The notes beneath the pieces were generated by a model that made no database searches, was not told the origin of the DNA, and worked only from the letters and a program-made list of their open reading frames with translations. Source: a bacterium (Candidatus Blackallbacteria) CG13_big_fil_rev_8_21_14_2_50_49_14 (GTDB lineage: Bacteria > Cyanobacteriota > Sericytochromatia > UBA7694). Taken from it: DNA of 64,000 nt. A program made the position numbers and the translations under genes. Position 1 is the stretch's first letter, and each line of letters opens with the position of its first letter. Positions 1-64,000 of the stretch are shown one piece after another. The stretch is from positions 1-64,000 of the forward strand of contig PFGG01000028.1 in assembly GCA_002783405.1 (NCBI GenBank), read 5' to 3'.

Positions 1-75
1 TGCCTGGAACTGCGTAAATCTGAGTCCGAGCCAGAGCCTCAGAACGAAGGCTCTGAAATGCCTGAGCCGGTTTGA
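1..75 (+). CDS. C-terminal tail of an unknown protein, cut by the window edge
   Basis: An open frame enters from the left edge and stops at TGA (73-75). The 24 visible residues are rich in Glu, Pro and Ser, typical of a disordered acidic tail. It converges on the alanine racemase gene, 19 bases away. Function cannot be judged from this fragment. Confidence 0.45.
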   Translation, partial: CLELRKSESEPEPQNEGSEMPEPV

Positions 76-94
76 AACCTGAACGTTCTCAGTG

Positions 95-1237
95 TTATTC
101 CGCTGCCCAGCGCGGCAGGCGGGTTCCCAATCCAGTCAGCACCTCATAGGGAATCGTGCCGATTTTATCGGCCCAGTCTTGGGCTGTGATGGTTTCATCG
201 CCTTCTTGGCCGATAAAGGTCACGGTTTCGCCCACTTCAATCGTCTGCTGCAAATCCGTCAAATCAACCGTGCATTGATCCATTGAAATGCGCCCCACCA
301 GCGGCAGGCGTTGGCCCTTGACCAAAATCTCCTGCTGATTTGAAAGCAGGCGGTTGAGGCCATCGGCATAGCCCAGGGCAATCACGCCAATCCGGCTGGG
401 GCGGGCTGTGATAAAGCTGCGCCCGTAGCCCAGGGCCGTTCCTGCGGGTACATCTTTCAACTGGGTAATTTGGGCTTTGAGTGCCAGGACGGGTTTTAAA
501 CCGGTTCCCTGTGCGCCGCCATAGCCATAGAGTGAAATGCCCGGTCTCACCAGATTATAATGGGCCTCAGGGTATTGAAAGACCGCATCACTGTTGGCGA
601 GATGGTAGATCAAGGCTTCAGGCTCACGCAAATGGCTTCGGGCATAGCTCAAAACCTCGTTAAAAATCTGAATCTGGCGGTGAATATGGGGGCAGGCGGG
701 CCGATCAGAGGTTGCCAGGTGCGAGCAGATTCCGCGCAGATTCACCCATTCGGTCAGGGCCAGTTGATCAAGTGCTGCTCCCATTTCTGTCGGCAGAATG
801 CCCACCCGGCCCATACCGGTATCAACTTTGAGATGTGCTTCAGCCGGGCGGCCAATCGCACGGGCCAAATCTTCAAGAATGGGCAGATGGGCCAGGGTGT
901 GCAGCATCAGGGCAAAGCCCTCTTCCAGGGCTAGACGGTACTGAGAAACGCTCAAGGCTCCCAGAATCAGAATATGTTCCGCCTGGGGCAGCAATTGCTT
1001 GAGATGCAGTGCCTCTCCCAAGGTCGCCACGCCATAATGGGTGATACCCTGCTGAAACAGAGCTGGGGCGATTTGGGAGACATTGTGCCCATAGGCATTG
1101 GCTTTAACCACTGCCATGATTTGGGCAGAAGCAGGCTGGCAAGCGTTTTGAAGCCTTTTGAGGTTATGCTCTAAAGCAGACAGATCAATCTCCGTCCACT
1201 TGCTGTAGTATTTGCGGGGCAGGGAAGTTACAATCAT
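95..1237 (-). CDS. alr: Alanine racemase
   Basis: PLP-dependent racemase that interconverts L- and D-alanine in the cytoplasm, supplying D-Ala for peptidoglycan. The 380-residue length is normal for the family. The PLP lysine is Lys45 in the VVKANAYGH motif, and the second catalytic base is Tyr271 in ALGYGRSF. The spacing of 226 residues between them equals that of characterised alanine racemases. The C-terminal beta domain carries VGRISMDQ. It is the last gene of a minus-strand row after pullulanase and the CsgG-like gene, 40 bases after the latter. A strong hairpin sits in that gap. No clear Shine-Dalgarno precedes the ATG, so the start is slightly uncertain. Confidence 0.95.
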   Translation of the reverse strand: MIVTSLPRKYYSKWTEIDLSALEHNLKRLQNACQPASAQIMAVVKANAYGHNVSQIAPALFQQGITHYGVATLGEALHLKQLLPQAEHILILGALSVSQYRLALEEGFALMLHTLAHLPILEDLARAIGRPAEAHLKVDTGMGRVGILPTEMGAALDQLALTEWVNLRGICSHLATSDRPACPHIHRQIQIFNEVLSYARSHLREPEALIYHLANSDAVFQYPEAHYNLVRPGISLYGYGGAQGTGLKPVLALKAQITQLKDVPAGTALGYGRSFITARPSRIGVIALGYADGLNRLLSNQQEILVKGQRLPLVGRISMDQCTVDLTDLQQTIEVGETVTFIGQEGDETITAQDWADKIGTIPYEVLTGLGTRLPRWAAE

Positions 1238-1245
1238 GCTTCAGA

Positions 1246-1270
1246 CAGGGGAGAGGCCGGCTCTCCCCTG
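1246..1270 (-). other. Stable hairpin between the CsgG-like gene and alr
   Basis: A perfect 10-bp inverted repeat (caggggagag / ctctcccctg) with a 5-base loop lies in the 40-base gap. No T-run follows on the minus strand, so it is not a classical intrinsic terminator. It could attenuate alr expression or protect the upstream mRNA 3' end. Confidence 0.5.
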
Positions 1271-1277
1271 AGTGGCC

Positions 1278-2144
1278 TTAGAATTTCATGGCAGGCAGAT
1301 TGAATTGTAAGGGAGCCTGAGAGCGGAGTTGAATTCCTGAACCATCGCGGGGATTGGTAATCACAATATCTGGGCCTTCATTGGCCTTGGCATTGGCACG
1401 GGCGACCAAGACCACACCTGCGACAATCGCACCGACCACGACGACGGCACCGCCAATCGTCCAGTAAATCCAGGTATTGTCTTCACCTTTGATCGTCACA
1501 CCTTTGAGTTGGCCCCGAGCCAGCTCCATTTCAGCGTCACTGACATAGAGATTCAATTTTTTGGGAATCAGCAGGGAGAGATAATTGACCACCGGCAGAA
1601 TATCGTCTTCAGATTGAAAGAGATAGCTTTCGCTGACCACTACCTGACCGGTTTCGACATCGAGCATGCGCACGTTGATTTCCATTTTGGAACCGGCTTT
1701 GACCAGGCTACCCGTGACCATCACGCCTGCACCCGTCATTTTGCCGATTTGTGCTGTTTTGGAACTGTCGGCGAAAGCGGTTTGGCCAAAACCCAATTCT
1801 TTAATCGCCTTGTCAATCTGGCTGCGTTCGACCAGTTTGAGTTCGGGGCGTCTGGCCAGTTTGGTAACCAGAGATTCAGAAATTCCACGTTTCAGATTGT
1901 CGTAACGGGCATCGCCCGTATCATTGCTAAAATCTGCAACAGCCAGGGCTTTGGCGATGACAGGTGTCGTCATGCCACCAGCATTGGGATCTCCTCCGAC
2001 ATTCGGCAAGACCGAGGGAGTAAGCACTGAGCTGTTCACGCGTCCGATCAATTCGCCACCTGCAGCCTGGGCTGGCAGATGCACTGAAATCAGGGCGGCG
2101 GCCAAAAGGCCACATAAGGCTTGGGTATGGGGGACTCGGAACAT
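1278..2144 (-). CDS. CsgG/FlgO-like lipid-free secreted protein with C-terminal membrane helix
   Basis: 288 residues. An N-terminal signal peptide (about 1-27, ending near AQAAG) is followed by a CsgG-type fold at about 65-205, with AVADFSNDTGD, LVERSQIDKAIKELGF and GAGVMVTGSLVKAGSKMEI as hallmarks. A hydrophobic helix at about 225-249 is unusual for CsgG, which is an outer-membrane lipoprotein pore; here there is no lipobox cysteine. A role in envelope assembly or secretion is likely but unproven. A good Shine-Dalgarno (AAGGAG) lies before the ATG. The gene follows the pullulanase stop by 15 bases, so co-transcription is likely. Confidence 0.75.
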   Translation of the reverse strand: MFRVPHTQALCGLLAAALISVHLPAQAAGGELIGRVNSSVLTPSVLPNVGGDPNAGGMTTPVIAKALAVADFSNDTGDARYDNLKRGISESLVTKLARRPELKLVERSQIDKAIKELGFGQTAFADSSKTAQIGKMTGAGVMVTGSLVKAGSKMEINVRMLDVETGQVVVSESYLFQSEDDILPVVNYLSLLIPKKLNLYVSDAEMELARGQLKGVTIKGEDNTWIYWTIGGAVVVVGAIVAGVVLVARANAKANEGPDIVITNPRDGSGIQLRSQAPLQFNLPAMKF

Positions 2145-2159
2145 GTCGTTTACTCCTTC

Positions 2160-5000
2160 TCAATCACCTAGCGGATTCTCCCGTTCATGATACACCAATG
2201 TGGCGCGTGAGGGAATTGCGAAGCAGGCGGAGCCTGCCTGGTGATTCGAGGGAAGTTTTTCTGTATGCAAAAAAGCAGGGGGAGCCAGTACCCAATCCTG
2301 GCCGCCGACTTGCAGGGGCAAGGACCTTTCCAGCAGGGGGCCTTCTCCGCTACGGGAATAGGCTTCGAACTTCAGATCTTTCCAGTCGGGCTGACAGAAC
2401 CACTGGGTGCCGCGGTTGGCATTCCAGAAGACCAGAATGCGCTTGCGCAGGGGGTCGAGATTGGTGTGATCGGGCAGATCGTCGCGAATCTCCATGGCAA
2501 TCAGACCCGGCACTTGATTCGGGCCTGTGTTTCTGAAGCGAACACGGGCTTGAATTTCTTCAAGACTGCGCAAACGGAAAAGGGCTGAGCTGCGACGTAC
2601 CTGAAGCAGGCGATGTACCTGGGCCAGAGCTGTGAGCATCTGAACCTGCGAAGCTTTGAACTCCGTTTGGGTTAAACGCGGGTGCCAAAAATCCCATTCC
2701 TGCTCATTGCGCCAGGCCGGTGGAAGCCCCACACCCCAGTTCTGTTGCAGGCCGCGCCAGTCGACCAGATTAAACCAGTCGCCAGAATCGTAGCTGTCGC
2801 CATCCCCTGATTTTGAGCGCAAGAGTTCAGAACCGGCGTGCAAAAACGGAATCCCCTGCCCCAAAAGCGGCAAACTCAAGGCCAAAACCTGCATTTGCAT
2901 CCGTTCTTCTGCACTGGCTGTAGCGGGTTGGCGATCTGGGGTTCGAAAGGGCGCTTTGGCGGCAATTTGATCCCAAAGTGCGTAGTTGTCATGGGCCGAA
3001 ACATAATTGATGCTCTCCTGTGGGTCGCGGGCAAAGCCTGAGCCCGGTGAGCCTCTGTACAGAATTTCCTGGCCTGAGACTTCCTGGCCTTGGGCACTCT
3101 CAATGCGATAGTCTTTTAATCCCCCCGTCAGTCCCACACGCAGATTGTCGGCATAGTTCAGCAAGAGGGCTTTCTGGGCCTGCGCCTCAGTGGGGGTATC
3201 GCGGTTAAACGGGCTGAGGTTGGGATCGGTATACAGGCCTGTGGCAAAGCCTTGGTCTGAGCGCGTGCTGTGGTCATAGTTGCCCCCTCGGGCAGAATCG
3301 CGCAGGCGGTCGTTAAACATGCCCACGCCCAGGCCACTGCCCGCAACCTGGTTCATGGCGTTTTGCGGTTGAATGGCATCGAGTGAGCCGAATTTCCAGC
3401 CTTCGCCATAGAGCAGAATTTCCTGGCCCTGAATGCCTGCCGTTTCTGGGGTCAGGGCATCGAGGTCGGCCCGGATTTTTTTGAGGTTTTGGGTGCTGTG
3501 ATGCCCCATCAGATCAAAGCGAAAACCACTGATTTTATACGCTGTGGCCCAGCGCAGCAGGGTCTCCCGCATTAGTTTTTCCATCATCAGGTGTTCTGAG
3601 GCCGTATCCGGGCAACAGGTCGTGTTTTGAATCTGTCCCTGGGCATCCAGGCGATAGTAGTAGCCCGGTACAATTTTGTCGAGCACAGACAGCGGAACAG
3701 GCCCAGCGGCATGGGTATGGTTATAGACCACGTCCATAACAGTGCGCAGCCCCATCTCTGCCAGGCTTTTGACCATTTGTCTGAATTCAAGAATTCGTTT
3801 GCTGCCCTGCGGGTCACTGGCATAGGAGCCTTCTGGTACTCCATAGTGCAGGGGATCATAGCCCCAATTGAAGCCATCCTTATCGCGTACCAGTGCCAGG
3901 GCATCCTGCTGTCGGTCTGAATCGGGGGGGGCGGCAGGGATTTGGGGCTGGCGGGCGAAGCGTTCAGGAATGGTGGCGATATCAAAGACGGGCAAGAGAT
4001 GTACATGGCTCAGCCCCGATTGGGCCAATTGGCGCAAATGCTTGACGCCATTGCTGTCGGGCAAACTAAAAGCTGCGTATTTTCCGCGTGCTTCGGGGGG
4101 CACGCTGGGGTCAGAAATGCTGAAGTCTCGCAGGTGCAGCTCATATAAAACAGCATCTTCAGGGGCTTCCAGAGTTGGCAAAACCAGGCTGTCCCAACCT
4201 GCGGGTTTGAGTTCTGGGGCTTGCAAATCCACAATCTGGCTGTGGGTGCTGTCGGCGGCCAGAGAAACAGAATAGGGGTCAGTCACGGAATGGGTTTCAA
4301 TCCGACCTGTATCGGCACGATAGGCTTTGACCCGGTAGCGATAATAGAGGTTTTTCCATTCGGCAGGGCCGCTCAGACTCCAGGTACCTGACGGGCCTTT
4401 TTGCAGGGGCAGGGTCTCTGCCGCTTGGGCGAGTTGATCGGGGCGAAAGATTTCAAGCTCAACAGTTTGTGCCGTAGGAGCCCAAAGCTTGAATTGAGGG
4501 GCTCCTGAACTTGAAAAACTGAGCCCTAAATCGTTGCCAGAATAACTGTATTCCTGATCAAGAATTTCGGCCAGTTGTAGGCCTGAGTGAGCCAATACCT
4601 CTTGGGTTTGGGCATTGCGCAGTTCCAGCCAAAGCTGGTTTTGCAGCAGTTCTTCGCTGGTCTGGGCCCAGTTTTCAGGTAAGGCATACAGGTTGAGATG
4701 ATTTAAATGGGGGACTCGGTTTTTCAGTGTGGGGTGGTTCTGAAGTTTTCCCTGCGCTCTTAAGGCTTGGCACTGCCCTCCCCGATGCTTTCTATTTTCA
4801 AGATAAAGCTGGGCCAGGGGGTCTTGGCAGAGATAAACCGAGGTTTGTGCTTTGGCTGAGAGCGGGGGTTCCCAGGCCAGGGTGTGGCTGTTCAGCCAAT
4901 AGGCAGTACTCGGAATGGGGGCTGCTTGGGCTTGCTGACAAAGTAGGAGCGTGAAGCTCAATCCGAGACCAGCAAAAAATGTTTTTCTTAATGCGAGCAT
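2160..5000 (-). CDS. pulA: Type I pullulanase (GH13), secreted
   Basis: Debranching enzyme that hydrolyses alpha-1,6 bonds in pullulan, starch or glycogen. 946 residues from the ATG at 5000, which is preceded by GGAG and opens a signal peptide ending about AQAAP. The N-terminal half has beta-rich modules including a CBM48-like segment (FKLWAPTAQTVELEIF). The catalytic GH13 barrel shows DVVYNHTHAAGP, GFRFDLMGHHS with the nucleophile Asp, LLYGEGW with the acid Glu, and YVSAHDNYALWD. YNHT and the long length match type I pullulanases rather than isoamylases. A frame extension upstream of 5000 is open but lacks a ribosome site. Probably periplasmic or surface-exposed; it heads the row with the CsgG-like gene. 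Confidence 0.92.
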   Translation of the reverse strand: MLALRKTFFAGLGLSFTLLLCQQAQAAPIPSTAYWLNSHTLAWEPPLSAKAQTSVYLCQDPLAQLYLENRKHRGGQCQALRAQGKLQNHPTLKNRVPHLNHLNLYALPENWAQTSEELLQNQLWLELRNAQTQEVLAHSGLQLAEILDQEYSYSGNDLGLSFSSSGAPQFKLWAPTAQTVELEIFRPDQLAQAAETLPLQKGPSGTWSLSGPAEWKNLYYRYRVKAYRADTGRIETHSVTDPYSVSLAADSTHSQIVDLQAPELKPAGWDSLVLPTLEAPEDAVLYELHLRDFSISDPSVPPEARGKYAAFSLPDSNGVKHLRQLAQSGLSHVHLLPVFDIATIPERFARQPQIPAAPPDSDRQQDALALVRDKDGFNWGYDPLHYGVPEGSYASDPQGSKRILEFRQMVKSLAEMGLRTVMDVVYNHTHAAGPVPLSVLDKIVPGYYYRLDAQGQIQNTTCCPDTASEHLMMEKLMRETLLRWATAYKISGFRFDLMGHHSTQNLKKIRADLDALTPETAGIQGQEILLYGEGWKFGSLDAIQPQNAMNQVAGSGLGVGMFNDRLRDSARGGNYDHSTRSDQGFATGLYTDPNLSPFNRDTPTEAQAQKALLLNYADNLRVGLTGGLKDYRIESAQGQEVSGQEILYRGSPGSGFARDPQESINYVSAHDNYALWDQIAAKAPFRTPDRQPATASAEERMQMQVLALSLPLLGQGIPFLHAGSELLRSKSGDGDSYDSGDWFNLVDWRGLQQNWGVGLPPAWRNEQEWDFWHPRLTQTEFKASQVQMLTALAQVHRLLQVRRSSALFRLRSLEEIQARVRFRNTGPNQVPGLIAMEIRDDLPDHTNLDPLRKRILVFWNANRGTQWFCQPDWKDLKFEAYSRSGEGPLLERSLPLQVGGQDWVLAPPAFLHTEKLPSNHQAGSACFAIPSRATLVYHERENPLGD

Positions 5001-5074
5001 GAATAACTCTCCTTGCCAATTTGGATACGGATTATCAGGAAACCTCTCCAATTCAGAATACCTCAAAAGGGGCT

Positions 5075-5215
5075 TGGCATGGGAATTGTGATGGCCAGGC
5101 TCAGAATTTTGCTAGTTGCATCATCTCTGAAACTTGAAGCATTGCGTGTTTCCTCTGCTGAACGGGCAGAGGCTTTCCGACTGCTAACCTCAACGCCCAC
5201 CTGATAGTGACCTTC
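5075..5215 (-). pseudogene. Decayed fragment of a second copy of the lipoprotein gene at 6908-7650
   Basis: Read on the minus strand this stretch gives QVGVEVSSRKASA and later SLAITIPMPSP. These align residue by residue with QVGVEVSSLKASA and TQTITIPSETP in the lipoprotein gene 2 kb away. Stops close it on both sides: TGA just upstream of the aligned part and TGA just after ITIPMPSPF. Thirty-nine bases (5165-5203) match 7121-7159 with a single mismatch, but the rest is much more diverged. It is therefore an old paralog remnant with one well-conserved or gene-converted block. Confidence 0.6.
5165..5203. repeat. 39-base direct repeat, copy 1
   Basis: Matches 7121-7159 at 38 of 39 positions (the only difference is c versus a after ggctttc). 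Same orientation. The two copies flank the toxin-antitoxin-like pair and the SUKH gene. Confidence 0.85.
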
Positions 5216-5357
5216 TGATCAGCATCGCTGTCCTAACTGACCCGATTCAGCTCTGTCCGCAGGGCTGGACGCTGGGCATCGCTCTGTTTTTTTGGGGTTT
5301 GTTATTGAAAATATGTTATAAATATTATGTGTGTTATTAATGTTTATTGAGGGATCT
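5206..5357. other. Upstream region of the toxin-antitoxin-like pair
   Basis: No gene is seen here. The last 60 bases are AT-rich, with TTGAAA and overlapping TATAAA/TATTAT boxes (about 5305-5327) that could be the promoter of the gene starting at 5358. The boxes are too close together to assign one clear promoter. Confidence 0.3.
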
Positions 5358-5753
5358 ATGGAGATTGTGATTACTGCCTGGGCCTTAGATGCCTACCTTG
5401 AGTTAAAACATAAACATATTTTCACGCAAGAAGATTATGAAAACCTGATTCGTCCCAAAGCTCTCTTGTTAAAAGATTTTCCACAGTCAACTGAATTCAG
5501 TAACAATAAATTTTGGTCTCCAGCAACCTTTCAAGGTCAGACGATTCCAGATGGATTTAAAATGAAATGGCATCAACTGGGTTCTGGACGAGTTCAACTG
5601 CGTTTACCTGTCGGGATTTTTGATTCAGCTTTTTTATGTGAGGCTTATGTAAAATCCAATGAGAAAGCAGAGCGTCGCTATTTAGCTCGCTTTAAAACAC
5701 ATCTCGAATTAATTCGCCGTCAACAATTTACCACCTGTGGGAGGCTTGAATAA
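5358..5753 (+). CDS. Putative toxin of a type II toxin-antitoxin-like pair
   Basis: 131 residues, soluble, no signal peptide. The ATG at 5358 follows TTGAGGGATCT, a good ribosome site; an upstream GTG at 5331 has none. I do not recognise the family by motif. The case for a toxin is contextual: it is small, rich in basic and aromatic residues (KMKWHQLGSGRVQLRLP, NEKAERRYLARFKTHLELI), and lies one base upstream of a helix-turn-helix gene in the toxin-first order of HigB-HigA systems. The C-terminal half is compatible with a RelE/HigB-like beta-sheet with terminal helix, which is inference only. Base composition is more AT-rich than flanking genes, consistent with acquisition. Confidence 0.5.
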   Translation: MEIVITAWALDAYLELKHKHIFTQEDYENLIRPKALLLKDFPQSTEFSNNKFWSPATFQGQTIPDGFKMKWHQLGSGRVQLRLPVGIFDSAFLCEAYVKSNEKAERRYLARFKTHLELIRRQQFTTCGRLE

Positions 5754-5754
5754 T

Positions 5755-6243
5755 ATGCAGACATTGGCTCCAACTCAAAAATTAGCCTTGTTCGGTATTG
5801 CTGAGCGTATGCGTTGTTCAGGCTTGTCGGCTGAATTCATCGCTACAGCAGTCGAAACGGCTTTGGTCTTTGAAGGTGTCTACGACCTGATGAATCTATG
5901 GGACACAGAAGACGAAACCAGCGAACGTCAGGAAATCATTGCTGATATCCAAGATATGATTGATGAATGTGGGCAAACTCAAAAAGTAGAGGGAGTCTAT
6001 GTGCGTTTTAATGATCTAGAAACCATCGCCCAACATATTACAGCCTTTAAAGACAGTTTGCGGATCAAAGTAGAAGAAAATGGGGGCATTTCAAAACTCT
6101 CAGAGTTAACAGGTATTCCCCAACCCTCTCTGTCACGGTTCTTTGGCTCGGCTTCAATGCCACGACGTGTTACCCTGCTTAAAATTGCCAAGGCCCTGCA
6201 ACTCAGCCAGGTTGAAATTGCCACTGAGTGGGTTCATCTTTAA
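5755..6243 (+). CDS. Helix-turn-helix antitoxin-like protein
   Basis: 162 residues, starting one base after the preceding stop, with GGGAGG as ribosome site. The C-terminal domain (about 108-155) is a Cro/C1-type helix-turn-helix: GGISKLSELTGIPQPSLSRF followed by PRRVTLLKIAKALQLS. The N-terminal 75 residues are helical and acidic (LWDTEDETSERQEIIADI), a plausible toxin-binding part. The gene order, tight coupling and HTH fit a HigA-type antitoxin that represses its own promoter. An alternative is a phage-type regulator with an unrelated partner. Confidence 0.6.
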   Translation: MQTLAPTQKLALFGIAERMRCSGLSAEFIATAVETALVFEGVYDLMNLWDTEDETSERQEIIADIQDMIDECGQTQKVEGVYVRFNDLETIAQHITAFKDSLRIKVEENGGISKLSELTGIPQPSLSRFFGSASMPRRVTLLKIAKALQLSQVEIATEWVHL

Positions 6244-6276
6244 CCCTTTCGCCAAAGTCCGATTCTGGGAAGGAAA

Positions 6277-6762
6277 TCACTCTTCCTGGTCAGCTATAGG
6301 ATCTGGCACTTTAAGCATTTTGATAAATTCGGTAAATGAATTGGCGAGCAAGTGAAAGTCTGGATAAAGCTCATAGTAATAAAGATAAATCTTTCCGCAA
6401 TAAGATTTGTTTAACCCCATAAATAACTTATCCCCTCCCGCTGCCAAACCAATACATTGAAAACACTCAGGCTCAGGAAAACCACCATCCTCCTGAAAAC
6501 TCCTGCATTGCTCAAGATGAACATCCCACAGTTCCTCTATTTCAGTTAGAGAATACAAATCCATCAATTCTGCACTAAAGACATAGCCCTCGTCATCGAT
6601 TGAATCAAACCACCAAAGTTCGACCAAGCTGCCCGTACGGCTCAATAAAAATTGACGGTAATCATCAGGAAATCGGATGTTGTGTTTTTCTTCAAACAAT
6701 GTCAACTCAGCTTCTGTTACAGGCAGTTCTGTGTTTTCCAATTCTATTTTGCTTTCAAACAT
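6277..6762 (-). CDS. SMI1/KNR4 (SUKH) family protein
   Basis: 161 residues, cytoplasmic and acidic. The SUKH hallmarks are EAELTLFEEKHNIRFPDDYR followed by QFLLSRTG near the N-terminus, then FQCIGLAAGGDKLFMGLN and a C-terminal SFTEFIKML helix. SUKH proteins are mostly immunity proteins against polymorphic or contact-dependent toxins, and some have other protein-binding roles. No toxin gene with a recognisable secretion domain lies next to it, so it is an orphan here. It converges on the helix-turn-helix gene with 33 bases between stops. The ribosome site is weak. Confidence 0.8.
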   Translation of the reverse strand: MFESKIELENTELPVTEAELTLFEEKHNIRFPDDYRQFLLSRTGSLVELWWFDSIDDEGYVFSAELMDLYSLTEIEELWDVHLEQCRSFQEDGGFPEPECFQCIGLAAGGDKLFMGLNKSYCGKIYLYYYELYPDFHLLANSFTEFIKMLKVPDPIADQEE

Positions 6763-6907
6763 TGCTTGGTCTCAACAAGTTCTATTCCAACATTTTCAAT
6801 ACCTAAAGAATTTTTCAGGGGGTACTTCAAAACGGTCTCCTCAACAAAAATACTTCATTGGAAGATTTCATGCGATGTGCGGCTGCTTAATTCTCCGAAA
6901 CAACAGT

Positions 6908-7650
6908 TTACAGAGTACGCCCTCTTCTTTGGAACTTCAAAATCTCCGAAACTACAGTGAAGCGCTCGGTCCAGTCGTTGGCGACTTTGTCGCTGGCATA
7001 GAGTACCAGATTGACCGTATCCGCAGGGGTTTCACTGGGTATCGTGATGGTTTGGGTCAGAATCTCACTGGTGCCGTCATAGACAAAGCTGGAGCTTAAG
7101 GCGGTTCCATCTGCGGCACTGGCAGAGGCTTTCAGACTGCTAACCTCAACGCCCACCTGGTCGAGCTTATTGACGGGTTCGTAGATCGGGGTTTTGACCA
7201 CCAGATGCGTGGCATCCTGCCAATTTGCAACCGCTTTCTTCTCGTCGATATTTGGGTCATTGTCATCTATTCCCATTTCAACTTGGCGTTCTACATAGGG
7301 CTTCAGAAAAGTAGCATAATTCATTTCGGGATGCGGTATCACCCCATAACTCACTGTTTGGTCGCTATTCACGCGCGAATTGCTGCGCAAACGCAGGGTA
7401 TAATGCCCGTCCCACAGGCTGAAACCTTCAGCGCCCGTAGCAGTAGAGGTTCGACCATTCCAGAACAGGGTGGTTTTGCCTATGCCTCCTTTGCGCCAGT
7501 AAATCTGGTTGTCTGCTTTGCGAATGGCTTCGATTGGGTGCTCAGGGTTTTGAAACTGTTCTGACGTGGGGACTGCACCACTGGGGGTTGGCAGGCACTC
7601 AGTGCCAGGCTCAATGCGAGTGCGAGAGGTGAGAGACGATTGTGTTGCAT
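6908..7650 (-). pseudogene. Lipoprotein gene interrupted by one frameshift
   Basis: From the ATG at 7650 (GGAG upstream) a clear lipoprotein signal is read, with the lipobox LALSAC and cysteine at residue 20. This frame soon drifts to a stop near 7478. A second frame continues without a break from about 7590 to a stop at 6908 and contains IYWRKGGIGKTTLFWNGRT, SLWDGHYTLRLRSN and DQVGVEVSSLKAS. Adding one base to the G5 run at 7583-7587 joins both frames into a single protein of about 247 residues. That run is thus the likely site of a one-base deletion, a sequencing error or a phase switch. Function unknown; it looks like an extracellular beta-sandwich repeat protein. A TTGACA box lies at 7718-7723. 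Confidence 0.65.
7121..7159. repeat. 39-base direct repeat, copy 2
   Basis: Second copy of the block at 5165-5203, inside the frameshifted lipoprotein gene, encoding QVGVEVSSLKASA. Confidence 0.85.
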
Positions 7651-8241
7651 CGGTTAGGCTCCATCAAGGTTGCAATAGTAGGATGTCCGAAAGTCTAGCA
7701 AAAGAATTTAAAGATTTTGTCAACGTATTTTCAGATTTGTAGAATTTGCGTTAACGCTTTGTCATACACAATCACACTGAATCTCTGGTTGAAAGCAGCA
7801 AACAGAATCAAGTTCAGGCTTGCCAGATTTCGTTACAATCAAAGCCTTTACTCACCGGCTGTCTTAATTATTTGGAAATTTTCACAAAGCCATTTCCATA
7901 CCGTCAATAAGTTTGAAAATCTCTTCAGAGAAAGCATGCTTGAAAGGGTTTGTGTTTACAGCGTTGCTTTTGTTTTGAGCTGCTTTTCTAGGGGGGAAAT
8001 GGCAGACAAAAAACCGTAAATCTGTGTCAAATGTACTTATGAGGGGGATCCGTTTTGCGGTATCCTATATGTATAGTGATCTGATCAATCTTGTATGCCT
8101 CACCTGTATACATTTGCATTTAAGACCCAAGCTCTTTGAGTTTGCCCCTTGAAGATCCACCCCGCAGGTGCGTATTCGGTGCCTCTACAGGCACTCCTTC
8201 AGATCATGCGACAGATTTAGAGAGAGATTTCTTGACCAGGA
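7651..8241. other. Long intergenic region before the SMC-like operon
   Basis: No convincing gene. It is AT-rich at the left and carries a minus-strand TTGACA (7718-7723) that may serve the lipoprotein gene. At 8060-8115 TATA-like words cluster (tatcctatatg, tgtatagtg, tgtataca) and may form the promoter of the operon. A small hairpin, gtgcct-ctac-aggcac, lies at about 8179-8194 in the presumed leader. No riboswitch fold was recognised. Confidence 0.4.
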
Positions 8242-9714
8242 ATGGATAACCTCAATCACCAAGTGTTTGAGCGCTTCAGCCTATTGCTTGAAGACGCTTT
8301 GCCTTTGCGTCTCTTAAAATCCGACTATGCCCCTCTGATTCTGGCGACCTTTCAGTCTCTGTTTAAATCCCAGAACCGTCTGATTTTAGATGAAGAGAGC
8401 CTGCAGGAACAATTGGCTGAATTGCTCGAAGACATCCGTTTCCGTGCTGAAGAGGGGGTCGATCGTGTCTATGAGGCCCAGGCCCGACACTTGCTGGCCC
8501 GCTGGACAGACCAGGGCTATCTGCGTAATTTTCTGACCGAAGAGGGCAAGGTCTGCTATGAGCTGACTGCCGACAGTGAAAAAGCCCTGCGCTGGGTAGA
8601 AACCCTTGAAAAACAAGATTTTGTCGGCACTGAATCCCGTTTTCGGGATATTCTCGGCAAACTGCGTGAATTGTTAGAGTATACAGTTGAAGACCCCGAC
8701 CGGCGAGTGGCTGAACTCGAGCGCCGCAAGGCAGAAATTGAGATTGAAATTGCCCGAATTCGGGAATGCAATGAAGTCAGTTCCTTTGATGATTACCAGA
8801 TCAAATCACGCTTTCAGGAACTCAACCGTCTGGCCCGCGACCTGCTTGCAGATTTTAAAGAGGTCGAAGACAATTTCCGCCAGATTACGCGCACGATTTA
8901 CCAAAAGCATGCCGAGAAACAAAGCCGCAAGGGCCAGATTCTGCGCTATGCCTTTGATGCCATTGAAGAATTGCGCCAAAGCGAGCAGGGCAAGAGCTTT
9001 TACGCCTTTTGGGATTCCCTCTTGCGCAGCTCGGGGCATCAGGAACTGCAAAACCTGGCCGAAGAGCTGTATATGGTGCTTGAAAATCGCCAGATCAATA
9101 CCCAGGACAGCCTCTTGCGATCAATCAAGAGTTTTCTGCATCAGGCAGCCCAGAAGGTTTTGGAATCAAATGACCGCATGGCCGAAAAACTCAGCCGGAT
9201 CATTATTGAGCGCGACCCCCAGGAAACCCGTCGGCTGAAAGAAACCATTGGCTCAATCAAAGAAGTGGCTTTAAAATTGGCTGAAAAAGAATTCAGTTCA
9301 GAAGCCTTTATCTCTATCGAAGGCCAGCCCGAAATCTTCATGCCCCTGGAACGTAAATTGGGTCGCCCCAGCATTGATCCGGTCTTTTCTCAACAGCCTG
9401 AAGAGCCCAGTGGTGAATTTGACTGGCAAGAAGAGCCCGAAGTCATGGACCGTCTCTTTCAGACTTTCTTTGTCGATAAAAAAGCACTTAAAAAACAATT
9501 GGCGCGCCTTTTGCAAGACAACCGCCAACTCTCTCTCCAGGATATTCTGCGCGATTTCCCGATTGAAAAAGGGCTGCCCGAGCTTTTTGCCTATCTGAGC
9601 TTTGCCTCGCAGGCCGAGAAACATGAGATAGATACTGAAAAGCGCGATTTGATCCTCTTTGACCATGAAAATCAGCGGGCTTTGGTCATGCCCGAAGTCA
9701 GGTTTAACAGGTAA
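8242..9714 (+). CDS. jetA: JetA/MksF-type kleisin of an SMC-like complex (DUF3375)
   Basis: 490 residues. Family signature features are an N-terminal winged-helix region with ARHLLARWTDQGYLRNF and ELTADSEKALRWVE, followed by FVGTESRFRDILGKLREL. Long helices of the DUF3375 family come next (VAELERRKAEIEIEIARI, FRQITRTIYQKHAEK). In Wadjet and MksBEF systems this protein is the kleisin that bridges the ATPase heads of the SMC subunit. AGGA lies directly before the ATG. First gene of a three-gene operon; the next starts 6 bases downstream. The order A-B-C is exactly that of Wadjet/MksBEF loci. Confidence 0.88.
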   Translation: MDNLNHQVFERFSLLLEDALPLRLLKSDYAPLILATFQSLFKSQNRLILDEESLQEQLAELLEDIRFRAEEGVDRVYEAQARHLLARWTDQGYLRNFLTEEGKVCYELTADSEKALRWVETLEKQDFVGTESRFRDILGKLRELLEYTVEDPDRRVAELERRKAEIEIEIARIRECNEVSSFDDYQIKSRFQELNRLARDLLADFKEVEDNFRQITRTIYQKHAEKQSRKGQILRYAFDAIEELRQSEQGKSFYAFWDSLLRSSGHQELQNLAEELYMVLENRQINTQDSLLRSIKSFLHQAAQKVLESNDRMAEKLSRIIIERDPQETRRLKETIGSIKEVALKLAEKEFSSEAFISIEGQPEIFMPLERKLGRPSIDPVFSQQPEEPSGEFDWQEEPEVMDRLFQTFFVDKKALKKQLARLLQDNRQLSLQDILRDFPIEKGLPELFAYLSFASQAEKHEIDTEKRDLILFDHENQRALVMPEVRFNR

Positions 9715-9720
9715 TATTTT

Positions 9721-10302
9721 ATGAGCACTCCCGAAAAAGTCGAACCCTATGCCCCCGTGATTGTTAAACTTCTGGGCGGCGAACTCACCGAAGATGATCG
9801 CCTCTGGAATGATCTGCTCCATTTTCGGGCTCCCGTGTCTGAATACTTAGCCCGGATTGGCCTGGAAGTGGTGATTGACCCCAAAGAGGGCTTTGCCTTT
9901 CTGCGTCAGGTCGAATTGGATGAAGAAGGCCGTACGATTGGCCTGATCAAACGCAATCCCCTTTCCTACGAAGTGACCTTGATCTGCGTGGTTTTGCGTG
10001 AAATGCTTGAGGATTTTGATATGAATCCTTCCTCTTCCCCCTATTGCCATATCACCCACAAGCAAATCCGCGAGCAGATTGAACTCTTTTTTAAAGAAAA
10101 ATCGAATCAGGTCAAGCTTTTGCGCCAGCTTGACCGCTATATTAAGCAGATTGTCGAATTGGGTTTCCTGCGGGTGATTCAAGAAGGCGAACTGCTGGAT
10201 GAGCGCATTTATGAAATCCGAAGAATCATAAAGGCGAAAATTACCAATGATGTACTCGAAGACATCCGATATGCCATGGAACAGGATGCTTCCATTGTCT
10301 GA
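9721..10302 (+). CDS. jetB: JetB/MksE-type subunit (DUF4194)
   Basis: 193 residues, in line with the family. JetB/MksE is a winged-helix dimer that binds the kleisin and DNA, comparable to MukE. Recognisable features are the N-terminal hydrophobic helix motif (VIVKLLGGELTEDDRLWNDL), GLEVVIDPKEGFAFLRQVE, and the LISYEV-like strand NPLSYEVTLICVVLREMLED. A C-terminal helix-rich part follows (LDRYIKQIVELGFLRVI), with RRIIKAKITNDVLEDI near the end. The 3' end overlaps the start of the next gene, so translation is coupled. Confidence 0.87.
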   Translation: MSTPEKVEPYAPVIVKLLGGELTEDDRLWNDLLHFRAPVSEYLARIGLEVVIDPKEGFAFLRQVELDEEGRTIGLIKRNPLSYEVTLICVVLREMLEDFDMNPSSSPYCHITHKQIREQIELFFKEKSNQVKLLRQLDRYIKQIVELGFLRVIQEGELLDERIYEIRRIIKAKITNDVLEDIRYAMEQDASIV

Positions 10303-13300
10303 GGCCCAGCCGGTGGGAACCGGCTACCGCCTGCAGCGCATGGAGCTCTATAACTGGGGTACTTTTGACAACCGTATTTATACAATCAATCCCCAAGGTC
10401 ACTCCTCGCTTTTGACTGGGGCCAATGGCTCAGGCAAAACCACTTTGATTGACTCTTTGCTCACCCTGATGGTGCCTGAGCGCAAATACCGTTTTTATAA
10501 CCAATCCTCTGGCAGCGAGAAAAAGACCGAGCGCAGTGAGGAATCCTATGTGCTGGGCCAGTATGGCAGCATTCAGGAAGAGGGCCGTAACCATTCCACA
10601 GCCATGCAGTTACGTCCTGATAAACAGAGCACCTTTTCGATCCTGATGGCCTATTTTTCCAATCAGGCAGGCAAACACCTGACCCTGGTTCAGTGCCGTT
10701 GGTTCGTCAATCAGGAACTGCGCCGGATTTACCTGATTGCCGAAGTGCCTTTGACAATCTCTGAGGATTTGATTCCGCTTGACCCCAAGGGGCTTTGGCG
10801 CAAACGCCTGCGTGAAAAATACCCCACCACTGAAACCGCTGAACCGCTGATGTTCTTCGACAGCGCCAGCAAATATGCCCGGCGGATGCAGCGGGTTTTT
10901 GGCATGCGCTCTCCCAAGGCCCTGACTCTGTTCAACCAAACCGTGGGTATCAAGGTGCTTGGCAATTTGACCGATTTTATTCGCCAGCATATGCTTGAAG
11001 CGGGCAGTATTGAAGAGGAATTCAGCAAGCTCAAGGACACCTATAAGCTCTTGCTGACGGCTCAGAATGCAATTGAAAAGGCCGAGCGCCAGTTGGAGCT
11101 TTTACGCCCTGTGCGGGCCCATGCCGAAGCCTTGAAGCAGCTCAAAGACCTCAGCCCCTTGGGTGGAGACCCCCACGAAATCGTCAATCTCTATTTTTCC
11201 AACCGCAAGCGCGATTTTCTTGGCGCTGAAATTCTGCGGCTCGAAGAACGCGAGCGCGATATTCAACTGCAGGCCGCACATCTGCGTGAAACCCTTGATG
11301 AGCAGCGCGACCTCAAAGAAAACTTGCGTCACAGCATTCAAACCGATGCCACTGGCCAGCAATTGGTTCAGATGGAACAGGCCCACCGCCGCCATGAACA
11401 GGAAAAGCGCAAACGCCAGGAAGAATTGGTGCGCTATAACCTGCTTGCCAAAACCCTCGATTTTCCTGAAAATCCCGATCAGGCCTGTTTTAAGCGTTCG
11501 CTGAAGTCTTCTCAGGAACGCGAAAAGCAATTGGAGCAGGATCGCCGCGATTTAGAACACCGGATTTTCAGTATTGAAAAAGAGCAGGAAGCCACGCTGC
11601 GCCAACTGCGTGAAAAAGAAATTGAAATCCGTTCCATGAGTGGACAACGCAACAATATTCCCGGTCGTCTCAGCCAGATTCGCCAGGAGCTGGCGGATTA
11701 TCTTGAGGTTTCGCCTGCTGCTCTGCCCTTTGTGGGCGAGTTGGTGCAGGTTCCCCGCCGCGAGGCAGAATGGGAAGGGGCGATTGAAAAACTCTTGCGG
11801 GGTTTTGCCACCAGTCTGATTGTTCCTGAAGATCTCTATTCCCGCGTCAATGCCTATTTGAACCGGGTCAATATTGGCGGTCGTTTGGTTTATTTTAAAG
11901 TGCCCGTTCATTTTGAACCCGCTCAAAAACTTTTCGCACCGCCCAAAGCGCTGGTGAATAAACTCGAATTTCACCCTGACTCGGCCTACAGCACCTGGGT
12001 GAAACACCAGATCATGGCCCAGTTTGATTATCTCTGTGCTGACAATCTTGGCGAATTTGAAACCTATAAAAAGGCGGTGACTCGTCAGGGGCTTACCAAA
12101 TCGGGTGCGCGCCATGAAAAGGATGACCGCGATCAGAACTTTAACCGCAGCCAGTTTGTGCTCGGTTGGTCGAGCCAGGGCAAAGTGGATTTTTACAAAG
12201 ACCAGCTCGATGCCCTTCAGGATATGCTCGCAGCCCAGCAACGCAGTGTTGAAAAATTGCGCCAGGACCAGGAAAAGTTTGTCTGGTTGCTGCGCAATCT
12301 CGCCAAATTTGAACAGTATGTAGACTATGAGCTGATTCACTGGCAGGCCATGCAGCGTGAGCAGGAAAAACTGGCCCAGCAACAACTCTTGTTGGAAGGG
12401 GGCAGCAATAACCTGCAGGAAATGCGCACCCAGGCCGAAGCTTTGATTCAACGTATTCAGGAGCTTGAAAACCAACGCGATGATCTGCTGCGTCGTGAAC
12501 AGGATGTGCGCAGTCTCTTGGCCGATTACCGGGCCCAGGTAGAGGATATCGCCCTGACCTTCGCCGATGAGGACTTGGATACGGCCAGTCTGCCTGAGCG
12601 CTTCAAAGCCTTTGAACAGACCTATATTGAAACGCTTGAAGGCTTGAACCTCGACAGTTTGCCCCGTATCAGCAAAAGCATTCATGACCGGATTGAAAAG
12701 CAAATTCGCGAGGATCGGCAGAAACGTGAGCAGCTTGAGCGTCAGCTGGAACGCGCCATGATTGCCTTTAAACGCCCCGATAAGGAGATTCTCTATAAAT
12801 TTCCGGATTGGTCAGCGGATACCTATCAGCTTTCTGAGGATATTGCCTATGTTCAGGACTATCTGAATATCTGCCGCCGGATCGAAGAGGATGATTTGCC
12901 CAGCTATAACAAAGAATTTGAGCGCTATCTGACCACGCACATGATTCAAAAAATGGCAGATTTCCGTGAGAGCTTTTATTTGCAGGAGCAGGAGATTCTG
13001 CAAACGGTGCAGGACCTCAACCATTCGCTTGAAAAGATCAATTTTCGCAACAATCCTGAAACCTTTATTCAGCTTAAAACCCAGCGCAATAATGCGCCCC
13101 ATGTTCAGCGTTTCAAAGAAATGCTCGAAAATTGGGTGCCCAATAGCCAGGGCGAAGATGAGCTTGCGCAATTGCGTCAGAGTTTTGTTGCGATTCGTGA
13201 ACTGATTGAGCGCCTCGATCAGGAAGAGCACTGGAAAGCCTATGTCACTGACGTGCGCAATTGGAATGAATACTATGCTGAAGAGTTCTTCCGTGAAACA

Positions 13301-13711
13301 GGCCGTCAGATGAAGGTTTACCGCAGCATGGGTGAACTTTCAGGGGGTGAAAAGGCCCAGTTGACCTATACCATTCTAGGCTCGGCCATTGCCTACCAGT
13401 TTGGTATTACCCAGAATGAGCCTGAACATTCCTTCCGCTTTATTGCGGTTGATGAATCCTTCAGCAACCAGGACGATGAAAAGGCTACCTATCTGATGGA
13501 TTTGTGCCGCCAGTTGGATTTACAACTGCTGGTGGTTACACCCAATGACAAAACCCATATCGTCGAACCCTATATTTCCTCTGTGCATTTTGTTTTCCGC
13601 AAGCCCGATCAAAGCTCGATGCTTTTGGACATGCCGATTGTGCAGTTTCGTGAAAAACGCAGTGAGTGGCAAGAATTGAGCGAGGCATCGCTTGAGGTGG
13701 CGGCAAACTGA
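10286..13711 (+). CDS. jetC: JetC/MksB-type SMC-like ATPase
   Basis: About 1141 residues. Head-coil-hinge-coil-head layout: Walker A TGANGSGKTT at 44-53, long coiled coils, a hinge-like globular part at about 530-620 (GRLVYFKVPVHFEPAQKLF). The ABC signature GELSGGEKAQ lies at about 1015 and Walker B FRFIAVDESF at about 1050, with a D-loop-like SNQDD. All ATPase elements are intact. The LYNWGTFD strand next to the N-terminus is typical of MukB/JetC-type, not classical Smc, proteins. The complex is expected to bind and extrude DNA loops. Starts at 10247, 10271 or 10286 are possible; I chose the last because of GGAACAGG just before it. It overlaps jetB by 17 bases. No JetD-type gene follows. Confidence 0.92.
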   Translation: MLPLSEAQPVGTGYRLQRMELYNWGTFDNRIYTINPQGHSSLLTGANGSGKTTLIDSLLTLMVPERKYRFYNQSSGSEKKTERSEESYVLGQYGSIQEEGRNHSTAMQLRPDKQSTFSILMAYFSNQAGKHLTLVQCRWFVNQELRRIYLIAEVPLTISEDLIPLDPKGLWRKRLREKYPTTETAEPLMFFDSASKYARRMQRVFGMRSPKALTLFNQTVGIKVLGNLTDFIRQHMLEAGSIEEEFSKLKDTYKLLLTAQNAIEKAERQLELLRPVRAHAEALKQLKDLSPLGGDPHEIVNLYFSNRKRDFLGAEILRLEERERDIQLQAAHLRETLDEQRDLKENLRHSIQTDATGQQLVQMEQAHRRHEQEKRKRQEELVRYNLLAKTLDFPENPDQACFKRSLKSSQEREKQLEQDRRDLEHRIFSIEKEQEATLRQLREKEIEIRSMSGQRNNIPGRLSQIRQELADYLEVSPAALPFVGELVQVPRREAEWEGAIEKLLRGFATSLIVPEDLYSRVNAYLNRVNIGGRLVYFKVPVHFEPAQKLFAPPKALVNKLEFHPDSAYSTWVKHQIMAQFDYLCADNLGEFETYKKAVTRQGLTKSGARHEKDDRDQNFNRSQFVLGWSSQGKVDFYKDQLDALQDMLAAQQRSVEKLRQDQEKFVWLLRNLAKFEQYVDYELIHWQAMQREQEKLAQQQLLLEGGSNNLQEMRTQAEALIQRIQELENQRDDLLRREQDVRSLLADYRAQVEDIALTFADEDLDTASLPERFKAFEQTYIETLEGLNLDSLPRISKSIHDRIEKQIREDRQKREQLERQLERAMIAFKRPDKEILYKFPDWSADTYQLSEDIAYVQDYLNICRRIEEDDLPSYNKEFERYLTTHMIQKMADFRESFYLQEQEILQTVQDLNHSLEKINFRNNPETFIQLKTQRNNAPHVQRFKEMLENWVPNSQGEDELAQLRQSFVAIRELIERLDQEEHWKAYVTDVRNWNEYYAEEFFRETGRQMKVYRSMGELSGGEKAQLTYTILGSAIAYQFGITQNEPEHSFRFIAVDESFSNQDDEKATYLMDLCRQLDLQLLVVTPNDKTHIVEPYISSVHFVFRKPDQSSMLLDMPIVQFREKRSEWQELSEASLEVAAN

Positions 13712-13717
13712 AACCGA

Positions 13718-13747
13718 CTCTCAGCCTGATAAATTCTAGGCTGAGAG
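13718..13747 (+). terminator. Hairpin after the SMC-like operon
   Basis: Perfect 10-bp stem (ctctcagcct / aggctgagag) with a 10-base loop, 6 bases after the jetC stop. Only a weak T-rich tail follows, so termination may be partial or Rho-dependent. Confidence 0.45.
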
Positions 13748-13801
13748 GGGATTGGGCTGTTAAAATGCTGGCAACTCCTCTGTCAGAAACGGAAAACAGC
13801 A

Positions 13802-14290
13802 ATGCAATACTGGCTCATGAAATCTGAACCGGAAGCCTTTTCGATTCAGGATTTGAAAAAAAACAAAACCACGGGTTGGGACGGTGTTCGCAATTATCAG
13901 GCCCGGAACTTGATGCGCGATCAGATGCAAATTGGGGATCGGGTGCTGTTTTACCATTCCAATGCCGAGCCCCCCGGTGTGGTGGGCCTGGCAGAAGTTT
14001 CCAAAACCGGTTTGGTGGATCCCAGCCAATTTGACCCTGCCAGCAAATACCATGATCCCAAGGCCGATCCTGAAAATCCCCGCTGGATCATGGTCGAAAT
14101 CGCTTTTCTTGAGCAGTTCAAACAGATCGTCTCTTTGCCCGAAATGCGGGAGATGGCTGAACTGGATGGCATGATGGTCTTGCAAAAAGGGGCCCGACTT
14201 TCAGTTCAGCCGGTCTCTGAGGCCCATTTTAAGCTGATTTGCGCTCGTGCGGGCAGTCAAATTCAGAAGTCTCAAAAAACTAAAAAATAA
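13802..14290 (+). CDS. EVE domain protein (THYN1-like)
   Basis: 162 residues, a single EVE domain. Diagnostic parts are YWLMKSEPEAFSIQDL, TTGWDGVRNYQARNLMRDQM, IGDRVLFYHSN, and GVVGLAEVSKTGLVDPSQFD ahead of the lysine/aspartate-rich RWIMVEIAFL. EVE is a PUA/YTH-like fold that binds modified nucleotides in DNA or RNA. EVE proteins occur both as housekeeping singletons and fused to or beside restriction and other defence genes. This one starts 90 bases after the jetC stop, behind a hairpin, so it may have its own promoter (ttaaaat near 13759). Whether it serves the SMC-like operon is open. Confidence 0.9.
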   Translation: MQYWLMKSEPEAFSIQDLKKNKTTGWDGVRNYQARNLMRDQMQIGDRVLFYHSNAEPPGVVGLAEVSKTGLVDPSQFDPASKYHDPKADPENPRWIMVEIAFLEQFKQIVSLPEMREMAELDGMMVLQKGARLSVQPVSEAHFKLICARAGSQIQKSQKTKK

Positions 14291-14413
14291 GAAAATTATT
14301 TTTTAGAGACGTCTCTGGCAGTTTTTCTCTCAGGGTTCTCTCAGCATGGTACGGTATAATTGAGCATCTTTTGTTTGATTAAACTTTGAAATTTGCAGGG
14401 AAACTTAAATTTT

Positions 14414-17104
14414 GTGAGATTACTGAGTTCTGATTCCATTCAAGAGCTTAAGAAGCCTGTTGGCTTATTTTGCCTTTTTCTGATTGCGCTCGCAACCCTT
14501 TCTTCTGTTGTGGTTGTCTTTGCTACCATCGGCCTGATAGGTCAACCCTTTGCAGGTTTCAGGATAGAGCCTACATTGACTGTTTCTGCAGTCAATGAGG
14601 ATTATTGGAACGGTCCGAAAGCTGGTATCAAGACCTATGATCGTATTCTTTCGATAGATGGCCAATCAGTTTATTCTCCCAAGGATTTTAAGCAAAAGAT
14701 TCAGGACAGTAAGATTGGGCAGGTTTTAGAGTACGAAATCGAGTCCAAAGAAACCAAAGCCAAAAGCAATTTGAAAATTGTAGTTCAAACCTTTACCCTG
14801 ATGGATTTTTTCCGCAGTTTTCTGATTTTGTATATTGTCGGTTTTCTGCATATTTTAGTGGGGGCTGTGGCCTATCTGGCGCGGCCAAGCAATCCTGCCG
14901 CACGTGCGCACCTTTTTATGACCCTGGCGATAGGTATGACGACAAACCTTGCTGCTGATTATGATACTTCAATGCTTTTCCCTCGTATTTGGATTGCAAC
15001 AGTGGCTTTGACTGGTGGTGCCTGTTTGCATCTAGGTTTTTATTTTCCTCAAAAAAAGAAATGGCTGGATCGCTTTCCCAAACTGGTTTTGGTTCCCTAT
15101 GCCATCAGCTTCCTTTTATTAGGTACGTGGGAATATGCTTATCGGGGATTGGGGTATTTGGGGTATCAGCAGAATGGCATAATAGATCTTTTCCAACTCC
15201 ATTTTGATCTCTATGATATGTCTCTGTTTTGGTCGTTAATTGTCGGTTTTGTCGGCTTGATCGCCTTGATCGTGCATTCACTTTTTAAGGCTGAAAATCA
15301 GATAGTTAAAAACCAGGCCAAGGTTGCCCTTTTGGGAGGCGTGATTGCCTATCTGCCCATGACGATTTTCTGGATGATCATGGACCAGATTTTACATATT
15401 CCCCTTAGCCCCGCGATTGCAACCATCTGCTGGATTCTGTTTATTGTTTTCCCTGTCGCCATTGCCTATGCAATTATCAAGCACAAAATGTTTGATATTG
15501 ATTTCGTCTTAAAGCAGAGTATGACCTATTCTGCCCTGGTGGTTCTGTTGGGGACGGTCTATGTACTTTTGGCAGAGGGCCTGCAACAAATGTTCAGGCC
15601 TTTGATGACAAACAATTCAGAAATTACTTCCTATATGCTGACCACCGCTGTGACAATCCTGCTCTTTGAACCCCTGAAGCTGAATATCCGCAATTTTATT
15701 GATCAGAAGTTTTTTCGCAAAAAATATGATTTCCGTACTGCTTTAAGCGAGTTCGTTGACGCAGCCCGTACCACCATCGATAAGGACGAGTTGCTTCCCA
15801 AACTGGTTGAAACGATTGAGAAAACTATTCATCCCAAACATGTCATGATTTTTCTGAAAAATCCTGAAACCAATAGTTTGAAACAGGCCTATAGCCATGG
15901 CATCAATTTGAAAATGAAAGACGAAATCCCGATGGATGACGTGACCTTGATGACCGCTATGGGCTTGATGAAAAAAAAGAGTTTAACGACCCGTTTAACA
16001 GGGGCTTTGAATCTTTCAGCGATCTCGCAACAGGGGCCGGTTCCCTCTCCAATTCCCTTTTTGTTGGCTAAACGGATTACGGGTGAATTAATTGATCCTG
16101 CGATTTTAGAATCGATTAAAAACAGTTTGACCCTGCCCTTGACTGTCAAAATTCCGGGGAAGGGCTCTGAACCTTATCGGGACGACTTGATTGGTCTTTT
16201 GACTTTAGGCGAGAAAAAATCCGAAATGGATTATACGATTGAGGATCGTCAACTCTTTCAGAGTATTGGCCAACAGTTGGCGCTTACCCTGCATAGCTCG
16301 CAATTGGCGGGTGAGGTGGCTGAGAAAGAAGCGATGAAGCAAACTCTGTTGAAGGCCCGCGCGATTCAGCGTTCCATGCTGCCGCAAAAAGAGCTGGATT
16401 TACAGCGTTTTGAGCTGACCGGCTGGTCAGAGTCCGCCGATGAAACGGGTGGTGATTACTATGATTGGTATGACCTGGGCAACCAACGTTTTATTATTGG
16501 TTTGGGAGATGTTACCGGGCATGGGATCGATGCCGCCATGATTGTCAGTATGGCGAAAAGTTGTCTGTATAATCAGGTGGAAAGTAATCCTGATGTGCCT
16601 TTGGTGATGGCGGCGCTGAACCGGACGATCAATGAAATTGCACAATATACAGAGCGTAGCAACCGCAAATTGATGTCGTTTATTTATACTCTGTTTGATT
16701 CAGAAAGTTTAACCTGCCGCATGGCCAGTGCAGGCCATTGGTTTCCCTATCTTTACCGTGCACGTACGCAAGAGGTGACGGGCTTTCCTGAGTTTAAAGG
16801 GGCTTTCCCTTTGGGGCAACGTTCCCCCGAAAAATTCAAATGCCAGGATTACGAAGTGCAGCTTGAAGCGGGAGATATCCTGCTCTACTATACCGATGGT
16901 CTGCATGAAGCGCCCAACCAGGCTGGAGAAGAATATGGCATGGAGCGGCTTGAAAAGATGATGCATTGGTACCATCAACTAGACGCCCATGAACTGCGTG
17001 AACGCCTCTGTGAAGATTGGGAACGCCATATTCAGGGCAAGGGCATGGAAGATGATATGACTCTGGTGGTGGTTAAGGTTAAGGATTTGTTGCGACAGGA
17101 GTAA
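14414..17104 (+). CDS. Membrane PDZ-7TM-GAF-SpoIIE (PP2C-type) serine phosphatase
   Basis: About 896 residues. Order: one membrane helix (about 12-40); a PDZ-like domain in the exported loop (about 55-125; GPKAGIKTYDRILSIDGQSV); seven or so membrane helices (about 130-370); a cytoplasmic GAF-like region (about 430-620); and a SpoIIE/RsbU phosphatase (about 640-890). Phosphatase motifs are DETGGDYYDWYD, GDVTGHGIDAAMIVSMAKS, LLYYTDGLHEA and MEDDMTLVVVKV, with all metal-binding Asp residues present. Such enzymes dephosphorylate STAS anti-anti-sigma factors. No HATPase kinase is adjacent, but a STAS-like gene lies 2.3 kb downstream on the other strand. GTG at 14414 is the preferred start; TTG at 14393 is an alternative. 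TATAAT lies at about 14355. Confidence 0.85.
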   Translation: MRLLSSDSIQELKKPVGLFCLFLIALATLSSVVVVFATIGLIGQPFAGFRIEPTLTVSAVNEDYWNGPKAGIKTYDRILSIDGQSVYSPKDFKQKIQDSKIGQVLEYEIESKETKAKSNLKIVVQTFTLMDFFRSFLILYIVGFLHILVGAVAYLARPSNPAARAHLFMTLAIGMTTNLAADYDTSMLFPRIWIATVALTGGACLHLGFYFPQKKKWLDRFPKLVLVPYAISFLLLGTWEYAYRGLGYLGYQQNGIIDLFQLHFDLYDMSLFWSLIVGFVGLIALIVHSLFKAENQIVKNQAKVALLGGVIAYLPMTIFWMIMDQILHIPLSPAIATICWILFIVFPVAIAYAIIKHKMFDIDFVLKQSMTYSALVVLLGTVYVLLAEGLQQMFRPLMTNNSEITSYMLTTAVTILLFEPLKLNIRNFIDQKFFRKKYDFRTALSEFVDAARTTIDKDELLPKLVETIEKTIHPKHVMIFLKNPETNSLKQAYSHGINLKMKDEIPMDDVTLMTAMGLMKKKSLTTRLTGALNLSAISQQGPVPSPIPFLLAKRITGELIDPAILESIKNSLTLPLTVKIPGKGSEPYRDDLIGLLTLGEKKSEMDYTIEDRQLFQSIGQQLALTLHSSQLAGEVAEKEAMKQTLLKARAIQRSMLPQKELDLQRFELTGWSESADETGGDYYDWYDLGNQRFIIGLGDVTGHGIDAAMIVSMAKSCLYNQVESNPDVPLVMAALNRTINEIAQYTERSNRKLMSFIYTLFDSESLTCRMASAGHWFPYLYRARTQEVTGFPEFKGAFPLGQRSPEKFKCQDYEVQLEAGDILLYYTDGLHEAPNQAGEEYGMERLEKMMHWYHQLDAHELRERLCEDWERHIQGKGMEDDMTLVVVKVKDLLRQE

Positions 17105-17280
17105 TGTTCAGCTAAGTCGATGGCTTTGCTTGAAGAATACTTGTTTGGTGCGGATTTTAGCCTGTGCTCAGGTGTTTCTTGAAGCTTGAGCTTATCTCTG
17201 ATTTAAGCTTGCGTAAATTTACACAGGTCTGACCTGAAACTGACGATAGATCAGAGTGTAAGCTTTTACGCCAAAGGAGA

Positions 17281-17862
17281 ATGATGATGACAGGTATAAT
17301 GAGTTGGGTTTCTCAAAAATATGATTCTTTTTTGCAGACCCTTGGTTTGCGTAAACCCCCTGTTACGGTGGCTCCACCCTCACCTCCTGCTGCTGCAGAA
17401 GAAGTCAAACCTCATACTTTGACCCAAGGTGAAAACTTGCGGGTCGAAGCCTCAAATTCAGGTCGTCGGGGTACTGCACAAGTCTCTTTGGGCGATTCCC
17501 TTCAAGAACAAACTCAGCGCTGGGATCAAGCCTCACAGGGGCACCAGATTCCTGAAATTCAAATGGCAGTGAAAAATGGAAAATCACCGACCATTGCTTT
17601 AAGCGAATATTTGAATAAAAATGGAAGTTTGAGCCGTGAACAACGTAACCAGGTTGCCAATTTTATGGAGCAGGTCATGAAATACGGCACGGTGAAAGAC
17701 AGTCGTGAACAAAATTTTGTAGGCTCGAATCTGATTGATGTGATGAAAGAAGGTATTCGTGATAAAGGGATCACAGAAGAGCAGGTACAATTATTGGCAA
17801 ATGGAGACTTTACAGTTCAAGCCTATTTGGGTTTGGTGAAGGATGGCCAAAGTATTGCATAA
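17281..17862 (+). CDS. Unknown protein, tandem paralog 1
   Basis: 193 residues, no known family. ATG is preceded by AAAGGAGA, a strong ribosome site. The N-terminal 75 residues are proline-rich and variable. The C-terminal 120 residues are conserved with the next gene: QMAVKNGKSPTIALSEYLN, FMEQVMKYGTVKDSREQNFV and LLANGDFTVQAYLGLVKDGQ. The conserved part is helical, soluble and ends identically in both (VKDGQSI). No signal peptide. The two genes are 90 bases apart on the same strand and clearly arose by duplication. Function unknown. Confidence 0.8.
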   Translation: MMMTGIMSWVSQKYDSFLQTLGLRKPPVTVAPPSPPAAAEEVKPHTLTQGENLRVEASNSGRRGTAQVSLGDSLQEQTQRWDQASQGHQIPEIQMAVKNGKSPTIALSEYLNKNGSLSREQRNQVANFMEQVMKYGTVKDSREQNFVGSNLIDVMKEGIRDKGITEEQVQLLANGDFTVQAYLGLVKDGQSIA

Positions 17863-17952
17863 AAGACTCTATAGATTTAAATTTCTGTTAATTGACGCAT
17901 AAAATCGGTTCGAAGCGCCTATACTAAAAATAAGCATCAATGAAAAGAGAAG

Positions 17953-18513
17953 ATGAGTATGATAATTAATGACCCCAATAAGTCTCTTGGCATGAAAGGC
18001 CTGGACCCTCTGAGTATTCTCAAAAAACAGCCCCTTGATGCACAACCGAAGGGCCCTGTGCTTGAAAAAGATCCATTTCAACTTCCCCAAGAAAAGCTGA
18101 ATGTCTCTGAAGTGAAAAAAGGAACGGCTCAGCTGTTTCTTAAAGAAGATTTGCAAGGTATGCAAGACGAATGGCATAAAGCAGCTAAAACTGGCAAACC
18201 AGTAGCAGAAGTTCAGAATGCAGTACGCGAAGGTCAGTCTCCTGCGACAGCCATTTATAAACATATGAAAGCCCAAGGCTATTCCAAAGATCAAATGGCC
18301 AATGTGGCAAAGTTTCTTGAAGGTGTCATGAAAAATGGCAAGGTGGAGTCCAGCCGTGATGGTAATTTTGTTGGCCGCAACCTGATCGACGTGATCAGTG
18401 AAGGTATCAAAGAAAAAGGAATCTCCAGTAAACAGCTTGATTTATTGGCCAATGGTGATTTCTCAGTGAATGCCTATTCCGCCATGGTCAAAGACGGTCA
18501 ATCGATCTCATAA
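17953..18513 (+). CDS. Unknown protein, tandem paralog 2
   Basis: 186 residues. Shares the C-terminal helical domain with its upstream neighbour (VQNAVREGQSPATAIYKHM, NFVGRNLIDVISEGIKEKG, LLANGDFSVNAYSAMVKDGQ) at roughly half identical residues by eye. The N-terminal region differs and is lysine/proline-rich. Ribosome site AGAGAAG before the ATG. The gene ends at an intrinsic terminator, so the pair may be one transcript. Two highly conserved blocks, SRDGNFVG with NLIDV and LLANGDF, are the best handles for searching for relatives. Confidence 0.8.
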   Translation: MSMIINDPNKSLGMKGLDPLSILKKQPLDAQPKGPVLEKDPFQLPQEKLNVSEVKKGTAQLFLKEDLQGMQDEWHKAAKTGKPVAEVQNAVREGQSPATAIYKHMKAQGYSKDQMANVAKFLEGVMKNGKVESSRDGNFVGRNLIDVISEGIKEKGISSKQLDLLANGDFSVNAYSAMVKDGQSIS

Positions 18514-18530
18514 ACGTTAAGAATTTTAGA

Positions 18531-18559
18531 AAAAGTCACCCAAAGGGTGGCTTTTTTTA
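18531..18559 (+). terminator. Intrinsic terminator after the tandem paralogs
   Basis: Stem gtcaccc / gggtggc with loop aaa, followed by seven T. Confidence 0.85.
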
Positions 18560-18700
18560 TGCTTTATCTGCTACTGCCTATGATTGTGATTGCGGTATGA
18601 TCAAGGTATCAGGGACGCCTGCTGGGTTTTCCTGGCAAGGAACTCTTTGCCCCCTGAGCCCGTCACTGAACTCAGTGAAGAAAATAGAGAGAATAGAACG

Positions 18701-19480
18701 ATGAAGCCTTTCAACAGAATTCTAAACACAGGAATACTCGCTTTGAGCATGCTCGGCGTATTGTCTGTTTCTGCATGCAAAGGTATTTCGCCTGCTTTGG
18801 TGGCCAATCTGGCCCAAAAATTTCAAAAGGTCAATTTACAGCAGGTACATCTGGTTTTTCTCAATAAACTTCCAAGTGGTCAAACCATTCCTTTGGTCGC
18901 TTCTTCATTGAAATCCCTGCGTTTTAATTCGGCCTTCAGTCTGGATTTATCCAATTTAAGCCCAGAACAACCGCTTGAGCAAACCCTGCCTTTTATTGAA
19001 TCAGGTGAACACGTGATTGAATTGGAATTTAATAATTTCAAAGACATGGCCCAAATTCCGGTGATCGTGCCAGAGAAAACACAGTTGGAAGTTATGAATA
19101 TTCTGGTGATTCTTGCCTTTGATTCGGAAGGCAATGGCTTGCGTGAAGTGCAGGTGGGTTACGATCAGGATCGCAACCAAGAATTGGATCAGAATCAGAA
19201 TATATATCGCAGCAACAATGGGCACAGCTATAAGCTCTATCATCCCGATGGGACGGTTCAAGATTGGGATTCGCAGCTTTTGAATGCCTCAGAAAACGCT
19301 GCTATCTCTCCGAGTGAAAAAGCGCCCTTGCCCCCCGGAGCCGATAAAATTCAGCCCGTGGGAGGAGAGCAAACTCGCCCTGTTCCACCCACTCAGGAAA
19401 AACAACCTGTACCCATTGAGGTGCCTCTTCCGCCTCAACCTTTGCCTCAGCCCCTGCCTCAGCCTTTGCCACTTCCTTGA
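18701..19480 (+). CDS. Lipoprotein with proline-rich tail
   Basis: 259 residues from the ATG at 18701. Lipoprotein signal with lipobox LSVSAC and cysteine at residue 25, so it is probably anchored in the envelope. The middle (about 45-185) looks like a beta-rich domain, with HVIELEFNNFKDMAQIPVIV. A DxDxN-like acidic stretch follows (YDQDRNQELDQNQNIY). The tail repeats PLPQ/PLPP units and ends PQPLPLP. The last 22 bases overlap the 3' end of the convergent STAS gene. No family recognised. Confidence 0.75.
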   Translation: MKPFNRILNTGILALSMLGVLSVSACKGISPALVANLAQKFQKVNLQQVHLVFLNKLPSGQTIPLVASSLKSLRFNSAFSLDLSNLSPEQPLEQTLPFIESGEHVIELEFNNFKDMAQIPVIVPEKTQLEVMNILVILAFDSEGNGLREVQVGYDQDRNQELDQNQNIYRSNNGHSYKLYHPDGTVQDWDSQLLNASENAAISPSEKAPLPPGADKIQPVGGEQTRPVPPTQEKQPVPIEVPLPPQPLPQPLPQPLPLP

Positions 19481-19884
19481 ATCTCAAAATCCATATCCAC
19501 AAACAGACGCTTTTCTTCTTGCCACTGGGCTGTAATATTGGCCAGGGCTTTTGAACGGGTGCTGTGAATTTCGAAAATAGCGTCAAGATGGGCTTCTTTT
19601 AGAAACTGCTGCAGAATTGAGGAAAGATCGCACCAATAGATTCTGAGTTCGGGTTCGCAGGCCAATTCTTCAAGTTTAATCAAATCCTGAATCATTTCAG
19701 TGCTGAGGTGATCCAGGGCAAAAAAACGAATCAAAAGGCAGACTCTGCTTTTTTCAAGTAATTTAAATAGTTCGGGCCATAGGGTTCCCAAGCCCTTGGG
19801 AGTCGTGGGAGATAATTCCAAAAGCCAGATTTCTGGCGCAAAGTTTTTACTTTCAAGTTTTGAATGATGTACCAGAGTATGCAT
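19459..19884 (-). CDS. STAS-domain protein with altered phosphorylation site
   Basis: About 141 residues. The body resembles anti-anti-sigma STAS domains: a hydrophobic strand SRVCLLIRFFALDHLS, helix TEMIQDLIKLEEL, strand LRIYWCDL, and the final pattern LQQFLKEAHLDAIFEIHST plus KALANI. The usual DSSG phosphorylation motif is replaced by HLSTE, so classical control by serine phosphorylation is doubtful. ATG at 19884 is chosen because TATAAT (minus strand, 19892-19897) ends 7 bases before it, implying a leaderless mRNA. The frame is open further upstream, but that part reads through nuoA DNA. It is divergent from nuoA and overlaps the end of the lipoprotein gene. Confidence 0.6.
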   Translation of the reverse strand: MHTLVHHSKLESKNFAPEIWLLELSPTTPKGLGTLWPELFKLLEKSRVCLLIRFFALDHLSTEMIQDLIKLEELACEPELRIYWCDLSSILQQFLKEAHLDAIFEIHSTRSKALANITAQWQEEKRLFVDMDFEIQGSGKG

Positions 19885-19891
19885 GGCTCTC

Positions 19892-19897
19892 ATTATA
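19892..19897 (-). promoter_or_regulatory. -10 box of the STAS gene
   Basis: Perfect TATAAT, 7 bases before the ATG at 19884. Transcription would start at or next to the start codon. Confidence 0.5.
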
Positions 19898-19969
19898 ATC
19901 GATTTATGCAAAGGGGGATCCTCAGGTATAATACCCCCATACAGAATCAGACAAGAAAGTCGATGGCTT

Positions 19970-20335
19970 ATGTCCGAAAATGCCCTGGCGATGATCACAG
20001 TTTTGCTTTTGGCAGTTGCTGTTCCCATTGCCATTTTGATAATTTCGAATCTTTTAGGCGGCGGCAAACATGGCGGCACGCCAAGTAAATTTTTGCCCTA
20101 TGAATCGGGTATTTCCCAAACAGTGGGAACTGCAGATGATCGTGTTTCGATTAAATATTATTTAACGGCCATTATTTTTATTATTTTTGATGTTGAAGCC
20201 GTTTTTCTCTATCCTTGGGCTGTTAACTTCAAGCTTCTGGGAATTGCCGGACTGTGGGAAATGCTTTTGTTCCTCACTGTTCTGTTGGCAGGTTATGTAT
20301 ATATCTGGAAGAAAGGAGCCTTAAAATGGGATTAG
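19970..20335 (+). CDS. nuoA: NADH-quinone oxidoreductase subunit A
   Basis: 121 residues, the usual size. Membrane subunit of respiratory complex I with three helices. Signature parts: [20 protein letters not shown] and [18 protein letters not shown], the latter with the conserved acidic pair in the second helix. The ATG at 19970 is favoured by length, although the frame is open upstream. TATAAT at 19927-19932 is a likely -10 element. It overlaps nuoB by 10 bases. No nuoC-N genes follow. Confidence 0.92.
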
Positions 20336-20859
20336 AGGATTTAGCTGGCAAGGGATTTCTGACCACCACCCTGGACTCTGTTTTAGACTGGGGGCGTAAA
20401 AATTCATTGTGGCCTTTGCCTTTTGGGACGGCCTGTTGTGCGATTGAGTTTATGAGCGTAATGTCTTCTGTCTTTGATTTCTCCCGTTTTGGTGCTGAAG
20501 TCGTTCGTTTTTCTCCCCGTCAGGCGGATTTGCTGGTGGTGGCAGGAACGGTTAATTACAAACAGGCTCCGATTCTGAAACGGATTTATGAGCAGATGCC
20601 AGAACCCAAATGGGTCATCTCGATGGGGGCTTGTGCCTGTTCAGGTGGTTTTTACAATAATTACTGTACGGTACAAGGCATCGACCAGATTGTTCCGGTG
20701 GATGTCTATGTTGCGGGGTGCCCACCTCGCCCTGAGGCTGTTCTTGAAGCTTTGCTCATGCTTCAGGAACGTCTGCGGGAAGAAAAAAATGTTCAATCCC
20801 ATCCGATTGGCGATGCGATTGAATCACGGCAAGCCCGCGAACCGATTTATATTCAATAG
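20326..20859 (+). CDS. nuoB: NADH-quinone oxidoreductase subunit B
   Basis: 177 residues. Peripheral-arm subunit that holds the terminal N2 [4Fe-4S] cluster next to the quinone site. The four cluster cysteines are present: the tandem pair in [11 protein letters not shown], one in [10 protein letters not shown], and one in [11 protein letters not shown]. The start at 20326 is supported by AAAGGAG nine bases upstream and by coupling to nuoA. An intrinsic terminator follows the stop by 7 bases, so nuoA-nuoB form a two-gene transcript split from the rest of complex I. Confidence 0.94.
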
Positions 20860-20865
20860 AATTGA

Positions 20866-20918
20866 AACAGCCCCCAGATCTTTGACGTTTGCGTCAATGC
20901 GCTTTGGGGGCTGTTTTT
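20866..20918 (+). terminator. Intrinsic terminator after nuoB
   Basis: Outer stem aacagccccc / gggggctgtt around an inner hairpin tttgacg-tttg-cgtcaa, then a T-run. It may also serve the convergent VOC gene. Confidence 0.85.
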
Positions 20919-20943
20919 ATGTCCTGGGTGGGAAAGAGAGTCG

Positions 20944-21381
20944 CTACTCGTTTCCGTTGGGGAAATTGAGCATCCAGTGAATGCCATATTTATCAACACA
21001 AGAGCCGAAATAGGCTCCCCAGAACATATCCTGAAGCGGTATTTCGATTTTGCCACCTTCAGAAAGTGCTTGAAAGAGACGGTCTGCCTCTTCCCGCGAG
21101 TCGGGCTCAAGACTGAGGTGGACATTGTTGCCTGAACTCAGCTTAAAACCCATGGATTCTGGTGCATCGGTTCCCATCAGTCGGTGTCCACCTAAAATGG
21201 GCAATTCAATATGCATGATGCCGTTTTTATCGGCTTCTGACATCTGATCTGCATTTGGCAGATTGGGAATATCCGAAAAGCGATGCAGAGAAGTAAATTC
21301 TCCGCCAAAGATCGATTGATAAAACTTGAAAACTTCTTCCGTATGATTTGAAAAATTGAGATAGGTACTGACGCTGGCCAT
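20944..21381 (-). CDS. VOC/PhnB-like protein
   Basis: 145 residues. Belongs to the vicinal oxygen chelate superfamily, PhnB-type branch: STYLNFSNHTEEVFKFYQSI, FGGEFTSLHRF, GIMHIELPILGGHRLMGTD and the C-terminal WGAYFGSCVDKYGIHWMLNF. Members of this branch are often annotated as glyoxalase-like, but most have no proven substrate. Ribosome site AGGAG and a near-consensus promoter are present upstream. Monocistronic. Confidence 0.85.
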   Translation of the reverse strand: MASVSTYLNFSNHTEEVFKFYQSIFGGEFTSLHRFSDIPNLPNADQMSEADKNGIMHIELPILGGHRLMGTDAPESMGFKLSSGNNVHLSLEPDSREEADRLFQALSEGGKIEIPLQDMFWGAYFGSCVDKYGIHWMLNFPNGNE

Positions 21382-21440
21382 TGCAAAACTCCTGTGTTTT
21401 TAATTAAATTTCAATGCTTTTGCGATTGAATAAATACAAT

Positions 21441-21467
21441 ATTATACGCTTGTATTTCAGGTGTCAA
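21441..21467 (-). promoter_or_regulatory. Near-consensus sigma-70 promoter of the VOC gene
   Basis: On the minus strand TTGACA (21462-21467) and TATAAT (21441-21446) are both perfect. The 15-base spacer is two shorter than optimal. It lies about 60 bases before the start codon. Confidence 0.6.
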
Positions 21468-21600
21468 GTTCGAAAGTGTAAAACCTTAAGGGAGCAAAAA
21501 TGCACTTGTTTCCTGTTAAAATAGGGTGCTGCTTCCCTTGGGCAGGAAATGAGACGGGCTGATTCATGCAAATTTTAGAAAAAAAGAATACAGAGTGTAT

Positions 21601-23487
21601 TTAAATTCGAACCAAGGTTTCAGGAATTTCTCGCAAACTCATGGTCTGAGATTGGAGTTTGGCCTGATAAAACGCTTGCAGATTATAATGCAGCGGTAAA
21701 ATACTTTCGCTCAGTGGGCGTTGGGCGATTTCTACCGGAAAGCGCTGGTTGCTGAAGAGACGCAAAAAGAGTTTGCGATTGAACATCAGGCTTTCTTCAA
21801 GCAGACGCAAATCAAAATGGGGGTTCTCATGCTGTATTCTTCGGGCTAAAAAATCCCCTGCTTCGCTGTAAAAAGTATCTATCAGATTGGCGTTCCAGAG
21901 CTGAATCTGCATGGAATTATCTGGGGTTAGGTACATCCCATCGAAGAGTGTCCAAATCAGAGTTTCCTGCTGGCTGGCAGGATAGCCTTGCTGGTATTTG
22001 TGAGCGGTGTCAGTGAAAGCTTTGCGAATTTCGTTTAAAACGGGATAGTTTTCCAGCGGGGCCGTGACAAAGTGCTCAATCAATTGCCGGTAAGAAAGCC
22101 GTGATACGGCATGCAAGACCATCAGCGTGGGTTGCAGCAATTTATGCGTATAGTAGAGAAAGGCTGTAAACCAGGCAAAAATGTGCATTTGAATCCAATC
22201 TGAGCGATTCAGGGTATTGCTGGCGATGATGATTTCCATCAATTCAGGAATGCCATCTTCTGCGGGGGTATGGCCTGGCAGACTGACCCAGGTGGTTTCA
22301 AGTTGAAAGCGTTCACGATAGGCGGGGGAGGCCATTTCGGCATTGGGCAAAAGCGTGGCATTGTGAAAAAGAATTTTGGTGTGTTGACCATTTTCAATGA
22401 CGGTATTGATACCCTCTACAAAGGATTCATAACTTTCTCCGGGCAGGGCCAGAATCATATCCGTATAGGCAACGATTCCTGACTGCAGAGCTGCTGCCTG
22501 TACCTTGCGATAGGCATCCAGAGAGATATTTTCGCGTCTAATACTGCGCAGGGTATGGGGGTCTACCGATTGCAAGGAGATTGCAGCATAGGTAGCTAAA
22601 CCCGCTTTGTGTAAAATCTCTTGGATCTCAATCACGCGTTCAGGCGTGTTTTTGGAAGTCTGGCTTTGAAAACTGAGCGGATAGCCGTAGCTGTTTTTCA
22701 TCGACGCCACATGCTTGGCGATCTCGATATCCCGTGGCAAAATCCCAAAATTGGCGTCACAGGTAAAGACATTGCCGACTTTGTTGCGGGCAATCCACTC
22801 AATTTCAGCAAAGACCCTTTCGATTGGGAAGCGATAGACTTTGCTTTGCAAGGCAGAGCCCCAATCACAAAAAGTACAGGCAAAGGGGCAACCGCGATTG
22901 GTTTCCAGCAATCCAATCCAATCTTGATTGTCAACAAAGAGAGGATCAAAAACACCCTCCAGATAGGGCGAGGGATACACGCTCAAATCTGTTTCCCGGG
23001 GTGCGGGAGGCTGATAAATAAACCGATCCCCCTGGAGATAGCTGATACCGGGAATATCTTCCCAATCCTGATGGGGCCAGCGTTCAATCACTTCAAGAAA
23101 ACTCTTTTCGCCAGGCCCATGAAAGACAAGATCCAACTGAGGATGTTCACGCAGAAAGTGCTCTGCTTGATCGGGGACCTGAGGCCCTCCTGCGATAATC
23201 AGACGTTTTGGATTTTCTTGTTTGAGGGCTTGGGCCAGTTTCAGAGACCTGCGCAGATTCCAGATATACAGGCTGAAGCCAATGATCTCGGCCTGTGCAA
23301 AATGCTGGTTGGCCTGAGCTTCGTTTAAACGTCGGTATTCTGGGGGAAGAAAGCTGAAGTGTTCAGGGTTTTTCGCATGTTTCAGCGCGTAGGCCTGGAG
23401 CAGACCGACTGAATAGGGAAAATAATGGCTTTTGCCAACCTGTTGGCTGATTTGTGCCAGACCAATTGTAATGGGTTTATTCTGCAT
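21601..23487 (-). CDS. B12-binding-type radical SAM protein
   Basis: 628 residues. The N-terminal cobalamin-binding-like Rossmann region (about 5-145) has IIGFSLYIWNLRRSLKLA and LIIAGGPQVPDQAE. The radical SAM barrel carries the [4Fe-4S] cysteines 200, 204 and 207 in RGCPFACTFCDWGS. Later TDMILALPGESYESFVEGI matches the family. A long C-terminal part (about 400-628) is rich in aromatic residues and not recognised. Substrate unknown; such enzymes methylate or rearrange natural products, hopanoids or cofactors. ATG at 23487 is chosen because TATAAT ends 6 bases before it; an upstream TTG at 23511 is less likely. Confidence 0.85.
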   Translation of the reverse strand: MQNKPITIGLAQISQQVGKSHYFPYSVGLLQAYALKHAKNPEHFSFLPPEYRRLNEAQANQHFAQAEIIGFSLYIWNLRRSLKLAQALKQENPKRLIIAGGPQVPDQAEHFLREHPQLDLVFHGPGEKSFLEVIERWPHQDWEDIPGISYLQGDRFIYQPPAPRETDLSVYPSPYLEGVFDPLFVDNQDWIGLLETNRGCPFACTFCDWGSALQSKVYRFPIERVFAEIEWIARNKVGNVFTCDANFGILPRDIEIAKHVASMKNSYGYPLSFQSQTSKNTPERVIEIQEILHKAGLATYAAISLQSVDPHTLRSIRRENISLDAYRKVQAAALQSGIVAYTDMILALPGESYESFVEGINTVIENGQHTKILFHNATLLPNAEMASPAYRERFQLETTWVSLPGHTPAEDGIPELMEIIIASNTLNRSDWIQMHIFAWFTAFLYYTHKLLQPTLMVLHAVSRLSYRQLIEHFVTAPLENYPVLNEIRKAFTDTAHKYQQGYPASQQETLIWTLFDGMYLTPDNSMQIQLWNANLIDTFYSEAGDFLARRIQHENPHFDLRLLEESLMFNRKLFLRLFSNQRFPVEIAQRPLSESILPLHYNLQAFYQAKLQSQTMSLREIPETLVRI

Positions 23488-23668
23488 AGCCTGATTATAG
23501 CCTGGAAACAACCATTGAGGGTTGTTTCAGCAGGATACCCATTTTTCTTTAACTAAGATTAAGTGTTTATTAACCTAAGCTTGGCTGGGACTTAAGAATG
23601 TTTTGCGGGGTTCTTGCCGACAAATAAATTATCAAAATCAAGTGTTAAAGATTATTCTGGAGGATTTT

Positions 23669-25210
23669 ATGGCAGGCAGTATTCAGTTCAGTAACGCCGA
23701 ATGGCTGGTTCGTTCCTTGGATCGCAATAACAATAAGGTCATGGATGAACTTCAAGCAGATCCCAATATTAAAAACAAAATTGACAGTGATAAAAATGGT
23801 GAGATCAGTTCTGCTGAATTGACCAACGCGATCAAAGCCGATGCAGTCGAAATTCGTCAGGGTACAGTTCAAGAAGCCAAAGGCTTCCGTATTTATGTCG
23901 AAGGTCTTGAAACCCTCAAAAGCGTTCATTCCACCGCGCAAAATGGTATTTCCAACGTCCATGTCTGGACACCTACTGTTTACAGCGATGACAATTCCCG
24001 CGATCGCTACTATAAACTGCTCGACAGCAACCGGGCCTATGATGGCGCAATCGACAAACTTGAAAGCTCCTTGCACTCAATCAAAGACATGACCGCCAAT
24101 GGCAATGATGCCACCACCCGTGCGATTAATATTCAGGCCAAAACGACCCTCAACAGTGCAAGTTGGCGTACCTGGACTGCGCGTATGCAGCAGAATATCA
24201 GCCAGACCCGTGATTGGTTCAACGATTATAGCCCCCGCTCAGGCAGTGGCTACCGTGAAACCCATGACCCTTTTAAACAAGGCGGAAGCGGCAATGCAGT
24301 CGGAACAGATCCTTTCAAACCCGGTAGCGGCAACAGTGGTTCTGCCAATGGCGTGGATCCCTTCAAACCCGGCAGTGGCCACAATGGTTCTCCCAATGGT
24401 GTGGATCCTTTCAAACCTGGCAATGGCAACAATGTGGGTTCAAACAATCCTTATGGCAACGATCCCTTCAATGGCGGCGGCAACCATGACAATAGCCAGC
24501 CTGTGATTCCCCAGGATCCCTACTATGATCGTCTGCAGCCCCATATTCGCGAACAGGAAATGATCAATACCAATCTTCAGGCAGCCTATGCCACCATGAA
24601 CAACAGCCTGAAGGCGATTGAACAGCAAACCCGTGATTTGCCTGATCTGCAAGCGAATATCCGGGGGACTGATGCCGCCATCAGCCGTGCTTTCAGCAAT
24701 ATCACCGCCATTGAAAACAGTTCTGAATCAGCCAATGTGATTGGTTCACGTCTGCGCAGCAAAGCTGATGCAACCGATGCTCAGGCCACTGGCCGTGCAA
24801 CACCCTATGCTGGCGTCGGCGCTGGTATTGGCCTCGTCGCTGGGGGCGCGATTGGTTTCTTTGCCGGTGGCAAAAATCTGAAAAATGCTGCCATTGGTGC
24901 CGGTATTGGCGCTGCTGCAGCGGCTGGAATTGGAGCCTTGGTAGGCCACAGCAAAGATCAGGGCTTTAAAGAAGAAGCCGTTGCCCTGCGTACCCTGGCT
25001 GGTAAAGTAGAAAGCTACAATCCCCAGGCAGATAAACAGACTGCGATGAATGCCAATGAAAAGCTCTATGATGCGCTTTTCGAGGCCCGTAGCGCCCGTG
25101 ATATTGACCGTGCTCAAGTTGTAGACAAGAGCATTGACGGTATTCGCAGTCAAGCCGCAGCTGTGGCTGACCGCTCTGGTGAGATCCTTCAGGCTTACCA
25201 ACAGAAATAG
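23669..25210 (+). CDS. EF-hand-like, repeat-containing protein with glycine zipper
   Basis: 513 residues from the ATG at 23669 (TCTGGAGGA upstream). Two EF-hand-like loops stand near the N-terminus: DRNNNKVMDELQ (18-29) and DSDKNGEISSAE (39-50), the second matching a canonical calcium loop. Residues about 199-275 hold DPFKPG repeats rich in Gly, Asn and Ser. Residues about 381-430 form a glycine-zipper hydrophobic stretch (AGIGLVAGGAIGFFAGG, then AAIGAGIGAAAAAGIGALVG) that could insert in a membrane. The rest is helical. No signal peptide. Function unknown; it may bind calcium. Monocistronic with two hairpins downstream. Confidence 0.78.
   Translation: MAGSIQFSNAEWLVRSLDRNNNKVMDELQADPNIKNKIDSDKNGEISSAELTNAIKADAVEIRQGTVQEAKGFRIYVEGLETLKSVHSTAQNGISNVHVWTPTVYSDDNSRDRYYKLLDSNRAYDGAIDKLESSLHSIKDMTANGNDATTRAINIQAKTTLNSASWRTWTARMQQNISQTRDWFNDYSPRSGSGYRETHDPFKQGGSGNAVGTDPFKPGSGNSGSANGVDPFKPGSGHNGSPNGVDPFKPGNGNNVGSNNPYGNDPFNGGGNHDNSQPVIPQDPYYDRLQPHIREQEMINTNLQAAYATMNNSLKAIEQQTRDLPDLQANIRGTDAAISRAFSNITAIENSSESANVIGSRLRSKADATDAQATGRATPYAGVGAGIGLVAGGAIGFFAGGKNLKNAAIGAGIGAAAAAGIGALVGHSKDQGFKEEAVALRTLAGKVESYNPQADKQTAMNANEKLYDALFEARSARDIDRAQVVDKSIDGIRSQAAAVADRSGEILQAYQQK
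24308..24472 (+). repeat. 48-base tandem repeats encoding DPFKPG units
   Basis: The codons for DPFKPG begin at 24308, 24356 and 24404, an exact 48-base period. Degenerate units lie before (about 24267, DPFKQG) and after (24461, DPFNGG). Unit-number change by slippage or recombination is plausible. Confidence 0.85.
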
Positions 25211-25220
25211 TTATGAATCT

Positions 25221-25292
25221 GCCCCATCTTCGGGTGGGGCCTTGTCTCCTCTTTTAACACTTGTCACCGGGCACTCAGCCCGGTGTTTTTGT
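25221..25292 (+). terminator. Double hairpin terminator
   Basis: First stem at 25221-25240 (gccccatc-ttcg-ggtggggc). Second, caccggg / cccggtg with 7-base loop at 25265-25285, is followed by five T. Confidence 0.8.
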
Positions 25293-25416
25293 GTGTTTAT
25301 GTAGTTTATCCCAGTCTCTTTGCGCGTTTCGGTTTGCTCTCAAACTGTTTTAAAGCATGTAAGTTCGGGTATACAAAAGGCAGTAACAGATTTGAAAGCA
25401 AAAGGTTATTACTTCA

Positions 25417-28400
25417 ATGGGTGATTTGAATATTTCCAGACAGTTTGCACAAAAGCTTGGCGATGAAACCTCGCGAAAACTGGTCAAAGAGATTCTTCAG
25501 GATGGCCAGGTCGACAGTGCCGATAAAGCCAAGTTGGCGGCCTTAAAAACGCATTTGGAGAGTGCAGAGGCAAAGAGCCCAGATGCTGCAATTACAAAAG
25601 AAATCATTGAGTCTTTCACAGATTTGCATACTGTTTTAGGGGTCAATGTTGGCACTGACAAGAAAATTCTTGAAGCGAATCTGAAACGCTTGCAGGCCTT
25701 TCAGGATGGAATGAAACCCAATGAAGTAAATTTTGAAGGCATGCAGGTCACTACCGATGGCTGGTTTGGTGATGCGACCCGCGCTTTGCATATCCAGGAT
25801 TTAGAACCACCAGATTCCAGTTCCGATCCGGTTCCCAATCAGACAGCAAGTTCGACTGAAACTCCCGCTAATACACCCAGTGCTTCTCCTGCTTCGACAC
25901 CTTCTGTTCCCACTGATACACCTTTGCCCAAACCTGCAGCCCATTCCTCTGCTCCAATGAATGTTCCCAATCCGTATCTTCCCCAGGAAAACTATACCCC
26001 TACAGCCACGCCGTCTGTGAAGCTCCCGCAAGTGGCTGTGCCTGCCAATTTAACCGAGGAACAGGCTCAGGTGCTGAGTCCCAACCAGTCGGCCTATTCG
26101 CAATCTGTAAATCATTTGCAGACCCAGGTCAAAGCATTAAGGGAGCTTTTGAATAATCCCCAGGCGGTGAGCAATGAACAACTGCAAACAAGCTTGAAAC
26201 GTCTGGTTGAAAACGATGCTGGCAAAGGTTTTTTGGAACTGCTCAAATTTAATCCCAATCTTTTAAATGATTTAGAGCAAAAAGGTTTGATTTCAGACTC
26301 CGATCGCAAAAATTTAAGTGCCTCTTTAAGTGATATTCTGAATAAAAAAGCATCCCTTGAAACGGGCCATCAAAAACTTGAAACCTTGGGCACACAAATT
26401 CAGGAATTGGAAACGCAATTGGAATCGGTCACCGATTCTGACGCGCGCAACGGCATTCAAGCGCAAATCGAAGCTTTGCGTTTAGAAACCCGTTTCCAGC
26501 AAGAAAACAACCAGCAATTACAGTCTGAAATTTCAAGTGCGATCGACAATCTCACGAAGGGTGAACTTCAGCTTCAAAAGGGTCAAACACCAGAAGATGT
26601 TTTGGGGGCCTATTTAAACACTGAGCCCTCACCTCTTTCTGAACCTCAAATAAATGCCTACCGTGCGGGTCTTGTAAAATCAGCGGATCAGTACCTGACC
26701 CAACCCAATGCCGGAAGTTATTCAGATTTAAGATCCAATCTTTATTCTAATTTGTATGCCTTTGAAAAAAGCGTTCCTGCGGCTCAAGAACAGTCTTATG
26801 TCAAATTTAAAGAGGCTGTATTAGATGTAGAACAAAAATATTCCAATTTAAACCATCAAATGGAGGCCTTAACGGGAACCTCCAGCAGTTTGGGGGATTT
26901 GAAAACCGGTGAAGAATTGGCTGAAGAATTAAAGGCCCATGCCTCTGCCGCTGTTCGTGCTGTCGATGCTTTTGCCCAAAAAGGAGAATCTGTTTTAGCC
27001 TATTTAAAGGCTTATCCCAATCAATACGAAGGCCAGGCAGCAGATGCGGCTGCTCTTGAGCAAAAACTGAATGCACTTAAGGCGAGCCCGGAGCTACAGG
27101 ATAAGGTTTCAATTTTAAATCAAATCTCTTCTGCTTTGGATGAAGTGTATATTAAAACCGAAATCAGCAAAGGGTCGGCACCTCTGGCTGAGGAAACCCA
27201 ATCTGCCCTCTTGGTTGCCAAAGACAAACTCAGCTCAGAAGAAGATAAAAAAAAGCTGGATTTGTTGATCAAGAATCCTGAGTTGGTAAGAATTCTGCCC
27301 AAGGCAGATGAGTATTCTAAAATATTGACCTATCTTTCTGAAAAGTCTTTTTTAACCTTTTCAGAACAGGAATTGAAAACTGCACTTGAAAGTGGCAATA
27401 CTGAAAAAGTGAATGCGATTTTCACTGCAGATATGTTCAGTTCGTTTGGTTTTGGCTCCTTGGCACTGGGGGGGGCCTTTTATTCTCCCAGTTTTAATTT
27501 GGACAATTACTTCATGCCGCCTTCCTTGGCTCTTTCTTCGATGAGCATGGATTCAAGTTTGATTCCAAATGACAATGAACTCACACCCACTGGAAACAGC
27601 AGCTTTGATTTGGGTTTGGGGCAAACCTTTGGCAGCTCCAATGCTTCATCAGGCGCATTTCAATTAACAGCTCCCACGATCGGTTTGAGTAACCGGCCCT
27701 TGTCACTGATGGCTGCTCCTCTTGCGCCTCCTACCCCCCTCTGGCTTTCTGTTCCAGGGGGATCTGCCCGGGCTGAAGCACTCTCAAAAGAATTGGCTTC
27801 AATGCCTGAAGACCAACGCCAGCAATTGGTTGAAGCTTTAAAATCGCCTGAAATGGCGGGAATGTCAGATTTTCTTCAGCGTTTGTCTCAAGAGCAGCCT
27901 GAACTCAAAGCCCAATTGGATAAGGTTCAGGCCGGTGAAAACGGCAAAGAAGCGATCAATTCTGGGCATTGGAACAATGATTCACTTTTAGATGCGGCAC
28001 AAAGCGCCCTGCAAAATCAAATTCAGGCCCATGATTCGCTCAAGGCTGAAATTACGCTTGCAAAGAAAGACTTGGAAACCCTGATCGCCAACCCTGATTT
28101 GTCTTTGCCCGTTAAAGCAAAACTGCAGGAACAGCTGAAAACCATCAATGGGGCTTTGGGGCAGATCAACAAGGGTGAATTTCCACCCGCAGATTCAGCT
28201 GAACAGCAAAAATTAGATAAGGTGATGCAGGCGATATCTACCCAGGGTAAACCCCAAGGGCTGAGTTTGAGTGACAGGTTTATGCTCCAAGCCACAGTAG
28301 ATGTGCTGGATGATTTGAAGGCCACTCCTGCCTTGATGCAAAAACTAGAAACAGCTCCCTCATTCAAAAATCTAACCCAGGTCTTTGCCAAAGATGAATC

Positions 28401-30705
28401 AGGCAGTTATACCTTTCCTCAGGAAATCCAAAACCTGCTCAAGGATCCGAATCTAAGCCCAGAAGCAGCCCAAATGCTCATGCTTCAGGCCAATCGTATC
28501 AGCCATTTGGCCAATGCCGCAGCAACAAAGTTGGTCGATGAAATTGAAGCGATCTTAAAGGTGGGGGAACGCCAGAAAGCCGAAGGAAATGGTGGCGGCG
28601 AGTTGACTTCTGGGTTTGATTCTTTGATCAGCTTGAACAGTTTTAAAGAAAATATGAATGCCATGGGCAAAACTTCTTCCAGCGGTGGAAGTGAAATTAA
28701 AGCTGTGACCTGGATGAATACCATTGCCAAGAAAGTAGGCCCCCTTGATCTGGCCCATGAAAACCGTGAAATGCGTCAGCGCGTGAATTCAGTCTTTATG
28801 GACAACGCAGGCATGGTCAAAGATTTGGCAGAAGAAAACTTAAATACGATTCAGGAAAAAGCACAGATTAAAGAGAGCCAAAACAGTCTGGCGAATTTGA
28901 TTAAAGACCCAGAAATGATGGCGGTGATGGACAAAGCCTTGGCAGAACAGGGATTAAAACCTGAAGACCTTGAAAGTCTGGATGCAACAAAGCTTGCAAA
29001 AATAGAAAAAGCTGTTGCGGCTGTGAAGCTGAAAATTAATCAAAGCCCGGGTGCAAGTGACAATCCGGTCATGAAAAGCCAGCTTGAAAAACTTGATAAT
29101 ATTGAGCAGGTTCGCCAGGCTGTGGTTGCCTTAGAGACTAAAAATACCCAAGCAACAACTTCGATGCTCACCATGATTGAGAATTCAAAGCAGGAATATC
29201 TCACTGGCATGACTGAAATGAGAGATCAGCTCAAAGCACAGGGTATTGCGACTCCCCAGTTGGATGCGTTTCTGGCTGCCCCCTTTATGCCCAATGGCCC
29301 TGCTTTGAGCGATGTTCAAGGTGAGTTGGCAGCCTTGTCTAGTAATACCTCTCAGCCTCCCCAGGTGCGGGCTTTGGCGAATACTTCCGGGCAGATCTTG
29401 AACAATGTAAGCATTATTAGTATGGCCCAGACTGAGATTGCCAACGGAGAATACAAGCCCGAAACCCAGGCTGCTTTAATTGGGGCTGTCGGGGGAGGAA
29501 CGCAGTTGCGTCAGTTTATGGCCACCTATAGAAACGAGTTACAGACGCTGGGGCCTGAAAAAGCTGCTGAGAATCTGAATGCGAATTTAGGGGCCTTGGC
29601 TACACGGATTGAAGCAGCAGGTACCGATCCTGCAGCCATGACCACAGCCGTGAGTTTGCAGGGCGGAAATTCTGGTTCGTCTGGTGGTGGGGATCGAGGG
29701 CTTGTTGTTGCTATGGGGGGGCCTATGGGGCGTGTTGTTCAAGATATTAATAATCTGTTTACTGCGGGCATTCAAATGAATGAAGCAGGCTTTGTCCCTC
29801 CGAAAATAGATTTGGGAGGAATGAATATCACCTCCTTTAATCCCCCTGACCGTGACCGCTGGTATCCGGGTAAGTTTTTACATGAAATGACGCAAATGAT
29901 GCGCCAAAGGGGCACAATTATTGCCCAGACGCCGCCCTCTCAATTGGCTGGGGTTTTGGGGATCTTTGGGCGAGGGGATCAGATTTCAGCTCATGCCGAC
30001 AATACCTTGATGAAAGGGGTTGAAAGCTATTTGCAGGAAATCAACCCCTTTATGCAAGCTGCAGGATTGCCGGGAATGGATCTGAGTTATATCAACAGTT
30101 CAGATCCCCTGTCTGGGGATCCTTCCTTTTCGGCTGAACCCCAGCTTTCTGCAGAGGCAAAGAGCTTGGTTGCCCAAGCTGATCAGTTTGCAAATGCGAT
30201 TCTGGCACCAACCCCTGAGGTCAGTGGTGAAGCCTTTTTATCTGAGCTTTTGCAGAAATTTTTAGACAGTATCCGTGATCTGGACTTTGAATCACGCAAG
30301 CTGGTATTGGCGCAAATGACCCAAAAAATGATGAACAATGCGATTACACGCCTCTATAAAGAACGGGCCGATCAAAACAATCAATACCACGAAAAAATGC
30401 TCAATGAATTGACTGAAGGCTTCAAGGGCCAAATTGAAAAGAGTATTGAACGTGGCTTGATGCATGCCGACAGCGCGCAAGCGGCCATGGCAGAAGGGGC
30501 ACAACTGGGGAGTAAAACGGGTGAGGCCGTCAATCTTTCAGAGCAACAGCTCAAAGCGCATTTTAGCCAGTTACTGGAAGGCCCTACGCAGGACAATATG
30601 ATGACCCGTGTCAGCAAGCAAAAACTGCTTCAGGCTTTGTTTGAGGGCAGTAAAATTACGGGTCAACCGGGTATTTTCGCGCTTTTAAACAGGTTTGAGA
30701 ATTAA
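25417..30705 (+). CDS. Giant helical protein, paralog 1
   Basis: 1762 residues, no signal peptide, no family recognised. The N-terminus has an EF-hand-like stretch (DGQVDSADKAKLAAL, near 29). A Pro/Thr/Ser linker follows (about 129-208; repeated TP, SP and PS pairs), then long coiled-coil-rich helices (about 220-650). A Ser/Phe/Leu/Gly-rich non-helical segment lies at about 673-782. More helices follow, then a C-terminal module at about 1604-1675 (EAFLSELLQKFLDSIRDLD, LVLAQMTQKMMNNAITRLY). That module is shared with the next giant gene. Cysteine is absent or rare and Gln, Glu, Leu and Ala are abundant. Flanked by its own terminator. A cytoplasmic scaffold or a leaderless secretion substrate are both possible. 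Confidence 0.85.
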   Translation: MGDLNISRQFAQKLGDETSRKLVKEILQDGQVDSADKAKLAALKTHLESAEAKSPDAAITKEIIESFTDLHTVLGVNVGTDKKILEANLKRLQAFQDGMKPNEVNFEGMQVTTDGWFGDATRALHIQDLEPPDSSSDPVPNQTASSTETPANTPSASPASTPSVPTDTPLPKPAAHSSAPMNVPNPYLPQENYTPTATPSVKLPQVAVPANLTEEQAQVLSPNQSAYSQSVNHLQTQVKALRELLNNPQAVSNEQLQTSLKRLVENDAGKGFLELLKFNPNLLNDLEQKGLISDSDRKNLSASLSDILNKKASLETGHQKLETLGTQIQELETQLESVTDSDARNGIQAQIEALRLETRFQQENNQQLQSEISSAIDNLTKGELQLQKGQTPEDVLGAYLNTEPSPLSEPQINAYRAGLVKSADQYLTQPNAGSYSDLRSNLYSNLYAFEKSVPAAQEQSYVKFKEAVLDVEQKYSNLNHQMEALTGTSSSLGDLKTGEELAEELKAHASAAVRAVDAFAQKGESVLAYLKAYPNQYEGQAADAAALEQKLNALKASPELQDKVSILNQISSALDEVYIKTEISKGSAPLAEETQSALLVAKDKLSSEEDKKKLDLLIKNPELVRILPKADEYSKILTYLSEKSFLTFSEQELKTALESGNTEKVNAIFTADMFSSFGFGSLALGGAFYSPSFNLDNYFMPPSLALSSMSMDSSLIPNDNELTPTGNSSFDLGLGQTFGSSNASSGAFQLTAPTIGLSNRPLSLMAAPLAPPTPLWLSVPGGSARAEALSKELASMPEDQRQQLVEALKSPEMAGMSDFLQRLSQEQPELKAQLDKVQAGENGKEAINSGHWNNDSLLDAAQSALQNQIQAHDSLKAEITLAKKDLETLIANPDLSLPVKAKLQEQLKTINGALGQINKGEFPPADSAEQQKLDKVMQAISTQGKPQGLSLSDRFMLQATVDVLDDLKATPALMQKLETAPSFKNLTQVFAKDESGSYTFPQEIQNLLKDPNLSPEAAQMLMLQANRISHLANAAATKLVDEIEAILKVGERQKAEGNGGGELTSGFDSLISLNSFKENMNAMGKTSSSGGSEIKAVTWMNTIAKKVGPLDLAHENREMRQRVNSVFMDNAGMVKDLAEENLNTIQEKAQIKESQNSLANLIKDPEMMAVMDKALAEQGLKPEDLESLDATKLAKIEKAVAAVKLKINQSPGASDNPVMKSQLEKLDNIEQVRQAVVALETKNTQATTSMLTMIENSKQEYLTGMTEMRDQLKAQGIATPQLDAFLAAPFMPNGPALSDVQGELAALSSNTSQPPQVRALANTSGQILNNVSIISMAQTEIANGEYKPETQAALIGAVGGGTQLRQFMATYRNELQTLGPEKAAENLNANLGALATRIEAAGTDPAAMTTAVSLQGGNSGSSGGGDRGLVVAMGGPMGRVVQDINNLFTAGIQMNEAGFVPPKIDLGGMNITSFNPPDRDRWYPGKFLHEMTQMMRQRGTIIAQTPPSQLAGVLGIFGRGDQISAHADNTLMKGVESYLQEINPFMQAAGLPGMDLSYINSSDPLSGDPSFSAEPQLSAEAKSLVAQADQFANAILAPTPEVSGEAFLSELLQKFLDSIRDLDFESRKLVLAQMTQKMMNNAITRLYKERADQNNQYHEKMLNELTEGFKGQIEKSIERGLMHADSAQAAMAEGAQLGSKTGEAVNLSEQQLKAHFSQLLEGPTQDNMMTRVSKQKLLQALFEGSKITGQPGIFALLNRFEN

Positions 30706-30755
30706 GCCCAGTACTTTGTTTGCCTGCTTTTGTAAGAGAAGGCAAGGCTTCATGT

Positions 30756-30792
30756 CCCCTGCTGAAAAATTATCATTTCAGCAGGGGTTTTC
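30756..30792 (+). terminator. Intrinsic terminator after giant gene 1
   Basis: 12-bp perfect stem (cccctgctgaaa / tttcagcagggg) with an 8-base loop, followed by a short T-run. Confidence 0.85.
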
Positions 30793-30915
30793 ATGTTATA
30801 AACCTCGCGCTGTGGGGTATAAAAAGACAGTAAGCCTTACGAAAGCTCATGTACTGTTTGGGCATTGAACGCGATAATGTTTCATTTTTAAGATTAAAAG
30901 GTTAAGGACAAGACC

Positions 30916-33900
30916 ATGACAGAGATTCAATCCGGTAATAATTTTTCAGTCTCTACCCGTTTCATGCAGGAAGTGCATAAAGCGGCTTCAGATAATACCG
31001 TTGAAGCCAAAGAACTTGCGCGTTTGGTGCAAGTTGCTTCTGAAGATGCCTCTGGCCTGACGGATGACGAAAAATCCATGCTGACCGGTTTGTTCACCAA
31101 GAAATTGGATACGACAGGTTTGACGGACGAAGAGAAAAAGCTTTTTGATCAAATCGGTGGCAGTATTACCAGCCAAGAAGTCGTGGATCAAAATATTCAA
31201 GAGCTTAAAAATGTAACCGCCCATGAAAATGATCCCAACAGTCTGAATTTTTCTAAGCTCAAATTGGTAACTGAGTCGAAAAGCTTTTTATCGAAAGCCT
31301 CCTTTGGTTTGTTTGGGGGCACAAATATTGAATCTCATACACTGAATATTTCTGATGGAAATATTCCTTCGATAGCGAATCCTCCTCAAACAATGGCGAT
31401 GGATCAGAAGCATGAACTTGACCGTAACAATCTGATCAATATGATGGGCCCTTTGGAACAAGAGCTTCAACAGGCAACAGCACCGGATTCGGATGTGCGT
31501 AAGCGCTTGGCCGCCAGTATGGGAGAAGGGGTCGACCCTAATAGCCAAGCTGTTACAGATAAAATTGAAACCTTACAAAAAAAGATCACTGACTTTAAAA
31601 ACGATCCAAAGCAAGGAGATTGGGTGAATTCATCAGATCTTACTGCTTTGATGAACAGCTATGCCCAAAATCCGCCTACCGATAACCCCCGTATCAATTC
31701 TGCCTATATGGGAACGCTTTTGGGCGCATTTTGGAATGCTACAGATTCAAGTGCAATTGCTAAAGAACAAAAAAGCAATATTGCAAATGGTGACATACAA
31801 GTCCCTGCCGCTGTTTCTGAAATTAATCAAACGCTTGAATCCGTCAATGAATTGGCAAAAACCGACGCCCAGTCAGCTGTTGATAAAGCGAGTACTTTGA
31901 TTGCGCAATTGGATGATTTGAAAGCAAGTAACCCTGACCTTTATAAACAGGTGATTCGCGGAACAGATGAAAGTGCAATAGATTTGCTTCGGGGTCAGGT
32001 TTCTGATTTGAAGCAATATTTAAAAGAGGGTGGGGCCATGGGGGCCGCCCAGATGACCCAACTGAATAATATCTATGCAAACCTGCATCAAATGCAAAAA
32101 ACACTTGATGTTGAGCCGGTTATGACTCCAAGTGCTGAGGATATTGCCTCTAAACAAGCATTTTTAGATAATCCTGCTGTTCCAGATGCCGCGAAAGAAT
32201 CTGTTCGTCAAGAGTTAGCTGCACTTCAAGCTCAGCCAACAACCTCACCTGAAGATCAAGCAAAACTTGATGCGATCAGAAATGCTATGGTGGGGGCGAA
32301 AAGTGCCGTTTATGAGGCCTCCCAATCCTCTCAAGATTCTGCAGTCTCCCGCAGTGATATGGTCAATGATTTGCAAGAGGCTGAGTCCACTTTGGCCAAT
32401 CTTTTGACACAACATGGTATTTCAGATACTGGGCGTACTCAATTGCAGGCCCAATTGGATGCTACTCGGGCAGCATTAACTCAACTTCAAAATAATCAAG
32501 AAGTAAAGTTTGAAAATCCTGCTCAAGAAGCTGATTTTAATAAGGTTTTGCAAAATCTGCAAAAAATGAAGCCTGAGGAGCCAGCTGTTCCTGCACCTAC
32601 AACTGATGCTGCTTCTGTGCCCACGACCGAGGGGGGGGCTGCTCCTGTAAGCGATGGTACTCCAGGGAATGTAACCGTTCCCGATAATGCATTGGGAGAT
32701 ATTGAAATTGCACCCTATTCAGGAGCAATTGCCTCTGATTTTATGTTGAGAGACTTTAATCTTGGCTCCACCAGTGGGGTTAACAATCCTGCCTCTTCAT
32801 TGATGCTTGGAACTGGTTTGGATCTTAATTTGGGCGTGTCTCCAATCATTACCTCTCCTGATCCCTATGACTTTTCATCTGCCAGTTCTTCATTGTTGAA
32901 CCCAGCCCCACTTTCAAGCTCTCTTGGCTTTTGTGGTGTGGGGGGGAGCAGTCTTTACAATGATCCTTTCAGTTTGTATTCTCCTTCTTTAAGTTTTGGC
33001 GGGCTGTCCGGCGGGTTGGGGGGATATAATCCAGGTTCCCTTTCTCTGAGTTTTCCTTCCTATGCCTCATTTTTAACCAGTCCCTCACCGACATCTGCTG
33101 CGCCTAGTCAGCCGGCATCAACTTCTCCTGGGGCAACGGGCTCAGCTCCTGCGGCCACCCCCCGCCCATCCTTATCGAATGTTTTTCTGGAAGGCGTTGG
33201 TGAAGATCCTGCCAATGTGAAACCACTTTCACCTGAGCAAGAACAGCGAAAGACCAAAGCTCTTGAAACGATTGCGCAAATTGAGTCTGATGACAGTGCT
33301 TCTCCGGAAGCTAAACAGGCTGCTGCCATTTTAAAACAATTGGTTCAAAACCCGACAGGTTCAATTCAAACCCCAAATGGAAAAATTACGCCGCCTGAAG
33401 GAGCTTTTGAATCCAGTTTAACTGTTTTGGAAACCTACCAAGACTTAAAGAGCAAAGGCATTGATACGGCAGATGCTGAGGTCGTATTTATGTTGGCTGC
33501 TCAAGGGGTTCAATCAGGTGAATCGCCTGAAAGTATTGCCGCCAGTGTTCAACAAGTTGCAAAGAGTGGCTCAACTGAAGAGATTACGGCCAATTTGAAA
33601 GGTATTCGTTCGGAGAAATTTGTGGAAAGTCAGCAAGATATTTCGAAGCTGGCTGGTAATTTGAAAAACTCTGAATTGGTCAATGATCTGGCAACCGGTG
33701 TTTTGGGAGATGATTTTGTCAAACAGGTACAAGCCTTAGAGGGGGGAGCAAATGTTACCTCTGTCGAAGAAGCCTTGGCTTTCATTAAATCTTCGGGCAA
33801 AGATACAACCCCCAGTTATGTCACTCAAATTATTAAAAGCCCTAAATTTGCTGAGCAATACCAACCCATTTTGGATTCTGCAAAACAGCAGTACCAGGAA

Positions 33901-35631
33901 TTAGATCAAGAAGCGCGTGATTTGATCTCGCAAGTAAATGATTCAGATGTTCTGAGAGTTCAGGTTACGAATATCGATGAGGCCATTGATCTATTATCGA
34001 AATCGCCCTCTCCCAAGGCCGCTGATTTGTTAGGGAAACTGCGTGAGTCCAAGGCAAAGCAAGATGCTTTAGCGCCTCAGTTGGCGGGTATTCAGCAGCT
34101 GAGTGCAGTGAGTAAGAACTACCATTCCATGCAAGAATCGATGACAAAAGCACTTAGTGATCTGCGTGCTTTGCCTGACTCGCCGACAAAGGCCTCTCAG
34201 ATTCGGATGTTAGAGACTGTTCAAACAGAACTGACAAATACAGGGCAACTTTCTCCAACATCGGCTCGCGCTTATGCTGACTTTAAGGTTGGCCGTCAGG
34301 TTCGTACTTTAGAGGCCGGACTGAATAGTGACCCACTTCAGACGACCCACGGGCGAAAGGTGATTCGAGGTGTCGTTAGTGCATTTGAAACCGCAGGAAC
34401 ACCACAAGAAAAAGATCAGGCATTTACTCAAATCGTTACAGGATTAGAAAATGGTACGATTGTTGCTCCTACTGCTTTGGCTGTTCAAAATCAGGTTTTA
34501 ACAGGTTTGGGGTTAGAACCTGCCACTAGGGTCCTTACCCCACCACAATTTTTAGCTCGGATTAAAACTTACAGTCCAAGTGCTGTCATTTCTTCAACCA
34601 TTCAGCAATTTGGAGTAATGTCTACTGCGAATGATATAGCACGTTCGAATCTAACCGGTGAACCTCCCTTAAGTTCAATAGCAGACAGACAAGCTGAATA
34701 TTCGACTACAGCAATGAACTTGAATATGAGTCCCAGCGGTTTAACTGCATTGGCCGCGAGTAATCCAGTCGTTGCTTCTCTTATGGATTTTAATCAGGCT
34801 GCTGATGCAGAACGAGATTATAACTATAGTTTGCCTCCTGATCAACAAGCTGCAGCTTGGGGCAATACCTTTAATAATTTATCTGCAAGCAATGCAATCT
34901 GGGATCAGATGGATCGTCAATTTGCAGAAAGTTTAAATCAGCTTTCTCAGGCCAATGATCAAGTCATGGTCGCAAATGGACTTCCTCCGCTTAGCAGTGG
35001 CGATCATGTGATTTCTCGGGATCCCCATCTCAGTGCAAGCACGCAAAAGTTGGTAGATGAAGCAGATGCACTTGCGGATCGCTTGATCTTGGCGCCGCTC
35101 CCGGCAGTGAATGGGGAAGCCTTTTTAAGTGATTTGTTAACTCATTTTATTGATACCATTCGGGATTTGGATATGAAAACACGCCAGTTGGTTTTAAATC
35201 AAATGGCGCAAAAAATGGTCAATAATGCCATTACTCAGTTTTATAAAGACAAATCAGATGCGAATAATAAGCACCATCAAGAAGCTTTACAGCGTTTACA
35301 AGAATCGTTTAAAGCTCAAATTACAAAGGCGATTGAATCAAGCATGGCAGGACAATCCACGAATAATTCCCAAAGCGTGGCCTCCATGAGTGGTCGGGTT
35401 TCTGGGGCGACTTTATCTTCTGCGATGGATAATGTTCCAGCACAGAAGGTTGTTCAGGAAATGTTTAATTCCACCAATCAAATGTCTCCCCCCATTTCTG
35501 TCTTGCAAAAACAACGTATTTTGGATGGCATGGCACGAATCATGAAGGCCGCTGGAACCTCTCAAACTGATGACGATCAGATTGCCTTGAGGGGACTCAA
35601 TACTATTTTGACGCGCGACCGCATGAATTGA
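30916..35631 (+). CDS. Giant helical protein, paralog 2
   Basis: 1571 residues; ATG preceded by AAGGAC. Same plan as the preceding giant: a helical N-terminus with TDDEKSMLTGLF and TDEEKKLFDQIGG, long coiled-coil-like helices, a central Ser/Leu/Gly/Pro/Phe-rich segment (about 595-755), more helices, and the conserved C-terminal module at about 1400-1475 (EAFLSDLLTHFIDTIRDLD, LVLNQMAQKMVNNAITQFY). Outside this module and the general layout, similarity to paralog 1 is low. The central segment holds FCGVGGSS and many short SF/LS/GG repeats. No signal peptide or enzyme motif seen. It has its own terminator, so it is probably transcribed alone. Confidence 0.85.
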   Translation: MTEIQSGNNFSVSTRFMQEVHKAASDNTVEAKELARLVQVASEDASGLTDDEKSMLTGLFTKKLDTTGLTDEEKKLFDQIGGSITSQEVVDQNIQELKNVTAHENDPNSLNFSKLKLVTESKSFLSKASFGLFGGTNIESHTLNISDGNIPSIANPPQTMAMDQKHELDRNNLINMMGPLEQELQQATAPDSDVRKRLAASMGEGVDPNSQAVTDKIETLQKKITDFKNDPKQGDWVNSSDLTALMNSYAQNPPTDNPRINSAYMGTLLGAFWNATDSSAIAKEQKSNIANGDIQVPAAVSEINQTLESVNELAKTDAQSAVDKASTLIAQLDDLKASNPDLYKQVIRGTDESAIDLLRGQVSDLKQYLKEGGAMGAAQMTQLNNIYANLHQMQKTLDVEPVMTPSAEDIASKQAFLDNPAVPDAAKESVRQELAALQAQPTTSPEDQAKLDAIRNAMVGAKSAVYEASQSSQDSAVSRSDMVNDLQEAESTLANLLTQHGISDTGRTQLQAQLDATRAALTQLQNNQEVKFENPAQEADFNKVLQNLQKMKPEEPAVPAPTTDAASVPTTEGGAAPVSDGTPGNVTVPDNALGDIEIAPYSGAIASDFMLRDFNLGSTSGVNNPASSLMLGTGLDLNLGVSPIITSPDPYDFSSASSSLLNPAPLSSSLGFCGVGGSSLYNDPFSLYSPSLSFGGLSGGLGGYNPGSLSLSFPSYASFLTSPSPTSAAPSQPASTSPGATGSAPAATPRPSLSNVFLEGVGEDPANVKPLSPEQEQRKTKALETIAQIESDDSASPEAKQAAAILKQLVQNPTGSIQTPNGKITPPEGAFESSLTVLETYQDLKSKGIDTADAEVVFMLAAQGVQSGESPESIAASVQQVAKSGSTEEITANLKGIRSEKFVESQQDISKLAGNLKNSELVNDLATGVLGDDFVKQVQALEGGANVTSVEEALAFIKSSGKDTTPSYVTQIIKSPKFAEQYQPILDSAKQQYQELDQEARDLISQVNDSDVLRVQVTNIDEAIDLLSKSPSPKAADLLGKLRESKAKQDALAPQLAGIQQLSAVSKNYHSMQESMTKALSDLRALPDSPTKASQIRMLETVQTELTNTGQLSPTSARAYADFKVGRQVRTLEAGLNSDPLQTTHGRKVIRGVVSAFETAGTPQEKDQAFTQIVTGLENGTIVAPTALAVQNQVLTGLGLEPATRVLTPPQFLARIKTYSPSAVISSTIQQFGVMSTANDIARSNLTGEPPLSSIADRQAEYSTTAMNLNMSPSGLTALAASNPVVASLMDFNQAADAERDYNYSLPPDQQAAAWGNTFNNLSASNAIWDQMDRQFAESLNQLSQANDQVMVANGLPPLSSGDHVISRDPHLSASTQKLVDEADALADRLILAPLPAVNGEAFLSDLLTHFIDTIRDLDMKTRQLVLNQMAQKMVNNAITQFYKDKSDANNKHHQEALQRLQESFKAQITKAIESSMAGQSTNNSQSVASMSGRVSGATLSSAMDNVPAQKVVQEMFNSTNQMSPPISVLQKQRILDGMARIMKAAGTSQTDDDQIALRGLNTILTRDRMN

Positions 35632-35650
35632 CGAACTCAGCGCAAAGCTA

Positions 35651-35688
35651 AAAAAGCCTGAGCATGAAACCATGCTCAGGCTTTTTTA
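35651..35688 (+). terminator. Intrinsic terminator after giant gene 2
   Basis: Stem aaaaagcctgagcatg / catgctcaggcttttt with loop aaac, then T-run. Confidence 0.92.
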
Positions 35689-35702
35689 CTTTTATAAATG
35701 AC

Positions 35703-35747
35703 TTTAAAAACAAGAGCCACTAAAATTTAATTTTAGTGGCTCTTGTT
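35703..35747 (-). terminator. Intrinsic terminator of the minus-strand EF-hand-like gene
   Basis: Inverted repeat aacaagagccactaaaat / attttagtggctcttgtt with a short loop. On the minus strand it is followed by TTTTTAAAG. It lies 16 bases after the stop at 35764. Confidence 0.85.
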
Positions 35748-35763
35748 GAGGAAATCTAAAAAA

Positions 35764-36393
35764 CTAGAGGACACCACCCGGACGAACCCAGTTGTAGAGA
35801 AAATCAGGAACAGCATCGCCTTTGGTTTGGTCAATTTTTTGCATTGCTTTGTGAAGCATCCAGCGAGCGTCTGAATTATCTTGACCCTCCATTTTGCTGA
35901 TACCTGAATATGCTGAGGTTATCATAGCGGTTAAGGGGCCATAGGCATTGGTTACGCTGCTCTTATCCCATGCTTCGAGCCCTTTGCGGGCCAGGGCTGA
36001 GATCACGCGATCAGCATCAGCAGGTGAGCGTTGGTAAATTTTTGTCAGAGCTTGAATCCCGTCTGCACCTTGCGTGGCAAGCCGATCCAATTCTGCTGTG
36101 GGGGTTTGTGTTTCTTGTAAGAGTGCGCGGGCTTTGCCTGATGTGGTTCCAAATACAACGCTGTTTGCGGGTGAGTCAGCCGATTGGATATTGATGGCCC
36201 GAATTTTACTCTGTGTCAATTCAGAGAGTAAATCCTGTTCTGCATTATCAATTTTGCCATCTTTATTGATCGCGGTTTGCAGTTCCTTGGCATTGGCTTC
36301 AGTTAAAGCACCAGGATTTGTCTTTTTAATATTCTGCAGGGTTTGAAAGACGTCTTTATTGAGGCCTGTGACGCGTCCATCGATTCCAGCCAT
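35764..36393 (-). CDS. Unknown EF-hand-like helical protein
   Basis: 209 residues from the ATG at 36393, which has AAAGGAA upstream. The N-terminal part carries an EF-hand-like INKDGKIDNAEQDLLSEL (about 46-63), similar in kind to the motif in the giant genes nearby. The rest is helical (DADRVISALARKGLEAWD, ARWMLHKAMQKIDQTKGDA) and ends in FLYNWVRPGGVL. No signal peptide. It faces giant gene 2 tail-to-tail. Function unknown; the shared motif and location suggest a functional link to its neighbours, which is inference. Confidence 0.72.
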   Translation of the reverse strand: MAGIDGRVTGLNKDVFQTLQNIKKTNPGALTEANAKELQTAINKDGKIDNAEQDLLSELTQSKIRAINIQSADSPANSVVFGTTSGKARALLQETQTPTAELDRLATQGADGIQALTKIYQRSPADADRVISALARKGLEAWDKSSVTNAYGPLTAMITSAYSGISKMEGQDNSDARWMLHKAMQKIDQTKGDAVPDFLYNWVRPGGVL

Positions 36394-36640
36394 GTTGATT
36401 GGGTTCCTTTCGTGTGTCAGCAAATCTTCTTAACTTTCTTATACCCTTTTCTTGATAAAAACATGCAGGGTCAGGGAGTAAATTCTTTCTTTTTTTCATG
36501 TGGGTATTGGCTTGCGTGTCTGCTTTTGTTCCTTCTTTTCAATATCCCCCTGTATTTGTAAGAATCACTCAGTTCTGGCAAAATAGGGCTGGGTTCTCTC
36601 TAAGTTCTTCCGCTGTAAATCCCAAAGGAATAAGCACTTC

Positions 36641-37324
36641 ATGAAAGCTGAAATTCATTGTCTTTATTGGGACAATACGGATCCCCGCATGGTGGAAGCC
36701 CATCAACGTGTGATGCGGCAGTTTGAAATTCCTGTGAATTATTTTTCTGAAAACCTGCCCCATGGATTTTGGATGAATGAAATACTGCGCCTGTCTGAAG
36801 CGGATGTGATTGGATTTTTGGATATTGATTGCGTCCCCCTTCACAAAGGCATCATTTTTCAGTTGATGAATTTTGCGCATCAGTATCAAAGCTTTGTGGG
36901 GCCGGCTCAGGTTTCGAACCATCTTGCACAAGTCCCCCATGTTTTTGCGGCTCCTTCCTGCCTGTTTCTTTCTAAAAAAGCCTATGAACAGTTAGGCCGA
37001 CCCTCTTTGATTGAGAATGAACGCGCCGATGTGGCTGAAGAGCTCTCTTTCCAGGCTGAAGCGCAGGGACTGCGCTACCGGGCCATGTATCCCACCCGTT
37101 TTGAACATGCGCCTGAAAATGAGTTGTGGGCGCTTGGCAATTATGGGATTTACGGGATTGGCACGCTCTATGATGATCAGCTCTATCACCTGTTTCAGGC
37201 CCGTTTCAGTCAGCATCTTGCATTGTTTCTGACGCGTTGTGAACAGATACTTGAGGGCCGTTTTGATTTCTCCCAGATGATCAATGCCCGCAGTTTCAAG
37301 TATCCTGAAGTGATGAATAAATGA
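36641..37324 (+). CDS. GT-A-fold glycosyltransferase-like protein
   Basis: 227 residues. The N-terminal nucleotide-sugar-like half contains VIGFLDIDCVP, where Asp61 and Asp63 form a DxD-type metal site. FVGPAQVSNH and APSCLFLSKKAYEQLG are typical of small GT-A proteins that handle an unusual acceptor. Ribosome site AAAGGAA. The next gene (GHL10-like hydrolase) starts 5 bases after the stop, so the two are likely one operon acting on glycans. The acceptor is unknown; no membrane anchor. Confidence 0.55.
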   Translation: MKAEIHCLYWDNTDPRMVEAHQRVMRQFEIPVNYFSENLPHGFWMNEILRLSEADVIGFLDIDCVPLHKGIIFQLMNFAHQYQSFVGPAQVSNHLAQVPHVFAAPSCLFLSKKAYEQLGRPSLIENERADVAEELSFQAEAQGLRYRAMYPTRFEHAPENELWALGNYGIYGIGTLYDDQLYHLFQARFSQHLALFLTRCEQILEGRFDFSQMINARSFKYPEVMNK

Positions 37325-37329
37325 GGTAA

Positions 37330-39765
37330 ATGAATTTGAAATCTTTGGCTCTGCTTTTGTCTGCCCTCTTAGTCGGGACACTGGCTACACCGGTCTCTGC
37401 GCAAACGCCTTTGACCCCTGCTGTGCAGGATATCAGCCCCTCGCAAAGTACGTTTGAAGAAGTGCGTTTGCTGCAAGAAAGGATTTTAAAGCGTTGGCAG
37501 GAAGTTCAGGAAGCCGGATTGCCCCAGGCTTCTGACCCAGAAATTAAGCGCCTTTTACAGGTAACAGGCAAAGCGCTGCAGGAATGGCAGGATCACCAGG
37601 CTGAAGGGGCTACCGGGCGTTTTTCCCAAACGGCCCAAGACCTGTTTGAATTGCAGGTGCGTCTGATGCCCAGCCGCAGTGTGGAAATGCGGGGGGCACT
37701 GGTGAATATGGATTTGATCCCCCCTGAACCTGAAGGCATTCGTGCCCGAATTCGTCAGCTGAAAGAGGCGGGTTTTAATACCCTCTTCCCCGAGGTTTTC
37801 AGGCGGGGGTTTGCCCTTTATCCCAACCGTCTGACCGAGCAGGAGCTTCAGTATGCCCGCAAGGGGGCAGATCCGCTGCGTCAATTTGTGCAAATTGCGC
37901 ATGAGGAGGGGCTCTTGGTTTTGCCCTGGATTTGGGCCTTTCGCATTCTTTCCCCTGATTTAGCCACCCGCAATCCGATTTTGGAACACTTGCCTGCTTT
38001 GCGGGCTGAACCGCTTGATGGCAAAGGCTATACCAGTTCAGATGAAAATGTTGAAAATGAAACCCGCGCTTTTATTTCGCCTGCTGCTGAAGAATGGCGT
38101 CAGCTTTTGATTGGCACGCTGGCCGATTTATCGGCCCGTTATCCGATTGAAGGCTATTTGCTGGATTATATCCGCTACGGCAATAACCAGACCGAAGATC
38201 AGCTCAGCCAGACCCGTTTTCAATTGGACTATTTTCGCAAGGTAGGCCAGTTTCCCCCTGCCCGGATTGACCCGCTCGGCCCCCTGCAGGAAGACTGGCA
38301 CCTTTGGCGCGAGGAACAGGTCAATCGCCTGGTCAAGGATCTGCGTTTGCAAATGGCAGGCTTCAATCCCGCTTTGGCTTTGGGGGCTGCAGTCTTTCGC
38401 AATGAGGTCAATGCCCGCAATACCAAAATGCAGAATTGGCGGCATTGGAGCAACAATAACTGGCTCGATTTTGTCGCGCCGATGATGTATGCCCGCACGA
38501 TTGAAGAACTTGATCTCTGGCTGGATTGGGAGACCCAAGGGGGACGTGCTGATTTGCTCTACCCTATTTTGGGGGCGCATCAAACCCAGCGCAAAGCCTC
38601 TGAAATTTTCAATCAATTGGGCTTACTCCAGGCCCGGCATATTCCGGGCGTGAATATCTTTGCCGTTCGCAATCTCAGTCCCGAAACCCTGCGCTTGCTG
38701 AAAGCTGGCCCTTTTCGTGTACCCGCCAGGGTGCCGCATACCAATTTGCCAGGTGCGATTCAGGCCCAACTGAAGGATTTGCGGGCCTGGCTGATGCTGC
38801 CGGGAGATGCTGAAAAAGGGCTTGCACCCGTGCCCCGTCACCCTGGTTTGCAGGGCATGGTTTACCAATTGGCTGCCATGATTCAGACTTTGGAAGGCGC
38901 AAGTTTTCGCAATGGCAAGGTCAATGCCGCTCAAATTACGGGCTGGATGCTGCAATTGCAGACCGAACTTCAGAATCAGAGGGCCTTGCCTGCAGGTTTA
39001 AGCAAAGAAATTCAGTTTCGCTTGGGCTATGCCCAGGCTTTGGCCCAAGTCTTTGCTGCGCATGAGCCTGGCAGTTTCAGTTACCGTCCTCCAACTTCAC
39101 CCCCAAGTGTGATTTTGCCCGAAGCACGGGCTTTGCCTCAGCTTGAAATCCCTGAAATGAGTGTGGCACCTGAGCTGAATGGCCTGCTGGATGATGTCGC
39201 TTGGAATCAGGCCGTGCTTTTGCCCCAGCCCTTTTGGAACAATGGGGCCGCACGCAGCCAGGCCCGCACAGATATTAAGCTGGGGTATGACGCCCAAAAT
39301 CTCTATCTGGCTTTTAGCAATCAGGAACCGCGTATGGATCGCCTGCGCAGCACAATTCGGGTTGATGGTTCTGAGCGGGTGGTGAGCGAAGACGATACGG
39401 TTGAAGTTTTTCTCAGCACAGGGCCAGATCCAAAAAAATATGCCTATTTTGTGGCCAACCCGATCAATACCCGTTACCAGAAGACCAGTTGGGATCCCCA
39501 ATGGAAGGGGGCCTGGCAGAGTGCTGCCCGTCGGGGTGAGCAGGGGTGGTTTCTTGAAATGGCGATTCCCTGGCTCAGTTTGGGCTCTCAAAGCCCGCCG
39601 GTGGGCAATCTGCGCTATGGCAATTTTTGCCGTCGCCGTCCTCAGGAAATCGTGCCCTATGCCTGTTGGTCGTTTACCTTTGGCGGGGTACATCGCCCGG
39701 ATCGCTTTGGCAGCTTGAAACTCAAGCCTTTGCCCGTTCCCAGCCCTTCTCCTTCCGCGAATTAG
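37330..39765 (+). CDS. Secreted GHL10/UPF0748-type glycosidase with CBM9-like C-terminus
   Basis: 811 residues. Signal peptide about 1-24 (ends TPVSAQ). A helical linker (30-110) is followed by a TIM-barrel glycosidase of the GHL10 family (about 116-440): VEMRGALVNMDLIPPEP, LKEAGFNTLFPEVFRRG, GYLLDYIRYGNNQ and WLDFVAPMMYARTIEEL. Relatives such as YngK act on cell-wall or capsular glycans. A second helical part comes next. A CBM9-like beta-sandwich closes the protein (about 597-800), with LNGLLDDVAWNQAV, YDAQNLYLAFSNQEP and DDTVEVFLS. Coupled to the glycosyltransferase upstream. Its stop codon overlaps that of the convergent J-domain gene. Confidence 0.82.
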   Translation: MNLKSLALLLSALLVGTLATPVSAQTPLTPAVQDISPSQSTFEEVRLLQERILKRWQEVQEAGLPQASDPEIKRLLQVTGKALQEWQDHQAEGATGRFSQTAQDLFELQVRLMPSRSVEMRGALVNMDLIPPEPEGIRARIRQLKEAGFNTLFPEVFRRGFALYPNRLTEQELQYARKGADPLRQFVQIAHEEGLLVLPWIWAFRILSPDLATRNPILEHLPALRAEPLDGKGYTSSDENVENETRAFISPAAEEWRQLLIGTLADLSARYPIEGYLLDYIRYGNNQTEDQLSQTRFQLDYFRKVGQFPPARIDPLGPLQEDWHLWREEQVNRLVKDLRLQMAGFNPALALGAAVFRNEVNARNTKMQNWRHWSNNNWLDFVAPMMYARTIEELDLWLDWETQGGRADLLYPILGAHQTQRKASEIFNQLGLLQARHIPGVNIFAVRNLSPETLRLLKAGPFRVPARVPHTNLPGAIQAQLKDLRAWLMLPGDAEKGLAPVPRHPGLQGMVYQLAAMIQTLEGASFRNGKVNAAQITGWMLQLQTELQNQRALPAGLSKEIQFRLGYAQALAQVFAAHEPGSFSYRPPTSPPSVILPEARALPQLEIPEMSVAPELNGLLDDVAWNQAVLLPQPFWNNGAARSQARTDIKLGYDAQNLYLAFSNQEPRMDRLRSTIRVDGSERVVSEDDTVEVFLSTGPDPKKYAYFVANPINTRYQKTSWDPQWKGAWQSAARRGEQGWFLEMAIPWLSLGSQSPPVGNLRYGNFCRRRPQEIVPYACWSFTFGGVHRPDRFGSLKLKPLPVPSPSPSAN

Positions 39766-40391
39766 CCGCGGGAATACCAGGCCTTGGCTCTGATTCGACT
39801 GATCAGGCTCTCCGAGATCTGCAAATCTGGGTCGAGTACGCGGGCATTGTTTAAGGCATAGAGTGCTCTGCGGTATTGGCCCCGAGCGGCCAAACGCATG
39901 CCCTGAGAATAGTAAAAACTGGCGGCATTTTTACGTGAGGCTTCGGGCACTCCCTTGTTATTTTGAGGTTCTGGATCCTCTTCTTCAACCAAGCCGCCAT
40001 CATAGGCGTTGAAGTGTTCTTCTTCCTGTTCCTGATACTGTTGGTAAACCTTTTTCAGGGTTTCACCAAAACTGCTTTTGGGGGGGGCCTTCTTTTGCAC
40101 AGGTACTTGGTAGACCACGGCATCAAACCAAGCCTGTTGTACCAGATCCTGTTGGCGATCATAGGCTTCACGCAGTTGAGGGTCGAGCAGCGTGTCTTTG
40201 GCGTGACTCAGTTCTTTGAAACGCAAATCTGCACCTTCACGGTCTTCTGAACCCAGTGGGAAGCGATCAGGATGGCATTCCTTGGCGCGCAAACGAAAGG
40301 CTTTGCGAATATCTTCTTCTGTGGCCATGCGGGTGATGCCCAGCAAGGCGTAAAAATCCTGTTCCTGCCAGGAAAGAAATTCTGAACTCAT
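39762..40391 (-). CDS. J-domain protein
   Basis: 209 residues. The N-terminal J domain (about 8-82) has DFYALLGITRMATEEDIRKA, the HPD motif in KECHPDRFP, and LREAYDRQQ. This recruits and stimulates a DnaK/Hsp70. Residues 100-150 are variable and acidic. The C-terminal 60 residues are helical and TPR-like (YSQGMRLAARGQYRRALYAL). No zinc or substrate domain of DnaJ. It follows the YjbQ-like gene by 3 bases. Confidence 0.88.
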   Translation of the reverse strand: MSSEFLSWQEQDFYALLGITRMATEEDIRKAFRLRAKECHPDRFPLGSEDREGADLRFKELSHAKDTLLDPQLREAYDRQQDLVQQAWFDAVVYQVPVQKKAPPKSSFGETLKKVYQQYQEQEEEHFNAYDGGLVEEEDPEPQNNKGVPEASRKNAASFYYSQGMRLAARGQYRRALYALNNARVLDPDLQISESLISRIRAKAWYSRG

Positions 40392-40394
40392 TGG

Positions 40395-40781
40395 CTATTC
40401 GCCCTGCATTTGCACGGTGATTTGGTGCCAGCGTTCGCCTTGACCAAAATCTACCAGTACAATCTGTTGCCAGGTATCCAAGTGCATTTGGCCACGGCTG
40501 AAGGGTACCGTCAGACTGGTTCCAATCAAAGCGGTTTTGAGTTGCGTCTCCGCAGGCTCACTGCCAAAAATTTGCAGTTTTTGCCAAATCTGTTCCTGGT
40601 TTGACGTTTTGCCCCCTTCGCAGGTCACGGTGGTCAATGCCACGGTATTGCCAGGAATAAAAACCGTCACAATGCCTTCTGCCAGACGGCTGTTGCGCAA
40701 TAAGCGTTCGACTTGACCTGAAATATCTATCAGCGTCAATTTTCCATCTGTTTTGATTTCAAAAACACGTGTAATGACCAT
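40395..40781 (-). CDS. YjbQ/UPF0047-family protein, degenerate active site
   Basis: 128 residues. The fold-level pattern is clear: EIKTDGKLTLIDISGQVERLL at the N-terminus and ALIGTSLTVPFSRGQMHL before DTWQQIVLVDFG at the C-terminus. Family members have a conserved His/Thr (or PGST) motif with a nearby Glu, and a His before the LIGTSL segment. Here the first reads PGNTVALTTVTCEGG without the acidic residue and the second reads TQLKTALIG without His. Catalysis reported for this family (thiamine-phosphate-type chemistry) is therefore doubtful. A perfect TATAAT ends 9 bases before the ATG. First gene of a two-gene unit with the J-domain gene. Confidence 0.75.
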   Translation of the reverse strand: MVITRVFEIKTDGKLTLIDISGQVERLLRNSRLAEGIVTVFIPGNTVALTTVTCEGGKTSNQEQIWQKLQIFGSEPAETQLKTALIGTSLTVPFSRGQMHLDTWQQIVLVDFGQGERWHQITVQMQGE

Positions 40782-40790
40782 GGTGCTTTT

Positions 40791-40796
40791 ATTATA
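40791..40796 (-). promoter_or_regulatory. -10 box of the YjbQ-like gene
   Basis: Perfect TATAAT on the minus strand, 9 bases before the ATG; leader of about 2-3 bases expected. Confidence 0.5.
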
Positions 40797-41003
40797 CGCG
40801 GGAATTCAGATTTGAAGCGAATTCTATTTTTTGAGTTTTAGGTTTGTTTTTGATGCTTTTGGGTGTTTTTGCGAATATTTTTAAGGGTTTTGATCTTGGC
40901 GAGAGCGCATGCACAGGTCCTGTTTTGAAGGGGCTATCCTCTGTCCAGGGTCTTCTATTTTCAGGCAAACTGCATAGAGAGCATCTTGAAAAGGAAATTG
41001 AAC

Positions 41004-42248
41004 ATGTCAGAATTCTGGACCCGTCACCTAGAAACCCTTTCCCAGTTAGAACGCGAATTGGCCTCTGTTTTTCAGGGTATTGAAGAAAGGGCTTTTATCA
41101 ACCAGGCCCGGGTCTTACAGGCATTTCAGGATCACCGCATCGGCGAGCATCATTTACAGGGGTCCTATGGCTATGGGCATGATGATTTGGGGCGTGAAGC
41201 GCTGGAAGCTGTTTTCGCACAGGCTTTGGGCGGGGAAGCCGCCTTGGTGCGACCCCATCTGGCCTCAGGAACCCACGCGATTGCCTCTGCGCTTTTTGGC
41301 TGTTTGCGGCCCGGTCAGGAACTGCTTTTTGTGACCGGTCACCCCTACGATACCCTTGAAGAAGTGGTGGGGGTGCGCGGTGAAGGCAATCCCGGCAGCT
41401 TAATGGATTGGGGCGTCAAGTACCGCGAAGTGGATATCCGTGATTTTGCCAGCCCAGCCGAAGCCCCTTGGGAAGAATGGCTGCGGCCTGAAACCACAGT
41501 GGTTCAGATTCAGCGTTCCCGTGGCTATAATTGGCGTTCGTCGATCCCGATTGCTCAGATTGCTGAAATTGTCAAAGCCGTTAAAGCCTGTCGGCCTGAC
41601 ATGATTGTTTTTGTTGACAATTGCTATGGAGAATTTGTTGAAGAACGCGAACCCTGCCATGTGGGAGCAGATTTGATCGCGGGTTCCCTGATCAAAAATC
41701 CGGGGGGCGGCTTGGTGCCCTGTGGGGGCTATGTCTGTGGGCGGGAAGATTTGATTGAAAAGGTGGCCTGTCGGGTTTTTGCGCCGGGGATGGGGCGTGA
41801 ACTGGGGGCTACGCTGGGTTTTAATCGTTTGGCTTTTCAAGGCTTTTTTCTGGCTCCCCATGTGGTTTCTCAAAGTTTAAAAGGCGCTGTGCTGACCGCA
41901 CATGCCCTGGCCAAAGCGGGCATTCAGGTCTCTCCCGCCGCAGATGAACCCCGTACAGATATTATTCAGGCCCTGCGTTTTGAAGAACGGGACAAACTGG
42001 TGGCTTTCTGCCGTGCGATTCAACAGGCCTGTCCGATTGATGCCTATGTAACTCCCGAGCCAGCAGCCTCACCAGGATATGGCGATGAAGTGATCATGGC
42101 AGCGGGTACGTTTGCAGAAGGTTCAACGATTGAGTTGAGCGCCGATGGTCCCCTGCGTCCTCCCTATGTGGGCTATTTGCAAGGAGGCTTGGCCTACGCG
42201 CATAATAAGCTTGCTTTGGCCAGTCTGCTCAATCATTTTGGGGGCTGA
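41004..42248 (+). CDS. PLP enzyme of the methionine gamma-lyase-like / aluminium-resistance family
   Basis: 414 residues. Fold type I PLP enzyme. Diagnostic parts: HHLQGSYGYGHDDLGREALE, ALVRPHLASGTHAIASALFG, GHPYDTLEEVVGVRG, IQRSRGYNWRSSI, FVDNCYGEFVE and GSLIKNPGGGLVPCGGYV with the PLP lysine. The best family fit is the YnbB/aluminium-resistance group related to methionine gamma-lyase. Its real substrate is poorly known, probably a sulfur amino acid. ATG at 41004 follows AAGGAAATTGAAC; a TTG 18 bases upstream is less likely. Monocistronic. Confidence 0.88.
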   Translation: MSEFWTRHLETLSQLERELASVFQGIEERAFINQARVLQAFQDHRIGEHHLQGSYGYGHDDLGREALEAVFAQALGGEAALVRPHLASGTHAIASALFGCLRPGQELLFVTGHPYDTLEEVVGVRGEGNPGSLMDWGVKYREVDIRDFASPAEAPWEEWLRPETTVVQIQRSRGYNWRSSIPIAQIAEIVKAVKACRPDMIVFVDNCYGEFVEEREPCHVGADLIAGSLIKNPGGGLVPCGGYVCGREDLIEKVACRVFAPGMGRELGATLGFNRLAFQGFFLAPHVVSQSLKGAVLTAHALAKAGIQVSPAADEPRTDIIQALRFEERDKLVAFCRAIQQACPIDAYVTPEPAASPGYGDEVIMAAGTFAEGSTIELSADGPLRPPYVGYLQGGLAYAHNKLALASLLNHFGG

Positions 42249-42333
42249 AGCCTGCGCTGTAACTCTGGGCACAGATGTTTAGAAATGGGTTTGCGTATAA
42301 TGAACCCACACGAATAACTGTCCTGGATAGCGC

Positions 42334-44286
42334 ATGTTTGATATATCTCCCGAACCTGAGCAGGATTTAACCAGCCTGTTCACAAGAAATACAATTCAAC
42401 GCAAAACCGAGAAGAAAGAAAAACCTGCCAATGCAGCCATTCAACTTCCGGGGCAGCCGGGTGTTTCACCTGCTGTTAAGCAGTTTATGAAAGCCCGGTC
42501 TGAAATTAACCTGGGTTTGAAAAATATCTATGAGCGCCGTCAGACGCCGCTTGAGGAGCGTCGTGATGCTGAACCCATGCCTGAGCGTGAGCCTGGAGAT
42601 GACAATCTCTTGAGCTTCAGTCAGTTGTTTGAGCGCAATAAGGTTTTGCCCCGTACCGCCAGTGGCAAGCCCAAGCGCCCTCTTTTGCCGCTTGACTCTG
42701 AGGAGAAATCCACTCCTTTCAGTATTTTGCCCCCCGAAAAAAACACGGGCGCTGAAAATCAAGGGGAACAATGGGTCAATCCCCGTCCTGACAATCCGCA
42801 GGATTTGAGTTTCAATGACCTGTATTACAAATACCGCAAACTGCAGCTTCACTATTCGGTCTGTCAGATTTTGCTCAAGGTCGGGTTGGCGCTGAATGCC
42901 CAGCTTCAGGAAATTTGTAATCTGATCGTTGAAAAATTTAGCTTGTGGCAATGTCATATTTTTCTGATTGAAGAGGGCAAAGAAGAGAGCTTATCCTGTG
43001 CTGCCAGCGTGAGCAAAAAGCATATGGAATTTTTGCAGCACAGCCCTTCCTGGGCTGTGAAAGTGGGCAGCCAGAGTCAATTGGGACAGGTGATGTCGGA
43101 GCGCCGGGATATTCTCACGGGTCATGAAATGTACAATCGCTATTCTCTGCCGATTTCACATCAGCAGGAAATGATGGGGATTATCGATATCTACCATGCG
43201 CCCTCGCATTTGCTGACGGTTGAAGAGCAGGTCACGCTGAAAACAGTGGCTGCACAGCTTTCTTCCTATCTTGAAGAATATCGCAAACATGAGCGGGCGC
43301 AGCAAATGGCGATTACCGATGGCTTGACCCATCTCTACAATCACCGTTATTTTCAACAGCGCTTTGAAGAAGAATTGCGTTTGGCTCACCAAAAAGATCA
43401 GTGGATTTCTCTGATTCTGGTGGATATCGATTTCTTTAAGCAAATCAATGATGTGCATGGCCATTTGCAGGGCGACAAGGTTTTGCAGCAGGTGGCAGCG
43501 GTTATTCGTAAAACCTTACGTACTGGCGATATTGCCGCCCGTTATGGGGGCGAAGAGTTTGCTGTGCTCTTGCTCAATACCCCGCTCGAAATTGCCGAAC
43601 AGGTGGCCGCTCGCCTGCGTGAAAGCATTGAAAGCGAAGAAATTAAGGGCAGTTTTGAATCTCCGCTGAAAGTGACCGCCAGTTTGGGCGTGGGGGGTGT
43701 TTTGGCTCCTGAACTTGGGCAAAGAGAACAAATTATCGCAGCGGCCGATGAAGTTCTTTATGTGGCCAAAGAAAATGGCCGAAACCAAGTACGTGTGGCC
43801 CCTGCCTTGGTTTCTCGCGAAAAAGAAAAACCTGCGCCTGTTTTGGCTGAAAGCCCCAATTTCAGGTGGCTGGAATTTTTCCGCAAGCAGGAAGAATTGA
43901 TCAAGCAGGAATGGGAAACCCAAACCAAGAATTATGCAGTGCCCGAAGTGACCAATGCAGTTTGGCGGATGAAGCCTGTGCTGTCTGAAGTCTTAACAGC
44001 CCTTTCTGATCTCTTGGACAAGCGGGTCAGCCCTGAAGAGTTTAAACAGCGCGAACTTTTGCCAGCCCGCTTAACGCGTGAAATTCAAGAAGGGTCCGCT
44101 GAGTTTTCGCTGATCAGCTTTGAGATGGCGGTGATTCTTTTGCAGGAAGCCCTGAAACATGCCGTGAGCATGGCACATTTCTCTACAGCGGAAAGCCATG
44201 AGGTGAGCGCTGTGATTGACCAGTTGGCAGATCGTCTCAATGCCTCGTTATTGCAGCTCTTTCGCCAACCCCCAGCCAGGAGTTAG
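42334..44286 (+). CDS. GAF-GGDEF diguanylate cyclase with C-terminal extension
   Basis: 650 residues, no membrane helices. The first 150 residues are disordered and charged. A coiled-coil leads to a GAF domain at about 180-325 (ICNLIVEKFSLWQCHIFLIE, then YSLPISHQQEMMGIIDIYH). The GGDEF domain (about 330-490) has ITDGLTHLYNHRYFQQRFEE, VDIDFFKQINDVHGHLQGD and the active motif ARYGGEEF. It should make cyclic-di-GMP. No RxxD inhibitory site is evident just upstream of GGEEF. The 130-residue C-terminal part is helical and unassigned. TATAAT lies about 38 bases upstream. A 63-residue membrane protein follows at once. Confidence 0.9.
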   Translation: MFDISPEPEQDLTSLFTRNTIQRKTEKKEKPANAAIQLPGQPGVSPAVKQFMKARSEINLGLKNIYERRQTPLEERRDAEPMPEREPGDDNLLSFSQLFERNKVLPRTASGKPKRPLLPLDSEEKSTPFSILPPEKNTGAENQGEQWVNPRPDNPQDLSFNDLYYKYRKLQLHYSVCQILLKVGLALNAQLQEICNLIVEKFSLWQCHIFLIEEGKEESLSCAASVSKKHMEFLQHSPSWAVKVGSQSQLGQVMSERRDILTGHEMYNRYSLPISHQQEMMGIIDIYHAPSHLLTVEEQVTLKTVAAQLSSYLEEYRKHERAQQMAITDGLTHLYNHRYFQQRFEEELRLAHQKDQWISLILVDIDFFKQINDVHGHLQGDKVLQQVAAVIRKTLRTGDIAARYGGEEFAVLLLNTPLEIAEQVAARLRESIESEEIKGSFESPLKVTASLGVGGVLAPELGQREQIIAAADEVLYVAKENGRNQVRVAPALVSREKEKPAPVLAESPNFRWLEFFRKQEELIKQEWETQTKNYAVPEVTNAVWRMKPVLSEVLTALSDLLDKRVSPEEFKQRELLPARLTREIQEGSAEFSLISFEMAVILLQEALKHAVSMAHFSTAESHEVSAVIDQLADRLNASLLQLFRQPPARS

Positions 44287-44289
44287 CAC

Positions 44290-44481
44290 GTGGCTTGGAT
44301 ACTTTTGCTGGTGGCCGCCGTCTTTGGCTATATTTCGCTGAGCATGTTTGTGGCGGGTTTTAAAGAACAGGATGAAGCTGAACGCATGAAACTGATGCGT
44401 TCAGGATTTGGCACCCTTACCCTGTGTTTGATGGGAATTGTTTTTGCCTGGTATTCTCTGATGGGTGGTACTGCTCCCTGA
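44290..44481 (+). CDS. Small two-helix membrane protein
   Basis: 63 residues starting with GTG, 3 bases after the GGDEF stop; AGGAG overlaps that stop. Two membrane helices (about 2-21 and 36-57) are separated by a charged loop KEQDEAERMKLMRSG. Co-transcribed with the diguanylate cyclase. Function unknown. Confidence 0.6.
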   Translation: MAWILLLVAAVFGYISLSMFVAGFKEQDEAERMKLMRSGFGTLTLCLMGIVFAWYSLMGGTAP

Positions 44482-44508
44482 GTGGGGCAGATGAAAACCT
44501 TTATGCAC

Positions 44509-44540
44509 AAAAGAGGCCACTTTTTGAGTGGCCTCTTTAA
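44509..44540. terminator. Bidirectional intrinsic terminator
   Basis: Stem aaagaggccact / agtggcctcttt with a loop of five bases, A-run on one side and T-run on the other. It lies between convergent genes. Confidence 0.88.
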
Positions 44541-44565
44541 TTTAAGGCGATGCGCTCAGGAATCT

Positions 44566-45189
44566 TTATAAATCGATTTTATCGAGTAAGCCGTCGACGA
44601 TACCGTATTCCAGGGATTCTTTGGCATCCATCCAATAATCGCGATCAAAATCCTTCATGATTTTTTCAAAGGGTTGATCGCAATTTTCAGCCAAAATACG
44701 TGCACCCATTTCTTTGGTTTTCACGATTTCTTTGGCATGAATGGCGATATCTGCTGCTGCCCCTTGAATCAGGCCACCGATACTGGGTTGGTGAATCATG
44801 ACGCGTCCACTGGGATAGATAAAGCGACGGCCTTTGGCTCCTACAGAAAGCAGGATGGAGCCCATTGAAGCGGCTAAACCCATACACACAGTAGAGACGG
44901 GGGAGGTGATCATCTTGATGGTGTCATAAATGACCATGCCAGAGGTTACAACGCCTCCAGGACTGTTGATATAGAGGGTAATTTCCTCGCCAGGCTTTTC
45001 GGCTTCCAGATACATCAAGCGGTTGACGACATCACGGGCCGAGGCATCCATGACGGGACCCCAGAGAAAAACTTTGCGTTTTTCCAGAAATTTTTTCTGA
45101 AACAGACGCGCTTCGGAAAGATTTTCAAGTAAATCTTTCACTGGGCTTTTTTCATCATCTTCATCATCTTCTTCAAATCGAATCATCAA
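44566..45189 (-). CDS. clpP: ClpP-family serine protease, copy 1
   Basis: 207 residues. Catalytic triad: Ser108 in GLAASMGS, His133 in MIHQPS and Asp180 in [21 protein letters not shown] and VVTSGMVIYDTI are standard ClpP. The N-terminus is very acidic (a run of Asp and Glu before KSPVKDLLENL), unlike the copy at 56 kb, which may alter axial-pore or partner binding. Standing alone, without clpX or clpA next to it. Confidence 0.93.
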   Translation of the reverse strand: MMIRFEEDDEDDEKSPVKDLLENLSEARLFQKKFLEKRKVFLWGPVMDASARDVVNRLMYLEAEKPGEEITLYINSPGGVVTSGMVIYDTIKMITSPVSTVCMGLAASMGSILLSVGAKGRRFIYPSGRVMIHQPSIGGLIQGAAADIAIHAKEIVKTKEMGARILAENCDQPFEKIMKDFDRDYWMDAKESLEYGIVDGLLDKIDL

Positions 45190-45375
45190 AGCAATCCATC
45201 CTTGTCTGAGGACTTTTGAAGTTCAGTCTAACATACCCTTTGACTTGCGGGCATATTTTGAAGGGCTTGATTCTCTTGAAACTTTTGTGAATTCTGAACG
45301 GTTCAAGATTTCAACCCTCCTCATTGAGGCTGAGATCAGGTAAAATAAGGTTTTATAAAGGGCTAATGAAGTGGC

Positions 45376-46308
45376 ATGAGTAAAATTGATCTGGATGTGA
45401 TTTTAGCAGAAACGGATTTATTCCGCATTCTTGGGCTGGATTTTGATGCCTCCCCAGATGATATCCGTTCGGCGTATAAAAAACTCGCCAAACAGGCTCA
45501 TCCCGATATGTTTACCGACGCGCATTTGAAAACAAAGGCTGAAAAAGCCTTTATCTCGATTAGCGATGCTTTCAATACCCTCCGCGACCCTTTTAAGCGC
45601 AAAGATTATGAACGCACGCTTGATCGGGTACGTCAGGCGGAAGCCGACGCTGCAAAAGCTGCCGCAAAAGCTGCTGAATCTGCAAAGGCTGCCCATTCAT
45701 CCACTGCGCCCCCTGCCAGCGCTGAAACTCCCAAAGCGCAGCCCTCTCCCGCTGCTGCAGAATCTGCAGCAAAGGCCCGGCAAGCCCGCCAAGAACAGGC
45801 CGATTTGCATTTCCAAAATGGCAAGGAATATGAAAAACGCAATGAATTGGATGAAGCCATTCGTGAATTCCAAGAAGCGATTCGGCTTTCTAACGATGTT
45901 GCCAAATATCACAGTCAATTGGGTTTGGCACTGCAGAAAAAAAATTGGGGGGGCTATGCCCAGGCAGAGTTTAAAGTGGCTCTCCATTTTGATCCTACCG
46001 ATAAATTGGCGCTTAAGCATTACCAACCCAGTGCAGGTTTGACGATCCCACGCAGTTCACTCGGTTTTAAACTGCTGAACATGTTCAAATCGCCCGGTCA
46101 AAGCAATCGGATTGGCGATATTTTGATCAAACAGGGACACCTCAACAAAGACCAACTCCAGAGTGCTTTGAAAAAACAAAGTGACGAGAAGTTGATGTTG
46201 GGCGAAATTTTGATTCGGATGAAGTATATTAAGCCTGAACATTTGGCCCAAGCCTTGATTCAACAGGCCGAGTCGCTGGCCAAAGACGCCGCTGAAAATT
46301 CCAAATAA
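45376..46308 (+). CDS. J domain-TPR-MshEN-like fusion protein
   Basis: 310 residues. J domain at about 14-78 (LFRILGLDFDASPDDIRSAY, HPD in QAHPDM). An Ala-rich linker (about 88-140) follows, then TPR-like helices (about 142-215; FQNGKEYEKRNELDEAIREF and YHSQLGLALQKKNWGG). The C-terminus (about 242-300) has IGDILIKQGHLNKDQLQSAL and LGEILIRMKYIKPEHLAQAL. These match the MshEN/GspE N-terminal fold, known in type IV pilus and secretion ATPases and able to bind cyclic-di-GMP. The fusion links an Hsp70 co-chaperone to a putative c-di-GMP or secretion-ATPase-like module. Own promoter (taaaat near 45340) likely. Confidence 0.82.
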   Translation: MSKIDLDVILAETDLFRILGLDFDASPDDIRSAYKKLAKQAHPDMFTDAHLKTKAEKAFISISDAFNTLRDPFKRKDYERTLDRVRQAEADAAKAAAKAAESAKAAHSSTAPPASAETPKAQPSPAAAESAAKARQARQEQADLHFQNGKEYEKRNELDEAIREFQEAIRLSNDVAKYHSQLGLALQKKNWGGYAQAEFKVALHFDPTDKLALKHYQPSAGLTIPRSSLGFKLLNMFKSPGQSNRIGDILIKQGHLNKDQLQSALKKQSDEKLMLGEILIRMKYIKPEHLAQALIQQAESLAKDAAENSK

Positions 46309-46394
46309 GCGAATTTTTGAAAAGGGATTTGCTCTCAGTTTCTAAGCTAAAACTGTTATGATAGAAAAAAATGAAGTTCTTCGGGGGCACACCC

Positions 46395-46934
46395 ATGAAA
46401 AAAAATCCTTTGATTGCATCGTTGCTTGTTTTTGGACTTTTGGCTGCAGGGGGAACTGCTTTGACGCTTCTACCTCAAATCGCCCAGGAGTCAGCGCCAG
46501 CTTATGCCAAGGGAGAGGTCTCCTGGCGAGTATATGATAAGGGCTTAAAAGAGGCCAAAAAAACAGGTAAACCTGTCTTTGTACAATTCTTCGCGACCTG
46601 GTGTGGTTATTGTCGCAAAATGGATAAGGAAACCTTTACCAATTCAGCTGTTCAGAAAGAACTTTCAAAATTTGTACCTGTACGTGTCACTGAAAGCTCT
46701 GAAAATAAGGTTGCCCACGAAGGCCAATTGGTGACTGAAAAAGAATTGACCTCTATTCATGGGGTCCAGGGCTTTCCCACCTTGGTTTTCATGGAATCCA
46801 ATGGCAAAGTGATTGGCAAAATTCCCGGCTATTTGGGGCCCAAAGAGTTTTCAGGCATGCTGAAGTTTATTGAAACGGGTTCCTATAAAACCATGGACTA
46901 TGAAAAATTCAGCAAAACCGTACTGAAAAGCTAA
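46395..46934 (+). CDS. Exported thioredoxin-fold protein
   Basis: 179 residues. Signal peptide about 1-40 (KKNPLIASLLVFGLLAAG; ends near AYAKGE). Thioredoxin fold with VFVQFFATWCGYCRKMDKET (active site CGYC near 70-73) and the cis-Pro HGVQGFPTLVFMES. Likely a periplasmic thiol reductase or disulfide protein. GGGGGC precedes the ATG at 46395. An alternative ATG at 46371 lies 8 bases after TATGAT, so a leaderless form with eight extra residues is possible. Confidence 0.85.
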   Translation: MKKNPLIASLLVFGLLAAGGTALTLLPQIAQESAPAYAKGEVSWRVYDKGLKEAKKTGKPVFVQFFATWCGYCRKMDKETFTNSAVQKELSKFVPVRVTESSENKVAHEGQLVTEKELTSIHGVQGFPTLVFMESNGKVIGKIPGYLGPKEFSGMLKFIETGSYKTMDYEKFSKTVLKS

Positions 46935-47005
46935 CTGATAGCTGAATTGCCCTTGTGAGAAGAGTAAGCCTGTAAATCTGAAAAAAAGTTTTAGGCTCAA
47001 AAAAG

Positions 47006-47036
47006 AAGCCCCGCATATTCATGCGGGGCTTGTGCT
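47006..47036. terminator. Bidirectional intrinsic terminator
   Basis: 11-bp perfect stem aagccccgcat / atgcggggctt with loop attc. On the minus strand it is followed by CTTTTTT after the gapA stop; on the plus strand by gtgcttttt. Confidence 0.9.
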
Positions 47037-47046
47037 TTTTCAGGGC

Positions 47047-48078
<1,032 letters not shown>

Positions 48079-48428
48079 TCAGATTCAGGATAGCACAGCC
48101 CAAGTCGCTTAGGAGGACGGGAATTGAAGATCTTTTCTTTCTCTCAATTGCTTAAACGCAGAACTCAATCTTTGTCCTCATTTACTCCGAAGATAGACCC
48201 TATTCCGCTCAAGAAGCAGAGTGTCTGAAGTCTTTAAACGTGTTGCCGGTTTGGGGCTGAGACATTGGCTTTGCGCTTGAGAGCTGATTTGAAAGGAATT
48301 GCGTTCCTCTTTGAACTGAAGCTGGTTTGTTTTGAGCTAATGGGGCTCCGCATTGACAGGTGCTGTAAGTAAAAGCATCAAAAGATAGAAAATACGTGTT
48401 TTGTTCATTTTTCTTGGGGGCAGGAGGG

Positions 48429-48458
48429 TTCAATATTTGAGACTTATCAGGGTATAAT
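48429..48458 (+). promoter_or_regulatory. Candidate sigma-70 promoter
   Basis: TTCAAT and a perfect TATAAT (48453-48458) separated by 18 bases, 13 bases before an ATG. Confidence 0.35.
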
Positions 48459-48471
48459 AAACCTATCTGAA

Positions 48472-48636
48472 ATGCTTGACCCGTCAAGAAAAGAAAGTAT
48501 TTATTTTCAACCCAGGTCAAAGATTCGGAACTTTAAACACTTCTTAAACTGTTTTCGTCCAGATATTATTTTTGTGCTTGATGATTTGTTTGAAACCCAG
48601 TCTATTAAAGGGTTTGAGCTGTTTATCAAGATTTAA
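48472..48636 (+). CDS. Possible 54-residue protein
   Basis: Open frame of 55 codons after TATAAT (13 bases before the ATG), again without Shine-Dalgarno. The product begins MLDPSRKESIYF and has a hydrophobic-acidic stretch (PDIIFVLDDLFE). No family match by eye. Its position behind a candidate promoter in an otherwise empty region is the only support. Confidence 0.22.
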   Translation: MLDPSRKESIYFQPRSKIRNFKHFLNCFRPDIIFVLDDLFETQSIKGFELFIKI

Positions 48637-48733
48637 TGGAAAAATAGAGGGTGTTTAAGAATATTTTCCCAGGTAACTGGGTATAACCTGTATGTAAGCA
48701 ATTCAAACAGATCGCAAACGGAGGCTTCAAGCA

Positions 48734-49372
48734 ATGGGAAATATGATGGTCAACGGTGTTAATGTAAACGCCCAGTATATTCGTGAACTTCAGGAAGGCG
48801 TTACGCAGAACCAGTTGGCAACAGCTATTGATGGTGATGGATTTGACTCTCTCGTTTATAAAGATCCTGAAAATGGCAAATTTTATATCGCCTATGGCGA
48901 CAATATGGATTTCAGCAGCCTGCAGAACCGTGGCCCTGGCGACCGTACCCATGCCACGCTGAATGGCAAAGTGGTTGAAGTGAAATTGTTTGAAAATGAA
49001 GTAAATTCAGCCTCTGAAGGCGCAATGGAAGCGCTGAAACTGGGCAAGACCGTCGCGGTTGGCGCAGGCAAAATGGCCATGAACAATGGCGTTGAAATTG
49101 TCGGTGCAGGCATGACCTTGGGCATGTTCGCCCGTATGGGGGGTGCAAAAGTTGCCAGTACTGCCGGTCAAAGTTTTATGAGCAAAGTAGGCACCTGGGC
49201 TTTTGGCCCTGCCAAAGATCTGACCGTACAGGCCGGCAAGGGTTTTGGCAAAGCTGCTAAATGGGGTGCGATTGCTGTGGCTGGTGCTGCGGTTGTCGGT
49301 ACTGCCGGTTATGCGATTTATGGTGCTGCTCGCAGCCAAGATGATAAAGGTATTAAATCCATCACAAAGTAA
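48734..49372 (+). CDS. Unknown protein with alanine/glycine-rich hydrophobic C-terminus
   Basis: 212 residues; CGGAGG before the ATG. The N-terminal 95 residues have an acidic loop region (ATAIDGDGFDSLVYKD, GKFYIAYGDNMDFSS) reminiscent of, but not a clean, EF-hand. The rest is rich in Gly, Ala and Lys (GKTVAVGAGKMAMNNG) with a membrane-like helix at about 178-197 (AKWGAIAVAGAAVVGTAGYA). No signal peptide. Style resembles the EF-hand/glycine-zipper gene at 23.7 kb. Function unknown; own terminator follows. Confidence 0.7.
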   Translation: MGNMMVNGVNVNAQYIRELQEGVTQNQLATAIDGDGFDSLVYKDPENGKFYIAYGDNMDFSSLQNRGPGDRTHATLNGKVVEVKLFENEVNSASEGAMEALKLGKTVAVGAGKMAMNNGVEIVGAGMTLGMFARMGGAKVASTAGQSFMSKVGTWAFGPAKDLTVQAGKGFGKAAKWGAIAVAGAAVVGTAGYAIYGAARSQDDKGIKSITK

Positions 49373-49402
49373 ATTATTTCCCTTTCCTTGTTTGAAGCTT
49401 AC

Positions 49403-49428
49403 ACCCCCCAAATTTTTGGGGGGTTTTT
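49403..49428 (+). terminator. Intrinsic terminator
   Basis: cccccc (49404-49409) pairs with gggggg (49418-49423), followed by five T. Confidence 0.75.
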
Positions 49429-49457
49429 CACTTTGTGAGTTTGTTTTTATGATTCAC

Positions 49458-50042
49458 TCAAAGATTTTCAAGTAAATCACCGGTCAGATTTAAAAAGTCA
49501 TAGAGCAGATGACCCGTGATGCCCCAAATGGTGAATTCGAGATAGTCAAAATAGTAGATTTGGTAGACTTTGCCGCCAAAACTTTTGGGTTGGGTGCGTT
49601 GATTTTTGCGGTCTAAGAGATGCTTTAAGGGCACTTCGATCAAGGTTGCAATTTCGCCCGGATTGATACGGTAGGGGTAGGCCTCTGGAAAAATGCCGAC
49701 AAGGGGGTAGACCAGAAACTCAGTCAAGGTGGGCATGGCCTGCATTTGCCCCAAAATACGGATAGCTTCGGGTTCGATGCCCACTTCTTCCCAGGTTTCA
49801 CGCAGGGCCGTTTCTTGAATTGAACGATCTGAGGCAGGGTCAAATTTTCCGCCTGGGAAAGAGATTTGGCCTTTGTGGTGGCTGACCTTATGGGTGCGTT
49901 GGGTCAAGAGAATATGCAATTCCCCCTTTTTAAAAAACAAGGGAAGCAAGACTGCTGCTGGGGTCAATGAAGGACCTGGCGCCGTCTCCCAACTGGGTTT
50001 GTGCTCTTTGAGGCGTGCTTGCAATTGTTTTTCAGGCAGCAT
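49458..50042 (-). CDS. Nudix hydrolase, CoA-diphosphatase type
   Basis: 194 residues. The Nudix box runs from the GG of SFPGGKFDPASDRS to RETWEEVGIE, with the REXXEE metal ligands intact. The preceding LLTQRTHKVSHHKGQISFPG is the CoA-specific NUDT7/YeaB-like motif, so coenzyme A or its oxidised derivatives are the likely substrate. ATG at 50042 is chosen; a GTG at 50051 is possible. It overlaps the TPR gene stop by 11 bases and is the last gene of the clpP-clpX-lon run. Confidence 0.87.
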   Translation of the reverse strand: MLPEKQLQARLKEHKPSWETAPGPSLTPAAVLLPLFFKKGELHILLTQRTHKVSHHKGQISFPGGKFDPASDRSIQETALRETWEEVGIEPEAIRILGQMQAMPTLTEFLVYPLVGIFPEAYPYRINPGEIATLIEVPLKHLLDRKNQRTQPKSFGGKVYQIYYFDYLEFTIWGITGHLLYDFLNLTGDLLENL

Positions 50043-51705
50043 GGTCTTCACTTTCTCTTTTCAGGAAATGATCAAAGCAATCGATCCAGTTTTTTCGATT
50101 TAACAAACTGGAGTTCTGAAGTTTTTCCCGCAGGAGCGTCCCTTCAGGAGGATGGGCGATCAGGTTTTCAGCCCGGGTTAAAAATTCGTCTTGACTTGTG
50201 CAGACCCATTCACGAAGTTCCAGGGTGTTTAATACCGCTGCAGCTGCATTTCTTTGCTCCCAGTTGGGGTGGTTGAGGGTGAGCAGCGGGCGACCCAGCC
50301 ACAGAGCTTGACAACTGGCCTTGAGACTGTTTTGGGGAAAGGGGGCCAAAGCCAGATGTATCTGCTGATGAAAAAAGCGCAAGGGTTCCTGAGAGGTGCA
50401 AGCACCCCAGAAACGCAAACGGTAGCTTGAAATACCCCGGCGTTGGAAAACCTGCTCAATATATTGACGCATCAGGGGGTCATCAAAGGCCTGAGTAAAC
50501 AGGCACAATCTTAGGTCTGGTAAGTGCAGCAGTAAATCTCCCCAATAGCTAAGGGTCTGGTTGGAAAGGTACCGCAAGGGGCCAGCATAACCTGCCACTG
50601 GGGCCCCTTGGGGGAAGGGCAGAACAGGCAGCTCAGGCAGGGAGTCTGTCCAAAGCAAAGGCAAACAGGAATTCTTGTCGCAAAGCTGATTGTGCGACAG
50701 TTTAAATCTCTTGATGGGCTTGATTTCAGGAATCCCGTTTTCAGCTTCGAGGCCCTTTAACCAGACCGTTTGCGGTGCATAGGGGGCCAATTGAAGGCTT
50801 TCGCTTAACTCGGGCCCGCATAAATCGAGAATACAATTGGGAGGCTGGGTTTGTAAAAAGGCAACGGGGTCAATCGCCTGCTGGGTCTGCTCAGTTCTCC
50901 AAACCAGGGGGGTGCCTGGCTGGGGGCTTTCTGCGTAAAGGACCTGAATCTCCCAACGCTGGCTTTTTTTGCATTCCTCTAAGAGGGGAGTGGGGGGGGC
51001 TTTTGACGCGGAGAGCAGAAAGAGCAGCTTGAGTAAAGCTTCTGAACGCTTTGGGGGGGAGGGGGGCTGATTCCATTCAGGCCATTGAATTTGTAGGCGT
51101 TGAGTCTCAAGGGTTTGATCTGAAACCTCAGATTGAGAGGCCAGCAAATCAAGATAACGGCTCCAGACCTCCAATTGAAGCGGAGGGGAATTCAATTGCT
51201 TGAAATAACGCTGAATCCAGCTCTGAAAGGGCTCGAAAAAACCACAGAGCCAAGCCGCCAGACTGAAAGCCCGCGCATCGACGGCTTGTTCAGGCAAAAG
51301 ACCTTGCCCCTGTTCAAGACAGGCAAAGGCATGAAAGGGCAGGCCATGGCGCAAATAGATTTGACCCATTCTGAGCAGGGCGTGGGTGTGTTTTGGGTTG
51401 AGGGCCGTGGCTTGGCGCAAATGGGTAAGCGCTGGTTCGACTTCTTGGTGGGCGTAATAGGCCAGTCCCAAGCTGTAATGAACATCTGGATCCTCGGGGG
51501 CGATCTGAAGGGCTTGCAGACAAAGCTGAATCGCCAATTGAACTTGATTCTGACTGAGTTTCAGACTTGAAAGTAAAAGCAAGGCTCCTGGATGGGAGCT
51601 GCTTTGCAGCAGGGTTTGCAGCTCCTGTTCGGCTTCCTGGAATTTGCCTGCTTTTAAATTGTGCAGGGCCTTCTGGAGCTGTGCTTCAGTCTCTTCGGGT
51701 TTCAT
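50032..51705 (-). CDS. TPR protein with O-GlcNAc-transferase-like C-terminus
   Basis: 557 residues. N-terminal TPR solenoid (about 1-190): ALHNLKAGKFQEAEQELQTL, PDVHYSLGLAYYAHQEVEPA and ALLRMGQIYLRHGLPFHA. The C-terminal half (about 370-545) resembles the catalytic lobe of SPINDLY/OGT-type GT41 enzymes: YAGPLRYLSNQTLSYWGDLL, then IHLALAPFPQNSLKASCQAL and PLLTLNHPNWEQRNAAAAVL. The usual UDP-sugar loop is shortened, so activity is uncertain. Its ATG overlaps the stop of the upstream membrane gene by 4 bases (ATGA), so translation is coupled. Confidence 0.72.
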   Translation of the reverse strand: MKPEETEAQLQKALHNLKAGKFQEAEQELQTLLQSSSHPGALLLLSSLKLSQNQVQLAIQLCLQALQIAPEDPDVHYSLGLAYYAHQEVEPALTHLRQATALNPKHTHALLRMGQIYLRHGLPFHAFACLEQGQGLLPEQAVDARAFSLAAWLCGFFEPFQSWIQRYFKQLNSPPLQLEVWSRYLDLLASQSEVSDQTLETQRLQIQWPEWNQPPSPPKRSEALLKLLFLLSASKAPPTPLLEECKKSQRWEIQVLYAESPQPGTPLVWRTEQTQQAIDPVAFLQTQPPNCILDLCGPELSESLQLAPYAPQTVWLKGLEAENGIPEIKPIKRFKLSHNQLCDKNSCLPLLWTDSLPELPVLPFPQGAPVAGYAGPLRYLSNQTLSYWGDLLLHLPDLRLCLFTQAFDDPLMRQYIEQVFQRRGISSYRLRFWGACTSQEPLRFFHQQIHLALAPFPQNSLKASCQALWLGRPLLTLNHPNWEQRNAAAAVLNTLELREWVCTSQDEFLTRAENLIAHPPEGTLLREKLQNSSLLNRKNWIDCFDHFLKRESEDHAA

Positions 51706-52526
51706 TCTGCCTTCCGGGCTTGAAATTTAGAGGGGCAGTTTAGATAAAAGAGTAAAGCACCGGCTGATGCTCCCGGTAATAAAATGAGCTGTAAGAAGGG
51801 GACCCATCCGATCAGGAGAAGTGGGATAGAAAAAAGACAGAAGGAAGCGAAGTTGTTTTTGAAAAACTGAAGCTTTTCCTGGAGCGGATAGCTTTTGCGG
51901 GCAAGAATCATATCCAGCAAATCCAAAGCCGTTAAAAGGGTGATCGGGATTAAAAAGAGCAAAGGCCCCACGATCGGAATCAGCAGGAGGGGGAGCACGA
52001 GCAGCAGAACCAGGGTTTTAAAACAAAGCAGGCGAAAAATTTCTTTTAGCATAAACGCCAGTGAAGGAGCGGGAGGAGGCGTTTTCTGGGGGCCCAGCAG
52101 ATCTTCTTCAAACTGAAGCGCCAGGGCGTCTAAAAAAGGTATACAAATCAATGCTGAAACAGGGAGAAAGAGATAGAGAAAGAACAATGAGAGCGCAAGC
52201 CCTGTGAATAAAACCAGCATGCCTTGAAGCGCTTGAGTCCAAGCCGTTTGGGTGAAACTTTGCGTGAGCCAGAGGTTCAGATTTTGAAAAACAAAATTTA
52301 GCCCCAGATAGAGCAATAAAAGAAGCGCCAGGCTGCTGATTAGCAAAGGCCAGAGCGCGAGCTTCCGGAGATGCGGAGCAGTATAGACCTTAAACAATCC
52401 CAGGGGAATCCAGAGCAAACTCTTTAAAAAACGGGGCTGGGCTTGAAAAGATGAGTCTTGGCAACGCAAACAGGTTTCTGTTTCAATTGAAACGAGTGGG
52501 TTCCCACACTTGAAACAGCGCTGCAC
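51702..52526 (-). CDS. EI24-like membrane protein with N-terminal zinc ribbon
   Basis: 274 residues from a GTG at 52526, 7 bases after the lon stop. Frame is open further upstream, inside lon, but this start keeps the genes apart and begins just before the zinc ribbon. Cys4, Cys7, Cys19 and Cys22 (CFKCGNP, CLRCQDS) form a zinc-ribbon-like pair of CxxC. About six membrane helices follow, with WPLLISSLALLLLLYLGLNF and IPIVGPLLFLIPITLLTALD. This is similar in pattern to the EI24/CysZ-like family. Transport function not proven. AGG about 12 bases upstream is the only ribosome site. Confidence 0.65.
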   Translation of the reverse strand: MQRCFKCGNPLVSIETETCLRCQDSSFQAQPRFLKSLLWIPLGLFKVYTAPHLRKLALWPLLISSLALLLLLYLGLNFVFQNLNLWLTQSFTQTAWTQALQGMLVLFTGLALSLFFLYLFLPVSALICIPFLDALALQFEEDLLGPQKTPPPAPSLAFMLKEIFRLLCFKTLVLLLVLPLLLIPIVGPLLFLIPITLLTALDLLDMILARKSYPLQEKLQFFKNNFASFCLFSIPLLLIGWVPFLQLILLPGASAGALLFYLNCPSKFQARKAE

Positions 52527-52533
52527 GCGGTGT

Positions 52534-54963
52534 CTAAACCTGTTTTCGGGAGCTGCTGCGTTTCGGGCTTGCCGTTTTCGGGGCGGGAAGAAGTGCTTGA
52601 TCCAAGACTTCAGCCATCTCTTTGACCAGGGTAAATTCAATTTGTGAGCGAATTTCCTGGGGAATTTCTTCAAGTGCGTTTTCATTTTCATAGGGCACGA
52701 GCAGATGGGTAATGCCTTCCCGGAAGGCCGCCAGAGATTTTTCTTTTAAACCGCCAATTGCCAGGACTTTTCCACGCAGGGTCACTTCACCTGTCATGGC
52801 AATATCGGCGCGAACAGGACGTTGGGTTAAGGCTGAAATCAAAGCGGTACCCAAGGCGATTCCCGCAGAAGGGCCATCTTTGGGGATGGCGCCCTCAGGC
52901 ACATGAACATGGATATCCTGATTTTGAAGGGCATTGCGTGTAATACCCAAAACTTCAGATTTTTGGCGTACATAGCCCAAGGCGATCTGCACAGATTCTT
53001 TCATGACATCGCCGAGCTGACCTGTCATGAGCAGTTTGCCTTTGCCAGGGCTGAGGGCGACTTCAATCGGCAGAATAGAACCCCCGACTTCTGTCCAGGC
53101 CAAACCACGAACCAAGCCAATTTCACTGTTTTTATCAGCTGCAGGTTCCGCAAACTTTGGCGGCCCCGCCAATTCTGTCAGCGTTTTTAAGCTTTGAATC
53201 CGATGCGGTACGGCTTCATTTTGTACTATCCGGCGGGCCAGACGGCGGTAGAGTGAGCCAATCCTGCGTTCCAATTCGCGCACTCCCGCTTCACGGGTAT
53301 AGCGGCGGATCAGGCTGCGCAGGGCGCTTTGGGTGATTTGAATGCCCTGGGCTTTGAGGCCACTTTCTTCAAGTTGGCGGGGGATCAGATAATCCCGTGC
53401 AATCGCCAGTTTTTCTTCTTCGGTATAGCCGCTGAGCGAAACCACCTGCATGCGATCGAGCAGGGGTTTGGGGATCGTATGGCTGACATTGCCAGCACAT
53501 AAAAACAAGATCGAGGAGAGGTCAAAGGGCAAGTCGAGGTAATGATCGCGAAAGGCTGAGTTTTGGGCAGGATCGAGAACTTCCAGCAAGGCTGATGCCG
53601 GGTCTCCGTGGTAATGCCGGGTGAGTTTATCGACCTCATCCAGCAGAATGACCAGATGAGAGGTGCCTGCGCGTTTAACAGCCTCGATCAAGCGACCGGG
53701 CATCGCCCCCACATAGGTGCGGCGGTGGCCCCGAATTTCGGCGTCATCACCTACACCGCCCAAGGCAATCCGTTCAAATTTTCGCCCAGTGGCATGGGCA
53801 ATCGAGCGGCAGAGAGAAGTCTTTCCAACTCCGGGGGGGCCAATCAGGCAGAGCAGGGTATGGGGGGCTTTGCCTGAAAGTTTACGCACAGCGAGGTATT
53901 CGAGAATGCGATCTTTGACTTTTTCAAGCCCAAAATGTTCGCGATCGAGAATCCGGCTGGCCTTTTTGAGATCGACATCTGGGGCGGGTTCGGGTTCCCA
54001 GGGCAGGGCCAAAAGGGTGTCCAACCAGGTGCGAATCACGCCACTTTCAGCGGATGAACTGTGCATTTTGTCTAAGCGGGTCAGTTCTTTATTCGCTTTG
54101 TCCTGAACTTCACCGGCGGGTAGCAGGGCTATTTTTTCTTTGTATTCTTTGATTTCGGGATCATTTTCTTCGCCCAGCTCTTCACGGATCGCAGTCAGCT
54201 TTTCGCGCAGGAAAAACTCTTTTTGGTGTTTATCGATCGATTCGCGCACCCGGCTGTGAATCTGGTTTTCGAGACTTGCCAATTCTAAGGCTTTGCTGAG
54301 CAAGCGGCCAGAAGCTTCTAAGCGGGGAATGGGCAGAAGGGTTTCAAGAATGATCTGCTTATCAGCAACAGGGCTGTTGATATAGGCGGCGATCACATCG
54401 GCCAAAGCGCCGGGATCTTCAATCACCGGGACCTGCTCCATCGCCTCAGGGAACATTTGATGAGACAATTGCATATAATGCTCAAATTGTTTCATCATCA
54501 AACGGGTCAAGACTTCCTGATCGGGTTTGAGTTTCAAGGTGGGTTCTTCGATGGCTTCAAAACGCCCCAGCAAATAGGGGGTCTTTTTTTGAAAGCGCAA
54601 AAGCTTTAAGCGGGAACGACATTCCACCATAATCCGGGTACTGCCATCGGGAAGGCGGAGGGTTTGCAGAATTTGGGCCAGAATACCAATCTCAGGCAAG
54701 TCTGCTGGGCTGGGATAGGCATGCTTTTCTTTTTTTTGCGTAAAAAGGGCAATCTGGCTGTTTTTTGCAATCGCGTCATCCAAGGCTTGAATTGAGGGTT
54801 GGCGGGCAATAAACAGGGGCAGAATCATGCGCGGAAAGACCACCATCTCTTTGAGGGGGACAATCGGCAAAGTCAATTGTTCAGTCCCGGCCTTGCGGCG
54901 AGGAGCGGAAGGGGGCTTTGTTTTTTTCTCCGAGCTGGAAATGCTAGCTTCTGATTTTGGCAT
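52534..54963 (-). CDS. lon: ATP-dependent protease Lon
   Basis: 809 residues, the normal size. The N-terminal LON substrate domain starts with LPIVPLKEMVVFPRMILPLF. A coiled-coil helical region follows, then AAA+ with Walker A GPPGVGKTSL and Walker B HLVILLDEVDKL. The C-terminal protease has Ser in PKDGPSAGIALGTAL (near residue 697) and Lys in TLRGKVLAIGGLKEKSLAA. It degrades misfolded and regulatory proteins. It starts 11 bases after clpX and belongs to the clpP-clpX-lon run. The N-terminal 25 residues are a basic, low-complexity extension. Confidence 0.96.
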   Translation of the reverse strand: MPKSEASISSSEKKTKPPSAPRRKAGTEQLTLPIVPLKEMVVFPRMILPLFIARQPSIQALDDAIAKNSQIALFTQKKEKHAYPSPADLPEIGILAQILQTLRLPDGSTRIMVECRSRLKLLRFQKKTPYLLGRFEAIEEPTLKLKPDQEVLTRLMMKQFEHYMQLSHQMFPEAMEQVPVIEDPGALADVIAAYINSPVADKQIILETLLPIPRLEASGRLLSKALELASLENQIHSRVRESIDKHQKEFFLREKLTAIREELGEENDPEIKEYKEKIALLPAGEVQDKANKELTRLDKMHSSSAESGVIRTWLDTLLALPWEPEPAPDVDLKKASRILDREHFGLEKVKDRILEYLAVRKLSGKAPHTLLCLIGPPGVGKTSLCRSIAHATGRKFERIALGGVGDDAEIRGHRRTYVGAMPGRLIEAVKRAGTSHLVILLDEVDKLTRHYHGDPASALLEVLDPAQNSAFRDHYLDLPFDLSSILFLCAGNVSHTIPKPLLDRMQVVSLSGYTEEEKLAIARDYLIPRQLEESGLKAQGIQITQSALRSLIRRYTREAGVRELERRIGSLYRRLARRIVQNEAVPHRIQSLKTLTELAGPPKFAEPAADKNSEIGLVRGLAWTEVGGSILPIEVALSPGKGKLLMTGQLGDVMKESVQIALGYVRQKSEVLGITRNALQNQDIHVHVPEGAIPKDGPSAGIALGTALISALTQRPVRADIAMTGEVTLRGKVLAIGGLKEKSLAAFREGITHLLVPYENENALEEIPQEIRSQIEFTLVKEMAEVLDQALLPAPKTASPKRSSSRKQV

Positions 54964-54974
54964 AGACCGGTGTT

Positions 54975-56285
54975 TCAGGCAATCTCATCCTGTTGAACCG
55001 GGGGCTTTTTCTTGTTTTCTGCCATCAGTTTGAAGATATTCCCGCCTTTGCCATGGTGCTCAAGCCATTCCTTGTCCACGTTGCATTTGGTTAGCTCTGC
55101 ATGGGAGGGGGCTTCATACATCACATCGAGCATCAGCTCTTCAACAATGGCTCGCAGGGCACGTGCGCCTGTTTTGCGTTTATGGGCTTCTTCTACAATC
55201 GATTCAAGCGCTTCATCTGTGAAGGTCAGTTCAACCCCGTCCATGGCCATCAGCTTTTTGTATTGCTTGATGATCGCATTTTTGGGTTCAACCAGAATTT
55301 TTTGTAGGGCCGTTTTGTCGAGGGGCTCCAAGGTCGCCACAATCGGCACACGTCCGATGAATTCGGGAATCATGCCGTATTTGAGCAAATCTTCGGGCAG
55401 CATTTTATCGTAGAGTTCAGACATTTGGTCATCTTTGTTTTTCTTACTGACCACTTCAGCGCCAAAGCCGATATTTTTCTGGCCGACGCGTGCGCCAATC
55501 ACCTTCTCGAGCCCAACAAAGGCGCCGCCCAAGACAAAGAGGATATTGGAAGTATCCAGTTGGATAAATTCCTGGTAGGGATGTTTGCGTCCTCCCTGGG
55601 GAGGCACATTGGCCAGAGAGCCTTCCATCATTTTCAGCAGCGCTTGCTGAACACCTTCGCCCGAGACATCGCGGGTAATCGAGGGGTTTTCTGATTTGCG
55701 GGCCACTTTGTCGATTTCGTCGATATAGATAATGCCACGTTCGGCTTTTTTGACATCAAAGTCTGAAGCCTGAAGCAGACGCAGCAGAATGTTTTCAACG
55801 TCTTCACCCACATAACCGGCTTCGGTCAGGCTGGTGGCATCGGCAATTGCAAAGGGCACGTTCAGAATCTTTGCCAGGGTCTGCGCCAGCAGGGTTTTGC
55901 CTGAACCCGTAGGGCCTACCAGCAGAATATTGGACTTCTGAATTTCAACATCATCGGTTTTCAGATTGCTGGCCAAACGTTTGTAGTGATTGTATACGGC
56001 GACAGAGAGGACTTTTTTGGCTTTCTCTTGGCCGACCACATACTGATCGAGAATTTTGCGAATGGCTTTGGGTTTGGGAATGTCCTTCAGGTCAATAAAA
56101 GGTGCTCCACCCTCACTGCGGGCAGATTCTTCCCCATCGTAGAGTTCTTCTTCGAGAATTTCATTACACAGATCAACGCATTCATTGCAGATATAGACGC
56201 CGGGAGCTGCAATTAGTTTGCGAACCTGATCCTGACTTTTACCGCAGAAAGAACACTTGGGTTGATTACCTTTATACTTTGCCAT
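54975..56285 (-). CDS. clpX: ATP-dependent unfoldase ClpX
   Basis: 436 residues. The N-terminal zinc-binding domain has [17 protein letters not shown] and [15 protein letters not shown]+ motifs: Walker [15 protein letters not shown], the pore loop GYVGEDVEN, Walker [15 protein letters not shown], and the ClpP-binding loop [24 protein letters not shown] near the C-terminus is typical. It unfolds substrates for ClpP. Gap of 11 bases after clpP and 11 before lon; clearly one operon. Confidence 0.97.
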
Positions 56286-56296
56286 GGGAACTCACT

Positions 56297-56986
56297 TTAT
56301 TTCTTTTTATCTGGGCTGGTTTCGGATTTCTCCTGACCTTCACGATCCTGTTCCATTTTCTCTGCGGCTTTGACAGCGGCAGATTCCAGAACCTGATCGA
56401 CCAATCCATATTCCTTGGCAGCTTCAGCCGTCATATAAAAATCACGATCGGTGTCCCGTTCGATGATCTCAATGTCGCTCTTGCAATGGTGTGCCAACAG
56501 ATAATTCAAACGTTTCTTCATGCGCAGAATTTCCTGGGCCTGAATTTCAATATCTGTGGCTTGGCCTTGAGCCCCTCCCAAGGGTTGGTGAATCATGATC
56601 CGTGAATTGGGCAAAGCCATGCGTTTGCCAGGTTCTCCACCGGCCAGAAGTACGGCACCCATGCTGGCACATTGTCCGACACAGATCGTAACGACCGGTG
56701 ATTGGATATGTTGCATGGTATCGTAAATGGCCAGACCAGCGGTGACTGAACCACCAGGGCTGTTGATATAGAGTGAGATTTCTTTATCGGAATCTTCGGC
56801 ATCAAGGAAGAGCAACTGAGCAACCACCAGATTGGCAATCTGATCGTTAATCGGGGTGCCCAAAAAGATAATCCGGGATTTCAGCAGGCGCGAAAATATA
56901 TCGTAGGCCCGTTCACCGTGTCCGGTTTGTTCGACAACGGTAGGAACATACTGCATCCGTTCGGGAACGCGAAGAAGGTGTGTCAT
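56297..56986 (-). CDS. clpP: ClpP protease, copy 2 (operon partner of ClpX)
   Basis: 229 residues from the ATG at 56986. Catalytic Ser108 in [11 protein letters not shown], His133 in IMIHQPLGG, Asp178 in [11 protein letters not shown]. Hydrophobic N-terminal loop [19 protein letters not shown] is the classical ClpP beginning, better than in copy 1. The C-terminus ends in a lysine/aspartate tail ([11 protein letters not shown]). The frame is open 25 codons further upstream but with no ribosome site there. First gene of the run, so its promoter lies before 57000. Confidence 0.95.
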
Positions 56987-57107
56987 AGGTTGTATTTTCT
57001 CATCTTGAGCGTGGTGGTAGTTGAATCCAGTATAACCAAGAATACAGATGCTTGGCAACAAACTCCAAGCGCCAATTCCTTGATTTAAACGGCTTCAGAG
57101 CCTGTCC

Positions 57108-58076
57108 TTAGCGTGAAGTGCGGGTCGAAAGCGAAGCTGAGGCGGGTGAGCCATAAAAAAAACTTAAAGGGTGTGAAATCCGTGCTGCCCAAGCCTGTTC
57201 ATTGTGTCCTGCATTGGGTTCAATATGAAAGGCCAGGTTGCGAAAATGCTCAAAGCCATTTTTTTCAAGGGCTTGAGCGAGATCACGGGCATCCTGAAGC
57301 ATAATTTCAGGCGCTTGACCTTCACGGGTGCCCATATCCAGCCAGATTTTAAGCTTTTTTGAAAGTTTGGGAACCTCTTGCAAAAGGACGCGATCTTTCC
57401 ACCAAATCGAAGGGGACATCATGCCAATTTTAGAAAAAACCTGGGGATAGTGCAGCCCCAGGTAAAAGGAAATCAGGCCCCCCAAGGAGGAACCCATTAC
57501 GGCTGTATTTTCGCGTTGTGGGAGGGTGCGGTAGGTTTTATCGATCAGGGGTTTGAGTTCTTCGACGATAAATCTTGCGTAATTGGGGCCCTGTCCGCCC
57601 TGGATTTCTCCATCCAGATCCATGGCCTGCCAGGTATACTCATCGAGGCGATCGGGCGTATTGTAAATGCCAACGACAATGGCCGGTTCAATTTGGCCTG
57701 AGCGGATCATGCGCTCCATGTTTTCATCGACTTCCCATTCGCTGCCCCCAAAAGAGGTCTGACGGTCAAAGAGATTGTTGCCATCATGCATATACAGAAC
57801 AGGGTAGCGGCGTGAAGGTTCTGCCGCATAACCGGGGGGAAGATAAACGAGAATATTCCGTGAGCGCTTTAAAAAACGTGAAGCAACCTGAGCATGCGTT
57901 TTAAACGTGCCTGTGAGCGTGTGGCCCTTGACTTGCAGGCGGGGCAGACTGCTAATAAGCAAGCGGGAAGCGGAACCAGGCAGCGCACTGACCAGCGTGT
58001 TTGGCACTGCCTGGCAGGCCACGAGTGCCAGCGTAAGCAGGGCAAGGAATTGTTTAAATAGGGGGCGAGAAGGCAT
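57108..58076 (-). CDS. Lipoprotein esterase (alpha/beta hydrolase)
   Basis: 322 residues. Lipoprotein signal with lipobox LALVAC (Cys21). The esterase domain of the Fes/esterase-D type has YPVLYMHDGNNLFDRQ, MGSSLGGLISFYLGLHYP with the nucleophile Ser, and the catalytic His in PNAGHNEQAW. GGSEWEVDENMERM and IVVGIYNTPDRLDEYT fit the family. Likely hydrolyses an ester at the cell surface (siderophore, acyl or feruloyl type unknown). GAGGAAA ribosome site. The C-terminus has a short Ser-rich tail. Confidence 0.85.
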   Translation of the reverse strand: MPSRPLFKQFLALLTLALVACQAVPNTLVSALPGSASRLLISSLPRLQVKGHTLTGTFKTHAQVASRFLKRSRNILVYLPPGYAAEPSRRYPVLYMHDGNNLFDRQTSFGGSEWEVDENMERMIRSGQIEPAIVVGIYNTPDRLDEYTWQAMDLDGEIQGGQGPNYARFIVEELKPLIDKTYRTLPQRENTAVMGSSLGGLISFYLGLHYPQVFSKIGMMSPSIWWKDRVLLQEVPKLSKKLKIWLDMGTREGQAPEIMLQDARDLAQALEKNGFEHFRNLAFHIEPNAGHNEQAWAARISHPLSFFYGSPASASLSTRTSR

Positions 58077-58154
58077 TGATTTCCTCAGTATATTCCAGAA
58101 TAGTTTCTGATTTGCATAATAGGCTTATCGCTTAATACTGTCAAATCTTGTTTG

Positions 58155-58946
58155 CTAGCGTGCGGGTCGCGGAGGTTTCAACATGCCATGCCCTTTGAGC
58201 GCTTCCAGAAATTTTGCCTGATTCAGCCAGGTTTGCGTTTCAGGATCCCATTCAATCAAAGCCAGGATTTTTTGGAAGCGCTCCTGTTCCTGGGTCAATT
58301 GCAGGGCTTCCTGAATATTTTCAAACAGATTTTCATCATCCATCAGCATGAGATTGTTACTTAAAAGGTGCATCAAGAGTGCTTTCCATTCCACCGTGGT
58401 TTGGGCCATCAGTGCTGGAGAGAGCAGCATTTTCAGTTGGTAGGGCCAAAGCGTCCGCAACATTTCCAAAGACTGAGACAGATCGCCCAAGAGCAGATGC
58501 AGCCTTTGCCGGGCATCATTCGGCGGAAGTTGTTGAAATCTGAAGGCCAAAAATTCGCTCAGAGATTCTAAAAAGGGATGGGTTTCCATCGAGCGGCTGA
58601 GATAGGGTTTGCTGCCCTGATAGATCAGCATATCGACAAACTCTCCGCCATCATTGTAAAAGCCCATTTGGTCGATCAATGCGCCCTGGGGCTGAATCAA
58701 GAGTTTAATCAGGCTGATATCTGGACTGTCGAGTTGGAAATAAAAGGAATCAAAATGTTCATCGCTGTTTTGATAGCGAAAACTGAGCAAATAGGTTCCA
58801 TTTTTTAAATTGGAAAAAAGAAAATTTGAAGCGTTGAGCTGGCCCTTGAGCGGATCTTCCTGGGTGGGCTGACAAGGCGTTAAGATTGCTTGAAATGCTT
58901 GCGGATCGCCAGCATGGATTTCCCATTCAATTTTTAACTCAGACAT
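58155..58946 (-). CDS. Unknown protein
   Basis: 263 residues from the ATG at 58946 (GGGAGCAGGTG upstream; a GTG at 58952 is possible). It starts 2 bases after the epimerase stop, so the two are co-transcribed. Predicted beta-rich N-terminal half (ISLIKLLIQPQGALIDQM, FYNDGGEFVDMLIY) and a helical C-terminal half (LWPYQLKMLLSPALMAQTTV and LMDDENLFENIQEALQLTQE). No signal peptide or known motif. Its genomic link suggests a role in surface polysaccharide work, which is inference. Confidence 0.65.
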   Translation of the reverse strand: MSELKIEWEIHAGDPQAFQAILTPCQPTQEDPLKGQLNASNFLFSNLKNGTYLLSFRYQNSDEHFDSFYFQLDSPDISLIKLLIQPQGALIDQMGFYNDGGEFVDMLIYQGSKPYLSRSMETHPFLESLSEFLAFRFQQLPPNDARQRLHLLLGDLSQSLEMLRTLWPYQLKMLLSPALMAQTTVEWKALLMHLLSNNLMLMDDENLFENIQEALQLTQEQERFQKILALIEWDPETQTWLNQAKFLEALKGHGMLKPPRPAR

Positions 58947-58948
58947 TT

Positions 58949-59875
58949 TCACCTGCTCCCTTGATTAGAAAACCAATTCCAGAATTCCTGTAGGCCGTTC
59001 TGAAATGAAGTGGTGGGGTTATAGCCTAAATAAGTTTTTGCTTTTTCGTTGCTTGCCAGGGTTTGTGAAACATCTCCCGGAGGATGGGGCAGAATGCGTT
59101 TTTCCGACGCTTTCAGCCCACTGATGTTTTCAAGTTCAGAGACCAAATCTGAAAGTCTGATACTTTGACCTGAACCCAGGTTAAAAACAGCGAAAGATCC
59201 AGTTCCTTGAAATGCTTTCAACCAGACCTCTGCTTTTAGCATACCATTGATAATGTCAGAAATATATGTCATATCCCGCGAGGTGGTTTCGGGGTCAAAC
59301 AGTAAAAGGGGCAGGCCTTGGCTTAAATTGGAAGCAAAATGATAAAGGCCCATGTCTTGGCGCTGGCCAGGGCCATAGACCGTGAAAAATCGCAGCGCCA
59401 CTCCTTTGAGAGCATGGTTGAGGGCATAGGCTGCCAGTAAGTTTTCAGCAGCCAGTTTTGAAACCGCATAGGGTGAAGTTGGGCGTGGAATAGCTGTCTC
59501 TTTCAGGGGAGAACCCTGACTACCACCATAAACGGATGAAGAAGAGGCCAGAACAATTTGTTCTGTTTGCGTGTGGGCACACCAGTTAAGCAGGTTGGCC
59601 GTGCCTTCAATATTGGTGCGCAGATAGGCGGCTGCATGGCTGAGTGAGTCTCTGACCCCGGTACGGGCAGCCAAATGAAAGACGGTTTCGACTTTGGGTA
59701 CCTTCAGCCAGTTTTCAGCCTGACAAATATCGATTTGAATCCAGTTTTGGCCTTGAAAGGAGGGGGGGGCAGGTCGCAAATCGAGGCCAATACAGGGTCT
59801 TCCTAAGCGATGCAGGGTTGCGCAAAGGTATTGCCCAATAAACCCGGCAGCGCCCGTCACGAGTACCGCTTCCAT
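58949..59875 (-). CDS. NAD-dependent epimerase/dehydratase
   Basis: 308 residues, extended SDR. NAD-binding VTGAAGFIGQYLCATLHRLG near the N-terminus, catalytic Ser/Tyr/Lys as ASSSSVYGGS and SPYAVSKLAAENLLAAY, and FFTVYGPGQRQDM downstream. Likely a UDP-glucose 4-epimerase or UDP-glucuronate epimerase-like enzyme making a sugar precursor. Starts 6 bases after the stop of the SLH gene and 2 bases precede the next gene, giving a three-gene operon. Confidence 0.88.
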   Translation of the reverse strand: MEAVLVTGAAGFIGQYLCATLHRLGRPCIGLDLRPAPPSFQGQNWIQIDICQAENWLKVPKVETVFHLAARTGVRDSLSHAAAYLRTNIEGTANLLNWCAHTQTEQIVLASSSSVYGGSQGSPLKETAIPRPTSPYAVSKLAAENLLAAYALNHALKGVALRFFTVYGPGQRQDMGLYHFASNLSQGLPLLLFDPETTSRDMTYISDIINGMLKAEVWLKAFQGTGSFAVFNLGSGQSIRLSDLVSELENISGLKASEKRILPHPPGDVSQTLASNEKAKTYLGYNPTTSFQNGLQEFWNWFSNQGSR

Positions 59876-59881
59876 GCCTGT

Positions 59882-61282
59882 TTAGGCCTGGGGGGGGCGA
59901 CGGAAAATCCGGTTTTGGATTTGCTGGGTCTGTTGATTCTGTTGGGTTTGCCAATTGATCTGTTCCTGCTGTGCTTTCTGCGTTTCACGCTGCACAATCG
60001 AGAGTTTATCGGCTTCAATCACAGAACCATTGAACGAACTTGCGCCTTTCAGGGTGACAATATCTCCTTCACGGATTTCTGAGAAAAATGCCGAGACAGA
60101 ATGTCCTTCTAAATGGCTGGTAATTTTGGTGTCGGGTGAAACCACTGCCAAGGCCCTGTTCTGGGTTTGAATATCCTTGATAAAGATTTCGCCTTTTTCA
60201 TGGTTGACAGCTTCAACATAACCGGAGTCTATCACTGATTGGGGTTTGGGTTCAGAGAGTTTTTCATCAATATGGGTTCCGGTTTTTAACATCAACAGTG
60301 CGACGAAAATGCTGAGCAGCGCGCCAATGGCGTAAATTTCTCGCGGAATAATATGGTAGTTAAAGAGGATATCGTTGATCCACATCAGCCCGAGTAAAAG
60401 TGTAAGCATCGCCATTAAAAAGCTGAGCGATTTAAATGGGGAACCCTGTTGATGCCGACTGCGCCGCCAGGATTTGATAAAGAAAAACAGCGCAATGCCC
60501 ACATAGGTTAGAGTCAAGAGCAATCTGAATCCATCAATCAGTTGATACCACATGTTTTGGCGTTTTTGGTAATTGCGGACCCATTGGGGGGCATCGGTGG
60601 GCAAGGCTTTTTTCCAACTGTAGAGGGTTTCAATCAGGATCAGGGCTTCTCCCCAGCTCAAGCGTTCATCCGGGCGGATGGTCTGATCGGGATAACCATT
60701 GATCAATTTCAGGTTTTCAGCCAGAACCACGGCAGCGAAAGATGGATGTTTTTTGTTGATATCCCGAAAACGGGATTCCTGTGAGCCAAAACTTTGAAGG
60801 GATTCACGCAGGCCAAAGGCCAGGATGACACGGTGAATAGCCTCTGCGCGTGTAATTTCACCCACCAAAGGGTGATCGTTTGACAATTGTAATTGTTGCA
60901 GAGAGACTCCCGCAATTCGGCTGAGGACAGTCAGATAATCCTGTCGGTTGATCAGCTCACTGTAGTTGATATTATTGGGCAGCACAATCCCGTTTTCTTC
61001 AAGCACATGTACAGAACGCCGTGCCCAGCGGGTATGGTAAGGTTCAATCTTGCTCTCTGTCAGTGGTTCGGTTTGTACTGAAGGGGATATATTTCCATTC
61101 AGTGTATTTTGAGGGTTGTTTAAAGAACTGTCGCTGTTTTCTGATTCAACCTGCACTGGGAGCGTTTCAGAGGGAGGAGCCTCCAATTGGGTTTGCGCAA
61201 AGATCGGCAGGGCCGTGCTTGCTATAAAGATCATCCAGAAGCAGAGGAAGATCCGAAAAGGGTTCAGCTGATTGTTTACCAT
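59882..61282 (-). CDS. SLH-repeat membrane protein
   Basis: 466 residues from the ATG at 61282. Signal peptide or anchor at about 8-30 (PIFAQ at its end). SLH-like units follow: HTRWARRSVHVLEENGI with NYSELINRQDYLTVLSRIAG, and HPSFAAVVLAENLKLINGYP with TIRPDERLSWGEALILIETL. Three or so membrane helices come next (VGIALFFFIKSW, FLMAMLTLLLGLMWI, IGALLSIFVALLML). The soluble C-terminus ends in a Gln-rich run (QEQINWQTQQNQQTQQIQ). SLH domains bind pyruvylated cell-wall polymers; linking them to multi-pass helices is unusual. Heads the three-gene unit. Confidence 0.72.
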   Translation of the reverse strand: MVNNQLNPFRIFLCFWMIFIASTALPIFAQTQLEAPPSETLPVQVESENSDSSLNNPQNTLNGNISPSVQTEPLTESKIEPYHTRWARRSVHVLEENGIVLPNNINYSELINRQDYLTVLSRIAGVSLQQLQLSNDHPLVGEITRAEAIHRVILAFGLRESLQSFGSQESRFRDINKKHPSFAAVVLAENLKLINGYPDQTIRPDERLSWGEALILIETLYSWKKALPTDAPQWVRNYQKRQNMWYQLIDGFRLLLTLTYVGIALFFFIKSWRRSRHQQGSPFKSLSFLMAMLTLLLGLMWINDILFNYHIIPREIYAIGALLSIFVALLMLKTGTHIDEKLSEPKPQSVIDSGYVEAVNHEKGEIFIKDIQTQNRALAVVSPDTKITSHLEGHSVSAFFSEIREGDIVTLKGASSFNGSVIEADKLSIVQRETQKAQQEQINWQTQQNQQTQQIQNRIFRRPPQA

Positions 61283-61353
61283 TGGAATTTCGCCGGAAAA
61301 GAATTTGAAACTCATTATATCATCAAAAAGAAATACAATTTTTGATTCGTATT

Positions 61354-62589
61354 TTAGTCAAGATGCTCAATTCCAAAAGCATTGCGTACGCTTTCGGGAT
61401 CAATCCCCTGGCTGTGAAGCAGAATGGGGAGCAGGCGAAACTGGGAATGCACCAGTTGACGCGCCAAAAAACCGAGATTGAGGGGCTTTTTGTCTGTCGG
61501 AAGAATCAGGCGATCTACAATTTTTCCCTGCTCTAAATCGATCAGCAAAAGACAGGGGGTAAACAGGGCGGGTTGGTTCTTTGAGACCATGACGATCCCC
61601 CAGCGGCCATCGGGGCTGATTTCAAAAAGATCACGCGCATCAGCCCCCGTACTGAAAGCTTCTCCTTCTAAAACAAGGGTGTCTAGAATTTTGAATTTCT
61701 CAGTATCCAGAACCAAAAGATCGGGGCGTCTGTTTTCGGGGTTGATGCCTAAAATATAGAGCCGATCTGCTTTGGGGGGCAAAGCGAGATTGCCCAAGAG
61801 CAAAGGGGAGGGCACAGGTATTTTTTTCTGGGCCATGGCCCGATCCGTTAAGAGCAGGGAGCCCGGTTCGTATTGGGTCGAAAAAATGCGTTTTCCATCG
61901 GGATGAAATGCGATTGAAATGGCTTTTTTACTGGGGCGCTGTACCACTTTCCAGGTCCGCATCAGGCGCAAGGGCTCCCGCTGAATCAAATGCATTTTGC
62001 CTGCGCCACGATCGGTAACCACCAAGATCGGATGACGAGGTGAGAGATACAGATCAAAGGGGCGGGTTTGAACGGGCTCGATCGGAATTTGTCCCCAGGT
62101 CAGTGAACGGCAAAAAATGCTTTGTAACTGGGATTGGTAATCGTTGTTGTTTAAACAGGCATAGCTGCTGTTGAGGCTGAGGGCCCTTTGCTCACTGGGA
62201 AGTTGAGAAAATTCTTTGAGGACACTCAGTTTATTGGATTGAATCTGAAGCAGCAGCATTTCGATCTGGCCAAAAGCTGACCAGGAAGGAGGGGGGCCGC
62301 TGCTGATCTCCCTGGGAAGAGGCAGTTCTTTCAACAATTGGCCAGTACCAGGGATGATCAGTTTGAGGCTGGCTTTTTCCTGATCAAGGCTGAAAGCGGG
62401 TTCGGGGTGCCGTTCAGCATAGGCCAAAGCGTTTTGATGTGAAATTTGCAGCGCTGCATGTATTTGATGGGGCAAAACACTGTTGCTTAAAGCTGACTCG
62501 AGAATTTCAGCCTGTTTGCTGAGGTCTCCTCTTTGTTCGAAGGTTTTCAGTTGCTTCCAGAGAGGCGAGGGTGCATTTGAATTATTCAT
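61354..62589 (-). CDS. Propeller-like protein of unknown function
   Basis: 411 residues from the ATG at 62589. The middle and C-terminus repeat beta-propeller-type units with DG-like turns: HPILVVTDRGAGKMHLIQRE, ISIAFHPDGKRIFSTQYE, FEISPDGRWGIVMVSKNQP and DLEQGKIVDRLIL. These resemble WD40/YVTN-type or PQQ-like propellers. The N-terminal 110 residues are helical (LFEQRGDLSKQAEILESAL-like). No signal peptide. Perfect TATAAT 7 bases before the ATG points to a leaderless mRNA. Confidence 0.62.
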   Translation of the reverse strand: MNNSNAPSPLWKQLKTFEQRGDLSKQAEILESALSNSVLPHQIHAALQISHQNALAYAERHPEPAFSLDQEKASLKLIIPGTGQLLKELPLPREISSGPPPSWSAFGQIEMLLLQIQSNKLSVLKEFSQLPSEQRALSLNSSYACLNNNDYQSQLQSIFCRSLTWGQIPIEPVQTRPFDLYLSPRHPILVVTDRGAGKMHLIQREPLRLMRTWKVVQRPSKKAISIAFHPDGKRIFSTQYEPGSLLLTDRAMAQKKIPVPSPLLLGNLALPPKADRLYILGINPENRRPDLLVLDTEKFKILDTLVLEGEAFSTGADARDLFEISPDGRWGIVMVSKNQPALFTPCLLLIDLEQGKIVDRLILPTDKKPLNLGFLARQLVHSQFRLLPILLHSQGIDPESVRNAFGIEHLD

Positions 62590-62596
62590 GGCCTCA

Positions 62597-62602
62597 ATTA
62601 TA
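62597..62602 (-). promoter_or_regulatory. -10 box of the propeller-like gene
   Basis: Perfect TATAAT on the minus strand, 7 bases before the ATG at 62589. Confidence 0.5.
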
Positions 62603-62757
62603 GCAATCCCTTGGGAATGCTGCCAATTGACAGGTCTTTGAAAATTTTTTTCGCAGGGGGCTTGCAATTTGAGCTGATTAATATTAAGATAATCATAAGA
62701 AGATTAAGTTTAGGTTATCTAAGTTAAGGGTATTTTTAAAGAGGTTAAATAAAGTTT

Positions 62758-63168
62758 ATGCAACTGAGTTCTGCACAGGCCATTCAAAACCGCGGTACCT
62801 TCCATGCTGCTGATACAGCATTGAGATCTGGAAATTCAAGTTCTGAAAGACATTCAGGTGGTGAAACCTATATGGCGTTTCAACATGCTGACAGTATGCA
62901 TTTCCAACGTTACCAGGCCCAGCCTGTTGCGACTTCCTCTGAAGATCGTTTCATGGCAGTACTGCAGATGTTGCTTTCTCTCGATACCCGTGTTTATACC
63001 TCTTTGGTGGTCAGCATTCTGTTCACCACCGTTTTTCATGCAATTTTTGAAGTGTTTCCCTTGATCAGCGTGGCTGTTGGCATGGCTTTTTTCTTTGTCT
63101 GGTATGTCATGAGCTTTTTCGATTTTAAGCGTTTAGTGCATACCCTCAGCTATGGAGCTGCTGCCTGA
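62758..63168 (+). CDS. Small membrane protein
   Basis: 136 residues. A polar 70-residue N-terminus rich in Ser and His precedes two membrane helices (about 78-99 and 101-120; YTSLVVSILFTTVFHAIFEV and VAVGMAFFFVWYVMSFFDF). No family recognised. AGAGG lies 13 bases before the ATG. The AT-rich leader shares AAGATTAAGT with that of the EF-hand gene at 23669. Followed by an intrinsic terminator. Confidence 0.65.
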   Translation: MQLSSAQAIQNRGTFHAADTALRSGNSSSERHSGGETYMAFQHADSMHFQRYQAQPVATSSEDRFMAVLQMLLSLDTRVYTSLVVSILFTTVFHAIFEVFPLISVAVGMAFFFVWYVMSFFDFKRLVHTLSYGAAA

Positions 63169-63226
63169 TTTCTAATAAGTTTTGAATCTTTTTATAGACC
63201 CTTAACCTTAATCTGATTAACCTAAT

Positions 63227-63251
63227 GACTGCCTCGGCAGTCTTTTTTTTT
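63227..63251 (+). terminator. Intrinsic terminator
   Basis: gactgc-ctcg-gcagtc followed by nine or more T. Confidence 0.85.
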
Positions 63252-63267
63252 GCGGATTTTTCAGAAA

Positions 63268-64000
63268 TTAATGGTGATGAAAGCGGTAAAACTTCAACAA
63301 AGCGGTCACCAGCGATTCACTCTCAGTGGGCAAGACAATCTGGTCTATTTTCATTTGGCGAAATTCCTGGCGCAGACCTGAAAAATGTGCTTGCATTTTT
63401 TCTTGATAGGCCAGTCTGACCCGCGAAGAGCCCAAATCAAAGATCCTCTGATTCTGGGTTTCGGGGTCTCGCAGAGCCACCAGACCTGTTTTGGGCAAAG
63501 CCAGATCGAGAGGGTCCTGCAGCATGACGGCCACGCAGTCATGGCGTTGACTGAGCACTTTAAGCGGGTAAAGTGAACCCGTTTCGATAAAGTCAGACAG
63601 GATAAAGACAATGCCTCGGCGGTGCAGAATATGATTGACGAATTTGAGGGCGGCGGAAAGATCACTTTTTCGCTCCCTGCGTTCGGGTTCAACCATGAGT
63701 TCTCTGAGAATGCGCAAGGCGTGTTTTTTGCCTTTTTTGGGGGGTAAGAAAGTTTTGAGCTCTTCGTCAAAGCTCAGCAGACCGACACGGTCGTTATTGC
63801 GCATGGCACTGAACGCCATCAGAGCACAAAATTCCAGCATCAAATCTGTTTTGAGATGGCGTTGCGAACCAAAAAACAGCGAAGAGCTGGTATCCACAAC
63901 TAAAAACAGGGACTGTTCCCGTTCCTCAACAAAGCGTTTGATATGTAAATGCCCAGTTCGGGCTGTCACGTTCCAGTCAATCTGGCGTTCATCGTCGCCT
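63268..64000 (-). CDS. DUF58-type protein, N-terminus outside the window
   Basis: About 243 C-terminal residues are visible; the frame continues past the right edge. The typical DUF58 core begins at DERQIDWNVTARTGHLHIK and goes on to LFLVVDTSSSLFFGSQRH, a von Willebrand-type MIDAS-like strand (DTSSS). FILSDFIETGSLYPLKVLS and FDLGSSRVRLAYQEKM follow. DUF58 proteins usually stand beside MoxR AAA+ ATPases and take part in complex maturation; the partner, if any, is beyond the edge. Confidence 0.88.
   Translation of the reverse strand, partial: GDDERQIDWNVTARTGHLHIKRFVEEREQSLFLVVDTSSSLFFGSQRHLKTDLMLEFCALMAFSAMRNNDRVGLLSFDEELKTFLPPKKGKKHALRILRELMVEPERRERKSDLSAALKFVNHILHRRGIVFILSDFIETGSLYPLKVLSQRHDCVAVMLQDPLDLALPKTGLVALRDPETQNQRIFDLGSSRVRLAYQEKMQAHFSGLRQEFRQMKIDQIVLPTESESLVTALLKFYRFHHH

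Follow-up and report, generated by a model that had tools for sequence, protein, structure and literature searches.

Two adjacent giant genes of a Sericytochromatia bacterium share a recurrent C-terminal module, a near-absence of cysteine and a SigB-type promoter

The substrates of flagellar and injectisome type III systems, such as flagellin, FliD and large effectors, carry no Sec signal, are cysteine-free and are helical or of low complexity. In these respects they resemble the products of two adjacent genes, A and B (Table 1), which we analyzed in a 64,000-nt stretch of genomic DNA (hereafter, the window) from a member of Sericytochromatia, sister lineages of the oxygenic cyanobacteria. The organism is uncultured and non-photosynthetic, and its genome (84 contigs totalling 5.65 Mb, 96% completeness) encodes type III export machinery as well. 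In contrast to type III substrates, A and B have no flagellin, hook or effector domain, reach 1571–1762 residues, possess a C-terminal module of their own and are preceded by a SigB-type and not a sigma-28-type promoter. Coiled-coil cytoskeletal scaffolds such as crescentin and FilP likewise have long helical bodies and no signal peptide. Yet, no sequence match with these scaffolds was found, and A and B differ from them in their central proline/serine/glycine segments and in being cysteine-free or nearly so. They also depart from type I substrates of the RTX/LapA kind, having neither RTX repeats nor an adjacent ABC transporter and membrane-fusion protein, and from polymorphic toxins, as a conserved module takes the place of a C-terminal toxin domain. 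As for promoters, the Bacillales SigB consensus reads GTTTAA-N15(+/-2)-GGGTAT, and regulons of the SigB type usually serve stress responses (PMC9847131).

Table 1. Features of the A–B locus and related promoter elements, in window coordinates.
Feature	Position	Strand	Description
Gene C	23669..25210	+	513 aa, glycine-zipper stretch, weak EF-hand-like motif, 0 cysteines
A promoter, SigB-type	25347..25372	+	GTTT-N16-GGGTAT, 44 nt before ATG; same place in 4 orthologs
Gene A	25417..30705	+	1762 aa, 0 cysteines, signal peptide absent
A region alignable to B	29932..30642	+	residues 1506-1742, BLASTP
C-terminal module of A	30145..30459	+	residues 1577-1681, profile match 1.9e-40
B promoter, SigB-type	30795..30820	+	GTTA-N16-GGGTAT, 95 nt before ATG; same place in 2 orthologs
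Gene B	30916..35631	+	1571 aa, 1 cysteine, signal peptide absent
B region alignable to A	34834..35466	+	residues 1307-1517, BLASTP
C-terminal module of B	35029..35346	+	residues 1372-1477, profile match 1.1e-41
Gene H	35764..36393	-	209 aa, convergent to B
H -10-like element	36441..36446	-	GGGTAT, ~47 nt before start
Third window promoter site	62708..62733	+	25 nt before 136-aa membrane protein (62758-63168)

Re-reading of the ORF positions placed A and B on the same strand, 210 nt apart, exactly where the first-pass annotation had reported two giant ORFs back to back. Its statement that they belong to no known family held: neither protein scored over the cut-off of any Pfam, NCBIfam or PHROG model, matches with RTX and further type I families were absent and no toxin domain rose above cut-off at either C-terminus. 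The reported lack of a signal peptide agrees with the N-termini (MGDLNISRQFAQKL... in A and MTEIQSGNNFSV... in B), which by eye hold no hydrophobic stretch that would mark a Sec or Tat signal; a hydropathy screen was run over the long ORFs of the genome. The motif MGDLNI[SN]RQ is conserved at the N-terminus of the A orthologs, while B begins with MTEI. The start described as EF-hand-like amounts to a DG-x-[VI]-D pattern; unlike EF-hand proteins, A and B stay below the curated cut-offs, and EF-hand models gave no match even at E<=1. In B, a central segment of low complexity stands out (residues ~613–749, free of K/R, with a G/S/P/N/T/Y peak of 67%). It is weaker in A, where the central K/R-free run (665–759) falls inside the range of shuffles and the strongest G/S/P/N/T/Y peak (130–230) lies in an N-terminal linker.

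The two proteins share a single significant BLASTP segment, at their C-termini (38% identity, E 1e-36; Table 1), within which the GEAFLS motif starts at residue 1604 of A and 1400 of B, as originally noted. The A protein of a related genome (G004) additionally gives short N-terminal and central matches with B (~1e-5), which confirms a full-length relationship, if a diverged and loose one. The module in the common segment consists of a core, LSxxAxxLIxxADxLxxxLxLAPxP, followed by an amphipathic stretch that in A and B reads IIRxLDxxxRxLxLxQxA, and in every A and B protein is positioned 160–208 residues before the C-terminus. Profile searches over genomes indicated that the similarity is real, and the block matched no known family. 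In its own genome the module is carried by seven proteins of 179–1762 aa. Those other than A and B (380, 476, 657, 868 and 179 aa) are encoded on other contigs, bear it at or near their ends and are otherwise unrelated and signal-less. Judged by these profiles, the block is a multi-copy family and not private to the A/B pair, a point that the first-pass annotation missed.

The module was detected in 5/5 genomes of the Sericytochromatia family of the window and, weakly, in a sister family within the order (two genomes), with nothing at E<=1e-4 elsewhere among 292 sampled phylum genomes. Within this sample, it appears to be new and family-restricted. A module-like weak hit in G036, by eye a Clp-like N-terminal-domain protein, was judged a chance match. 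The nearest named records are MAGs of 'Candidatus Sericytochromatia bacterium' (JADMKE010000058.1 and JACYMC010000119.1), and the records found for the family are MAGs only. A search of the PDB with the module profile returned nothing credible; AlphaFold modeled the last 280 residues as entirely helical, but at a pLDDT of 37 confidence in the model is low and we considered it unusable. The 179-aa module protein is encoded in an operon (L039:8580-18000, minus strand) with a TPR protein and two giants of 1025 and >1182 aa that are cysteine-free, signal-less and without a Pfam match. This operon lies near pilMNOPQ; it is conserved across the family and also in G006, a genome of the sister family (L084, L085, L087, L088).

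The histories of the two ends of A and B differ. In a tree of the first 125 residues, A and B form separate clades (support 98/96), whereas in a tree of 110 C-terminal residues the A/B split occurs in 0/200 bootstrap trees. The latter tree has nine rows and its inner branches are weak apart from one; the A and B C-termini of G004 are sisters in it (100/99). In turn, the C-terminus of A from G002 is 55% identical to that of the window B and 46% to that of the window A, the latter figure being calculated over a shorter stretch. On these trees, the C-terminal block follows the genome in its evolution and not the body of A or B to which it is attached, as would be expected of a part docking to a shared partner. 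Such concerted C-termini would arise from gene conversion, from exchange of domains or from coevolution with a single partner alike, and under any of the three the block would be a functional unit of its own. It had been proposed to be a targeting, assembly or secretion signal. A function of this kind gains support from the recurrence of the module at the ends of unrelated signal-less proteins and from its genome-wise evolution, neither of which singles out one of the three roles.

We found that a GGGTAT-like element precedes every A, B and H gene. The pattern GTTW-N16-GGGTA lies upstream of all eight A and B genes examined, 40–58 nt from the start in A and 95–106 nt in B. The motif keeps a fixed place in 8/8 cases and makes the promoter of A and B SigB-type when judged by the pattern GTTT-N14-17-GGGTAT, sharing the -35 GTTT, the -10 GGGTAT and a compatible spacing with the Bacillales SigB regulon (PMC9847131). 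In the window, GTTW-N16-GGGTA occurs in front of three genes only, A, B and the one for the 136-aa protein; the last site is a perfect GTTT-N16-GGGTAT, and the C-terminal segments of the encoded protein are hydrophobic. Genome-wide, 42 motif sites were counted versus 28 for the reversed pattern, and promoter-like sites, i.e., those outside ORFs and 10–130 nt before a start, numbered 18/42 versus 1/28 (Fisher P 2e-4). Since the motif had been spotted by eye on A, B and H and was then applied to the remainder of the genome, this comparison is independent of the discovery set, save for A and B. About 12 of the 18 downstream genes encode signal-less, cysteine-poor, low-complexity proteins; among these are A and B, the module protein of 657 aa, an H-domain protein of 1717 aa (see below) and giants of 1621 and >2100 aa. 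The excess over control is barely visible in G001 (38 sites versus 31), where 8/38 sites are promoter-like and include those of A and B as well as of two module or EF-like proteins.

By this motif, A and B belong to a promoter-defined regulon, which had escaped the initial inspection. Unlike the Bacillales SigB regulon, it is composed mostly of giants of no known family and not of stress enzymes. The genome does encode two sigma factors closest to SigB/F/G, on contigs other than that of A and B, yet they score 186 and 175 bits versus a cut-off of 234. A sigma-28 promoter (TAAA-N15-GCCGATAA) sought upstream of A, B, C, H and the flagellin genes performed no better than shuffles, and no promoter common to A/B and the flagellin genes was found. 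A presumed promoter link to the flagellar operon on contig C57 was discarded, as the site is the flgF start codon, where ATGTTAAGGGGTAT codes for MLRGIY.

Cysteine is nearly missing from both proteins: A has 0/1762 versus 13.3 expected (Poisson 1.7e-6) and B 1/1571 versus 11.9 expected (Poisson 9e-5), the expectation being derived from 191 proteins of the same genome. This feature, also overlooked at first, extends to the orthologs (0–2 cysteines each, over ~14,000 residues) and to H and C, which contain none. Among 123 ORFs of at least 600 aa, the cysteine-free ones are module and H-domain proteins, signal-less giants, flagellin, FliF, FliM/N-like proteins and a few unidentified repeat-rich ORFs, and no recognizable housekeeping enzyme was among them; the list holds several fragments of the same genes and is to be read as a pattern, not a count. 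For comparison, a 1154-aa coiled-coil ATPase encoded in the window has five cysteines. Such depletion suggests a life outside the cytoplasm. Scaffolds, including coiled-coil ones, can be cysteine-poor without being exported, and the pattern therefore falls short of proof for export. Together, the cysteine test and the promoter motif offer a cheap means to find the remaining members of the set.

We tentatively favor, at somewhat less than an even chance, a reading in which A and B are giant structural proteins that are exported or lie on the surface, belong to a SigB-type regulon and dock to a shared partner through their C-termini. It builds on the shared module, its reuse, its decoupling from the bodies, the cysteine depletion and the common promoter, all of which can be read from the sequences themselves. 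On this view, the lineage would have its own set of structural giants, mostly helical, free of cysteine and lacking a signal peptide, with A and B as two diverged examples. The module may be where a single partner binds A, B and the shorter module proteins alike, or may co-assemble A with B; either would keep the C-termini within a genome alike while the bodies diverge. The proteins would act beyond the cytoplasm, as building blocks that are secreted or placed on the surface, leaving the cell without a Sec signal, likeliest via one of two flagellar-type type III apparatuses. The last step is plausible, and the least certain one. If so, A, B and similar proteins suggest a previously undescribed set of surface or exported building blocks.

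The main rival places A and B in the cytoplasm, as scaffold or filament components of a cytoskeleton, a polar organizer or a chemosensory scaffold, with the module as a self-assembly or anchoring domain and SigB-type control directing stationary-phase or stress cell architecture. An all-helical AlphaFold prediction (of low confidence), the absence of a signal peptide, the long body flanked by N- and C-terminal modules, the lack of export genes next to them and the usual stress character of SigB-type regulons (PMC9847131) all suit this role. We nevertheless consider it somewhat unlikely, albeit a serious contender, as the lack of cysteine is, in this data set, mostly common to flagellar and giant surface-like proteins and not to long cytosolic ones.

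With regard to the exit route of the proposed surface giants, we found that their own genome encodes two full-length FlhA and two FliP proteins, together with rod, ring and MS-ring genes and flagellins. Set one seems to comprise a flgBC-fliEF-flhA operon on C57 and fliOPQR on C55, and set two fliPQR-flhB on C80 and a lone flhA on C55. We infer this pairing from the sister family, in which two incomplete MAGs keep the C55-type FliP and one of them also the C57-type flgBC-fliEF-flhA genes; recognizable flagellin was found in neither. Two flagellar-type export sets per genome occur across Sericytochromatia (L033:9477-11651, L034, L035, L106). In most genomes of the class two FliP copies are present and the module is absent; thus, the export apparatus does not need the module. 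No export gene adjoins A or B in their own genome, and in G000 and G001 a module gene lies several kb from a flagellar operon. In one genome only, G003, A and H adjoin genes that by eye are fliS- and fliD-like. These neighbors and the FlhA/FliP copies are circumstantial links to the export machinery. The promoter-defined signal-less giants provide a testable way into the use of the second flagellar-type system.

Export of A and B by another signal-less route, type I-like or novel, with the module as a C-terminal secretion signal, would account for its C-terminal placement throughout the A and B proteins and its recurrence near the ends of unrelated proteins. It appears quite unlikely, given that neither an ABC exporter/membrane-fusion pair beside the A and B genes nor a match with an RTX/type I family was identified, and that the 179-aa member, which is approximately the module only, suits a partner or chaperone better than a cargo.

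Gene H adjoins A or B in 5/5 genomes of the family, and GGGTAT lies 42–50 nt before its orthologs (5/5), the -35 element not being clear. The first 100 residues of H recur at the start of four further proteins of its genome (1717, 1304, 328 and 458 aa). The 1717-aa protein (L239:1011-6164, minus strand) has a SigB-type promoter and an EndoU-like C-terminus (E 7.6e-4, below cut-off), for which no solved relative was found. Exported effectors often end in EndoU-like stretches, and the arrangement hints that H-type domains may be N-terminal trafficking parts of delivered proteins. A 206-aa gene overlaps that of the 1717-aa protein, and the C-terminus of its product resembles an FHA domain by eye. 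The AlphaFold model of H (pLDDT 66) gave no fold match below E 0.1. A similarity to head proteases (PHROG E 0.0065) was judged due to chance. We do not claim a relationship between the H domain and the A/B N-termini (15% probability in profile comparison), nor a common N-terminal signature M[GS][ND][LIMFV] (4/250 proteins, P 0.04, post hoc).

Gene C, which adjoins B in G001, matches an EF-hand model at E 0.013 (15.6 of 25 bits, under the cut-off). Through EF-hand loops it also weakly resembles the XopAW-type EF-hand type III effectors (NF041410; E 0.012), as does a 635-aa protein of the regulon (E 2e-4). Both lie far under the 120-bit cut-off, and A and B themselves have no match. With scores below their cut-offs, the XopAW and EndoU identities were retained merely as hints.

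That these proteins form a polymorphic effector arsenal delivered to other cells, with H-like N-terminal trafficking domains, long linkers and variable ends, is very unlikely: an H domain does open the 1717-aa protein with its EndoU-like C-terminus and the same promoter, and small genes do follow several giants, but A and B carry a conserved module, not a variable toxin, at their C-termini, and the EndoU match lies below cut-off and lacks a solved relative. A wider form of the surface-giant reading, in which a SigB-like sigma factor controls a flagellar-type export programme that the family devotes to secreting a whole class of giant cysteine-free proteins, seems rather doubtful. These proteins would build a structure on the cell surface or between cells, docking by the shared LAPxP module and relying on H-type domains for N-terminal trafficking.

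Small genes of no known kind lie 3–9 nt behind three giants (L242:5639-6034, L243:2302-2739 and L240:6262-6750) and are candidates for chaperone or immunity proteins. The window further contains two tandem paralogs (17281-17862 and 17953-18513; 193 and 186 aa) with no cysteine and of no known family. Upstream of them, a gene encodes a 903-aa membrane protein with the look, by eye, of a SpoIIE/RsbU-type phosphatase, which would fit SigB-type partner switching. On C80, a 413-aa protein (L035:7315-8556, minus strand) fuses an excisionase-type HTH_17 domain to the FlhA cytosolic domain (FHIPEP 6.9e-49). Its gene adjoins fliPQR-flhB, and the protein is possibly a regulator reading the state of export. 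C-terminal-only FHIPEP ORFs of ~430–510 aa are present in many relatives within the phylum.
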